Below are positions 1-44,787 of a DNA stretch of 44,787 bases, piece after piece. The stretch comes from Acidimicrobiia bacterium (lineage in GTDB: Bacteria > Actinomycetota > Acidimicrobiia > Spongiisociales > ZC4RG35). Under the pieces are notes generated by a model, which saw only the letters and a program-made list of their open reading frames with translations, was not told where the DNA came from and did not search any database. A program made the translations under genes and the position numbers. Position 1 is the first letter of the stretch; the number at the start of each line of letters is the position of its first letter. The stretch lies in assembly GCA_025928935.1 (NCBI GenBank), contig JAICNB010000020.1:1-44787 (forward strand). Reading direction: 5' to 3'.

Positions 1-55
1 GCTGCTCGATCCAGGCCCTCAGGTTGCCGAGTATCTGAAAGGTGACCGTGCTCAC
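1..55 (-). CDS. Possible 5' end of a gene leaving the window (BTAD/SARP-like N-terminus?)
   Basis: A GTG at 55-53 opens a frame that stays open to the window edge and reads VSTVTFQILGNLRAWIEQ. The pattern V-x-F-x-I-L-G-x-L resembles the first strand of the winged-helix domain in actinobacterial BTAD/SARP regulators. Only 18 residues are visible and the upstream GAGG is a weak ribosome binding site, so both the gene and the family are tentative. Confidence 0.25.
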   Translation of the reverse strand, partial: MSTVTFQILGNLRAWIEQ

Positions 56-103
56 CGCCGCCTCGCAAGATACCCGTGGCCACGGATGGGGTGTCGCTGT
101 CGC

Positions 104-412
104 TCACTCAGACAGGCTCGACGCCCCGTAGCGGAACTGGACCATGTCGGCGGCACGCTGCTGCTGAGCGATCGACGGGTCGGACACGGAACTGGACAGG
201 CTCGACGCCCCATAACGGAACTCGACCATGTCGGCGGCACGCTGCGTGGCGTCGGGAGCCGTACCGGTGGCGGCCGACTCGACGGCTCTTCCCAGCCCGA
301 ATCCGACGACCAGGGCCACGACCCCGACACCGACACGGAGGTAGCCCCCGATTCTCCCCGAGTGGCCCTCGTGCTCGAACCCACCGACTGCCTGCTTCTC
401 GATAGCGGTCAT
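104..412 (-). CDS. Small single-pass membrane protein with a duplicated C-terminal motif
   Basis: Not a family I recognise. The 102-residue product has a short polar N-terminus, one hydrophobic segment at about residues 22-41 (Gly/Val rich, likely membrane anchor), and a tail holding the same 17-residue motif twice: QRAADMVEFRYGASSLS at 57-73 and QRAADMVQFRYGASSLS at 85-101, one residue different. The start at 412 is chosen over an ATG ten codons upstream because a strong GAGAGGAGG ribosome binding site lies just before it. It stands alone on the minus strand downstream of the AlkB-like gene, separated by about 107 bases that contain a hairpin. By the usual orientation rule the repeated tail would face outside the membrane, but this is inference. 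Confidence 0.7.
   Translation of the reverse strand: MTAIEKQAVGGFEHEGHSGRIGGYLRVGVGVVALVVGFGLGRAVESAATGTAPDATQRAADMVEFRYGASSLSSSVSDPSIAQQQRAADMVQFRYGASSLSE
111..244. repeat. Two-copy 50-bp direct repeat inside the small membrane protein gene
   Basis: Copies at 111-160 and 195-244 differ at 3 of 50 bases and are offset by 84 bp (28 codons), so the reading frame is preserved. The duplication encodes the repeated RAADMV(E/Q)FRYGASSLS motif. The high DNA identity suggests either a recent duplication or continuing gene conversion. Confidence 0.9.
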
Positions 413-432
413 CACCGCCTCCTCTCGTCTCA

Positions 433-451
433 GGACGGGCATCTCCCGTCC
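433..451 (-). promoter_or_regulatory. Perfect 7-bp hairpin in the leader of the small membrane protein gene
   Basis: GGACGGG (433-439) and CCCGTCC (445-451) form a perfect stem with a 5-base loop, about 20 bases before the start codon at 412. Farther upstream are three CTCTA-containing sites (474-481, 496-502, 507-511), two of them CTCTAGA. The hairpin could be a leader or attenuator structure; no promoter is obvious to me. Confidence 0.4.
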
Positions 452-519
452 GAGCTCAAGGTCGCGGAATGTCCTCTAGAGCCTCTTCGGACGCGCTCTA
501 GATTCGCTCTATGACGATT

Positions 520-1122
520 TCAGTCGTAGGAGTGCCTGAACATGAGGGCGATGCGCGGTGGGGCGGCCGCGGTCTTGGGGACGGTGTGCTCCCACAGACG
601 CTGGCAGGCGCCACCCATCACGACCAAATCCCCTCGGCCCAGGTCGAAGCCGGTCGACTGGCCTCCCCCGCGCGGACGGATGAGAAAACGCCTCGGGCCG
701 CCGAGTGAGACGGTGGCCACGATCGAATGTGGCAGATCACGGGCGGTGCGATCGCCGTGCCAGGCCACGGAGTCGATCCCGGTGCGATACCAGCCGGCGC
801 TGACCCGATCCAACCTGGCCCCATAGCGCTCCGAGAGAACCTCGACGAGGTCGGGGATGATGGGATGCACCGTTGCATCGACCTGGCCAACAAGCCGCGG
901 CGTCTTGACCAACCTGTCGTACATCCGAACCTCGGGCTGCTCCCACTTCACCTCTTTGGTCAGGGAGTCGTAGAGCCGGGCATCACCCGCCAGCCAGCCC
1001 GGGACATAATCGAGCCAGGACTCCGCATCCAGATCGAGACGCTCGAGAGTCGAGAAGGCGGCGTCGGCCACCGGCTCGGTCTCGGCGAACAACGAGGGCT
1101 GCAAGGGCTCTACTGCGAACAT
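520..1122 (-). CDS. alkB: AlkB-family 2-oxoglutarate/Fe(II)-dependent dioxygenase
   Basis: Predicted to repair alkylated DNA (1-methyladenine or 3-methylcytosine type lesions) by oxidative demethylation, needing Fe(II) and 2-oxoglutarate. The 200-residue product carries the iron triad H122-x-D124 (in WHGD) and H179 (in LWEHTVPK), plus the 2-oxoglutarate-binding arginines R190 and R196 (in RIALMFR), all in the order typical of AlkB. The start at 1122 is preferred over an ATG ten codons upstream because a TAATAT -10 element (1135-1130) ends 7 bases before it, which suggests a leaderless or nearly leaderless transcript. That start codon sits within a perfect SOS box, so LexA control is likely. 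A YcaQ/AlkX DNA glycosylase lies about 4 kb away. Confidence 0.85.
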   Translation of the reverse strand: MFAVEPLQPSLFAETEPVADAAFSTLERLDLDAESWLDYVPGWLAGDARLYDSLTKEVKWEQPEVRMYDRLVKTPRLVGQVDATVHPIIPDLVEVLSERYGARLDRVSAGWYRTGIDSVAWHGDRTARDLPHSIVATVSLGGPRRFLIRPRGGGQSTGFDLGRGDLVVMGGACQRLWEHTVPKTAAAPPRIALMFRHSYD

Positions 1123-1129
1123 ATGTTCG
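1116..1129 (-). promoter_or_regulatory. LexA/SOS box overlapping the alkB start
   Basis: CGAACATATGTTCG is a perfect 14-bp palindrome matching the Gram-positive/actinobacterial SOS box CGAAC-N4-GTTCG. It lies between the alkB -10 element (TAATAT, 1135-1130) and the coding sequence and contains the ATG start (1122-1120). Bound LexA would block initiation directly. The family consensus is established; LexA binding here is inferred. Confidence 0.85.
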
Positions 1130-1190
1130 ATATTATCACGGGGAGAGCGCAAGCTTTGGGGTCGATCGGATCGGTTACCGTCTCGGATTC

Positions 1191-1655
1191 ATGAGTCACA
1201 AAGTCGCCATCGTGATGGGATCGGGCACCGACCGGCCGGTGATGGAGAAGGCTGCCGACACACTCGATTCCTTTGGGATCTCCAGCGTGGTCAGGGTCCT
1301 ATCCGCTCATAAGACTCCTGACGAGGCGATCGGGTTCGCCGCCACTGCGGCCGAGCAGGGGTTCGAGGTGATCATCGCCGGGGCGGGTAAAGCAGCCCAT
1401 CTCGCCGGGGTGATGGCGGCCAAGTCCCTGCTCCCGGTTATCGGCGTGCCTCTGAACGCCTCGCTCGACGGCATGGACTCCCTGCTCGCCACCGTGCAAA
1501 TGCCAACAGGGATCCCGGTGGCCACGGTGGCCATCGACGGGTCCACCAATGCAGCCCTGCTCGCGGTCGCAATCCTCGCCCTGGGTGACGACGATCTTCG
1601 CTCCAAGCTGGCCCAGTACCGCGCCGACCTCGCCGAGAAGACTCTGGCCGGGTAG
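1191..1655 (+). CDS. purE: N5-carboxyaminoimidazole ribonucleotide mutase (PurE class I)
   Basis: Purine biosynthesis: isomerises N5-CAIR to CAIR. The 154-residue protein shows the PurE landmarks in order: VMGSGTD near residue 10, SAHKTP near 43, [10 protein letters not shown] near 65, and [14 protein letters not shown] followed by NAALLAV near the C-terminus. This is the single-domain class I form, which normally works with PurK (N5-CAIR synthetase); no purK is present in this window. Two usual residues differ from the E. coli type: S-x-T-D instead of S-x-S-D, and AGAGKAAH instead of AGAGGAAH. A TACCGT -10 element ends 9 bases before the ATG, and I see no ribosome binding site, so the leader is very short. 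It diverges from alkB. Confidence 0.93.
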
Positions 1656-1673
1656 GACCGGGCGATCCCGGTC
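1656..1673 (+). terminator. Hairpin just after purE
   Basis: GACCGGG (1656-1662), loop CGAT, CCCGGTC (1667-1673) form a perfect 7-bp GC-rich stem starting one base after the purE stop. There is no T-run after it, so it would be a weak or Rho-assisted terminator. Confidence 0.5.
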
Positions 1674-1700
1674 TGGATGATGCGAGAGGGGGATCTCATT

Positions 1701-1816
1701 TGCGCTGCAATGCCACGCTCTGAGACCAACGCCAAGCAGCGCGGTGAACCATCCGATGGTCGGCCCGGCCTCTGGGCTGCAGTACGTCGCCAGTAGACCG
1801 ACGCCATGCAGCGCGG
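1701..1816. repeat. Two diverged 44-bp direct repeats between purE and the acyl-CoA dehydrogenase gene
   Basis: The longest gene-free stretch (1656-1890) contains two copies of a 44-bp unit (1701-1744 and 1773-1816), 72 bp apart and roughly three-quarters identical. The last 22 bases of each unit match best, for example ACGCCAAGCAGCGCGG against ACGCCATGCAGCGCGG. Unit 1 is bounded by the inverted repeat GCGCTGC (1702-1708) / GCAGCGC (1736-1742); unit 2 keeps it imperfectly. I see no gene here. A TACCAT -10 element for the next gene lies at 1876-1881. Confidence 0.55.
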
Positions 1817-1890
1817 ACAAGTATGGGACTCGGGACGGCGACTTTTCTGACTCTGTAGAGGGACGGGCACTCCGATACCATCGGTCCGTC

Positions 1891-3075
1891 ATGAGTGACA
1901 TCTCCTTCGAGCGCCCTGATCCAAGGGACTTCCTCGACATCGACTCACTCCTTTCCGAGGAGGAGATCATGTTGCGGGACGCGGTCCGGACCTATGTGCG
2001 AAAAGAGATCGTCCCCAACGTCGGCGATTGGTGGGAGGAAGGCGAGCTCCCTTCCGACGCGCTCGCCAAGGCTTTCGGTGACATCGGGCTGCTCGGCATG
2101 CATCTGGAGGGGTACGGGTGCGCCGGCACCTCCGCCACCGCGTACGGTCTCGCTTGTCTCGAGCTGGAGGCGGGCGACTCCGGGATCCGATCGTTCGTCT
2201 CGGTCCAGGGCTCGCTCGTCATGTTCCCGATCTGGAAGTTCGGCTCCGAGGAACAGAAGGAGACATGGCTGCCCCGCATGGCCAAGGGCGAGGTGATCGG
2301 CTGCTTCGGGCTCACCGAGCCGGACTCGGGGTCTGACCCCGCCTCGATGCGCACGAACGCCAGTCGTGACGGAGGTGATTGGCTGATCAACGGCACCAAG
2401 ATGTGGATCACCAACGGGTCGATCGCCGATGTGGCGGTGGTGTGGGCCCGCACCGATGAAGGTGTGCGCGGGTTCATCGTCCCCACCGACACGCCCGGTT
2501 TCTCGGCGCCTGAGATCAAGAAGAAGGCATCACTCCGGGCCTCGGTCACCTCGGAGCTGATCCTCGAAGATGTTCGAGTGCCGGACGATTTCGTGCTTCC
2601 GGGCGTGTCGTCGATGCGTGGGCCGTTGTCCTGTCTCAACGAGGCCCGGTTCGGGATCGCCTTCGGCGCGATCGGCGCGGCGCGCGCTTGTTACGAGTCG
2701 GCTCTCGACTACTCGATCGAGCGGCACCAGTTCGACCGCCCGATCGCCTCCTTCCAGCTGACCCAGAAGAAGCTGGTCGAGATGATGGTGGCGGTGCAAC
2801 GGGGGACGCTATTGGCCCTGCATCTCGGACGGCGCAAGGACGATGGAAAGCTGACCCCGGAGCAGGTCAGCTTTGGCAAGTTCGACAACGTGCGCAACGC
2901 CCTGGAGGTGGCAAGGACCGCCCGGTCCATCCTCGGCGCCAATGGGATCACCCTCGAGTACCCGGTGTTCCGCCATATGGCCAACCTGGAGACCGTCTAC
3001 ACCTACGAAGGCACCAACGAGATCCACTCTCTGGTCATGGGCCAGGCCATCACCGGCCTGAACGCCTTCACCTGA
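1891..3075 (+). CDS. gcdH: Acyl-CoA dehydrogenase, glutaryl-CoA dehydrogenase type
   Basis: Flavoprotein expected to oxidise and decarboxylate glutaryl-CoA to crotonyl-CoA (lysine/tryptophan or dicarboxylate degradation). The 394-residue product follows glutaryl-CoA dehydrogenase closely: YGCAGTSATAYGL near 75, R100 in SGIRSFVSVQ (the arginine that contacts the glutaryl carboxylate in characterised enzymes), GCFGLTEPDSGSDP, WITNGSIADV, SLRASVT, and the catalytic base E373 in TYEGTNEIH. The ATG at 1891 is preferred over upstream in-frame starts because it matches the family N-terminus and follows TACCAT (1876-1881) by 9 bases. The next gene begins 7 bases after the stop, so the two are probably co-transcribed. 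Confidence 0.87.
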   Translation: MSDISFERPDPRDFLDIDSLLSEEEIMLRDAVRTYVRKEIVPNVGDWWEEGELPSDALAKAFGDIGLLGMHLEGYGCAGTSATAYGLACLELEAGDSGIRSFVSVQGSLVMFPIWKFGSEEQKETWLPRMAKGEVIGCFGLTEPDSGSDPASMRTNASRDGGDWLINGTKMWITNGSIADVAVVWARTDEGVRGFIVPTDTPGFSAPEIKKKASLRASVTSELILEDVRVPDDFVLPGVSSMRGPLSCLNEARFGIAFGAIGAARACYESALDYSIERHQFDRPIASFQLTQKKLVEMMVAVQRGTLLALHLGRRKDDGKLTPEQVSFGKFDNVRNALEVARTARSILGANGITLEYPVFRHMANLETVYTYEGTNEIHSLVMGQAITGLNAFT

Positions 3076-3082
3076 CGCCGCT

Positions 3083-4207
3083 TTGGTCGAGACCGCGACC
3101 CTGATCATCGGAGCAGGACCTGCCGGTCTGGCCGTGGCGGGGCGGTTGCGCCAGGCCGGTCTCGACTTCGTCATGATCGAAAAGTCGGACCGGGTTGGGG
3201 ACTCCTGGCACCGCCACTACGACCGTCTCCACCTCCACACCGTCAAGCAGCTTTCCCACCTGCCCGGGCTCGGGTTTCCCGACGACTACCCCCGATATGT
3301 CCCCAGACGCCAGCTCGCCGACTACTACGCCGTCTACGCCCGAACGTTCTCGATAGAGCCTCGATTCGGAGAAGAGGCGCAAGAGGTGCGGAAGTCCGAT
3401 GGCAGGTGGCTGACCACGACCGGTACCGGTCTCGCCATCCTGTCCGACAACGTCGTCATCGCCACCGGGCTCAATCAGGCTCCCTTCCAGCCTCCCTACC
3501 CGGGAGCGGAGGCATTCACGGGGCGACTCGTCCACTCCAAGGCGTATCGCAATGCCGAGCCCTTCGCCGATGAGTCGGTGTTGGTGGTGGGAATGGGGAA
3601 CACCGGGGCGGAGATAGCGCTCGACCTGAGCGAGGCGGGAGTCGAGACATCGATTTCGGTCCGAGGCCCGGTCAACATCGTCCCTCGCGACCTGCTGGGG
3701 CGACCAACGCAGCTCACCGCCCGGATGCTGGCCCGGCTTCCCGTGGATCTCGGCGATCGCATCGGGACGTTGCTGCGCAGGATGACAGTCGGTGACCTCA
3801 CCGAGTACGGGATCGCCACACCCGAGATCGCGCCCCTGGCCCAGCTTCGGGAGCGAGGCAAGACGCCGGTGATAGACGTGGGGACGGTCGTCGCCATAAA
3901 GGAAGGCCGCATCACGGTTCGGCCCGCAATCGACCACTTCGGGTCGGACCGGGTGGGGTTCACCGATGGCAGCGAAGGCTGGTACGACTCGGTGATCCTC
4001 GCCACCGGCTATCGGCCGATGCTCGACGGCCTGCTCCCCGACGGACAGGCTCTGCTCGACGAGAAAGGACTACCTCGCGACGTGGCCGGCGATGGCGCAC
4101 ACCGTGGCCTGTTCTTCGTCGGCTTCGACAACCACCGTCCGGGCGGAGTCCTGGGCACCGTGGTCGAGGAGTCGGCGCAGGTCGTCGATCGGATCAAGCG
4201 GAGCTGA
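3083..4207 (+). CDS. YUCCA-like FAD/NADPH-dependent monooxygenase
   Basis: Class B flavin monooxygenase-like enzyme of 374 residues. It has an FAD-binding GAGPAG at residues 10-15, then the stretch YDRLHLHT...FPDDYPRYVPRR, which resembles plant YUCCA enzymes (indole-3-pyruvate to auxin) and their bacterial relatives, an ATG motif (VIATGLNQAP), a second nucleotide site VVGMGNTGAE near 170 for NADPH, and a late ATGYRP motif. The substrate cannot be told from sequence. TTG at 3083 is the only start that keeps the FAD strand; it has no clear ribosome binding site and probably relies on coupling to the dehydrogenase gene ending 7 bases before. The 3' end overlaps the convergent glycosylase gene by 14 bases. 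Confidence 0.75.
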   Translation: MVETATLIIGAGPAGLAVAGRLRQAGLDFVMIEKSDRVGDSWHRHYDRLHLHTVKQLSHLPGLGFPDDYPRYVPRRQLADYYAVYARTFSIEPRFGEEAQEVRKSDGRWLTTTGTGLAILSDNVVIATGLNQAPFQPPYPGAEAFTGRLVHSKAYRNAEPFADESVLVVGMGNTGAEIALDLSEAGVETSISVRGPVNIVPRDLLGRPTQLTARMLARLPVDLGDRIGTLLRRMTVGDLTEYGIATPEIAPLAQLRERGKTPVIDVGTVVAIKEGRITVRPAIDHFGSDRVGFTDGSEGWYDSVILATGYRPMLDGLLPDGQALLDEKGLPRDVAGDGAHRGLFFVGFDNHRPGGVLGTVVEESAQVVDRIKRS

Positions 4208-5375
4208 GCGCGGAGGCGAGGTCCCCATTTGGGTCGACCCGAACCTCGCCGAGTTCGAGCCAGGAAGCAACGGCCTCCAGTTCGGCCCGCAACTCACGGC
4301 CCACCTGCACGCGATCGACGTCTGGCTCGGCGAAGGCACCCCTGACCAGGAGAGCGCCCGCCTTGCGATCGGTCTTCAGATCGACCCTCGCCACCAGGTC
4401 ACCATCGAGGAGGAAAGGAAGCACGTAATAACCGTAAACGCGCTTTGGCTCGGGCACATAGATCTCGATGCGGTAGTGGAAGTCCCACATCCGCTCGACC
4501 CGATCCCGGAACCAGATGAGGTTGTCGAACGGTGACAGCAAGGCGCGGCCCTCCACCCTCCTCGGCAAGGTTGCGTCCGGATGGAGATAGGCCGTCCGAC
4601 CCCAGCCCTCGACCTCGACCTCGACCAATTCGCCCGCCCCGGCCAGGGCCTCGATCAACGGCCGGGCCTCGGGCATCCTGATGCGCGGATAGTCGGCGAT
4701 GTCGGCGGCGGTGGCCACTCCCATCGACCCGGCAGCCCGGAGGAGGAGCAGCGACTGGGCCTCCTCCCGATCGAGATCACCCGCTTCGTAGTGCTCCGCC
4801 GGGATGACCCGCTCGCTCAGGTCGTACATCCGGATGAAGTTGCGGCGATGAGCCGTGCTGACTTTCCCACCCATGAACAGGGCTTCCAGCGCTACTTTTC
4901 CCTTCGACCATCCCCACATCGAAGTGCCATCCCGCTCCCCCGGGTCGTGGAGCTCGGCCGTCTTCAGCGGGCCCCGCTCGCGCACCTGGGCCAGGACCTC
5001 GGCCAGATACTCGGGATGCTCGTGACGGATCCGTTCCAGCCGCTCCCAGTTGAACGTGCCATTCATCCGCCACCGCCAGAGGGGGTGATCCCGGGTCGGG
5101 ATGAGAGATGCCTCATGACCCCAGTACTCGAACATCTCACCCGAGCCCCAGAGCCAGGCATCGAGGGCGGCTCGGTCGTAACCGCCCAAACGAGCGAAGA
5201 AGGGCATGTAGTGGCTGCGGCTGAAGACGTTGACCGAGTCGAGTTGGACGAGCCCGATCCGATCCACCACGCGTCGGAAGTGCCGGACGTCGATCCGTCC
5301 GCCCGGACGAGGGTCGGTGAACCCCTGAGCGGCCAGGGCATAACGACGAGCCTGATCGAGGGTGAGCCTGCGCAT
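4194..5375 (-). CDS. ycaQ: YcaQ/AlkX-type DNA glycosylase (winged-helix, interstrand-crosslink family)
   Basis: Predicted DNA glycosylase of the HTH_42 superfamily, whose members remove alkylated bases and unhook interstrand crosslinks. The 393-residue protein has the catalytic Q-hydrophobic-D motif (Q44-L-D46 in GLVQLDSVNVF) that marks the AlkX/YcaQ branch, whereas AlkZ enzymes have Q-x-Q. It also has the family stretches SRSHYMPFFARLG and, near the C-terminus, SPFDNLIWFRDR followed by HYRIEIYVPEPKRVYGYYVLP. A TAGGTT -10 element (5389-5384) lies 8 bases before the ATG. It diverges from purB across a 63-base spacer and converges on the flavoprotein gene. Confidence 0.85.
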   Translation of the reverse strand: MRRLTLDQARRYALAAQGFTDPRPGGRIDVRHFRRVVDRIGLVQLDSVNVFSRSHYMPFFARLGGYDRAALDAWLWGSGEMFEYWGHEASLIPTRDHPLWRWRMNGTFNWERLERIRHEHPEYLAEVLAQVRERGPLKTAELHDPGERDGTSMWGWSKGKVALEALFMGGKVSTAHRRNFIRMYDLSERVIPAEHYEAGDLDREEAQSLLLLRAAGSMGVATAADIADYPRIRMPEARPLIEALAGAGELVEVEVEGWGRTAYLHPDATLPRRVEGRALLSPFDNLIWFRDRVERMWDFHYRIEIYVPEPKRVYGYYVLPFLLDGDLVARVDLKTDRKAGALLVRGAFAEPDVDRVQVGRELRAELEAVASWLELGEVRVDPNGDLASALSSA

Positions 5376-5398
5376 CGGGAGGCAACCTAACGGAGGTA

Positions 5399-5417
5399 GC
5401 GGACAACCCTTGTCCGC
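5399..5417. promoter_or_regulatory. Perfect palindrome in the ycaQ/purB divergent promoter
   Basis: GCGGACAA (5399-5406), CCC, TTGTCCGC (5410-5417): perfect 8-bp arms around a 3-base centre, 21 bases before the purB start and 23 bases before the ycaQ start. Shape and place suit a dimeric regulator's operator. The regulator is unknown. Confidence 0.5.
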
Positions 5418-5438
5418 GGCCTGCCATCATCAACCGAC

Positions 5439-6737
5439 GTGATCGAGCGTTACACCCTGCCCGAGATGGCCGCCATCTGGTCGGAGCAACGCAAGCTCGA
5501 GCTGTGGAAGGAGGTCGAGACCCTCTCTCTCGAGGGTTGGGAGGGTCAGGGCAAGGTCCCTTCCGGAGTTGCTGCGGCAACACGTGAAGCCGACTGCCCG
5601 AGCGTGGAGGAGGTGGCCGAGCGGGAGAAGGTGACCAACCACGATCTGGCCGCCTTCGTCGATCTGCTCGGTGAGAAGGCCGGGGGCGAGGCGGCGGGCT
5701 GGGTCCATTACGGGCTCACCTCCTCCGATGTTCTGGACACCGCGGGAGGGGTGCAACTGGCCGAGTCGGCCGATCTGCTCCTCGACGTCTTGGCGGCCCT
5801 CTTCGAGACGGTCAAAGCCAGGTCGGAGGAGCATCAACACACATTCATGGTGGGCCGGACCCACGGCATCTGGGCAGAGCCGACCACCTTCGGCTTGAAG
5901 CTGGCCGGATGGGCCTTCGAATTGGCACGGGACCACGCCCGCCTCGTGCAGGCACGTGACATGGTGGCGGTGGGGAAGATATCGGGTGCGGTTGGCACAT
6001 ACGCCCATGTCCCGCCCGAGGTCGAGCAGCACGTGTGTGTGGCTCTTGGTCTCGAGCCGGAGCCGGCCTCGACCCAGGTCACGGCGAGGGACCGCCACGC
6101 CCAGTACCTGCAGACGATCGCACTGCTCGGTGCCTCGATCGAGCGGATGGCGACTGAGATCCGTCACCTGCAGCGTTCCGAGGTGGCGGAGGTGAGAGAA
6201 GCCTTCGGCTCCGGTCAGAAGGGCTCCTCGGCGATGCCCCACAAGCGGAACCCGATCATGTCGGAGCGCATGACCGGCATGGCCCGCTTGCTGCGGGGCT
6301 ACGCCCAGGTCGGGCTGGAAGACGTCGCCTTGTGGCACGAGCGCGACATCTCCCACTCGTCGGCGGAGAGGGTCGTGCTGCCCGACGCCTCGATCGCCCT
6401 CCACTACATGCTGGTCAAGTTCAACGCCCTGGTCCGCGATCTGGTCGTGGATGCGGACCGGATGACCGCCAATCTGGACGCGACCCGGGGCCTTGTCTTC
6501 AGCCAGGCGGTCCTGCTGACGCTGGTGGACAAGGGTCTCAGCCGTGACGAGGCATATCGGATCGTGCAAGGCCACGCCATGAGGGCCTGGGACAGTGGAA
6601 AGAGCCTGCACGACCTGTTGGCGGCCGACCCTTCGTTAGGTCTCGGCGACGAGGAACTGGCGTCGTGCTTCTCCCTCGAAAAGGTCGGGGCATCGGCCCG
6701 GGTGGTATTCGACCGTCTCGGCGATCTGAATCTCTAA
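5439..6737 (+). CDS. purB: Adenylosuccinate lyase
   Basis: Acts twice in purine synthesis: cleaves SAICAR to AICAR, and adenylosuccinate to AMP, releasing fumarate each time. The 432-residue protein carries the fumarase/aspartase signature GSSAMPHKRNPI at about residues 260-271, with the mobile-loop catalytic serine, and the upstream GRTHGIWAEPTTFGLK and HYGLTSSDVLDTA segments of the active site. The GTG at 5439 gives the normal N-terminus (VIERYTLPEMAAIW). No ribosome binding site is evident, so a leaderless or short-leader mRNA is likely. A perfect palindrome lies upstream. The stop overlaps the end of the convergent thioesterase gene by 4 bases. Confidence 0.95.
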   Translation: MIERYTLPEMAAIWSEQRKLELWKEVETLSLEGWEGQGKVPSGVAAATREADCPSVEEVAEREKVTNHDLAAFVDLLGEKAGGEAAGWVHYGLTSSDVLDTAGGVQLAESADLLLDVLAALFETVKARSEEHQHTFMVGRTHGIWAEPTTFGLKLAGWAFELARDHARLVQARDMVAVGKISGAVGTYAHVPPEVEQHVCVALGLEPEPASTQVTARDRHAQYLQTIALLGASIERMATEIRHLQRSEVAEVREAFGSGQKGSSAMPHKRNPIMSERMTGMARLLRGYAQVGLEDVALWHERDISHSSAERVVLPDASIALHYMLVKFNALVRDLVVDADRMTANLDATRGLVFSQAVLLTLVDKGLSRDEAYRIVQGHAMRAWDSGKSLHDLLAADPSLGLGDEELASCFSLEKVGASARVVFDRLGDLNL

Positions 6738-7141
6738 CCCGACGGGCTGACGTGGACGGTTCCGGTGAACAAGGCGACGATGCGCCCATCATCCCGGGTG
6801 ACGTCGACCCGATAGGTGCCCAGAGTCCGGCCCCGCGAGGTCTCTGTCGCCGAAGCCACCAGCCGGTCGCCCGGCTTGGAAGGGGCGGTGAGCACGAGAT
6901 GGGCATCGATCGCCACCGCTCGGTCCCCGGCGTTGTTCGAGGCCAGCGAGAAGGCGCAGTCGGCCAGCGAGAAGACCATGCCCCCGTGGCCAACCCCGAG
7001 GAAGTTGACGTGGGACTCACCGACGTCGAGCCCGACCACGATCTCGTCGTCGGTGACCGAGACCAACTCGACCCCTAGAGCGCCGGCATATCGGTCCGCG
7101 GCCAGAAGCTCCGCGACACGCGACTGAGAGAACCCCGACAC
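6734..7141 (-). CDS. PaaI-like hotdog-fold thioesterase
   Basis: A 135-residue hotdog protein likely to hydrolyse an acyl- or aryl-CoA thioester. It has the PaaI signature HVNFLGVGHGGMVFSLADCAF, containing the HGG loop and the acidic residue in LADCAF used by this family. The GTG at 7141 is chosen because the residues before it in the longer open frame are arginine/proline-rich, unlike the family, and run through an intergenic palindrome. No phenylacetate pathway genes are nearby, so the substrate is open. It lies between purB (convergent, 4-base overlap) and purC (divergent). Confidence 0.8.
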   Translation of the reverse strand: MSGFSQSRVAELLAADRYAGALGVELVSVTDDEIVVGLDVGESHVNFLGVGHGGMVFSLADCAFSLASNNAGDRAVAIDAHLVLTAPSKPGDRLVASATETSRGRTLGTYRVDVTRDDGRIVALFTGTVHVSPSG

Positions 7142-7159
7142 CGTCGGCACCCTAGGTGT

Positions 7160-7204
7160 AATTGGGAGCGGGAGCCTCGCATACCGACACTCCCGCTCCC
7201 AATT
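7160..7204. repeat. Intergenic palindrome P1 (AATTGGGA family)
   Basis: AATTGGGAGCGGGAG (7160-7174) and CTCCCGCTCCCAATT (7190-7204) form a perfect 15-bp inverted repeat with a 15-base loop, in the spacer between the divergent thioesterase and purC genes. Read on the minus strand it begins CGAAATTGGGA, the core shared with the elements at 13646 and 28198. Its place in a divergent spacer argues against it being only a terminator. Confidence 0.8.
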
Positions 7205-7239
7205 TCGAGGGGGAAGTGCCGGCACTACCCTGCCGCCAC

Positions 7240-8118
7240 GTGCCGCGTCTACCTCATATCGCGTCGGGGAAGGTCAGGGAGATCTACGAGGTAGACCGAG
7301 AGCACCTCCTCTTCGTCGCCACCGACCGGATCTCCGCCTACGACGTCATCCTCGACCAGCTGATCCCGGACAAGGGCAAGGTCCTGGCCGGGCTCAGCCT
7401 CCACTTCTTCGACCTCCTCGATACCCCGAATCACCTGGTGAGCACGGATCTATCCACCCTGCCGGGGCTCGACGATGGTGAGCGGGAAGAGCTGCGAGGG
7501 CGGTCGATGGTGGTGCGGAGGGCGGAGGTGATCCCGGTCGAGTGTGTCGTGCGCGGGTATCTCTACGGGTCCTCCTGGCGTGAGTACCGCGACGGTGGCG
7601 GGCCCACCACCGAGCATCTGCCGTCGGGCCTGGCCCTGGCCGACCGCCTCCCCGAGCCGATCTTCACCCCCGCCACCAAGGCCACCACCGGGCACGACGA
7701 GAACATCACCGAGTCGGAGACCCGAGAGCTCCTCGGCGACGAGCTCTACGAGGAGCTGCGGAAGAGATCGGTCGACATCTATCTCCGCGCATCCGAACAT
7801 GCGGCAGCCCGCGGGGTGATCCTGGCCGACACCAAGTTCGAGTTCGGCTTCGCAGGCGGGGAGCTACTGCTGATCGACGAGGTGCTCACCCCCGACTCTT
7901 CCCGATACTGGCCCGCGGACCAATGGGTGCCGGGCCAGGACGTACCTTCCTTCGACAAGCAGTACGTCAGAGAGTGGCTCGACACGACAGACTGGGACAA
8001 GACCCCGCCGGCCCCCGATCTTCCCGACGAGATCGTCGAGGGCACCCGCAGTCGCTATGTCGAGGCCTACGAGCGGATCACCGGTGACAGCTTCGCCGAG
8101 TACCTGGCCCGGAGCTGA
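7240..8118 (+). CDS. purC: SAICAR synthetase
   Basis: ATP-dependent ligation of aspartate to CAIR, giving SAICAR, in de novo purine synthesis. The 292-residue protein is of the longer, yeast Ade1-like type and shows SGKVREIYEV at the N-terminus, the ATP/substrate region LLFVATDRISAYDVI, VECVVRGYLYGSSW, FTPATKATTGHDENIT, and the metal-binding LADTKFEFGF and LIDEVLTPDSSR. The GTG at 7240 follows a TACCCT -10 element (7226-7231) by 8 bases. An upstream start would read through the palindrome. The stop and the purS start share one base (TGATG), the first of three tight junctions in purCSQL. Confidence 0.95.
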   Translation: MPRLPHIASGKVREIYEVDREHLLFVATDRISAYDVILDQLIPDKGKVLAGLSLHFFDLLDTPNHLVSTDLSTLPGLDDGEREELRGRSMVVRRAEVIPVECVVRGYLYGSSWREYRDGGGPTTEHLPSGLALADRLPEPIFTPATKATTGHDENITESETRELLGDELYEELRKRSVDIYLRASEHAAARGVILADTKFEFGFAGGELLLIDEVLTPDSSRYWPADQWVPGQDVPSFDKQYVREWLDTTDWDKTPPAPDLPDEIVEGTRSRYVEAYERITGDSFAEYLARS

Positions 8119-8360
8119 TGAAGGTCACCGTCGAGATAACGAGGCGGCCGGAGATCGCCGATCCCCAGGGCACCACGATCCAACGGGCGCTCCACGACCT
8201 GGGGCACAATGAGGTCATGTCGGTGAGAGTCGATCGGGTCATCCACCTCGAGGTCGAAGGCGAGGATCCGAATCGCGTTCAGGCCCGGGTCGAGGAGATG
8301 TGCCGACAGGTGCTGGCCAACCCGGTGCTCGAGGATTTCACCGTGGCGGTCTCCGAATGA
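8118..8360 (+). CDS. purS: Phosphoribosylformylglycinamidine synthase, PurS subunit
   Basis: Small bridging subunit of the three-part FGAM synthase (PurS-PurQ-PurL). The 80-residue length is normal for PurS. It begins MKVTVEITRRPEIADPQG and continues TIQRALHDLGHNEVMSVRVDRVIHLEVEG, the usual ferredoxin-like pattern. It overlaps purC by one base and purQ by four (ATGA), so translation of the three subunits is coupled. Confidence 0.93.
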   Translation: MKVTVEITRRPEIADPQGTTIQRALHDLGHNEVMSVRVDRVIHLEVEGEDPNRVQARVEEMCRQVLANPVLEDFTVAVSE

Positions 8361-9001
8361 GGATCGCCGTCGTGGTGTTCCCCGGCACCAATTGTGAGAT
8401 GGACGTGGCTCACGCCATCACCAGCCTCGGCGGCGACGCGGAGTTGATCTGGCACCGCGAGAACGATTTGTCCGACTTCGACGGAGTGGTCTTGCCCGGC
8501 GGCTTCGCCCACGGTGACTACCTGAGGACGGGGGCGATCGCCCGCTTTTCCCCGGTCATGGGTGAGGTGGAGCGGATGGCCGGCGACGGAAAACCGGTGC
8601 TGGGGATCTGCAACGGATTTCAGATCCTCTGCGAGGCCGGGCTCCTCCCCGGTGCCCTCATCGCCAACCGCGACCTGGCGTTCATCTGCCGTTTCGTGGA
8701 TCTGGAGGTGACCGACACCGACACCGTGCTCACCCGCTCGGCCGAGTTGGGGCAGCGAATTCGGATCCCGCTCAACTCGTACGAGGGGAATTGGGTCGAC
8801 CCGAGCAACACCGGCCGTGTCGCCATGCGCTATGTCGACGACCCCAACGGCTCACAGCAAGGAGCGGCCGCGGTCGCCAACGCCGGCGGAAACGTGGTCG
8901 GGGTCATGCCCCATCCCGAGCGCGGCATCGACGAGCTTCTCGGCTCCGGCGACGGCAGGGCCCTTCTCGAAGGGTTCCTCGACTCGCTGGTCCCGGCGTG
9001 A
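8357..9001 (+). CDS. purQ: Phosphoribosylformylglycinamidine synthase, glutaminase subunit PurQ
   Basis: Class I glutamine amidotransferase that supplies ammonia to PurL. The 214-residue protein has the nucleophile C85 in GICNGFQIL and the His-Glu pair in MPHPERG near residue 195. The N-terminus [14 protein letters not shown] is typical. The ATG at 8357 overlaps the purS stop (ATGA); an in-frame ATG further upstream lies within purS and is unlikely. It overlaps purL by GTGA. Confidence 0.95.
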
Positions 9002-11160
9002 CCACCGCCACCCAGCCCCTCCATCGCCGGTTGGGCATGACCGACGAGGAGCACGAGTCGGTCCTCGGCCTGCTGGGGCGGGAGCCGCGACCGGCGGAGC
9101 TTGCCATGTACTCGGTGATGTGGTCCGAGCACTGTTCTTACAAGTCCTCCCGGGCCCACCTCCGCCGCTTCCCCACCGAGGCGCCCTGGGTCGTGGTCGG
9201 GCCCGGCGAGAACGCAGGAGTGGTGGACCTGGGCGACGGATGGCTCGCCGCGCTCAGGATCGAGAGCCACAACCACCCGTCCTTCGTCGAGCCCTACCAG
9301 GGAGCCGCAACCGGGGTAGGAGGCATCCTCCGCGACGTCTTCACCATGGGGGCACGCCCGATCGCACTCTGGGATCAGATCAGGTTCGGCCCGCTCGACG
9401 ATGCGAGGAACCGGTATCTCTTCAACGGGGTCGTGTCCGGCATCGCCGGCTATGGCAACGCCGTCGGGGTGCCCACGGTGGGCGGGGAGATCGAGTTCGA
9501 CCCCTGCTACTCGGGAAACCCCCTGGTCAACGTGATGTGCCTGGGCTTGCTCCGCCGCGAGCAACTGACCCTGGGAACGGCCGGGACCCCGGGTACCGTG
9601 GCCGTGCTGCTCGGCCGGGCCACCGGACGTGACGGGATCGGGGGGGCGTCGGTGCTCGCTTCTGCCTCGTTCGACGACGAGTCCCAGGAGAAGAGACCCA
9701 GCGTCCAGGTCGGCGACCCGTTCGAAGAGAAGAAGCTGATAGAGGCCTGTCTCGAGATGTACGAGAGTGGGCTGGTGGCCGGGGTCCAGGACTTGGGAGC
9801 GGCCGGCCTCTCCTGTGCCACCTCGGAGCCGGCCGGGCGTGCCGGCGTGGGCCTCGACGTCGATCTGGACGCGGTTCACGTGAGAGAGTCGGGCATGACC
9901 GCGCCGGAGTTGCTCATGTCCGAGTCCCAGGAGCGGATGATGGCCTTCGTCCCCTCGCAAAACGTCGACGCGGTCCTCGCCATCGCCCATAGGTGGGAGA
10001 TCGACTCGGCGGTCGTCGGCACGGTTCGCGACGGGGCAACGTTGACCGTGCGTCATAGGGGCGAGATCGTGGCCGAGGTCCCGGCCGCATCCCTGGCCGA
10101 TGATGCCCCTCTCTACGACCGCCCGATGCAAAGACCGGATTGGATCGACGACCTGCAACAAACGCCTGCTCGGTCGATCGAGGATGACCCATCCGATGTC
10201 CTGCTCCGACTGCTCGACGACCCGGCCATCGGCTCCACCGCCTGGGTCCACGAGCAGTACGACCACATGCTGTTCCTCAACACGGTGGTCGGCCCCGGCT
10301 CCGACGCTTCGCTGACCCGGATCAGGGGGACGGAGAAAGGGCTCGCCGTGTCCACCGATGGGAACGGGCGCCTCTGTCATCTCGATCCGCGGGCAGGAAG
10401 TGCGCGTCTGGTCTACGAGGCCGCCCTCAACGTCGCGGTGACCGGGGCGCTCCCGCTCGCGGTGGTGGACAACCTCAACTTCGGGAACCCGGAGAAGCCG
10501 GAGGTGATGTGGCAGTTCCGGGAGAGCGTCGAGGGCATCTCGGAGGCATGCGATGCCCTGGGCATCCCCGTGATCGGGGGGAACGTCTCCTTCTACAACG
10601 AGACCGAAGGGGTCGACATCCACCCCACCCCCGTGGTTGGCTTGCTCGGCCTGGCCGACCCAATGCCGGGCCAACCTCCCCGACTCGATCGGGCGGCCGA
10701 AGGCATGGAGATCTGGGAGATCGGACCTGCTCCGACGAGCAACCTGGCCGGCTCGGCGGCACAGCGTGTCATCCACGAAGAGCTGAGAGGGCGTCCCACC
10801 CTGCCCGATCCGGACGCTGCTCGGCAGGTGATCGGGCTGACCTCCGGTCTGGCGCATCAGGTGCCGGTGCTACACGATGTTTCGGATGGCGGGCTGGCTA
10901 CGTCGGTGGCCGAGGTGTGCATCGCCTCGGGCATCGGGGCCACGGTGGACGTCGACGACCCGGGTTACCTCTTCTCCGAGGACCCACATCGGGTGATCGC
11001 GATGTTCCATCCGGGGAAGGTCGACCTGCCCGCCGGTATGGCACGCCGTGTAGGGACGATGGGTGGCGAGAGCCTGACGCTGGGCGGTTCGCCACCAATC
11101 GACTTGGAGACACTGACGAGTACCCACCGCGACGCCATCCCGAGGAGGATGGCCGGCTAG
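8998..11160 (+). CDS. purL: Phosphoribosylformylglycinamidine synthase, PurL subunit
   Basis: ATP-dependent synthetase subunit converting FGAR to FGAM with ammonia from PurQ. It is the small, 720-residue PurL that requires PurS and PurQ. Recognisable segments are [14 protein letters not shown] near the N-terminus, [33 protein letters not shown], and in the second half [17 protein letters not shown] and [13 protein letters not shown]. The GTG at 8998 overlaps the purQ stop as GTGA. A longer in-frame extension into purQ is spurious. The stop is one base from the end of the convergent MarR gene. Confidence 0.95.
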
Positions 11161-11161
11161 C

Positions 11162-11827
11162 TCAGCCCCGTCGCTCCACCCAGCGGCCGTCCTCGTCCTG
11201 CCCCCATTTCGAGCCGTGGAGGTCGACGACGATCACCTTCATCTCCTTGAGCTCCTGCTTGATTCGCTTGGCCAGTGCCTTGGCGTCGTCCTTGATCATG
11301 CGAGCCTGTTCGAGCCGGTAACGAAGCGGCATCGTCTTCGTAGTGGTGCGTGATCGGATCGCCTCCACGTTCTCCATGGTGATGCGCCGGCTGACCTCGA
11401 GGAAGCCGATGATGGTCAAGACCTGCTCGTCACCCAACGAGGCGAGGTGCATCTGCCCGGCCTGATCGAGCGGCCCGTAGACCTCTTCACCCAGCCTCTG
11501 TGCATCGGGGGTGAGCTCGATCCACACCTTGCGCCGGTCATTGGCGTCGTAGGTCCTTTGGAGAAGGCCGGCGGTCTCCATCCTGTCGACGACCGCAGTC
11601 ACCGCACCGGTGGTCAGCCCGGCTTCACGGGCCAATTCCCCGGCGGTGACGCGCCCGCGTTGATCGACGATGTCCATGCAGCGCAGGTCCGTGCGGTTGA
11701 TGCCGACGAAGTCGGCGTAGGCCTCATCGAGGAGATCGCTGGCCAACTGAAGGGACCTGAGCGCCTCCACCAACCGGCGTATCGCTGTCTGACGCTGTTC
11801 TCTTGACAAGTTAATATCTTGATTCAT
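11162..11827 (-). CDS. MarR-family transcriptional regulator with a C-terminal extension
   Basis: The 221-residue protein has a MarR winged-helix core over about residues 15-150 (RVTAGELAREAGLTTGAVTAVVDRMETAGLLQR, then the wing YDANDRRKVWIELT). About 70 further residues are lysine/arginine rich and probably helical (DDAKALAKRIKQELKEMK), which is longer than a usual MarR of 140-160. It diverges from a DrrAB-type exporter, and its start codon lies inside the exporter's promoter, so it most likely represses that promoter until a ligand binds. Confidence 0.85.
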   Translation of the reverse strand: MNQDINLSREQRQTAIRRLVEALRSLQLASDLLDEAYADFVGINRTDLRCMDIVDQRGRVTAGELAREAGLTTGAVTAVVDRMETAGLLQRTYDANDRRKVWIELTPDAQRLGEEVYGPLDQAGQMHLASLGDEQVLTIIGFLEVSRRITMENVEAIRSRTTTKTMPLRYRLEQARMIKDDAKALAKRIKQELKEMKVIVVDLHGSKWGQDEDGRWVERRG

Positions 11828-11833
11828 AAGATA
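11803..11833 (+). promoter_or_regulatory. Exporter promoter overlapping a candidate MarR operator
   Basis: TTGACA (11803-11808), an 18-base spacer and TAAGAT (11827-11832) make a good sigma-70-type promoter reading into the ABC genes. Overlapping its -10 is the inverted repeat TATCTT (11815-11820) / AAGATA (11828-11833), a plausible MarR site; CAAG/CTTG (11808-11811 region and 11818-11821) offers a second pair of half-sites. The MarR ATG (11827) lies within it. This pocket is markedly more AT-rich than its surroundings. Confidence 0.6.
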
Positions 11834-11868
11834 CTCAACACTTGAAGTATAACCGGAAGGAGATGTCC

Positions 11869-12861
11869 GTGCCAGAGACCATGATCGAGTCCCGGGGGTT
11901 GCGCCGGGTCTACAGGACGAAGAAGCATGAAGTCGAAGCGGTCCGCGGCGTCGACTTCACCGTCGAGCGAGGTGAGATCGTCGGGTTCCTGGGCCCTAAT
12001 GGCGCCGGCAAGACGACCACCCTCCGCATGCTCACCACCCTGCTGGAGCCGACCGGAGGGGAGGCAATCGTGGCCGGCTCCGACCTGAGGCTGGACCCCG
12101 TGGGGGTGAGGCGCAGCATCGGCTACGTAGCTCAGAGTGGGTCCACCGACCCTGAAGCGCGAGCTGGTGAGGAGATCGTCGACCACGCCAGGATGTACGG
12201 GATCGAGGCCGGCACGGCCCGGGGCAACGGTGAGGCACTCTTCGAACAGCTCGATCTCGACGGCATGTGGGACCGGCAATGCAAGACCTTGTCCGGAGGG
12301 CAGCGGCGGAGGCTCGACATCGCCATGGGGCTGGTCCATCAACCCCGGCTGATCTTCCTCGACGAGCCGTCGACCGGGCTCGACCCCCAATCGAGGGCCA
12401 ACCTGTGGGAGCACATCGGACGACTCCGCAGCGATCTCGACACGACCGTGTTCCTCACCACTCACTACATGGACGAGGCGGATGTGCTCTGTGATCGCAT
12501 CCTGGTCATCGACGACGGCGCCATCGTTGCCCAGGGCACACCGGATGAGCTGAAGCGAAGAGTCGCCGGCGACTCGGTGGTCCTCGACTTCGGCGACCAA
12601 CGCAGCACCGTGGTGGTGGCGGAGCTCGTCTCCCATCTCGACGGGGCGACCGATCCCGCCGTCGAGGGGACCCAGGTGAGGTTCCAAGTCCCCGACGGGG
12701 CCAGCGCCCTCCCCTTGCTTCTGCGCTCGATGGTCGAACGGGACGTCGACGCCACGGGCGTGCAGGTGCATCGCCCCACGCTGGACGACGTGTTCCTCAC
12801 CATGACCGGCCGCTCGCTACGTGACGAGGACCAGGGTGCCACCGACCGGGCTGCTGCCTGA
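11869..12861 (+). CDS. ABC exporter ATPase, DrrA-like
   Basis: The 330-residue nucleotide-binding subunit has Walker A GPNGAGKTT, Q-loop (YVAQSG), signature LSGGQRRRLDIAMG, Walker B RLIFLDEPSTGLD and the switch histidine in LTTHYMDEAD. The C-terminal domain of about 90 residues is typical of daunorubicin-resistance (DrrA-like) ATPases. The start is GTG 11869, because AAGGAG (11857-11862) is spaced 6 bases from it; the ATG at 11863 would touch the ribosome binding site. It pairs with the permease 13 bases downstream. The cargo is unknown; drug or lipid efflux is the usual role. Confidence 0.87.
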   Translation: MPETMIESRGLRRVYRTKKHEVEAVRGVDFTVERGEIVGFLGPNGAGKTTTLRMLTTLLEPTGGEAIVAGSDLRLDPVGVRRSIGYVAQSGSTDPEARAGEEIVDHARMYGIEAGTARGNGEALFEQLDLDGMWDRQCKTLSGGQRRRLDIAMGLVHQPRLIFLDEPSTGLDPQSRANLWEHIGRLRSDLDTTVFLTTHYMDEADVLCDRILVIDDGAIVAQGTPDELKRRVAGDSVVLDFGDQRSTVVVAELVSHLDGATDPAVEGTQVRFQVPDGASALPLLLRSMVERDVDATGVQVHRPTLDDVFLTMTGRSLRDEDQGATDRAAA

Positions 12862-12874
12862 AAGGACGATCGAC

Positions 12875-13639
12875 ATGCGTTTCATGACCGACACCTGGCT
12901 GGTCTTCAGCCGGGCTATGCGTCTCTCGCTCCGCAATCCGGTGTGGGTGATCCTGGGGCTGATGCAGCCCATCCTCTACCTGACCCTGTTCGGGCCCCTG
13001 CTGGAACCGGTGGTCAATGCTCCCGGCTTCCCTCCGGGGACCGCCTGGCAAGTCTTCGTGCCCGGGCTGCTCGTCCAGCTCGCCGTCTTCGGGGCAGCGT
13101 TCGCCGGCTTCGGGCTCATCGCCGAATGGCGGGCCGGGGTCGTCGAGCGGATGCGGGTCACTCCGGCCGGCCGGGGAGCGCTGCTCCTGGGCCGGGTGCT
13201 CCGTGACGTCGTGGTGATCGTGGTCCAGGGCGCCATGCTCAGCGTTGTCGCAGTGGTGTTCTTCGGCCTCGAGGCCCCGATCGGGAGCCTGATCGCCGGC
13301 GTCGCGGTAGTCGCCCTGCTCGGTGGGGCTTTCAGTGCGCTCTCCTACGGGGCGGCGCTGAAACTGAAGAGCGAGGACTCCTTCGCCCCGGTGATCAACG
13401 GCCTGCTGCTTCCCGTGCTGCTCCTGTCGGGCATCCTCCTCCCGATGGCCCTGGCCCCCGGCTGGCTGCAGACCGTGGCCGACATCAACCCCCTTACTCA
13501 TGTGGTCGACGGTGTCCGGGCGATGTACATCGACGACCTCTCCTCGAACGAGGTGTGGATCGGGACCGCGGTCACCCTGGGCCTCCTCCTGGTCGGTGTT
13601 CTATACGGGTCGTGGGTCTTCCGCAAGGAATCCGCCTGA
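12875..13639 (+). CDS. ABC-2 type exporter permease, DrrB-like
   Basis: A 254-residue integral membrane protein with about six hydrophobic segments and the ABC-2 pattern: NPVWVILGLMQPILYLTLFGPLL near the N-terminus, a central LLLGRVLRDVVV coupling region, and the late LSGILLPMA...INPLTHVVDGVRAM. The start at 12875 has AAAGGA about 8 bases upstream. It forms a two-gene operon with the ATPase and is followed by intergenic palindrome P2. Confidence 0.87.
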   Translation: MRFMTDTWLVFSRAMRLSLRNPVWVILGLMQPILYLTLFGPLLEPVVNAPGFPPGTAWQVFVPGLLVQLAVFGAAFAGFGLIAEWRAGVVERMRVTPAGRGALLLGRVLRDVVVIVVQGAMLSVVAVVFFGLEAPIGSLIAGVAVVALLGGAFSALSYGAALKLKSEDSFAPVINGLLLPVLLLSGILLPMALAPGWLQTVADINPLTHVVDGVRAMYIDDLSSNEVWIGTAVTLGLLLVGVLYGSWVFRKESA

Positions 13640-13645
13640 TCAAAT

Positions 13646-13695
13646 GCGAAATTGGGACGGTGACGTGCCCTATGCGGCACTCACTGTCTCAATTT
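13646..13695. repeat. Intergenic palindrome P2 (AATTGGGA family)
   Basis: GCGAAATTGGGACGGT followed by GACGTGCC (13646-13669) pairs imperfectly with GGCACTCACTGTCTCAATTT (13676-13695). The left arm matches the left arm of the element at 28198 at 22 of 24 bases, so it is a dispersed repeat as well as a hairpin. It lies between the permease stop and the pfkA promoter and could also terminate exporter transcription. Confidence 0.75.
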
Positions 13696-13714
13696 GGGTG
13701 GGGGAACGCGCCGA

Positions 13715-13720
13715 TACCAT
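13715..13720 (+). promoter_or_regulatory. -10 element of a leaderless pfkA transcript
   Basis: TACCAT ends exactly 6 bases before the GTG start at 13727 and there is no ribosome binding site. This matches the actinobacterial leaderless arrangement, in which the transcript begins at the start codon. Confidence 0.6.
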
Positions 13721-13726
13721 GACATC

Positions 13727-14842
13727 GTGCCCAGAAGCATCGGGATTCTCACTGCCGGGGGCGACAGCCCAGGTCTGAACGCGGCCATCAGGGCGGTGGG
13801 CAAGGCGGCCCAGCGGGCCTACGGGATGCATGTCATCGGGTTCTACGACGGATTCCTGGGGCTGATGCAGAATCGGTTCGTCCGGTTCGACTCCGACTCT
13901 CTGTCCGGCATCCTCACCAGAGGTGGGACCGTCCTCGGCACCAGTCGCGCCAAGGTGGACAAGATGGAGATGGGGGACGGCCGACGCATGGACATGCGTC
14001 CGCTCATGCGTGACGTCGTCGACCAGCACGACCTGGAGGCATTGGTCGTGCTCGGTGGCGACGGGACGATGCGCAACGCCCTGAAGCTCGAAGAGGTCGG
14101 GATCAAAGTCCTCGCCCTCCCCAAGACCATCGACAACGACGTGAGCGGGACCGACGTGACCTTTGGCTTCGACACCGCCATGGGCATCGCCACCGAGGCC
14201 ATCGACCGCCTCCACTCGACCGCTCATTCCCACCACCGCATCATCCTGGCCGAGGTCATGGGGCACGACGTTGGGTGGCTCGCCCTCGGAGCGGGTCTGG
14301 CAGGTGGGGCCGACGTGATCCTCATCCCTGAGATCCCCTACGACATCGAGGCCATCGCCTCCTCCATCCAGACACGCAAAGCGGCAGGCAGTGCCTTCTC
14401 CATCATCGCGGCGGCCGAGGGCGCGTACTCGAGGGAGGACAACAAGGCCCGCGCCGCCCTCCGCGCCGAGGTGGAGACGGCGGATGACGATCGGAAACCG
14501 GATCTCAAGGCCCGGCTCAGCGCTCTCGACAAGGCACCCAGGACCGAGAACCTCGCCGATGCGCTCGAAGAGGCCACCGGCCTCGAGTCCAGAGTCACCA
14601 TCCTCGGGCATGTCCAGAGGGGCGGCACCCCCTCGCCGGCCGACCGGCTACTGGCGACCAGGCTGGGCACGGCGACGGCTTCCTACATCGCGGACGGAGT
14701 ACATGGCGTCCTCGTGGCGGCGCGTGGCGAGACGACCGAGGCAGTGCCGCTGAAGGAGATTGCCGGGGTGACCAAGTTCGTCCCCCTCGACCATCCCTGG
14801 ATCGACTCGGCCCGCAGTCTGGGGATCGTCCTCGGGGACTGA
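13727..14842 (+). CDS. pfkA: 6-phosphofructokinase
   Basis: Phosphorylates fructose 6-phosphate in glycolysis. The 371-residue protein has [17 protein letters not shown] at the N-terminus, GGDGT at 110-114, PKTIDND at 132-138 with the catalytic aspartate, then FGFDTAMG and VEVMG-like [11 protein letters not shown]113 takes the place of E. coli Gly104, which favours ATP over pyrophosphate as donor, while K133 at the Gly124 position is the actinobacterial group III feature. The donor is therefore probably ATP but needs an assay. GTG 13727 is preferred because of the -10 spacing and the family N-terminus. mobA follows 20 bases downstream from its own -10. Confidence 0.9.
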
Positions 14843-14862
14843 AACGGGCCTACCCTCCGATC

Positions 14863-15429
14863 ATGTCGCTCTTGGGTGCAGTCTTGGCCGGTGGCCAGGG
14901 CCGGCGCATGGGAAAGGACAAGGCGGACGTCGAGGTCTCGGGCGTGTCCTTCCTGGACAGGGTGGCGGCCGCCCTCGGTGAAGCCACCGATCACGTGGTG
15001 GTGCTCGGCGCAGAGCGCGCCGGCTTCGAGACCTGGCCTGACGAGGTCTCGGGATCGGGGCCATTGTCTGGTGTGGCCACCGCCCTCAGCCGGATGGAAG
15101 AGAAACGAGCCCTCGTCGTGGCGGTCGACAATGTCTTCGTCCGCGCCGAGACTCTGACCCGTCTGGCCGGCATCGTCTCGGACCTCCCCGTGGTGCCGGT
15201 GGACCGGGCCGGTGTTCGCCAGGTGACATGCGCCGTCTACCCGCGTCAGGTCGCAGGGATCGCCCGGGAGGAGGCAGAGAGCGGTGGGTCGATCCAGACA
15301 CTGCTCGACCGTGTGTCTTTCCTCCCGGTCACCCCCGATGAGTGGCAGGAGTGGGGAGAAGACGGTCGCTCCTGGTTCTCGGCTGACACACCCCACGCCC
15401 TGGACGAGGGTCTGAGAAGGTTCGGCTGA
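14863..15429 (+). CDS. mobA: Molybdenum cofactor guanylyltransferase-like protein
   Basis: Nucleotidyltransferase of 188 residues with the MobA signature LAGGQGRRMGKDKA at the N-terminus and a central aspartate in VAVDNVFV that corresponds to the family's DxPF metal site. MobA joins GMP to molybdopterin; related MocA proteins use CTP. Which of these applies cannot be decided here. Its presence fits the molybdenum xanthine dehydrogenase encoded about 7 kb away. TACCCT (14851-14856) ends 6 bases before the ATG, so it is probably leaderless and transcribed on its own as well as by read-through from pfkA. Confidence 0.8.
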   Translation: MSLLGAVLAGGQGRRMGKDKADVEVSGVSFLDRVAAALGEATDHVVVLGAERAGFETWPDEVSGSGPLSGVATALSRMEEKRALVVAVDNVFVRAETLTRLAGIVSDLPVVPVDRAGVRQVTCAVYPRQVAGIAREEAESGGSIQTLLDRVSFLPVTPDEWQEWGEDGRSWFSADTPHALDEGLRRFG

Positions 15430-15435
15430 GGTCGG

Positions 15436-16668
15436 TCAGCCTGCTTTTTCCTCCAGGAACCGACGTTCCGCCTCATTCGTAGCGAGGGCCAGGGCCCGGT
15501 GGAGCGCAGCATTTGCCATGTCATCCTCTCCCAACTCGCGCCACATCTCGGCCGTGGCGACATGGAACAGGTGATAATCGTCCAGCTCGGCGGCGAGGTC
15601 CTCGAGCGCGGCCAGGCCCTCGGCCGCACCGAATTCCTCGAAGACAGCGACGGCGCGGTTCAGCCGTGCCACAGGTGAGGGAAGGAAGGCGATCAGGTGG
15701 TCGTACAGCTCCACGATCCGTCGCCAGTCGATCTCGTCTGAGGAAGGTGCGGTGGTGTGTTGGGCCGCGATCTGCGCCTGGATCAGATAGGGCCCTTCAC
15801 CACCGAGGCGGTTAGCTGTCGTCAGCAGATCGAGCCCACGTCGCACGTCCTCGACATCCCAGAGACTCCGATCCTGGTTGGCGAGAAGCACGATGGCGCC
15901 GTGCTCGTCCACGCGGGCGCGACGACGACTGTGGTGGAGAAGCATGAGGGACTGAAGGCCGAGCACCTCGGGCTCTTCGGGCAACAGGGTCGTGAGGAGG
16001 TCTCCGAGCTCGATCGCCGAGCCAGCCAGCTCGGCGCGGAGCAATTGATCGCCGCTGGTGGCCAGGTAGCCCTCATTGAAGACGAGATACACGACGGCGA
16101 GGACGGCGGACAACCGATCGGCCAGCTCGTCACCCTCCGGCACGCGAAACGGGATCCCGGCATCGCGGATCTTTGCCTTCGCCCTGACCAACCGTTGGGC
16201 CATGGTCGATTCAGGGACGACGAATGCACGGGCTATCTCAGTCGTGGTCAGCCCGCCCACGGTGCGAAGCGTGAGAGCCACCTGCTTGTCGATGGCCAGG
16301 GACGGATGGCAACATGCGAAGAGCATCTCGAGTCGATCGTCACCGAGGTCCCCTCGATCCGACTGATCCGCGGGATTGGACAGATCCTCTCGCTCCAGGC
16401 CGGCCAGGATGGCGGTCTTCCGGGTGAGCGTGGCCTGGCGGCGCAATCGATCGATGCCACGACGGGTGGCCACCGCAGATATCCAGCCCGGCGGATTGTC
16501 GGGGATCCCCTTCACCGGCCAGGTGCGTAGCGCTTCGACGAGTGCGTCCTGGATTCCCTCCTCCGCCAGGTCGATGTCACGGAAACGGGTGGCAAGACCT
16601 GACAGCACCACGGCGTAGGAGTCTCGAAACATCGACTCGATCGCCGCCTTGTGGTCAGCGTCACTCAT
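15436..16668 (-). CDS. ECF sigma factor with C-terminal TPR-like domain (ECF42 type)
   Basis: The 410-residue protein has sigma region 2 at about residues 10-75 ([18 protein letters not shown]...RRGIDRLRR), region 4 at about 115-165 ([30 protein letters not shown]), and then some 240 residues of helical repeats including [12 protein letters not shown] and [12 protein letters not shown]. This architecture is ECF42: no anti-sigma factor, with the C-terminal extension thought to control activity. ECF42 genes usually sit beside a DGPF/YCII-domain gene; none is adjacent here. It converges on mobA with a 6-base gap. Confidence 0.88.
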
Positions 16669-16780
16669 CCCTTGTAAGTCTGGTCGCCCGAATCAGAATG
16701 TCACCACGCGTGGCGGGCACATCCGGGCCCCGGGAACGCAAGCCACGTGTCGGATGATCAGCATCGAGAGGGAGGTCGAG

Positions 16781-17065
16781 GTGGGGTGTTTGTTCCTGGC
16801 GATGATCATCATCAGCCCGCGTCTGGCGATGCTCTTCATCTGGCTGGTCTCGGATTGGGTGGATCGAGCCTTCAACGGGTGGCTGCTCCCTGTCCTCGGG
16901 ATCATCTTCTTGCCGTGGACCACGGTCCTGTACACGGTGGGCTACGTCGTTTCCGGTGGCGCGGCAGCGCCGTGGGGCATATTCGGGATCATCGTCGGCC
17001 TGTTCCTCGACATCGCCCTCCATGCACGCTCCGTGACCATGGGGCGGGACAGGTACCGAACCTGA
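16781..17065 (+). CDS. Small actinobacterial membrane protein of unknown function
   Basis: A 94-residue hydrophobic protein with three likely membrane segments (VGCLFLAMIIISPRLAMLFIW..., LLPVLGIIFLPWTTVLYTVGY, WGIFGIIVGLFLDIALHA). The pattern C-L...SPR-L...W-V-D-R-A-F-x-G-x-L-L-P...L-P-W-T-T is one I recall from many short actinobacterial membrane proteins; no function is known to me. GTG 16781 is chosen over the ATG at 16757 because AGGGAGG (16769-16775) lies 5 bases before it and the family begins at this glycine-cysteine. Confidence 0.7.
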   Translation: MGCLFLAMIIISPRLAMLFIWLVSDWVDRAFNGWLLPVLGIIFLPWTTVLYTVGYVVSGGAAAPWGIFGIIVGLFLDIALHARSVTMGRDRYRT

Positions 17066-17094
17066 GCTCATGGGGCGGCCCTAACCTGCCGCCC

Positions 17095-17604
17095 GTGTCC
17101 GACCTGGCCGAGCCCCGCATCGACCCCGAAGCAGTCATCCTGCCAGGTGTGGAGATACACGGGGACGTGACCATCGGGCCCGGAGCGTTCGTGTTGTTCG
17201 GGGTGGTGATCAGGGCCGAGCTGGACCGGGTCGAGATCGGGGCCGACACCAACATCCAGGACAACACGGTCGTCCACTGCGATGAGGACATCCCCTGTGT
17301 GATCGGGAAGAGGGTGACGGTGGGGCATGCTGCGGTCGTGCATGGGGCCCTGGTCGGGGATCGTTGCCTGGTCGGGATCGGGGCCAAGCTGCTCAATCGA
17401 TCTCGTCTCGGGGAAGGCGCCTGGCTGGCCGCCGGATCGGTGCTCACCGAAGGCCGAGAGATCCCTCCCTGGACCCTGGGGATGGGCATCCCGGCCAAGC
17501 CGGTGCGTGAGCTGACCGAGGAAGAGATCAGGAGACGGGACGAAGGAGTCGACCACTACCGGGAGCTGCGTGAGCTGTACCGCGCTCGGTTCGCGTCTGA
17601 ATAG
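17095..17604 (+). CDS. Gamma-carbonic anhydrase / hexapeptide-repeat family protein
   Basis: A 169-residue left-handed beta-helix protein with repeating hexapeptides (VILPGV, VTIGPG, VEIGAD). It keeps the three zinc histidines of the gamma class in their usual context: VVHCDED, and the pair in VGHAAVVHGA. These proteins are related to Cam carbonic anhydrase and to YrdA/PaaY, and many have weak or no hydratase activity, so the role is uncertain. TAACCT (17082-17087) lies 7 bases before the GTG at 17095, suggesting a leaderless start. purF follows after 32 bases. Confidence 0.83.
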   Translation: MSDLAEPRIDPEAVILPGVEIHGDVTIGPGAFVLFGVVIRAELDRVEIGADTNIQDNTVVHCDEDIPCVIGKRVTVGHAAVVHGALVGDRCLVGIGAKLLNRSRLGEGAWLAAGSVLTEGREIPPWTLGMGIPAKPVRELTEEEIRRRDEGVDHYRELRELYRARFASE

Positions 17605-17636
17605 GTCGACCGGCACATGCGCCCTACGATGAGGCC

Positions 17637-19067
17637 GTGGCCGAGGAGAGTGCCGTTCCGCTCACCAACGGGCCCCGCGAAGCGTGTGGGGTCTTCGCCG
17701 CATACACCCCCCACCAGCGTGCCTCGAGCCTGATCTACGTCGGCCTCTACGGTCTTCAGCATCGGGGCCAGGAGTCGGCCGGCATCGCCACCTCCAACGG
17801 GGAGACGGTCACCGTCTTCAAGGATCTCGGGTTGGTCTCCGAGGTCTTCGATGAGCCGGCGCTGGCCGGGCTCGACGGCCATCTCGGCATCGGCCACACC
17901 CGCTACTCGACGACAGGCTCCAACAACTGGGCCAACGCCCAGCCCGCTCATCGCCAAGTCGGCTCCACCAGCATCGCCCTCGGTCACAACGGGAACCTGA
18001 TAAACACCCCGGAACTGGCCGAGCGTCTCGGGATCCGTGGCGCGACCACCGACTCGGACCTCATGGCCGAGGGGATCGCCCGGGCCATCGACGACGAGCG
18101 CTCGGACCAGCGTGGGCTCGAGGTGGCCGTCATGGGAGTGGCGCCGACCTGGAAGGGCGCGTTCTCGCTGGTGATCATGGATCAGGGCCGGATCATCGGC
18201 CTCCGCGACCCCAACGGCTTCCGCCCGCTCTGCCTGGGGTCACTGCCAGATGGGGGATGGGTACTCGCCTCAGAGACTGCGGCACTCGATCTGGTGGGAG
18301 CCAGGTTCGTCCGTGAGGTGGCGGCGGGAGAGATGGTGGTGATCGACGCCGGTGGGGTGCACAGCTTCTACCCCTTCGCCGGCACCGACCCGAGACTCTG
18401 CCTCTTCGAGTTCGTCTACTTCGCCCGCCCCGACAGCCAGATGTACGGGCGCGGGATCCATGCGGCGCGACGTCAGATGGGGGAGAGGCTGGCGACCGAG
18501 CACCCGGCCGAGGCCGACGTGGTGGTCCCGGTACCGGAGTCTGGGCTGCCCGCAGCACAGGGATTCGCCGCCGCCAGCGGTATCCCCTACGCCGATGGCC
18601 TGGTCAAGAACCGCTACATCGGCCGCACCTTCATCGAGCCGAGCCAGACCCTGAGGGACCGTGGGATCCGGCTCAAGCTGAATCCGATCCCGGACAACCT
18701 GCGCGGGCGGCGAGTCGTTCTCGTCGACGACTCGATCGTCAGAGGCTCGACCACCAGGAAGCTGGTCCAGATGCTGAGGGATGCCGGCGCCAATGAGGTT
18801 CATCTCCGGGTCTCTTCTCCGCCCTACCGCTGGCCCTGCTACTACGGAATGGACACCTCGGACCGTTCCACCCTGATCGCGGCATCACTCGACGTGGAGG
18901 AGATCAGGGACCACATCGGGGCCGATTCCCTCGGCTACCTGTCGCTCCGAGGCTTGCTCGACGCCACCGGTGTGGCCGACGCCGGCTTCTGCACCGCATG
19001 TCTCTCCGGCGAGTACCCGACCGACGTGCCCGAGGCCGCCGACAAGTTCCAGCTCGAGCGGTTCTAG
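17637..19067 (+). CDS. purF: Amidophosphoribosyltransferase
   Basis: Committed step of purine synthesis: glutamine plus PRPP to phosphoribosylamine. The 476-residue protein has a 16-residue propeptide ending before nucleophile C17 (EACGVF), which must be cleaved off to expose the N-terminal cysteine; LQHRGQESAG follows. The PRPP motif is VVLVDDSIVRGSTT. Four cysteines in RLCLFEF, RWPCYYG and FCTACL match the positions of 4Fe-4S ligands in the Bacillus-type enzyme, so an oxygen-sensitive cluster is likely. TACGAT (17625-17630) ends 6 bases before the GTG: a leaderless arrangement. purM follows after 74 bases. Confidence 0.95.
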   Translation: MAEESAVPLTNGPREACGVFAAYTPHQRASSLIYVGLYGLQHRGQESAGIATSNGETVTVFKDLGLVSEVFDEPALAGLDGHLGIGHTRYSTTGSNNWANAQPAHRQVGSTSIALGHNGNLINTPELAERLGIRGATTDSDLMAEGIARAIDDERSDQRGLEVAVMGVAPTWKGAFSLVIMDQGRIIGLRDPNGFRPLCLGSLPDGGWVLASETAALDLVGARFVREVAAGEMVVIDAGGVHSFYPFAGTDPRLCLFEFVYFARPDSQMYGRGIHAARRQMGERLATEHPAEADVVVPVPESGLPAAQGFAAASGIPYADGLVKNRYIGRTFIEPSQTLRDRGIRLKLNPIPDNLRGRRVVLVDDSIVRGSTTRKLVQMLRDAGANEVHLRVSSPPYRWPCYYGMDTSDRSTLIAASLDVEEIRDHIGADSLGYLSLRGLLDATGVADAGFCTACLSGEYPTDVPEAADKFQLERF

Positions 19068-19141
19068 TGACCTGTCGCTCGAATAGTGGCCGCGTCGAGG
19101 GCCGGAGAGACGCCACAAGTACTTGCGCGACGGGTCTCTGA

Positions 19142-20116
19142 GTGCCCGACTACCGGCAGGCCGGGGTAGACCTGGGTGGTGCCGAGCGCCATGTGCGCGC
19201 CATCAGCTCCCCGGTCACCGCCACCTGGACCGACGACGTGGTGGGCGACTTCGGTGGTTTCGCCGCCGGCGTCACCATTCCACCCGGTTACGTGGAGCCG
19301 GTGCTGATGATGTCGACCGACGGCGTGGGGACCAAGCTGGAGTTGGCCCGGCGCGGCCGGCGATGGGACGGGGTCGGATTCGACCTTGTCGCCATGTGTG
19401 CCGACGACCTGGCTGCGGTCGGGGCCCGACCGATCGGCTTCGTCGACTACCTCGCCGTTGGGTCACTCGATCCAGATCGGGACCGGGCCATCGTCGAGTC
19501 GGTCGCGGCGGCTTGCCGCGTTGCGGGGTGCCCGCTCCTGGGTGGGGAGACAGCCGAGCACCCTGGGGTGATGGAGCCCGACGCGGTGGACCTGGCGGGC
19601 GCCGTCATGGGTGTCCTCGATCGAGGCTCGGAGCTCGGGCCGCACCGGGTGGGCGAAGGCGACATCGTGGTCGGGTTGATCTCCCCCAACATCCGCTCCA
19701 ACGGGTTCTCGCTGGTCCGGGCGGTCTTTGGTGACGAGGTCGATGAGAACATCGACCTCCTGCTCGAGCCTTCCGTCATCTACGCCCCAGTTGTGCTGGC
19801 CGCGGTGGGCAACGGTGGGGTCCACGCCGCGGCCCACATCACCGGTGGCGGCTTGCCGGGAAACCTGGGCCGCGCCTTGCCCCCAGGTCTGGAGGCCAGA
19901 GTCGACCCCACGACATGGGAGAGGCCCCCGGTGTTCGACCTGGTTGCCGCCCGGGGCGTGCCCGAGCCCGAGATGTGGACGACGTTCAACATGGGCATCG
20001 GGTTCTGCCTGATCATCGATCCCTCGGAGGAACGCCACGTGCTGGAGGGCCTCTCCGAGCACTCGGCGAGGGTCATCGGCGCTGTCGTTGCGGGGGACGG
20101 CGTGACAGTCGGATGA
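19142..20116 (+). CDS. purM: Phosphoribosylformylglycinamidine cyclo-ligase (AIR synthetase)
   Basis: Closes FGAM to AIR using ATP. The 324-residue protein, slightly shorter than the usual 340-350, has YRQAGVDLGGAER at the start, the ATP/metal motifs MSTDGVGTKLELA and LGGETAEHPGVM, GLISPNIRSNGFSL, and HITGGGLPGNLGRALP. GTG 19142 is the first possible start, because a TGA in the same frame immediately precedes it. A 10-bp palindrome CAAGTACTTG (19116-19125) lies in the purF-purM spacer. The stop overlaps the next gene by 4 bases (ATGA). Confidence 0.94.
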   Translation: MPDYRQAGVDLGGAERHVRAISSPVTATWTDDVVGDFGGFAAGVTIPPGYVEPVLMMSTDGVGTKLELARRGRRWDGVGFDLVAMCADDLAAVGARPIGFVDYLAVGSLDPDRDRAIVESVAAACRVAGCPLLGGETAEHPGVMEPDAVDLAGAVMGVLDRGSELGPHRVGEGDIVVGLISPNIRSNGFSLVRAVFGDEVDENIDLLLEPSVIYAPVVLAAVGNGGVHAAAHITGGGLPGNLGRALPPGLEARVDPTTWERPPVFDLVAARGVPEPEMWTTFNMGIGFCLIIDPSEERHVLEGLSEHSARVIGAVVAGDGVTVG

Positions 20117-20907
20117 ATTTCGGCGAGGCAAGCGCAGTCACCCCGGGTGAGGAGGGAGTCTGGAAGGCCGAGGTCCAGCCGGACTGGGACATCTTCGGTG
20201 TCAGCAATGGCGGCTACCTGATGGCGATCGGGGCACGGGCCATGTCCGGGTCTTCCCAAGACAGACGGCCGGTGAGCCTCACCGCCCATTTCCTACGGCC
20301 CCTCTCGGCCGGGCCGGTCGAGGTCGCAGTGGACACCCTCAAGACGGGTCGCACCTTCTCCACCATGCGGGCCACGATCGGCGCTGCCTCGGATTCGGTG
20401 GCCCTATTGGGCAGCTTCGCCGACCCTGGTGCACTGGATGCAGAGGACCTCTACGTCGGCGCTCGACCGCCCGATCTGCCCCCACCCGACGAATGCCCTC
20501 GGGCCATCCCCTCGCCAGACGGCCCGCTCCCCCCTCCCATCGTGGGCCAGTTCGAGGAGCGCATCCACCCCGAAGACGCAGGCCCGCTCCAGGGTCGCCC
20601 CAGCGGCGTGGCCCGGATGCGCGGCTGGTTCCGGCTCGACCATGAAGAGCCGATCGACGCCTTCACACTCCTCCTCGTCGCCGACGCGTTCCCACCGGCG
20701 GTCTTCAATGCCGATCTACCGCTGGCCTGGACGCCCACACTCGAGATGACCACTCAGGTGAGGGCGGTTCCGGCCGGGGGCTGGCTGCGCTGTCAATTCA
20801 CCACCAGGTTCGTGAGTGGCGGGTTGCTAGAGGAGGACGGTGAGATCTGGGACGTAAGTGGGCGACTCGTGGCCCTCTCCCGTCAGCTAGCCCTCGTCCC
20901 CCGCTGA
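20113..20907 (+). CDS. Acyl-CoA thioesterase-like double-hotdog protein (TesB-like)
   Basis: A 264-residue protein resembling the two-domain thioesterase superfamily: an N-terminal hotdog with WDIFGVSNGGYLMAIGARAM and SLTAHFLRPLSAGPVEV, and a C-terminal hotdog beginning around MRGWFRLDHEEPID with PPAVFNADLP. It probably hydrolyses a medium- or long-chain acyl-CoA; the exact substrate is unclear. The ATG overlaps the purM stop (ATGA), so it is co-translated with purM although no link to purine synthesis is evident. Its last 21 bases overlap the convergent adenine deaminase gene. Confidence 0.72.
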   Translation: MNFGEASAVTPGEEGVWKAEVQPDWDIFGVSNGGYLMAIGARAMSGSSQDRRPVSLTAHFLRPLSAGPVEVAVDTLKTGRTFSTMRATIGAASDSVALLGSFADPGALDAEDLYVGARPPDLPPPDECPRAIPSPDGPLPPPIVGQFEERIHPEDAGPLQGRPSGVARMRGWFRLDHEEPIDAFTLLLVADAFPPAVFNADLPLAWTPTLEMTTQVRAVPAGGWLRCQFTTRFVSGGLLEEDGEIWDVSGRLVALSRQLALVPR

Positions 20908-21906
20908 GACCGCCTCCAACTCCTCGACCAGAGCGGTCTTGCGTGGCCCGTCCAGGAAAGAGGACTCGATCGAGTTCCGGGCCAGGGCGATGATGGTCTC
21001 CTCCCCCAGCCCGAAGGCCTGTTGTGCCTTGCGGTAGTTGTCACCGATGTAGCCACCGAAATATGCCGGGTCATCCGAGTTGATGGACACGAGAAGACCG
21101 GCGTCCATCATGGCGGACAGCGGGTGAAGCGACATGTCCTCGACTACATGCAGCGCCACATTGGACAGCGGGCAGACCGTGAGCGGGATCTGCTCACGTC
21201 GCAACCGGTCGACGAGATCGGCATCCTCGAGACTCCTCACTCCGTGGTCGATCCGCTCGGCACCCAGCGCGTCCAGGGCGCCGCTCACGTACTCGGGTGG
21301 CCCCTCTTCGCCGGCGTGCGCAACCGCACGCAGCCCGAGCTCCCGAGCGCGGGCATAGGCCTCCTCGAACAGTTCCGGGGGGCGACCCCTCTCCGACGAG
21401 TCGATCCCCACCCCGATGACCCCATCGAGGAAGGGCTCCGCCTCCATTATCGTCGCCACCGCCTCTTCACCTGAGAGGTGGCGAAGAAAGCACAGGATCA
21501 GGTCGGCGCTTATCCCGAGTCTGCGTCGGGCATCGGAGATCGCGTCACGAAAGCCCCTCATGAATATCTCGAACCCGATGCCCCGGGCGGTGTGGCTCTG
21601 CGGGTCGAAGAAGATTTCGGCGTGCCGCACCCCGTCACCGGCGGCCTTCTCGAGGTAAGCAGCCATGAGGTCATAGAAGTCGTCCGGTGTCCTGAGGAGC
21701 GCCGCCCCCTGGTAGTAGATGTCGAGGAACGACTGCAGGTTGGTGAACCGATAAGCGGCCCGCACCTCCTCCACGTCGGCGTAGGGGAGGTCGACGCCGT
21801 TCCTGGCGGCGAGAGCGAACATCATCTGCGGTTCGAGAGTGCCCTCGATGTGGACATGGAGCTCCGTCTTGGGCAGTCGGCCGGCCAGATCGCTCAATCC
21901 GGCCAT
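20887..21906 (-). CDS. Adenine deaminase (adenosine-deaminase-like, ADE type)
   Basis: Expected to deaminate adenine to hypoxanthine, feeding xanthine dehydrogenase. The 339-residue TIM-barrel amidohydrolase has the zinc HxH (ELHVHIEGTLEP), VAHAGEEGPPEYV with the metal histidine and catalytic glutamate, ERIDHGVR, PLTVCPLSN and the zinc aspartate pair in SINSDDPAYFGGY. The segments FFDPQSHTARGI, DSSERGRPP and DDPAYFGGY match bacterial and fungal adenine deaminases of this fold more closely than adenosine deaminases. The ATG at 21906 is one base past the xdhA stop, so it is the last gene of the xanthine dehydrogenase operon. Confidence 0.83.
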   Translation of the reverse strand: MAGLSDLAGRLPKTELHVHIEGTLEPQMMFALAARNGVDLPYADVEEVRAAYRFTNLQSFLDIYYQGAALLRTPDDFYDLMAAYLEKAAGDGVRHAEIFFDPQSHTARGIGFEIFMRGFRDAISDARRRLGISADLILCFLRHLSGEEAVATIMEAEPFLDGVIGVGIDSSERGRPPELFEEAYARARELGLRAVAHAGEEGPPEYVSGALDALGAERIDHGVRSLEDADLVDRLRREQIPLTVCPLSNVALHVVEDMSLHPLSAMMDAGLLVSINSDDPAYFGGYIGDNYRKAQQAFGLGEETIIALARNSIESSFLDGPRKTALVEELEAVSAGDEG

Positions 21907-21907
21907 G

Positions 21908-24133
21908 TCACGGCAGTGCAATGTCTTGGGGGCGGACCGGGACCCTCTCGATCTCCCGACCGGAGGCGGCTCGGATGGCGGCGGCTACGGCGGCAGTGGA
22001 CGAGATGGTGGGTGGCTCCCCAACGCCCTTTGCCCCGTAGGGGCCCCATGAGCCCTCCTGCTCGATGAGCAAGGCCTCGACCTCGGGGGCATCCAGAATC
22101 GTGGGCAGCAGATAGTCGGTGAAGGTCGGGTTGAGGATGACACCCTCTCCCATCACCAGCTCCTCCATCACCGCCAGCCCCACGCCCTGGAGGATGCCAC
22201 CTTCGATCTGGCCCCGCACCGACTGTGGGTTGAGAGCCAGCCCCACGTCCTGGGCGGTGTCGACTCGCAACACCTTGACCAGGCCGAGCTCGACATCCAC
22301 GTCGACAACCGCCCTGTGCCCGGCAACTGCGAAATCGGCGTGCGCCACTCCCTGACCGTTGTCGTCGGTCATTGTGGTGGGCGGGTGTCTGAAGGTGACC
22401 GTCTCCTCCCAGTCCCCGGCCGCCAGAGCGGTCCATGGTGTCACCAGAGTGTCTCCTCGCCAGACACCCTCATCGTCGAGCACGTCACCATCGAACTGCC
22501 CCAGGATCCGCTCCCTGAGACGTTGCGCCGCCTCCAGGGTGGCCCCTCCCGAGACCTGGGTCTGACGGGACGCCGAGGTCGAGCCTGCCGAATCGATCTT
22601 CGACGTGTCGACATGGGCCACCTCGACGTGGCTGATGCCCAATGCGCTGCGGGCGATCTGGGCCAGGACGGTGACCAGGCCCTGACCGACCTCGATCGCT
22701 GCGGTCTCGACCACGGCGCCGCTGTCAGTGATCCTTACCCGGGCCTGGGCATAGTCATCAGAGCCCTCGGAGAAGCCCAGATTCTTGATCCCCAGTGCGT
22801 AGCCCACTCCCCTGGTCACATGCTGCGGCTCACTGGTCAGACCCGATCCGCCGGGTAGCTCGGTTGGGAGATCGCTCGGGCCCGCCTCGGGCAATGGCAT
22901 GGCCTGGAGGCTCTTGATCACCTCCACGGTGGGAAGGGGGGTCTGGATCACCTGGCCGGTGGTTGCCAGCGGGTGACCTGTCTCCAGCGCGTTGATCTCG
23001 CGCAGGGTGAGAGGATCCATTTCCAGGGCGTGGGCGAGACGGTCCATCTGCGACTCGTAGCCAAAGCACACCTGGACTGCCCCGAATCCCCTCATCGCCC
23101 CGCATGGCGGGTTGTTGGTTCGCACCCCCACCCCGTCGACGGCTACCGAGTCGCATGTGTAGGGGCCGACTGCGAAGTAGCAGGCATTGGCCAGAACGGC
23201 GGAGGTGGTAGAGGCATAGGCCCCCCCATCGAGGACGACACTCGCCTCGACTCTGACCAGACGACCGTCCCGATCGGCCTCGTGCCGGTAGCGGAGCCAT
23301 GCCGGGTGCCGGTGGACATGGCCTGTGAACGACTCCGATCGCCTGTAGACCATCTTCACCGGCCGGCCGGTGTGAAGGGCGAGCATGCACAGATGGATAT
23401 GGAGGTTCACGTCCTCCCTGGCGCCGAAGGCGCCGCCGATGCCGGTGGGGTGGGACCGAACCTGGTCGGGGCGGAGACCGAGGCTGGCCACGACCTGCTC
23501 CTGGTCGACATGGACGTACTGGCTGGTGGCATAGAGATCGACCCCGCCCTGACCATCGGGAACCGCCAGACCCGCCTCCGTGCCGAGCGGTGCCTGGTCC
23601 TGCATCCCTACCTCGTATTCACCCTCGACGACGACGGCGCCGCGCACGCTTTGGTCTCCACGACGGATGCGCATACGCCGGAAGACCTCGTCGCGCCGGT
23701 TCGCCTCTTCGGGGTCGGTCAGGGCTTCGAGCGGCTCGTACCCCACCTCGATGGCCGCTGCAGCACGTCGTGCCGTGTCGAGGTCCTCTGCGGCGACCAC
23801 GGCCACCGGCTCGCCCCAGAACCGGGCTTCCTGGGCCGCCAGCACCGGCTGATCGGGATGCTCCAGGCCAAACGTCGCCCGCCCGGGCACATCGTCGGCG
23901 GTCAGACAGGCATGGACTCCACCGATGGCCAGGGCAGGGGCGATATCGATGGATGCGATGCGCGCTCGGGCGTGTGGGCTGCGGACCGTCGCCGCCCAGA
24001 GCATGCCCTCGGCAGCGAGATCCTGCGCGTATTCGAACCTGCCCTGGAGCTTGGGAATCCCATCGGGACGCAATGGCGAGGTCCCGACGACACCCTGCGG
24101 GGTGCCGACCTTCCTCCCGGTGCGGGTGCTCAT
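21908..24133 (-). CDS. xdhA: Xanthine dehydrogenase, molybdopterin-binding subunit
   Basis: The large 741-residue catalytic subunit oxidises hypoxanthine to xanthine and xanthine to urate. Landmarks are GIGGAFGAREDVN and MRGFGAVQVCFGYE (molybdopterin and substrate region), EVGQGLVTVLAQIA, and the catalytic glutamate E706 in KGVGEPPT. It overlaps the Fe-S subunit gene by 4 bases (ATGA at 24130-24133) and is one base before the adenine deaminase start, so the order is xdhB-xdhC-xdhA-deaminase in one operon. The xanthine assignment rests on the purine context; the fold is shared with other molybdenum hydroxylases. No XdhC-type insertion chaperone is in the window. Symbols follow E. coli usage (A = Mo, B = FAD, C = Fe-S). 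Confidence 0.87.
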   Translation of the reverse strand: MSTRTGRKVGTPQGVVGTSPLRPDGIPKLQGRFEYAQDLAAEGMLWAATVRSPHARARIASIDIAPALAIGGVHACLTADDVPGRATFGLEHPDQPVLAAQEARFWGEPVAVVAAEDLDTARRAAAAIEVGYEPLEALTDPEEANRRDEVFRRMRIRRGDQSVRGAVVVEGEYEVGMQDQAPLGTEAGLAVPDGQGGVDLYATSQYVHVDQEQVVASLGLRPDQVRSHPTGIGGAFGAREDVNLHIHLCMLALHTGRPVKMVYRRSESFTGHVHRHPAWLRYRHEADRDGRLVRVEASVVLDGGAYASTTSAVLANACYFAVGPYTCDSVAVDGVGVRTNNPPCGAMRGFGAVQVCFGYESQMDRLAHALEMDPLTLREINALETGHPLATTGQVIQTPLPTVEVIKSLQAMPLPEAGPSDLPTELPGGSGLTSEPQHVTRGVGYALGIKNLGFSEGSDDYAQARVRITDSGAVVETAAIEVGQGLVTVLAQIARSALGISHVEVAHVDTSKIDSAGSTSASRQTQVSGGATLEAAQRLRERILGQFDGDVLDDEGVWRGDTLVTPWTALAAGDWEETVTFRHPPTTMTDDNGQGVAHADFAVAGHRAVVDVDVELGLVKVLRVDTAQDVGLALNPQSVRGQIEGGILQGVGLAVMEELVMGEGVILNPTFTDYLLPTILDAPEVEALLIEQEGSWGPYGAKGVGEPPTISSTAAVAAAIRAASGREIERVPVRPQDIALP

Positions 24134-24594
24134 CGGTCAGCCACGATCTCGGCGCCTTCCAGGGCTCGCACGATCGCGCCGTATCCGGTGCAGCGGCATA
24201 TGTTGCCGGCCAGAGCCTCTTTGATCTCGGTGGCGGTCGGGTGCGGGTTCACAGCGAAGAGATCGGCCGCGGCGACCACGATCCCCGGGGTGCAGAACCC
24301 ACACTGGACGGCGCCGGCCCGATGCATAGCCTCCTGGACAGGATGGAGCGCGCCGGGCTCAGAGATGCCCTCGACCGTGGTCACCGCCGAGCCATGGGCA
24401 TCGGCCGCCAGCACCAGGCAGGAGCAGACCAAGGCTCCGTCGAGGATGACCGAGCACGAACCGCATTCTCCCTGCTCACAGGCGCTCTTGGAACCAGGGA
24501 GACCGAGGTCGTCGCGAAGGAGATCGAGAAGGCTTCCCGGGTGGTTGACCCGGGCTGTCACCGGCTCTCCGTTGACCGTGAGCTCGACGATCAT
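24130..24594 (-). CDS. xdhC: Xanthine dehydrogenase, 2Fe-2S subunit
   Basis: The 154-residue subunit binds two 2Fe-2S clusters that pass electrons from molybdenum to FAD. The first, plant-ferredoxin-like site is CEQGECGSC plus a later cysteine (LVCSC). The second is QCGFCTPG with NICRCTGY. The ATG at 24594 overlaps the stop of the FAD subunit (ATGA), and the 3' end overlaps the molybdenum subunit in the same way. A longer open frame upstream lies inside xdhB in another frame and is not real. Confidence 0.92.
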   Translation of the reverse strand: MIVELTVNGEPVTARVNHPGSLLDLLRDDLGLPGSKSACEQGECGSCSVILDGALVCSCLVLAADAHGSAVTTVEGISEPGALHPVQEAMHRAGAVQCGFCTPGIVVAAADLFAVNPHPTATEIKEALAGNICRCTGYGAIVRALEGAEIVADR

Positions 24595-25385
24595 CTCAGG
24601 CACCGCTCCAAGAGACGACGAGCCAGAACGCCGGCGCCATGCCTCCGGTACTCCTCGGTGGACCTGTGGTCGGTGATGGGACGGACCTCCTCGGAGACGA
24701 GGCGCTGGAATTCGGCCAGATCGGCGTCCGTCGGTTTGGCGGCCGAGGAGATCATCGTCTCGGCGCGTGGGGCACGTATGGGGGTAGGCGCCACCGATCC
24801 CAGTCCGACGGTGGTGCGCCCGTCCTCGGATCTGGTGACCACAGCGCAGACGGTCGCGATCACCATTGCGTTGCGTATCCCGATCTTCCCGAAGGCCTGC
24901 CGTTCCGGCAGCTCGTCGGGGAGCTCGACTGCAGTGATCAGCTCGTCCGGGGCACGCGCGGTCTTCTTCACCCCGACGAAGAACTCGTCCCATGCGACGA
25001 GACGGCTCCCCCCTGCCGAGGTCAGCTCGATCGAGGCGTCGACGGCGGCCAGGAAGGGGTGGCCGTCACCGGCCGGGCTGGCCGTGCCCAGATTGCCGCC
25101 GATCGTCCCGGCGTTCCGGATTTGGGGAGAGCCGACCGTGCGGGCGGCCTCGGCCAGGGCCGTGGGCCCTTCCTTCTCGATCCGGCGCCAGGTGACGCCG
25201 GCCCCGATACGGGAACCATCCCATTCCCTAAGGGGCTCGAGTCTGCGCAGGCCTACGACGTTTTCGGGCCTGACGTGCCCGAAGTTGACCTCCACCATGA
25301 GATCGGTCCCGCCGGCAAGCGGGACCGCCCCATCGCTCAACCCGGCGATTGCCTCTTCGATCGACCTCGGGTGAACGATCTCCAC
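24591..25385 (-). CDS. xdhB: Xanthine dehydrogenase, FAD-binding subunit
   Basis: The 264-residue subunit of the CO dehydrogenase/XDH medium-chain family has the FAD loops PLAGGTDLMVEVNFG and AGTIGGNLGTASPAGD, and the C-terminal domain with VAPTPIRAPRAE. It passes electrons to NAD. GTG 25385 gives the standard N-terminus (VEIVHPRSIEEA); a TAACTT -10-like element lies 9 bases upstream, so the xdh genes may have an internal promoter besides read-through from the 8-oxoguanine deaminase gene that ends 88 bases upstream. Confidence 0.9.
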   Translation of the reverse strand: MEIVHPRSIEEAIAGLSDGAVPLAGGTDLMVEVNFGHVRPENVVGLRRLEPLREWDGSRIGAGVTWRRIEKEGPTALAEAARTVGSPQIRNAGTIGGNLGTASPAGDGHPFLAAVDASIELTSAGGSRLVAWDEFFVGVKKTARAPDELITAVELPDELPERQAFGKIGIRNAMVIATVCAVVTRSEDGRTTVGLGSVAPTPIRAPRAETMISSAAKPTDADLAEFQRLVSEEVRPITDHRSTEEYRRHGAGVLARRLLERCLR

Positions 25386-25473
25386 TGGCCGGAGAAGTTA
25401 GTGGAGCGATCGTCCGGCGAGGATGTTCCGCCGTTCAAGCCGCGCGAAACCGGACAGAATGGTCGAACACCGC

Positions 25474-26829
25474 TCACAGAAGCGTCGCCGCCAGACGGTT
25501 GTGCTCCCGGACCAGGTCCGCAACGTCCAGACCGGTCAGCCGGCCGTCCTCGACCACCCGCCGGCCGCCCACCCAGGAGTGGTCGACGGTGACCGGGGCG
25601 CACATGACCACGGCGGCCACAGGGTCGTGCCGTGCCCCAGCGAACTCGACCCGGTCGAGGTGGTAGGCGACGAGATCGGCGCACCGGCCCGGCACCAGCA
25701 TCCCGATGTCTTCCCGACCCAACACCTGTGCCCCACCCACGGTGGCCAGGCCCAACGCCTGGCGCGCCGTCATCTGCGGGCCAGACCCAATGCCGGGCGA
25801 CACGGCAAGGCGGTTGAGGAGGAGGGCCTGGCGGGTCTCGTTCATCAGGTGCGACGAATCGTTGGAGGCAGATCCGTCGACCCCCAGCCCGACGGGGACG
25901 CCGGCGCCGAGATAGCGGGACACCGGGGCCACGCCAGAGGCGAGACGCATGTTCGACGTGGGGCAATGGGCGACCCCGGTCCCGGCATGCCCCATCCGGG
26001 TGACCTCGTCGTCGGCGACGTGCACGGCATGGGCGTACCAGACATCGGGCCCGGCCCAGCCGAGGTCCTCCAGGTATTGCACCGGTCGACTTCCGAACGC
26101 ACCCAGGCAGAACGCCTCCTCGTCGGCGGTCTCGGCGAGATGCGTGTGCATCGTCACCCCCAACTCACGAGCGAGCTCCGCTGTCGCCGTCATCAGCGTG
26201 CCCGTGACAGTGAACGGGGAGCAGGGGGCCAGGACCACCCTGGACATCGACCCCGGCGCAGGGTCGTGATACATCTCGACGACCCGCCGCGAGTCCTCGA
26301 GGATCAGCTGCTCCGGCTCCACCACGGGGTCGGGGGGAAGCCCACCGTCGGATTCGCCCAGGCTCATCGAGCCGCGTGAGACGTGAAACCGGATCCCGAC
26401 CGCGATGGAGCCCTCGATCTGGTCGTCGACCCGGGAGCCGTTGGGCCACAGGTAGTGATGGTCGAAGGCGGTTGTGCAGCCGCTCAGGGCGAGCTCGGCG
26501 AGCCCGAGCCGGGTGGAGATCCGGACGTGGTCCGGGGTCATCCGGGCCCAGATCGGGTAGAGGGCGCGAAGCCAGTCAAAAAGCCCGGAGTCCTGTGCTG
26601 CCGGCACCACCCGGGTCAGCGTCTGATACAGATGGTGATGTGTGTTGATCAGGCCGGGAAGCACCACATGGCCGCTCAAATCGACCATCTCGTCGGCCGT
26701 GGCGGGGAGCTCTGCGGTCGGACCGACCTCCTCGATCCACCCGTCGCGGGCAAACAGAGCACCGTCGGCGATCTCCGCCCCGCCCATTGTCACCAGGACT
26801 TCGGCATGACGGACGAGGAGGGTTCCCAT
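25474..26829 (-). CDS. 8-oxoguanine deaminase (amidohydrolase)
   Basis: Expected to convert 8-oxoguanine to urate, so an oxidised base enters purine catabolism directly. The 451-residue amidohydrolase has the metal motif NTHHHLYQTLTR, then AQDSGLFDWLRALYPIWAR, RGSMSLGESDGGLPPD, VLAPCSPFTV, MHTHLAET, VAHCPTSNMRLASG and LGVDGSASND. The segments around RGSMSLG and HCP(C/T)SNMRLASG recall the characterised Pseudomonas 8-oxoguanine deaminase more than guanine deaminase or AtzA/TrzN. The ATG at 26829 is preferred to one three codons upstream because TAGCTT (26843-26838) lies 8 bases before it. It is the first gene of the xdh operon and diverges from the DUF6986 gene. Confidence 0.8.
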   Translation of the reverse strand: MGTLLVRHAEVLVTMGGAEIADGALFARDGWIEEVGPTAELPATADEMVDLSGHVVLPGLINTHHHLYQTLTRVVPAAQDSGLFDWLRALYPIWARMTPDHVRISTRLGLAELALSGCTTAFDHHYLWPNGSRVDDQIEGSIAVGIRFHVSRGSMSLGESDGGLPPDPVVEPEQLILEDSRRVVEMYHDPAPGSMSRVVLAPCSPFTVTGTLMTATAELARELGVTMHTHLAETADEEAFCLGAFGSRPVQYLEDLGWAGPDVWYAHAVHVADDEVTRMGHAGTGVAHCPTSNMRLASGVAPVSRYLGAGVPVGLGVDGSASNDSSHLMNETRQALLLNRLAVSPGIGSGPQMTARQALGLATVGGAQVLGREDIGMLVPGRCADLVAYHLDRVEFAGARHDPVAAVVMCAPVTVDHSWVGGRRVVEDGRLTGLDVADLVREHNRLAATLL

Positions 26830-26866
26830 CGGCACCAAAGCTAACGGCTGGCTTTAATCGCCGGGC
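26830..26866. promoter_or_regulatory. Divergent promoter of the 8-oxoguanine deaminase/xdh operon and the DUF6986 gene
   Basis: Only 37 bases separate the two starts. On the minus strand GTTAGCTTTGG holds the TAGCTT -10 element (26843-26838); on the plus strand GCTTTAATCG offers a TTTAAT element 8 bases before the DUF6986 ATG. The two elements are parts of an imperfect palindrome, AAAGCTAACGGCTGGCTTT (26837-26855), so one bound regulator could control both directions. Confidence 0.5.
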
Positions 26867-28192
26867 ATGACCTTGCGTGACGACTCGTTGGCCCGCTGGG
26901 AGCAGAGACTGGGGGCGGTCTCCGCCCGTCTCGGGACCGACTTCCCCGGTGAGGGGCCGGAGCGCCAGCCGGTACACACCGTGTACGGGGGTGCCCACCT
27001 CTTCGCCGCCAGCACCGCGAAGCGACTGGGAGAGCTCTCCCTCGTCGCACTCGACCGCTGGGCGCCATCCGCATCCGAGCTGGCATCGGTCCTCGGGCTC
27101 CCCGACGATCTGGCCTCACGCGTGCACGCCCTGGTGGTCGCCAAGCTGGAGCGGGAGCCAGTCGAGGATTTCCGGATCGACTTCGAGGACGGGTACGGCC
27201 ACCGCCCCGATGACGAGGAGGACGGGCACGCCCGATCAGCGGCACTGGAACTGGCCACGGGGATGAAGACGGGCGGCCTCCCTCCATTCACGGGGATCAG
27301 GATCAAGTCGCTCTCTGCCGAGTTGCACCGTCGCGCCCTCCGCACTCTCGACCTGTTCGTCACTGCTGCGGTGGACGACGGTGGACGTCTCCCGCCAGGG
27401 TTCACAGTGACGCTGCCCAAGATCCAGGACCGTGAGCAGGTGGTGGTCCTCTGCGAAGCCCTCGAGGAGCTCGAGGCGGGATTGGGCATCGAGCCGATCC
27501 CGATCGAGCTCATGGTGGAGACACCTCAGACCATCCTCGACCGAGACGGGACCGCCGGGATCCGCAAGTTCGTCGACGCAGCGCGGGGCCGGGTCCGTGG
27601 CGCGCATTTCGGCACCTACGACTACACCGCGTCACTCACCATCACCGCGGCATATCAGACCATGACCCATCCCGCCTGTGACTTCGCCCGGCACGCCCTT
27701 CAGGTCAGCCTGGCCGGCACGGGGGTGTGGATCTCGGATGGGGCCACCAATGTGATGCCCGTGCCACCGCATCGCGGAGACGGACTGACTGCAGCCCAGA
27801 TGGAGGAGAACACGAAGACAGTCCATGAAGCGATGAGTCTCCACTACGACCACATCCGCCATTCGCTGACCCACGCCTACTACCAGGGCTGGGACCTCCA
27901 CCCTGCCCAGTTCCCCACCCGTTACGCCGCGGTGTACGCCTTCTTCCTCGAGGGTCTCGACCAGGCCGGGGCGCGTCTCTCCAACTTCGTCGATTCGGCG
28001 GCCAAGGCGACACTGGTCGGCGAGGTCTTCGATGACGCGGCCACCGGCCAGGGACTGCTCAACTACTTCCTGCGGGCGATCAACTGTGGTGCCATCGACG
28101 AGGACGAGGCGACCTCGAGGACCGGTCTGACCCTGGACGAGATCCAGACCCGATCGTTCCTCGCCATCCTCGAGGGGAGGACCGGCAGCTAG
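26867..28192 (+). CDS. HpcH/HpaI aldolase-like protein, DUF6986 family (ureide-associated)
   Basis: A 441-residue protein of the PEP/pyruvate-type TIM-barrel superfamily that includes HpaI aldolase, citrate lyase beta and malyl-CoA lyase. It resembles the actinobacterial family often annotated as aldolase, phosphoenolpyruvate kinase or DUF6986. Visible landmarks: QPVHTVYGGAHLF, RIDFEDGYGHRPDDEED, FTVTLPKI, E218 in MVETPQTI and D252 in HFGTYDYTAS (the expected metal ligands), and QGWDLHPAQFPTRYAAVYAFF. I recall relatives near urate oxidase genes in other actinobacteria, and here it sits between the xdh and ureide operons. A reaction on glyoxylate or a ureidoglycolate-derived compound is plausible but unproven. 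Confidence 0.75.
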   Translation: MTLRDDSLARWEQRLGAVSARLGTDFPGEGPERQPVHTVYGGAHLFAASTAKRLGELSLVALDRWAPSASELASVLGLPDDLASRVHALVVAKLEREPVEDFRIDFEDGYGHRPDDEEDGHARSAALELATGMKTGGLPPFTGIRIKSLSAELHRRALRTLDLFVTAAVDDGGRLPPGFTVTLPKIQDREQVVVLCEALEELEAGLGIEPIPIELMVETPQTILDRDGTAGIRKFVDAARGRVRGAHFGTYDYTASLTITAAYQTMTHPACDFARHALQVSLAGTGVWISDGATNVMPVPPHRGDGLTAAQMEENTKTVHEAMSLHYDHIRHSLTHAYYQGWDLHPAQFPTRYAAVYAFFLEGLDQAGARLSNFVDSAAKATLVGEVFDDAATGQGLLNYFLRAINCGAIDEDEATSRTGLTLDEIQTRSFLAILEGRTGS

Positions 28193-28197
28193 CGCCG

Positions 28198-28247
28198 GCG
28201 AAATTGGGACGGTCAGGTGCCGAAAACGGTGCCTTGGCGTCCCAATT
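28198..28247. repeat. Intergenic palindrome P3 (AATTGGGA family), possible bidirectional terminator
   Basis: GCGAAATTGGGACGGT followed by CAGGTGCC (28198-28221) faces CGGTGCCTTGGCGTCCCAATT ending at 28247; AATTGGGACG (28202-28211) and CGTCCCAATT (28238-28247) pair perfectly. It fills the 67-base gap between convergent DUF6986 and urate oxidase genes and shares 22 of 24 left-arm bases with the element at 13646. Confidence 0.78.
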
Positions 28248-28259
28248 ACGCCATGGGGC

Positions 28260-29087
28260 TCACCGGGTGACGGTGAACCCGATGTCCCCGTAGGGCTCGC
28301 TCACCGGTTGGAAGACAACGCCCTGGTCTTCCATCCCGAACCGGGACAGGTCGTAGTTGAGGTGGTGCTGATTGGGGAGGCGGAACTCCACCTCCTCGAT
28401 CTCCTCAACCGTCCCCAACAAGGCCTCGGCCATCATCCAGCCCTGATGCTGCACCGACGCCGAATGCTCGGAGAAAAAGCTGTCGATCATGCTTTGACGG
28501 GCCTTCTCCCAGGTCGCAGTGGTGTTCGCCGGCGTGACCGAATAGCGCCACACCGCCTTGACCGACGTGGCCAGGATTCGCTCCTCGGTCTCGGGCAGCA
28601 CGGTGAACTCGTCGCGTGGGAACCCCGAGAAGGCCGATCCGGTGGTCTTCAGGACCACCATCCCGTCCACTCCCGCCCACACCCCGGCTGTGGCGCCGTC
28701 GGTGGTCGCCACCGCAACCCGGGCCAGCCGGCGACCCGAGCCGCCGTCGATGAAGCTGGAGGGCCCGACCCGGTCCCAGATTCGCTCCGACACCGAGACG
28801 TCGGCTGTGGTGATGCCATCACGCTCGAGGAAGTGGTCACAGAGCACGGCCGCGAACGCCTCGAGATCCCGGGTCAGGTGCTCCTGGGCGAGGCCGTACA
28901 CGGTGTTCTTCATCGTGTCGGTGGGGAGCACACCCCGGTTGTCACCGAGAACGTGGGCCGCCTCGACATCGCCCTGGAGCAGCAGTTGCACGGTCAGGTC
29001 CAGGAAGTCGTCACCCGACTCGGAGCGGTGGATCTTCGAGACCCGGACATCCGACTTGCCCCAGCGGTTCTCGCCGAGACGCGCCAT
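28260..29087 (-). CDS. uox: Urate oxidase (uricase)
   Basis: Cofactor-free oxidation of urate to 5-hydroxyisourate. The 275-residue protein has the two T-fold domains of uricase: WGKSDVRVSKIHR near the N-terminus (catalytic lysine region), PTDTMKNTVYGLA (catalytic threonine), LKTTGSAFSGFPRDEFT, and NQHHLNYDLSRFGM near the C-terminus. It has no type 1 peroxisomal C-terminal tripeptide (ends FTVTR), as expected in bacteria. The ATG shares a base with the HIU hydrolase stop (TGATG). It is the last gene of the ureide operon. Confidence 0.93.
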   Translation of the reverse strand: MARLGENRWGKSDVRVSKIHRSESGDDFLDLTVQLLLQGDVEAAHVLGDNRGVLPTDTMKNTVYGLAQEHLTRDLEAFAAVLCDHFLERDGITTADVSVSERIWDRVGPSSFIDGGSGRRLARVAVATTDGATAGVWAGVDGMVVLKTTGSAFSGFPRDEFTVLPETEERILATSVKAVWRYSVTPANTTATWEKARQSMIDSFFSEHSASVQHQGWMMAEALLGTVEEIEEVEFRLPNQHHLNYDLSRFGMEDQGVVFQPVSEPYGDIGFTVTR

Positions 29088-29404
29088 CAGCTCCCCCGGT
29101 AGGTGGTATAGCCGTACCCGCTGAGCAGAAGGGGGACGTGATAGTGCCCCCTGTCCTCGTCGATGTCGACGATCACATGTACCTCGGGGTAGAAGTCGTT
29201 CCCGGCGTCCCCGGTCGCAAAGACCAGGCGGTAGATGCCCGAGCCGAGGGCGAAGCCGAGGGCGGCCACCCTCCCATCCTCGTCGGTGACCCCTTCCCCG
29301 ACATACTGCCAGGCCCCATCCGACGAGCGCTCGAGGGTCACGACGACACCCACGGCCGGGGAGCCGGTAGTGGTGTCGAGGACATGGGTGCTGATGCCGG
29401 TCAC
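29087..29404 (-). CDS. uraH: 5-hydroxyisourate hydrolase (transthyretin-like)
   Basis: Hydrolyses 5-hydroxyisourate, the uricase product, to OHCU. The 105-residue protein begins with the family signature ISTHVLDTTTG (catalytic histidine), contains YHVPLLLS, and ends with the diagnostic YRGS tetrapeptide. It lacks a signal peptide, so it is cytoplasmic. It overlaps the fusion gene by 4 bases (ATGA) and urate oxidase by one, so the three enzymes acting on successive intermediates are translated together. Confidence 0.94.
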   Translation of the reverse strand: MTGISTHVLDTTTGSPAVGVVVTLERSSDGAWQYVGEGVTDEDGRVAALGFALGSGIYRLVFATGDAGNDFYPEVHVIVDIDEDRGHYHVPLLLSGYGYTTYRGS

Positions 29405-30834
29405 GGGGCTTCCCCTACGCAGAGCATGCGCCGCAGTCTGGTCTCTGTGATGGCCCGCTGCTCCCTTGCCGCGTTGGCGATCTCCTCTTCGGTCTCGTTG
29501 CCGAGACGGGAACGTGCGTCAGAGAGCATTTCCTCCGCAGTCTTGCCCGTGGCGAACACGATGTAGGTGAAGCCGTGGGCACGCTCATAGGCGAGATTGA
29601 CCTTGCTCAGCTCCGCCAGGACCGACTCGTCTGCCCCGGCGGTGCCGCTCTGCTCCCGGTCGGCGACCCGGTCTCCCCTCTCGCCGATGCGGGGATGGCC
29701 GGCGAAAGCATCCATCCAGTCGGCCTCGGACAGTGTCTCGAAGACAGTCGAGGCCTTGGTGAAGAGGGATTCGACGTCCGGATAGGGCCGGCCCGTCGTC
29801 ATCTCGTCGACCCAGGCCCTGGAAGCGCAGGCGGTGGCGAAGAAGCGACGTGCCTCCTCGTCGAACAGGGAGTTGAGGTAGAGCAAGCGGAGCCGTCCCG
29901 CTCCCTCGCCGTCGGGCCTTCCCCGTACCCGGAGACGAGCCACCCCCCCGTCGGGATGGATGTCGAGACGCAGATGGCCGCCGTGCCTGGGGTGTTCGAG
30001 ATGGACGGGATTGACCGCATCCGGCTTCACCTCGGCCCGGGTGACCACCTCGTTCCAAGTCGACCCGTCATCCGACAGATGGATCGAGACCCAACCCGGC
30101 GAGTTGCCGCGGAAAAACCGCGTGTCGACCTCGACCGATTCGATCACCCCGGGCAGGCCGAGGCGAAAGGTCGCCCAGTCGTGGCCGGGCCCACGACGTC
30201 GCTTCGTCTCCCAGCCATCCCACATTCCGGCCGGCTCGGTGGGACGAAGCATGTTCGAGGGCGGCGAGTAGTGGAAGTCGGATGCGTCGGTCGCTTCGCC
30301 ACCCACGAGGGAGGAGGCCAGGTCGGTCCCACCGCCGTCCGGGCAGACCTGGCTCATCATCGGGATGGGGTCGCCCTCCACCCGGAGCCGGGCCACCCCT
30401 CCGTCCGGATAGATGTTGAGACGTAGATGGGTTACCCGATGGGAGTCGAGGACATCGAATGTCGCCACCGAGTCACCTGCCAGAGCGGTGGTCGGGATGA
30501 GCTCTTCCCAGGTCGCCGACGCCAGCCTGTCCTCGTCCCCGGTCCCGCATGCCTCGAGGGAGAAGGACTCGGGGTAGTTGCCGGTGAAGTGCGACGTGTC
30601 CACCGTCACCGTCCGGACCACGCCTGGTATCCCGAGGGCGACGACACACCAGTCGTGGCCGGGCTCTCGGCGCCTACGGGTCTCCCAACCGTCCATCCAC
30701 TTGCCGCGGTCGGTATAGGCGCCTTCCTTCCACACCGGATCGGACACCTGGAGCAGATTGTGGGCCTCGGCGAAGAACTCGTCGTTGCAGGCCACAACCC
30801 GGCCGCCGACGGCCTCAGAGATCAGGTCTTTCAT
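29401..30834 (-). CDS. Allantoicase - OHCU decarboxylase fusion protein
   Basis: Two steps of ureide breakdown in one 477-residue chain. Residues 1-308 are allantoicase, made of two homologous repeats: MDGWETRRRREPGHDW near 47-62 and WDGWETKRRRGPGHDW near 205-220. It hydrolyses allantoate to ureidoglycolate plus urea. Residues about 319-477 are OHCU decarboxylase (UraD), with the catalytic HPRIGE at 380-385 and FATGK at 427-431; it produces S-allantoin. I place the start at the ATG at 30834 because allantoicases begin with this DLISEAVGGRVVACNDEFF stretch; ATGs at 30855 and 30879 are alternatives deeper in allB. It overlaps allB by 20 bases. Confidence 0.88.
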   Translation of the reverse strand: MKDLISEAVGGRVVACNDEFFAEAHNLLQVSDPVWKEGAYTDRGKWMDGWETRRRREPGHDWCVVALGIPGVVRTVTVDTSHFTGNYPESFSLEACGTGDEDRLASATWEELIPTTALAGDSVATFDVLDSHRVTHLRLNIYPDGGVARLRVEGDPIPMMSQVCPDGGGTDLASSLVGGEATDASDFHYSPPSNMLRPTEPAGMWDGWETKRRRGPGHDWATFRLGLPGVIESVEVDTRFFRGNSPGWVSIHLSDDGSTWNEVVTRAEVKPDAVNPVHLEHPRHGGHLRLDIHPDGGVARLRVRGRPDGEGAGRLRLLYLNSLFDEEARRFFATACASRAWVDEMTTGRPYPDVESLFTKASTVFETLSEADWMDAFAGHPRIGERGDRVADREQSGTAGADESVLAELSKVNLAYERAHGFTYIVFATGKTAEEMLSDARSRLGNETEEEIANAAREQRAITETRLRRMLCVGEAP

Positions 30835-32131
30835 CGCGTAGCAACATCCTGCCATCACCACCGTGGATGGAGCCACCATCGAACACAGTGACCCCGCCCA
30901 GGATCGTCATCACCACCGAGCCGCGCAGCCTCATCCCCTCGTAGGGAGTGATCGGGTGCCGGTGCTCGAGACGTGCTCCTTCGACGTCGGTGACGCCATC
31001 GGGGTCCCACACCACGAGGTCCCCGTCCATTCCCACCGCAATCTGGCCTTTGTGGAGGTCTAGCCCGGCGAGACGGGCCGGCTCGGACGCCAGCCATCGG
31101 CTCATCTGCGGGAGCGAGAGGCCTCGCTCCACCGCCCCCGTCCACGTGGCGGCGAGACGTAATTGAAGCGAGCCGATACCGCCCCAGGCCCGTGCGAAGT
31201 CCCCGTCCTCCAAGCGCTTGATATCCGCCGGGGCAGGCGAGTGATCGGAGACGACCATGCTCAGTGCCCCCTCGACGAGCCCGCTCCAGAGAGCTTCGCG
31301 GTGCTCGGCCGACCTGATCGGCGGGGCGCATTTGAAGGCTGTCGCGCCGTTCTCGATCTCCTCCGAGCAGAAGATGAGGTAATGCGGGCACGTCTCGCCG
31401 GTCAGCGTGGGCGGGCCTTCGGACAACACCGCCACCGCCTCACCCGACGAAACGTGGAGCACGTGGATGCGGGCCCCAGTGGCCCTGGCCATCCGGGCAA
31501 CGCCGGACACGGCCTCCGCCTCGGCGTTCGGCGGTCTCGAGGCCAGGTACGACCCGTATTCGGCCGGATCGCCGACGACGACCGAAATCCGGGCGGGGTC
31601 CTCGGCGTGCACCAGCGCAGGCACGTCGAGGTCCCTCATCTCGGGTAGCGCCCCGAGCAGCTCATCGGGGGTGACCGGTGGGAACTCGGCCACTCCCGAG
31701 TCAACCAGGAAGGCTTTGAAGCCACACACGCCCTCCGCGACCAGGGGGCCGATCTGGTCGGACGATCCGGGGATGAGTCCACCCCAGAAGGCGACATCGA
31801 CGGCCAGCTTGCCCGCGGCCGCCTCCCTCTTTGCCTCCAGGGCCGCGACGCTGACCGTGGGAGGGATCGAGTTGAGCGGCATGTCGACGATCGTCGTCGT
31901 GCCTCCGCCCGCCGCAGCCCGGGTGGCGGTGGCAAAGCCCTCCCATTCGGTGCGGCCGGGCTCGTTGACGTGCACGTGGGAGTCGACCAGCCCGGGCATC
32001 ACCACCAGGTCGCCAAAATCGACTTCGGGAGCCTCCTCGCCGATTTCGACGATCGTGCCGTCGACGATCCGGAGCGAGGCGGGTCGCACCTCGTCGCCGA
32101 TCACGACCCTGGTGCTTCCGATGAGGGACAT
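30815..32131 (-). CDS. allB: Allantoinase
   Basis: Opens the allantoin ring to allantoate. The 438-residue cyclic amidohydrolase has the zinc motif DSHVHVNEPGRTEWEGF, VDMPLNSIPPTV, the lysine expected to be carboxylated in VCGFKAFLVDSGV, ETCPHYL, and VSDHSPAP with the metal aspartate. It is the first gene of the operon allB, alc-uraD, uraH, uox. TAGCTT (32143-32138) ends exactly 6 bases before the ATG, so the mRNA is probably leaderless. The -10 lies in an 11-bp inverted repeat shared with the divergent DUF308 promoter. Confidence 0.93.
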   Translation of the reverse strand: MSLIGSTRVVIGDEVRPASLRIVDGTIVEIGEEAPEVDFGDLVVMPGLVDSHVHVNEPGRTEWEGFATATRAAAGGGTTTIVDMPLNSIPPTVSVAALEAKREAAAGKLAVDVAFWGGLIPGSSDQIGPLVAEGVCGFKAFLVDSGVAEFPPVTPDELLGALPEMRDLDVPALVHAEDPARISVVVGDPAEYGSYLASRPPNAEAEAVSGVARMARATGARIHVLHVSSGEAVAVLSEGPPTLTGETCPHYLIFCSEEIENGATAFKCAPPIRSAEHREALWSGLVEGALSMVVSDHSPAPADIKRLEDGDFARAWGGIGSLQLRLAATWTGAVERGLSLPQMSRWLASEPARLAGLDLHKGQIAVGMDGDLVVWDPDGVTDVEGARLEHRHPITPYEGMRLRGSVVMTILGGVTVFDGGSIHGGDGRMLLRDERPDL

Positions 32132-32136
32132 CGACC

Positions 32137-32197
32137 CAAGCTAACTGCGGTAGGGCCTTTTCTTGCCAGCATCGGGGGATCCCGAACAGTTAGCTTG
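32137..32197. promoter_or_regulatory. Divergent allB / DUF308 promoter with an 11-bp inverted repeat
   Basis: CAAGCTAACTG (32137-32147) and CAGTTAGCTTG (32187-32197) are perfect inverted copies 39 bases apart. Each supplies the TAGCTT -10 of one direction: allB on the minus strand and DUF308 on the plus strand. The same GTTAGCTT core precedes the 8-oxoguanine deaminase gene. It may be a regulator site overlapping both promoters, or simply two copies of one strong promoter. Confidence 0.55.
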
Positions 32198-32228
32198 AGC
32201 TTCGTCTTCACCACGAGAAGGAGCAGCC

Positions 32229-32753
32229 ATGGAGACGGTGACCAGTCCGGCGGATCGCACCATCAACTACGTCTTCCTGCTCGGTGGCATCGCCGCCCTG
32301 ATCTTCGGGGTCATCTTGCTGATCCGACAGGAGGAAGCCCTGGCCCTGCTGATGGTGATCCTGGGCCTCTGGTGGATGATCCAGGGGGCATTCATGTTTT
32401 TCGCCGTGTTCCTGGACCGGACCGACATGTGGTGGAAGCTGATCATCGGAGCCCTCGGTGTCGTTGCCGGTTTCCTGGTCCTCACCAACCCCGGCGAGGC
32501 CGCCGATGTATTCCAGGGTGTCATTGGGGTGATCCTGGGGGTCATCGGGATCCTGGTCGGGGTCACGTCGATCGTCGGGTCGTTCCGCGGCGGCGGAGTC
32601 GGTGCCTTCGTGTTCGGAGTGGTCAGCGTCCTGATCGGTCTCCTCGTCCTGCTCAACGCCCAGTTCTCGACGAGCCTGCTGATCACCCTGTTCGCGGTCC
32701 TCCTCCTCATCGACGGCGTGGCCGGGATCTATCTGGCCCTCAGGTACCGATAA
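32229..32753 (+). CDS. DUF308/HdeD-family membrane protein
   Basis: A 174-residue protein, almost wholly hydrophobic with about six membrane segments in three pairs (LGGIAALIFGVILLI, ALLMVILGLWWMIQGAFMFF, LIIGALGVVAGFLVL and so on), as in the HdeD/DUF308 family. In E. coli HdeD is linked to acid resistance, but most members have no known role. Unlike many genes here it has a leader: TAGCTT at 32191-32196 and AAGGAG at 32218-32223, 5 bases before the ATG. It diverges from the ureide operon. Confidence 0.78.
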   Translation: METVTSPADRTINYVFLLGGIAALIFGVILLIRQEEALALLMVILGLWWMIQGAFMFFAVFLDRTDMWWKLIIGALGVVAGFLVLTNPGEAADVFQGVIGVILGVIGILVGVTSIVGSFRGGGVGAFVFGVVSVLIGLLVLLNAQFSTSLLITLFAVLLLIDGVAGIYLALRYR

Positions 32754-32760
32754 CCCACAC

Positions 32761-32787
32761 GGGAGCGGGCTCGCTGCTCCCACTTCG
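32761..32787 (+). terminator. Hairpin after DUF308, possible relative of the palindrome family
   Basis: GGGAGC (32761-32766) pairs with GCTCCC (32776-32781), extending to 8 pairs with one wobble. On the minus strand it reads CGAAGTGGGAGC, close to the CGAAATTGGGAGC of element P1. It sits 7 bases after the DUF308 stop and could terminate that transcript. Confidence 0.45.
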
Positions 32788-32817
32788 GGGAAGAGAGGTA
32801 CCCGGTAGCATCGGAGA

Positions 32818-34101
32818 ATGTCCGATTTCCTGACACGACACAACGACCTATTGGCCCCGGTGCTCGCCTTCGACACCGAGATACATGCAGTCAAGGCCGA
32901 GGGCCTCTGGATCACCGATGTCGAGGGAAGACGTTGGGCGGATTTCTCATGTGGCACCGCCGTCACCAACCTGGGGCACAACCATCCGGCCGTGATAGCG
33001 GCGGCGCATCGTCAGCTGGACAACCTGGTCCACTCCGGGTGCATCGTGCGATACGACTCGATAGTGGACGCGGCCGAGCGTCTCCGCGCCATCACGCCGC
33101 CGGGCATCGAGAAGTTCAGCTTCGCCAATTCGGGCGCGGAGGCGGTCGAGGCCGCGGTCAAGCTGGCCAAGCACACCACCGGCCGTCAAGGGGTGGTCGT
33201 GTTTCGAGGGGCGTTCCACGGTCGGACCATGGGGGCGCTCACTTACACGACGTCCAACGCCAGGTACCGCGATGGCTACCACCCCGTCCTGGGCTCGGTG
33301 TTCGTCACCCCCTACCCCCACCCCTACCGCTGGGGCATGACCGAGGACGAGGCAACGGACCTGTCATTGAACGAGCTCCACATGATGTTCAAGCATGTGG
33401 TGACACCAAAGAACATCGCCTGCTTCCTGATCGAGCCGGTGCAGGGCGAAGGCGGCTACTACCCGGCCCCGGCCCGCTTCCTCGAGGCGCTAAGGGCCAC
33501 GGCCGACGAGCACGGGATCAAGCTGATCTACGACGAGGTGCAATCCGGGTTCGGCCGCACTGCCGAATGGTTCGCCTCGGACCATTTCGACACAAAGCCC
33601 GACATCATGGCGATGGGCAAGGGCATCGCCAACGGCCTACCGCTATCCGCCTTTGGTTCGTCGAGTGAGACCATCGATGCCTGGCCGAGGGGGGCGCACG
33701 GCACCACTTATGGGGGCAACCCGGTGTCGACCGCCGCATCGGTGGCGGTCATCGACACCATGGACGGCCTCCTCCCCCACGCCCGGGAGCTGTCCAAGCG
33801 CACCTTCGAGCGTTTCAACGAAATGGCAGAGCGGCACCCCACGATCGGTGATGTCCGCGGCCTCGGTCTGATGATCGGAGTCGAACTGGTCACCGATCGC
33901 CCTAGCCGCTCCCCTGATGCGGAAGCCTTCAAACACGTCGAGAAGCATGCCTTCGACCGTGACCTGATCGTCATCAACTGCGGGCCTGACGGCAACGTCA
34001 TCCGGTTCATCCCGCCGTTGATCACCACGCGGGAGGAGCTGGACTGGGCTGTCGATCTCGTCGACGAGGGCCTGGACTCCTGGGAGAGCAAGGGCGCCTG
34101 A
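32818..34101 (+). CDS. Class III aminotransferase (4-aminobutyrate transaminase-like)
   Basis: PLP enzyme of 427 residues in the GABA/ornithine/beta-alanine aminotransferase family. It shows SCGTAVTNLGHNHP, SGAEAVEAAVKLA, FHGRTMGAL, IEPVQGEGGYYP, IYDEVQSGFGRTAEWFA, PLP lysine K268 in MAMGKGIANG, and GTTYGGNPVS. The segment order fits GabT-like enzymes best, but the amine donor cannot be fixed. TAGCAT (32806-32811) ends 6 bases before the ATG, indicating a leaderless transcript. The next gene appears to begin on the last bases of this one. Confidence 0.83.
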   Translation: MSDFLTRHNDLLAPVLAFDTEIHAVKAEGLWITDVEGRRWADFSCGTAVTNLGHNHPAVIAAAHRQLDNLVHSGCIVRYDSIVDAAERLRAITPPGIEKFSFANSGAEAVEAAVKLAKHTTGRQGVVVFRGAFHGRTMGALTYTTSNARYRDGYHPVLGSVFVTPYPHPYRWGMTEDEATDLSLNELHMMFKHVVTPKNIACFLIEPVQGEGGYYPAPARFLEALRATADEHGIKLIYDEVQSGFGRTAEWFASDHFDTKPDIMAMGKGIANGLPLSAFGSSSETIDAWPRGAHGTTYGGNPVSTAASVAVIDTMDGLLPHARELSKRTFERFNEMAERHPTIGDVRGLGLMIGVELVTDRPSRSPDAEAFKHVEKHAFDRDLIVINCGPDGNVIRFIPPLITTREELDWAVDLVDEGLDSWESKGA

Positions 34102-34865
34102 CCGGGCGGGCCGTCATACCGGCCCTGCCGATCGCACTCATCCTGTGCATCGGGCTCCTGTCCGGCTGTGCCACGGGCGGCAATGACGGGAATGGAGTCA
34201 CGACGTCTCGAATCAGTTCGATCCCAGGCCCCACCACTACGGCACCCTCGACGGGCCCGACGACCACCGCACTGCCGTCCTCCACGACCAGCTCGACCCC
34301 ACCGACCTTCGCGTCGTCGATACGAGCAGTCACGGCCGAGGACCTCTATGCCTCATGGCGATCGGGCTGTCCGGTCGATGTCGAGTCGCTGCGGGCGATC
34401 GAGGTGACCCATTGGGGGTACGACGGTCTATCCCGCCAAGGGACCCTGGTCGTGGCCGCGGATGTGGCCGACGACATGGTCGAGATCATGCGCACGTTGT
34501 TCGAGGTCGGGTTCCCCATCGAGCGAGTGGACCCGGTCGATGTCTTCGACGGCGACGACGACGCCTCCATGGCCGCCAACAACACGAGCGCCTTCAACTG
34601 CCGGGCGGTCACCGGCGGCTCATCCTGGTCAGAGCACTCATACGGCGTCGCCATCGACATCAACCCGCTGGTCAACCCCTATGTGAGCCAAGACCTCGTA
34701 CTGCCACCCGGAGGGACCCTGTTCGTCGATCGAACCTCGGATGCCCCCGGCATGATCAAGGATGGCGACGTGGTGGTCGACACCTTCGCCGCCTATGGCT
34801 GGATTTGGGGCGGCTCGTGGTCGTCCCCCAAGGACTATCAGCATTTCTCGACCACCGGCCGTTGA
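34098..34865 (+). CDS. M15-family peptidase lipoprotein with an apparent CTG start
   Basis: An exported, lipid-anchored peptidase of the VanY/CwlK-like M15 clan, probably acting on peptidoglycan peptides. Reading from CTG at 34098 gives 255 residues: a signal peptide (TGRAVIPALPIALILC...) with lipobox LSGC at Cys24, a Ser/Thr/Pro-rich linker to about residue 72, then the catalytic domain with H180 and D187 in SEHSYGVAIDI and H249 in KDYQHFS. No ATG, GTG or TTG exists in frame before a GTG at 34404, which would lose the signal and part of the domain. The CTG overlaps the aminotransferase stop (CTGA), with GGGAGAG 9 bases upstream, so coupled initiation is plausible. Confidence 0.7.
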   Translation: MTGRAVIPALPIALILCIGLLSGCATGGNDGNGVTTSRISSIPGPTTTAPSTGPTTTALPSSTTSSTPPTFASSIRAVTAEDLYASWRSGCPVDVESLRAIEVTHWGYDGLSRQGTLVVAADVADDMVEIMRTLFEVGFPIERVDPVDVFDGDDDASMAANNTSAFNCRAVTGGSSWSEHSYGVAIDINPLVNPYVSQDLVLPPGGTLFVDRTSDAPGMIKDGDVVVDTFAAYGWIWGGSWSSPKDYQHFSTTGR

Positions 34866-34874
34866 GCTCAGGAC

Positions 34875-35627
34875 TCAGCTGCGAGTGAAGAACTCCAGGG
34901 CGGTCTTCGTCTTGGTCTGCTGCTCTCCGGAAATATCGATTCCCCGGGTCTGAAGGAAAGCCCGCCATTCCAGGGCGGCCTGGAATGCCTCCGACGGCGA
35001 GGCCTTGGTGGAGAGCTCGACGACCTGGGACCCGTCCGGGTAGAGCCACAGCTCCCCGACCATCGGGCGGTCGTACCCATCCGACCCGAATTTGACCCGA
35101 AGGGTGGGGATGGGGCCGAGTACGTCCAGGTCGTCGATCTCGACGCCTTCGGGGGCGTGTTCGGCGAAGAAGGCACGCTGACGCTTGGAGAAGAGCTTGC
35201 GCAGCTTCATCTCCCCGACGGCTGCGTCCTTGATGGCGGTGTTATCCGCCGAGCCCTTGAACGAAGCGGAGCAGACGTACCCCCCGGGCATGGCGTCGAC
35301 CTCCACCCCGAACTCGGGATCGGCGCGCAGATCCTCGGACAGATCGCCTGGATCGACCGGTCTGATCTTCACGACCGAGTCCCCGGTGTCGTTCTGACGA
35401 CGCCGGGCGCGGACCACCACTCCTGACTCATTGAGCTTGAGGTCCTTGGTGTCGAAGAAGAAGACCTGGCGGATCTGGGCGTTCATTGGATCGATTCCGA
35501 GCACACGGGTCACTTCGTGCCGCCGGTCCTCGACCACCGTCAACTTCAACTCGACGCTGTCCGCCCCCCGCACCAAGTCGAGGACCTGCTGCAACTCCTC
35601 GCCCGTCATGTCGGCGATACGGGTCAT
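34875..35627 (-). CDS. CYTH-like domain protein
   Basis: A 250-residue protein. The first two-thirds look like a CYTH (triphosphate tunnel) fold: the charged start VELKLTVVED, IRQVFFFDTKDLKLNESGVVVRARRR with alternating basic residues, VVKIRPVD, and PEFGVEVDAMPGG. The strict ExExK start motif is reduced to ELK, so activity on a polyphosphate substrate is uncertain. The C-terminal part is not recognised (VGELWLYPDGSQVVELSTK). The ATG at 35627 has AAGGAA upstream; the residues before it in the longer frame overlap the trpB end in a different frame. It lies 37 bases downstream of trpB. Confidence 0.65.
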   Translation of the reverse strand: MTRIADMTGEELQQVLDLVRGADSVELKLTVVEDRRHEVTRVLGIDPMNAQIRQVFFFDTKDLKLNESGVVVRARRRQNDTGDSVVKIRPVDPGDLSEDLRADPEFGVEVDAMPGGYVCSASFKGSADNTAIKDAAVGEMKLRKLFSKRQRAFFAEHAPEGVEIDDLDVLGPIPTLRVKFGSDGYDRPMVGELWLYPDGSQVVELSTKASPSEAFQAALEWRAFLQTRGIDISGEQQTKTKTALEFFTRS

Positions 35628-35664
35628 TGCGTTTCCTTCTGTGTCGGCCCTGAGCCTCAGGTGA

Positions 35665-37023
35665 TCATCCGGCCACCGCCGGCACACGCTCCATCGCGGC
35701 TGCGACGCGCTCCTCGGGGTATTCGTAGTCGGTGAGGGTGCCACCCACGTACTCCTGGTAGGCGGCCATGTCGAAGTGGCCGTGCCCGGAGAGGTTGAAG
35801 ACGATCACCTTCTCCTCGCCTGCTTCCTTGGCCCGCTCGGCCTCCGTCATGGCCGACGCCACGGCGTGGGTCGGCTCAGGGCCCGGGATGATCCCCTCCG
35901 CCCGGGCGAACTGGACAGCACGCCGGAAGCTCTCGGTTTGGTTGAGGGCCTCTGCCTCGATGATCCCCTCCTCCTTGAGCAGCGACACGAGCGGTGCCAT
36001 CCCGTGGTAGCGGAGGCCCCCGGCATGGATCGGATCGGGGACGAAGTCATGGCCCAGCGTGTGCATCTTGACGAGAGGCGTCATCCCGACGGTGTCACCG
36101 AAGTCGAACTGATAGCTGCCCCGAGTCAGTGACGGCGCCGCGGCCGGCTCCACCGCTCTGATCACCGGGTCGATGCTCCCCGCCAGCTTCTCCCGCACGA
36201 ATGGGAAGCTGAAACCAGCGAAGTTCGAGCCGCCTCCGGCACAGCCGATCAGGACGTCGGGCGTCTCGTCGACAAGCGCCAGTTGCTTCAGCGTCTCCTC
36301 CCCGATGACGGTCTGATGCATCAGGACGTGGTTGAGGACCGAGCCAAGCGAGTACTTGGTGTCCTGGTCGGTTGCGGCCACCTCCACGGCCTCGGAGATG
36401 GCGATTCCGAGGCTGCCCGGTGTGTCCGGGTCCCCCTCGAGGATGGACCGGCCCGCCTGGGTGAGGTCGGTGGGCGAAGAGTGGATCGTCGCCCCCCAGG
36501 TCTCCATCATCGCCTTGCGATACGGCTTCTGCTCATACGAAGAGCGAACCATGAACACCTCGCAGTCGAGCCCGAACAGGGCACAGGCGAAGGCGAGCGC
36601 TGAGCCCCACTGGCCCGCCCCGGTCTCGGTGGAGAGCTTCTTCACGCCTGCCTTGGCGTTGTAATAGGCCTGGGCCACGGCGGTGTTGGGCTTGTGCGAT
36701 CCGGCGGGACTGACCCCCTCGTACTTGTAGTAGATCCGCGCCGGGCCGTCGATCAGCTTCTCCAGGTTATGGGCCCGGTACAGCGGGGTGGGGCGCCACA
36801 ACCGATAGATCTCCCGCACCTCCTCTGGGATCTCGACGAAGCGCTCGGTGCTCACCTCCTGGAGGATCAGGTCCATAGGGAAGAGCGGTGCCAGATCTTC
36901 CGGCCCAACAGGCTCGTGCGTCCCCGGGTGGAGCACCGGCGGGGGTGGCACCGGCAGGTCCGGGACGATGTTGTACCAGTGGGTCGGCAGCTCGGTCTCG
37001 GGCAGCGTGATCTTGGTAACCAT
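35665..37023 (-). CDS. trpB: Tryptophan synthase beta chain, TrpB2 type
   Basis: PLP enzyme joining indole and serine to make tryptophan. The 452-residue length, the N-terminal extension with [20 protein letters not shown], and [15 protein letters not shown] place it in the TrpB2 branch, not the trpA-linked TrpB1. The PLP lysine is in GSHKPNTA, with [11 protein letters not shown] and the phosphate-binding [10 protein letters not shown] loop. TrpB2 proteins often lack a TrpA partner, and none is adjacent here, so it may salvage free indole. TAACTT (37035-37030) ends 6 bases before the ATG, a leaderless arrangement. It diverges from an exported lipoprotein gene. Confidence 0.9.
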
Positions 37024-37089
37024 GGTCGGAAGTTACACGTGTCCCCCTCACGGGTAGGTTGGAGATCGGCTCCCACCGGAGGCTCTCGC

Positions 37090-37893
37090 ATGACCGCCCA
37101 CCGCCTGATCAACCGCCGTGTCGCGATCGCCGAGATGGGCAAGGCGGGTCTGGCCATCGTGGTGCTGGGGACAGCCGCCTGTTCCGAGCCGATCTCCGGG
37201 ATCGGCACGTCTGCCGACGGTTCAACAGCAGTGGCGCCGGTCACGACTGGAACCGCCAGGGCTCCGACGTCCATGGTCACGAGCAGCGCAGCGACGACCG
37301 CCACCGCGGTGACGGGTTTCCAAAGGGCCAACCTGGACTTCGTCTCCGCCTACATCCTCTACAGGGACGGGGAGGCGGCACTGGTCGACACCGGCGTCGA
37401 GGGGAGCGCCGCAGCCATCGAGGCGTCCCTGGCCGAGGCGGGGCTCGGCTGGGGTGCGGTGGGTCACGTCATCTTGACTCACAAGCACCCGGACCATGCC
37501 GGCAGCGTCGACGAGGTGATGATCCAGGCCCCCGGCGCCATCCTCTATGCCGGGGCTGCAGAAATCTCACAGATCACATCGACCGCAATCCCCGAAGCGG
37601 TGGCGGACGGAGACATGGTGTTCGACCTACAGATGATCGACACCCCCGGCCACACCGCCGGGCACATCTGCGTCCTCGATCCTTTGGCCGGGATCCTGGT
37701 CACAGGCGACGCCCTGGTGGGAGGCGCCCAAGGCGTGGAGCCGCCCGACCCCTCGTTCAGCGAGGACATGGCCTCTGCGCTGGAGTCGGTGGCCAAGCTG
37801 GCCGGATTCGACTACGAAGTCGCCTTGTTCGGGCATGGCGAGCCTCTGCTCGAGGGCGCCTCCGCCGCGGTGACCGCCCTGGCCCGGGCCTGA
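37090..37893 (+). CDS. Exported metallo-beta-lactamase-fold hydrolase (lipoprotein)
   Basis: A 267-residue protein with an N-terminal RR (9-10) before a hydrophobic stretch ending GTAAC (Cys31), which looks like a Tat-type lipoprotein signal, then an Ala/Thr-rich linker, then a metallo-beta-lactamase domain. The zinc site is THKHPDHAG (HxHxDH), with PGHTAGH, TGDALVGG and FGHGEP supplying the later ligands; this glyoxalase II-like pattern does not tell the substrate. The ATG at 37090 has GGAGG 7 bases upstream and TAGGTT at 37055-37060, so this gene has a normal leader. DUF456 follows after 36 bases. Confidence 0.8.
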   Translation: MTAHRLINRRVAIAEMGKAGLAIVVLGTAACSEPISGIGTSADGSTAVAPVTTGTARAPTSMVTSSAATTATAVTGFQRANLDFVSAYILYRDGEAALVDTGVEGSAAAIEASLAEAGLGWGAVGHVILTHKHPDHAGSVDEVMIQAPGAILYAGAAEISQITSTAIPEAVADGDMVFDLQMIDTPGHTAGHICVLDPLAGILVTGDALVGGAQGVEPPDPSFSEDMASALESVAKLAGFDYEVALFGHGEPLLEGASAAVTALARA

Positions 37894-37929
37894 ACAGTCT
37901 GGCGGGCCGGCCCCGCCTACGATCCGCCG

Positions 37930-38405
37930 ATGGATGAGCTCGGCGAGCTGGCCATCGGCCTGATCATCGTCGTCTCACTCTTCGGGATCGTCGTTCCCTT
38001 CCTGCCCGGGTTGGCCATGGAGGTGGTGGCGGTGGTCGTCTGGGCCGCGCTCGAGGGAGGCGCCGGCTCCTGGAGCGTCGCCGTCGCGGCGATCGTCATC
38101 GGTGGGATCGGGACCTTCGTCAAGTACTCGGTGCCGAAGCGCCAGCTGAACGAGGGAGGGATACCGAACCGAACCCTTGTGATCGCCACCGCGGTGGCCA
38201 TCGTCGGCCTGTTCGCCATCCCGATCGTCGGCGCCCCGGTCGGGTTCGTGCTGGCCATTTACGTGAGCGAAAGGCTCAGGGTGGGACGTGCCCAGGCTTG
38301 GCCTGCAACCAGGCGCAGCCTCAGGGCCGTGGCGACGTCCATCGGCATCGAACTCGCCACCGGCCTCGTCATCGCCGCCATCTGGTTCGGAGCTGTGCTC
38401 TTCGC

Positions 38406-38409
<4 letters not shown>
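37930..38409 (+). CDS. DUF456 family membrane protein
   Basis: A 159-residue protein with four or so membrane segments and the DUF456 pattern: IVVPFLPGLAMEVVAVVVWAALEGG, then GIGTFVKYSVPKRQL, and GLFAIPIVGAPVGFVLAIYVSERLR. Function is unknown. TACGAT (37918-37923) ends 6 bases before the ATG. The stop overlaps the convergent acetyl-CoA synthetase gene by 4 bases. Confidence 0.75.
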
Positions 38410-40355
<1,946 letters not shown>

Positions 40356-40360
40356 GGGTT

Positions 40361-41905
40361 TCACTCCTCCTCGTCGGTCGCGGGGGCGGAAGCTACCAGC
40401 GGGCCCCTGCTCCGCCACCAGGCGACGAGGCCCGTCACGGCGGCAAGGATCATCACGACGTCCCCGGTTGCGGTGTAGATCGAGCGTGCGGATGGGCTGA
40501 CCACCCCGGTCAATGTCTCCATCGTCCCCAGCCCTGTTGTGGCCGAAGTGAGCTCTCCACCTTCGCCGATGAAGACCGACTTGCCCGTCACCGCAGCATG
40601 GATGACCGGCATGCCCAGCTCGGCCGCCCGCATCCTGGTCATCCCGATGAACTGGTCCGAGCCCGGTGTCGTCCCGTACGAGCCCTCATTGGTGGCCACC
40701 ACCATGAGATTGGCCCCCTTCTTCGCATGTTGACGCGGGTAACGGGAGAAGCCGCCCTCGAACGAGATCACCGAGCCCATCTCCACTCCTTCACCGAGGT
40801 CGAACACCACAGGGCCGTCGCCGGGGATCATGTCGCGCGGCACTTGATCCAGGTCGGGTATCCATTCGAACACGGGCCGCCAAGGGATGTATTCGCCGAA
40901 CGGCACAGGGCGCTGTTTCTGATACTCGCCCACGATCTGGCCATCGGGGTCGAACACCACGTTGGCATTTACCCAATGGGTCTCGCTGACGGGCCGGTCC
41001 GACCCGACCAGGAACCAGGCCCCGAGCCGGCGGGCCTCGGCCCCGATGGCCGCGCCGATCTCGGGGTTCTGGATCGGGTCGGCGTTGAACGACCCGCTAG
41101 ACCCCTCCGACCAGACCACGAGGTCAGCCGTACCGGGCTCGATCTGCCTGGTGAGCTCCAGATGCTGTTCGAAGGTTCGAAGCCGCTCGTCGGGGGGACA
41201 GTGCTCGAAGGGGCAGGGCGTGGACCCCTGGACGATGACGGCGTCGAGCGTGGTCGTGTCGTAGGTGGGCCGATGCCAGACCCACGCCGCCCCCGCCATC
41301 ACCAGAATCCAGACTCCAACCCACACGGCCCACCGTCGTTTCTCGCCGGTGAGGAGGAGGAGGACGATGGTCACGATGGCGGTCACCGCGAGGATGGTGA
41401 GCCCGGTGGTCCCGATCAACGGGGCGAAGGCCCTGGCCCAGGTCTGATCGGAGAGGGCGTATCCGATCGCACCCCATTCGAATCCGCCGACCGGGAACCG
41501 ATAGCGGATGAGCTCCATCACGGCCCATCCCCCGACGGCGAGCAAGACCCAGGTCCCGGCCGGCCGATCGTTGTAACCGGTGAGTCACCAGCCATACGCA
41601 GCGAAGAAGGCACCTTGCACGATGACCAGTGGGATCACGGCGATCAGACCCAACTCGGAGAGCCACCAGATCAGCCCGCTGAAGAAGGTGAGCCCGTAGA
41701 AGGCTCCATAGAGGAGGCCCTGTGCCCGGGACCGCGCCATGTGCAGCCCGGCCAGGAAGAGAGCAACACCGGGCAGGATCAGCCAGCCCGGACCGAACCT
41801 GGGGAAGGCCAGGGCGGACACCACGGCACCGGCCAGCACCAGGAGACCACCAGTCACCGGCGGGAGGGTATTGAAACCCGTTCTGTGAACGGAAACTCGC
41901 CCCAT
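40361..41905 (-). pseudogene. lnt: Apolipoprotein N-acyltransferase gene interrupted by one in-frame TGA
   Basis: Lnt adds the third acyl chain to bacterial lipoproteins. Reading through one TGA gives 513 residues, a normal Lnt length. The first 106 residues (from ATG 41905) are membrane segments with FPRFGPGWLILPGVALFLAGL and FFSGLIWWLS. After the TGA (41587-41585), the same frame continues with LTGYNDRPAGTWVLLAVGGWAVMELIRYRFPVGG, more membrane segments, and the nitrilase domain: catalytic glutamate region SEGSSG, the lysine in QKQRPVPFGEYIP and the cysteine replaced or displaced around VISFEGGF. The preceding codon is TGG, so TGG-to-TGA or a base error is likely. Downstream in-frame starts would drop essential membrane helices. 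Confidence 0.8.
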
Positions 41906-41927
41906 GACCGGAATTACGTTCACAGAA
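41881..41927. promoter_or_regulatory. Perfect 11-bp inverted repeat in the lnt/suhB divergent region
   Basis: TTCTGTGAACG (41881-41891) and CGTTCACAGAA (41917-41927) are perfect inverted copies with a 25-base loop. They flank the probable lnt start (41905), and the right arm ends 7 bases before the suhB -10 element TATCCT (41935-41940). It looks like a pair of operator half-sites that could control both genes, or a large hairpin in the lnt mRNA. Confidence 0.55.
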
Positions 41928-41946
41928 AGGTTCCTATCCTGCTCCG

Positions 41947-42753
41947 ATGTGGGAAGGTGACGTGTGGGTGGCGGTGAGGGCGGCGCGAGCAGGGGCCGCC
42001 GTGGTGCGTCACGGCTTCGAGGAGGAGTTCACCACAGAGATGAAGGGTGTCGTGGACCCGGTGACCGAAGTCGATCGAGACGCCGAGGAGGCGATCAAGA
42101 CCGTGATCGGCTCACATTTCCCCGATGACCTCATCCTAGCCGAGGAGGGTGGGGGCGCCGACTGGCGGGGCCGTCGTGTCTGGATAGTCGACCCGCTCGA
42201 TGGCACGGTCAACTTCGTCAATCGCATCCCACAGGTGGCGATCTCGGTCGCCCTTTGGGACGAGGGAAGACCATTGGTGGGTGTGGTGGTCGACGTGGCC
42301 AGGGACGAAGAGTTCGTCGCCAGCCTGGGCGAGGGAGCGAGATCGAACGGCCGGCCGATCAGGGTCTCGGAGACTGCGGTCCTCCAGGATGCCCTGCTGG
42401 CCACCGGGTTCCCCTACGACCGACAGCAACACGCCGGGGCCTACCTCGCGGTGCTGGAGCAGGTGATGAGCAGGTCGAGGGGCATGAGGCGGATGGGCGC
42501 CGCGGCGCTCGACATGGCCTGGGTGGCATGTGGTCGGTTCGACGGCTATTGGGAGCACGGGGGCCAGGCCGGGGTCAAGCCCTGGGACACCGCCGCCGGG
42601 ATTCTCCTCGTGACCGAGGCCGGTGGCACTGCCACCGACGCCACGGGATCGACCAACGAGTTGCAGCCATCCGCCTTCGTCGTCACCAACGGCAAGATCC
42701 ACGAAGAGCTCCGTCAGATCGTGGACGCCACCATGCCGGCTCATCTTCGATGA
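41947..42753 (+). CDS. suhB: Inositol monophosphatase family protein
   Basis: A 268-residue Mg-dependent phosphatase with the family's three metal motifs: E in LILAEEGGG, WIVDPLDGTVNF near residue 80, and KPWDTAAGILLVTEAGG near the C-terminus. The substrate may be inositol phosphate, histidinol phosphate or another sugar phosphate; actinobacteria carry several paralogues. TATCCT (41935-41940) ends 6 bases before the ATG, so it is probably leaderless. The stop overlaps the amidohydrolase start (ATGA), so the two genes form an operon. Confidence 0.88.
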   Translation: MWEGDVWVAVRAARAGAAVVRHGFEEEFTTEMKGVVDPVTEVDRDAEEAIKTVIGSHFPDDLILAEEGGGADWRGRRVWIVDPLDGTVNFVNRIPQVAISVALWDEGRPLVGVVVDVARDEEFVASLGEGARSNGRPIRVSETAVLQDALLATGFPYDRQQHAGAYLAVLEQVMSRSRGMRRMGAAALDMAWVACGRFDGYWEHGGQAGVKPWDTAAGILLVTEAGGTATDATGSTNELQPSAFVVTNGKIHEELRQIVDATMPAHLR

Positions 42754-43991
42754 CCTACCACGATCATCACATCCACCCCATCGGGTACGCCACCTTGGTC
42801 AACGGGCTGGAGCTGATGGATTCGGTCGATCTCGCTGACCTGACCGCCAGGGTGGCCCGGTTCGCCGACACCGTGGAGGGAGCGGTCATCGGCCAACGGC
42901 TCAACGACGAAGGGCTGGCTGAGGGCCGACTGCCCACGCGAGACGACCTCGATGACGTCGTCGGCGATCGGCCAACTCTGCTCTATCGATATTGCGGGCA
43001 CATCGCGGTGGCCAACAGCGCCGCGTTGTCCCTGGCTGGTGTCGAATCCGGCACCCCGGATCCCGAGGGGGGCTCCTTCGACCGTGACCCGACCGGCGAG
43101 CCCACCGGCGTTCTCCGGGAGACCGCCATCCAGAGCGTTTCCAGCGCATTGGCGCCGCTGGTGGACGGCCCGTCCGACGCGGCCATCCTGCGAGCGTTCG
43201 GTGATCTCGCCGCAATGGGCCTGGGCTCCATCACCGGCATCGTCTCGGCCGGCGAGCCGCTTTGGTGCGGGGTGACGGACGAGCTGGATGTCCTCTGCCG
43301 TCTCGCCCCGGATCTGCCGATCGATGTCGATGTGCTGGTGATCGCCCCCGATCCCCAGCTCTTGGCCGAGGCAGCGGAGAAGATAAGGCGGTCTCAAGGG
43401 CGGGTGCGGTTTCTCGGCTGGAAGGAGTTCGCCGACGGGAGCTTCGGCGGGCACACGGCGGCCCTACACGATCCTTTCACCGATCGGCCAGACACCCGGG
43501 GCACCGAAAGACTCGACCGGGAGCACGCCACCATGATGGCCAGAGCCGCGATGATGCTGGGAGGCACGGTCGCCGTTCACGCCATCGGCGATCGGGCCAA
43601 CGACGCCGTTCTCGACCTGTTCGAGGATCTCGTCGACATGGGAGCCGACCCGACCCGGCTACGGGTGGAACATGCCTCGCTCCTGACCGCGGCAGCGGTC
43701 GAGCGGATGGCACGCCTGGGAGTGACCGCCTCGGTCCAGCCTGCCTTCCTCGCCTCGGAGGGCGACTGGCTGGTGAAGCGGATCGGTGACGAGCGGATGA
43801 GACGGGTCTACCCCTTCAGGTCGCTGATCCAGGCGGGAATCCAGGTGATCGGGGGCAGCGATTCCCCGGTCGAGCTTCCCGACCCGACGATCGGCATCAA
43901 CGCGGCCATCGGTCGGCCCGGGTTCGACCCGTCAGAAGGCCTCACTCCCGACGAGGCGGCCGCCCTCTTCGCCCCACCAGCCCGGTTCTGA
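42750..43991 (+). CDS. Amidohydrolase family 3 (YtcJ-like), trimmed to the barrel
   Basis: A 413-residue metal-dependent hydrolase. It begins MTYHDHHIHPIGY, with the HxH metal motif at residues 6-8, and contains YRYCGHIAVANSAAL, LGWKEFADGSFGGHTAAL (possible carboxylated-lysine region), VAVHAIGDRAN, RVEHASL and GGSDSPVELPDP. YtcJ relatives are about 530 residues: they have roughly 60 residues of beta-sandwich before the HxH and a further strand domain after LTPDEAAALF. Both ends are missing here, yet the frame is intact. The substrate is unknown. It overlaps suhB by ATGA. Confidence 0.78.
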   Translation: MTYHDHHIHPIGYATLVNGLELMDSVDLADLTARVARFADTVEGAVIGQRLNDEGLAEGRLPTRDDLDDVVGDRPTLLYRYCGHIAVANSAALSLAGVESGTPDPEGGSFDRDPTGEPTGVLRETAIQSVSSALAPLVDGPSDAAILRAFGDLAAMGLGSITGIVSAGEPLWCGVTDELDVLCRLAPDLPIDVDVLVIAPDPQLLAEAAEKIRRSQGRVRFLGWKEFADGSFGGHTAALHDPFTDRPDTRGTERLDREHATMMARAAMMLGGTVAVHAIGDRANDAVLDLFEDLVDMGADPTRLRVEHASLLTAAAVERMARLGVTASVQPAFLASEGDWLVKRIGDERMRRVYPFRSLIQAGIQVIGGSDSPVELPDPTIGINAAIGRPGFDPSEGLTPDEAAALFAPPARF

Positions 43992-43999
43992 CCGGTCGG

Positions 44000-44787
44000 T
44001 CAGCTGAACCGCAGCCGGAGCCGATCTGCCAGGGCGTGGTAGTCGTCTGCGCTGTTGTACAGATGGGCGGAGATGCGAATCAACTGATGAGGCCATTCGG
44101 GCCAGAGCTGCACGATCACCGAGAAGCCCTCCTCGGAGAGCTCGCCCATGAGCGGGGAGAGATCACCTTTCGCCGGTACACCTCGAGCCTCGGGCAAGAC
44201 GACCGAGGCCATCGACCCGATCATGTCGTCGGGAGCAGGTAGCTCGGTGCCGATGGCCTCGGAGACGATGCGGCGGCCGTCGAGGATCAGATCGTGGTTG
44301 CGCTTCATGAGCCCTTCCCAGCCACCCGGCTGGAGGCCGCCAACGAACCGCAGCACGTCAGGAAGCACCGCCCAGGAGCTGAAGTCGTCGGTGCCCAGCC
44401 AGTCGAAGAGGGCGTGATACCTCTCCACCGCCCCTTCCACGTCGGCGTTGTACCCGTGCGAGATAATGGCGGGCCTGGTCATCTCGATCCGATCCGATCG
44501 GGTGTGGAGAAAGGCCGCGCCCTTGGGGGCACACACCCATTTGTGGAGATTGCCGGTGTACCAGGACGCCCCCAGCTCATCGAGTGACAGCGGCACCTGA
44601 CCCGGTCCGTGGGCGCCATCGACGAGGAGCGGAATGTCCGGTTCCAGCGACCTGACCACAGCCGCGATCGGGAAGACCAGAGCGGTGGGGGAGGTGACAT
44701 GATCGATGACGGCCAGCCTCGTCCTCTCGTTCACGGCCGCCGTGATCGCCCCGGTCACCTCGGCCGGGTCGCCGATCGGGAACGGGA
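44000..44787 (-). CDS. Partial class V aminotransferase-fold PLP enzyme (isopenicillin N epimerase-like)
   Basis: The C-terminal part of a gene that continues beyond the window; the frame is still open at 44787 (PFPIGDPAEVTGAITAAVNE). It contains TRLAVIDHVTSPTALVFPI, LLVDGAHGPGQVPLSL with the PLP aspartate, and the Schiff-base lysine in NLHKWVCAPKG. These match the isopenicillin N epimerase/cysteine desulfurase-like branch. Members act as epimerases or lyases on unknown substrates outside beta-lactam producers. It converges on the amidohydrolase gene with an 8-base gap. The start and first domain are not visible. Confidence 0.82.
   Translation of the reverse strand, partial: PFPIGDPAEVTGAITAAVNERTRLAVIDHVTSPTALVFPIAAVVRSLEPDIPLLVDGAHGPGQVPLSLDELGASWYTGNLHKWVCAPKGAAFLHTRSDRIEMTRPAIISHGYNADVEGAVERYHALFDWLGTDDFSSWAVLPDVLRFVGGLQPGGWEGLMKRNHDLILDGRRIVSEAIGTELPAPDDMIGSMASVVLPEARGVPAKGDLSPLMGELSEEGFSVIVQLWPEWPHQLIRISAHLYNSADDYHALADRLRLRFS

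Follow-up and report, generated by a model that had tools for sequence, protein, structure and literature searches.

Nitrogen is freed from ureidoglycolate by two described types of enzyme, the urea-releasing, Ni-dependent cupin AllA/DAL3 and the ammonia-releasing UAH, and the same compound is oxidised by AllD (PMC3793230). Enzymes of the CitE-like/malyl-CoA lyase superfamily share a set of catalytic residues, in R. sphaeroides numbering Asp42, Glu44, Asp45, Arg76 and the Mg ligands Glu141 and Asp168, together with a lid residue, Asp299, that comes from the neighbouring subunit (PMC3832036). In the Actinomycetota that we sampled, no gene can be recognised for the final step of urate degradation, AllA being missing wherever allantoicase is found; the same gap appears in the Streptomyces loci examined and in many of those from Acidobacteriota, Gemmatimonadota and Elusimicrobiota. 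We propose, with a probability of roughly 70%, that DUF6986 (PF22484) is a ureidoglycolate lyase unrelated to the cupin AllA, which would convert (S)-ureidoglycolate to glyoxylate and urea; the proposal draws on the phylogenetic profile, the operons and the predicted fold. Pfam records no function for the family, and its plasmid-borne members carry the RefSeq name “aldolase/citrate lyase family protein”. A search of freely accessible literature found no publication naming DUF6986 and nothing relevant linking ureidoglycolate to malyl-CoA or HpcH.

The gene studied here lies in a stretch of 44,787 nucleotides, hereafter the window (Table 1). ORF analysis shows it to be open for 441 aa from an ATG start, and its product matches PF22484 end to end (model positions 3–406 of 408, E 8.9e-175, 581.8 bits with the gathering score at 27), in line with the preliminary description, which had read it as a DUF6986 enzyme; the HpcH_HpaI match stays below threshold (22.9 bits, 25-bit cut-off). 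The gene is single-copy in this genome and is flanked by two minus-strand operons, adenosine/adenine deaminase-xdh-8-oxoguanine deaminase on the left and uox-HIUase-allantoicase/UraD-allB on the right, so that the position between purine and ureide operons described earlier is borne out by family profile matches. Here one fused protein combines allantoicase and UraD, which many other loci (L013, for example) encode separately. Divergent from allB lie a gene for a DUF308 membrane protein (32229–32753) and one for a class-III aminotransferase, both of which are kept beside ureide genes in near relatives. The former, a conserved small gene, was considered as a hidden AllA and ruled out on account of its DUF308 identity; the latter is a candidate glyoxylate aminotransferase.

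Table 1. Features of the purine/ureide region of the window and the evidence for each.
Feature	Position	Strand	Evidence
DUF6986 protein, 441 aa, proposed Mg2+-dependent ureidoglycolate lyase	26867..28192	+	PF22484, AlphaFold model, conserved catalytic residues
Divergent intergenic region, common to DUF6986 and 8-oxoguanine deaminase/xdh operon	26839..26866 (26830-26866 with deaminase ATG start)	.	ORF starts
8-oxoguanine deaminase	25474..26838	-	NF006055 662.8 bits, cut-off 532
Xanthine dehydrogenase FAD subunit	24591..25385	-	PF00941 E 3e-38
Xanthine dehydrogenase Fe-S subunit (true start probably inside ORF)	24130..24993	-	PF01799/PF00111
Xanthine dehydrogenase molybdopterin subunit	21908..24133	-	PF02738/PF20256, best model pucD
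Adenosine/adenine deaminase	20887..21921	-	NF006850 above cut-off
Urate oxidase	28260..29087	-	TIGR03383 261 bits, cut-off 168
5-hydroxyisourate hydrolase (HIUase/Transthyretin family)	29087..29404	-	PF00576 E 1.4e-30
Allantoicase fused to OHCU decarboxylase (UraD)	29401..30879	-	PF03561 + PF09349
Allantoinase AllB	30815..32131	-	TIGR03178 491 bits, cut-off 358
Class-III aminotransferase, candidate glyoxylate sink	32818..34101	+	PF00202 E 1.8e-109

Counted from the ATG of the 8-oxoguanine deaminase gene, the divergent gap to DUF6986 measures 37 bases, the length first reported; with the upstream TTG as the start, it shrinks to 28 bases. The sequence AAAGCTAACGG at 26837–26847 recurs within the window only in the allB/DUF308 intergenic region. 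Written as (A/C)AAGCTAAC(G/T)G, the element has three sites in the window where 0.01 would be expected (26837–26847, 32137–32147 and 32187–32197); these are confined to two divergent intergenic regions of purine/ureide genes and are partly conserved in near relatives. The element may be a common promoter −10 (GTTAGCTT) or an operator. Scans for sigma-70 promoters and terminators found none.

The purine genes of the window run up to allantoicase, and the encoded pathway therefore ends at ureidoglycolate. A profile search of the whole assembly (3.08 Mb, 98.5% complete) gave no match to AllA/PF04115, so that the reported lack of a recognisable ureidoglycolate lyase extends, as far as AllA goes, from the window to the assembly. 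The accompanying statement that no glyoxylate-utilising enzyme is present fits the window's neighbourhood only, where the aminotransferase should be kept in mind, and is false for the genome, in which malate synthase A adjoins isocitrate lyase on another contig (C47). The preliminary description had held that allA and malate synthase elsewhere in the genome, together with normal growth on allantoin after deletion of DUF6986, would speak against a role of DUF6986 in this step; malate synthase is there and allA is absent. Given this combination, the empty step is the conversion of ureidoglycolate to glyoxylate and not the use of glyoxylate.

AlphaFold models the window protein (pLDDT 90.1, pTM 0.88) as a TIM barrel that carries a lid at its C-terminus. 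In structural comparison, the model comes closest to R. sphaeroides malyl-CoA lyase in complex with Mg2+, glyoxylate and propionyl-CoA (4l9y; VIA-align Z 28.3 over 294 residues, 2.2 A), followed by further malyl-CoA lyases, CLYBL (Z 27.4), a haloarchaeal malate synthase and CitE (Z 22), and sequence profile searches retrieve the same relatives. To our knowledge, all functionally characterised structural relatives of DUF6986 act on CoA thioesters. Barrel and lid, structural matches and catalytic residues together place the modelled protein in the CitE-like/malyl-CoA lyase superfamily. It falls outside the curated malyl-CoA lyase family, for which divergent DUF6986 members score 18–35 bits against a cut-off of 500, and it matches neither the AllA family PF04115 nor the malate synthase barrel PF01274; in the genome, PF01274 is matched solely by the malate synthase encoded separately on contig C47, and some DUF6986 proteins elsewhere show weak PF01274 matches (about 20–30 bits).

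The residues D105, E107, D108, R145, E218 and D252 are present in 105 of 105 homologues and the lid residue D389 in 104. E218 and D252, which had been pointed out as apparent metal ligands, are invariant and align by profile with the Mg ligands of malyl-CoA lyases, and this assignment thus appears sound; the N-terminal residues were placed by the D-x-E-D and “VRV”/“IRI” motifs. Either D389 or D390 may serve as the lid Asp, position 390 being D or E among homologues. D343 of a WDLHP motif is found in 104 of 105 DUF6986 proteins, the remaining one having a gap, and is replaced by Ala, Val or Cys in the CitE-like homologues compared.

The co-occurrence of DUF6986 and allantoicase across Actinomycetota, which the preliminary description had singled out as informative, is pronounced. 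Among 296 genomes, 25 carry DUF6986, 25 carry allantoicase and 22 carry both (Fisher 5.5e-27), and AllA is present in none of the 25 genomes with allantoicase. DUF6986 was counted here only as a full-length match with E < 1e-100, a threshold that we chose because weaker matches are other CitE-like proteins. The 27-bit gathering score of Pfam also lets in many ordinary CitE-like proteins (28–55 bits, often short matches), and database counts of DUF6986 are therefore likely to be inflated. By taxonomic family, seven have both genes, two DUF6986 only and one allantoicase only among about 70 families (p = 2.6e-07), a count that leaves out one family with DUF6986 and allantoicase in different genomes. 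In genus g45, all eight genomes have both genes and the two lie far apart, a pattern repeated by Streptomyces loci from outside the 296-genome sample. Three allantoicase-positive genomes have neither AllA nor DUF6986 (L090–L093).

Core ureide genes flank DUF6986 in 33 of 80 cross-phylum loci. All 33 are among the 46 loci that remain when the main Streptomyces and Myxococcus groups, in both of which DUF6986 is unlinked to ureide genes, are set aside; AllA was found in the flanks of none of the 80. Gene orders include allB-alc-uraD-DUF6986-puuD (L013 and L039) and allB-alc/uraD-HIUase-uox-DUF6986 (L101), and DUF6986 adjoins several different upstream enzymes (allantoicase, ureidoglycine aminohydrolase, 8-oxoguanine deaminase and a PuuE-like deacetylase). 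The three DUF6986-positive actinobacterial genomes that have no allantoicase also carry the gene in ureide clusters. One of them reads (S)-ureidoglycine aminohydrolase-DUF6986-malate synthase A-malic enzyme (L094), so that DUF6986 has a ureidoglycolate-forming enzyme on one side and glyoxylate-using enzymes on the other. In another, ureidoglycine aminohydrolase adjoins DUF6986 in the company of allantoinase and hydantoin racemase (L096), and in the third, malic enzyme abuts DUF6986 near uricase, UraD and HIUase (L095). On a Tsukamurella plasmid, the order is xdh-guaD-DUF6986, and DUF6986 overlaps a gene annotated as “bifunctional allantoicase/(S)-ureidoglycine aminohydrolase”.

The urea side of the proposed reaction is represented as well. 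The row allB-alc/uraD-HIUase-uox-DUF6986-ureABC-ureF-ureG (L104) holds every step from allantoinase to urease except a named ureidoglycolate lyase, and DUF6986 is its only enzyme without an assigned function; both AllA and malate synthase are absent from that genome. DUF6986 precedes ureB and ureC in L102, and ureABC follows directly after it on Gordonia p174. On the latter (L140, 6534–8221), DUF6986 shares its first 4 bases with a gene for a PaaI-family thioesterase. Separately, weak AllA matches turned up in three Acidobacteriota genomes, and the two that were inspected lie inside nuo (NADH dehydrogenase) operons and not in ureide clusters (L116, 7780–8238; L117, 8402–8860); these distant AllA-like cupins are probably not ureidoglycolate lyases.

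Myxococcota, in which both families occur, allow the two to be compared directly. Allantoicase is present in 62 of 146 genomes, of which 45 have DUF6986 and AllA, seven DUF6986 only, eight AllA only and two neither, and AllA tracks allantoicase strictly (53 of 53). The gene allA lies beside allantoicase in all eight AllA-only genomes versus 5 of the 52 with DUF6986; taking all DUF6986-negative genomes, the ratio is 8 of 10 versus 5 of 52 (p = 1e-5, a statistic that ignores relatedness). Conversely, DUF6986 lies near allantoicase in 6 of 9 AllA-negative versus 7 of 53 AllA-positive genomes (p = 0.002, again ignoring relatedness): seven of the nine AllA-negative genomes have DUF6986, six of them near allantoicase. 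AllA and DUF6986 are never both near allantoicase. The exchange is visible at the level of single positions, since Archangium (L110) has puuD-allB-alc/uraD-HIUase-allA, with allA last after HIUase, and two loci of genomes lacking allA (L134 and L135) have alc-uraD-HIUase-DUF6986, with DUF6986 in the slot held by allA in Archangium. In most Myxococcus-type genomes, both genes are present and both are unlinked to the operon. Given the 45 of 62 genomes in which the two occur together, and the 13 of 65 DUF6986-positive Myxococcota that have no allantoicase, DUF6986 is redundant or otherwise employed in this phylum. No core ureide genes were found near DUF6986 in the allantoicase-free loci L127–L133.

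For substrate, stereochemistry, metal and mechanism, we infer the following from homology and gene context. Ureidoglycolate and malyl-CoA have in common the HOOC-CH(OH)- unit, which is the Mg2+ chelator in this barrel, and a ureidoglycolate lyase would thus result with urea as the leaving group. E218 and D252 would bind Mg2+, E107 and D108 would hold waters, and the metal would chelate the carboxylate and the hydroxyl of ureidoglycolate. R145, positioned by D105, may aid deprotonation of the hydroxyl, upon which the C-N bond would break in a retro-addition as the C-C bond of malyl-CoA does in malyl-CoA lyase. Urea would be expelled in place of the acyl-CoA enolate, after protonation by the lid Asp of the neighbouring subunit (D389 or D390). 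Glyoxylate could then pass to malate synthase, glyoxylate carboligase or an aminotransferase, and urea to urease.

The same barrel might instead capture glyoxylate: like a malyl-CoA lyase or a malate synthase, it would condense glyoxylate with an acyl-CoA such as acetyl-CoA, and ureidoglycolate would decay spontaneously or be split by another enzyme. The closest folds (malyl-CoA lyase, CLYBL and haloarchaeal malate synthase) and the full retention of the catalytic set fit such an activity, as does the presence of AllA alongside DUF6986 in most myxobacteria. The malic enzyme abutting DUF6986 in L095 and the PaaI overlap on Gordonia p174 would equally suit a malyl-CoA-forming enzyme, and the overlap counts against a ureidoglycolate lyase because thioesterase plus malyl-CoA lyase amounts in effect to a malate synthase. 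Malate synthase is absent from six actinobacterial genomes with DUF6986 (G211, G254, G296, G307, G318 and G094) and from several of other phyla. It is present, in canonical form, in 22 of the 28 actinobacterial genomes examined (25 allantoicase-positive and 3 DUF6986-only), the window's own included, once next to DUF6986 itself (L094), which makes capture less likely; in two Streptomyces loci (L088 and L089), it lies beside the allantoicase cluster. A role of DUF6986 as sole malate synthase is weakened by the same count, as most of the examined Actinomycetota with DUF6986 already have one. Glyoxylate carboligase, above cut-off in only 3 of 43 genomes (one Streptomyces, G057 and G134), is too rare to be informative as a discriminator. 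Also at odds with capture are the position of DUF6986 directly ahead of urease genes, the lack of any NCBIfam match for the window protein, and a distribution that follows allantoicase and complements the presence of AllA, not that of malate synthase. Of the two activities that the preliminary description had entertained, cleavage of ureidoglycolate is accordingly the one that gene content favours, through co-occurrence with allantoicase in the absence of AllA, operons with malate synthase or urease, and replacement of allA in some Myxococcota; we consider capture of glyoxylate unlikely.

A lyase acting on ureidoglycolate in the main pathway also has to be weighed against a side or salvage reaction on another ureide compound, such as the other ureidoglycolate stereoisomer, ureidoglycine or a toxic by-product. 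This would account for the coexistence of AllA and DUF6986 in most allantoicase-positive Myxococcota, for the persistence of DUF6986 in the 13 genomes without allantoicase and for the several different upstream enzymes that it adjoins, but it leaves unexplained why AllA is absent from all 25 allantoicase-positive Actinomycetota and why allA and DUF6986 never share an allantoicase locus, and we hold it to be rather improbable. An unrelated function, with DUF6986 as a CitE-like aldolase incidentally placed among ureide genes, would agree with the unlinked position of the gene in Streptomyces and the main Myxococcus group but is made very improbable by recurrent linkage in several phyla and by the genome-level co-occurrence statistics.

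With urea release from ureidoglycolate as the preferred reading, it also seems likely that DUF6986, which is widespread in Actinomycetota and several other phyla, represents a second kind of ureidoglycolate lyase with a structure unrelated to the first. Its malyl-CoA lyase scaffold would have been turned from C-C cleavage of a CoA thioester to breaking a C-N bond in a free ureido acid, and in many genomes without AllA the family would supply the last enzyme that bacterial urate degradation seems to lack. If so, the gap in the pathway would be closed and the family would gain a functional name; the glyoxylate-lyase barrel would be shown to accept two leaving groups, urea and an acyl-CoA enolate, and a second urea-releasing enzyme of ureidoglycolate, unrelated to AllA/DAL3, would be at hand.

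UAH (EC 3.5.3.19) belongs to an M20 metallopeptidase-like family, different from DUF6986. As proposed for DUF6986, it acts on ureidoglycolate and gives glyoxylate, but it does so hydrolytically and with release of ammonia (PMC3793230). AllA/DAL3 (PF04115, EC 4.3.2.3) shares with DUF6986 the proposed reaction and the slot in Myxococcota allantoicase operons, whereas it is a Ni-dependent cupin (PMC3793230) that has no sequence or fold relation to DUF6986 and is absent from the window's genome. The malate synthases A and G have the same barrel and the same metal/Arg/Asp catalytic set, use glyoxylate, usually accompany DUF6986 in a genome and in one case share its operon, but they are much larger and have N- and C-terminal domains of their own (PF20656 and PF20659). 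Closest are the malyl-CoA lyase/CitE-like enzymes (R. sphaeroides Mcl1 4L9Y, CLYBL and haloarchaeal malate synthase), with which DUF6986 has in common the TIM barrel with a C-terminal beta-hairpin lid, the D-x-E-D motif, the Arg, the Glu/Asp metal ligands and the lid Asp; like malyl-CoA lyase, it would split a 2-hydroxy acid to glyoxylate. It differs from them in sequence (about 15% identity), in length (some 110 residues more), in a helical insertion that separates the first two strands, in the WDLHP motif with its invariant D343, and in its proposed substrate, which would be ureidoglycolate and not a CoA thioester.
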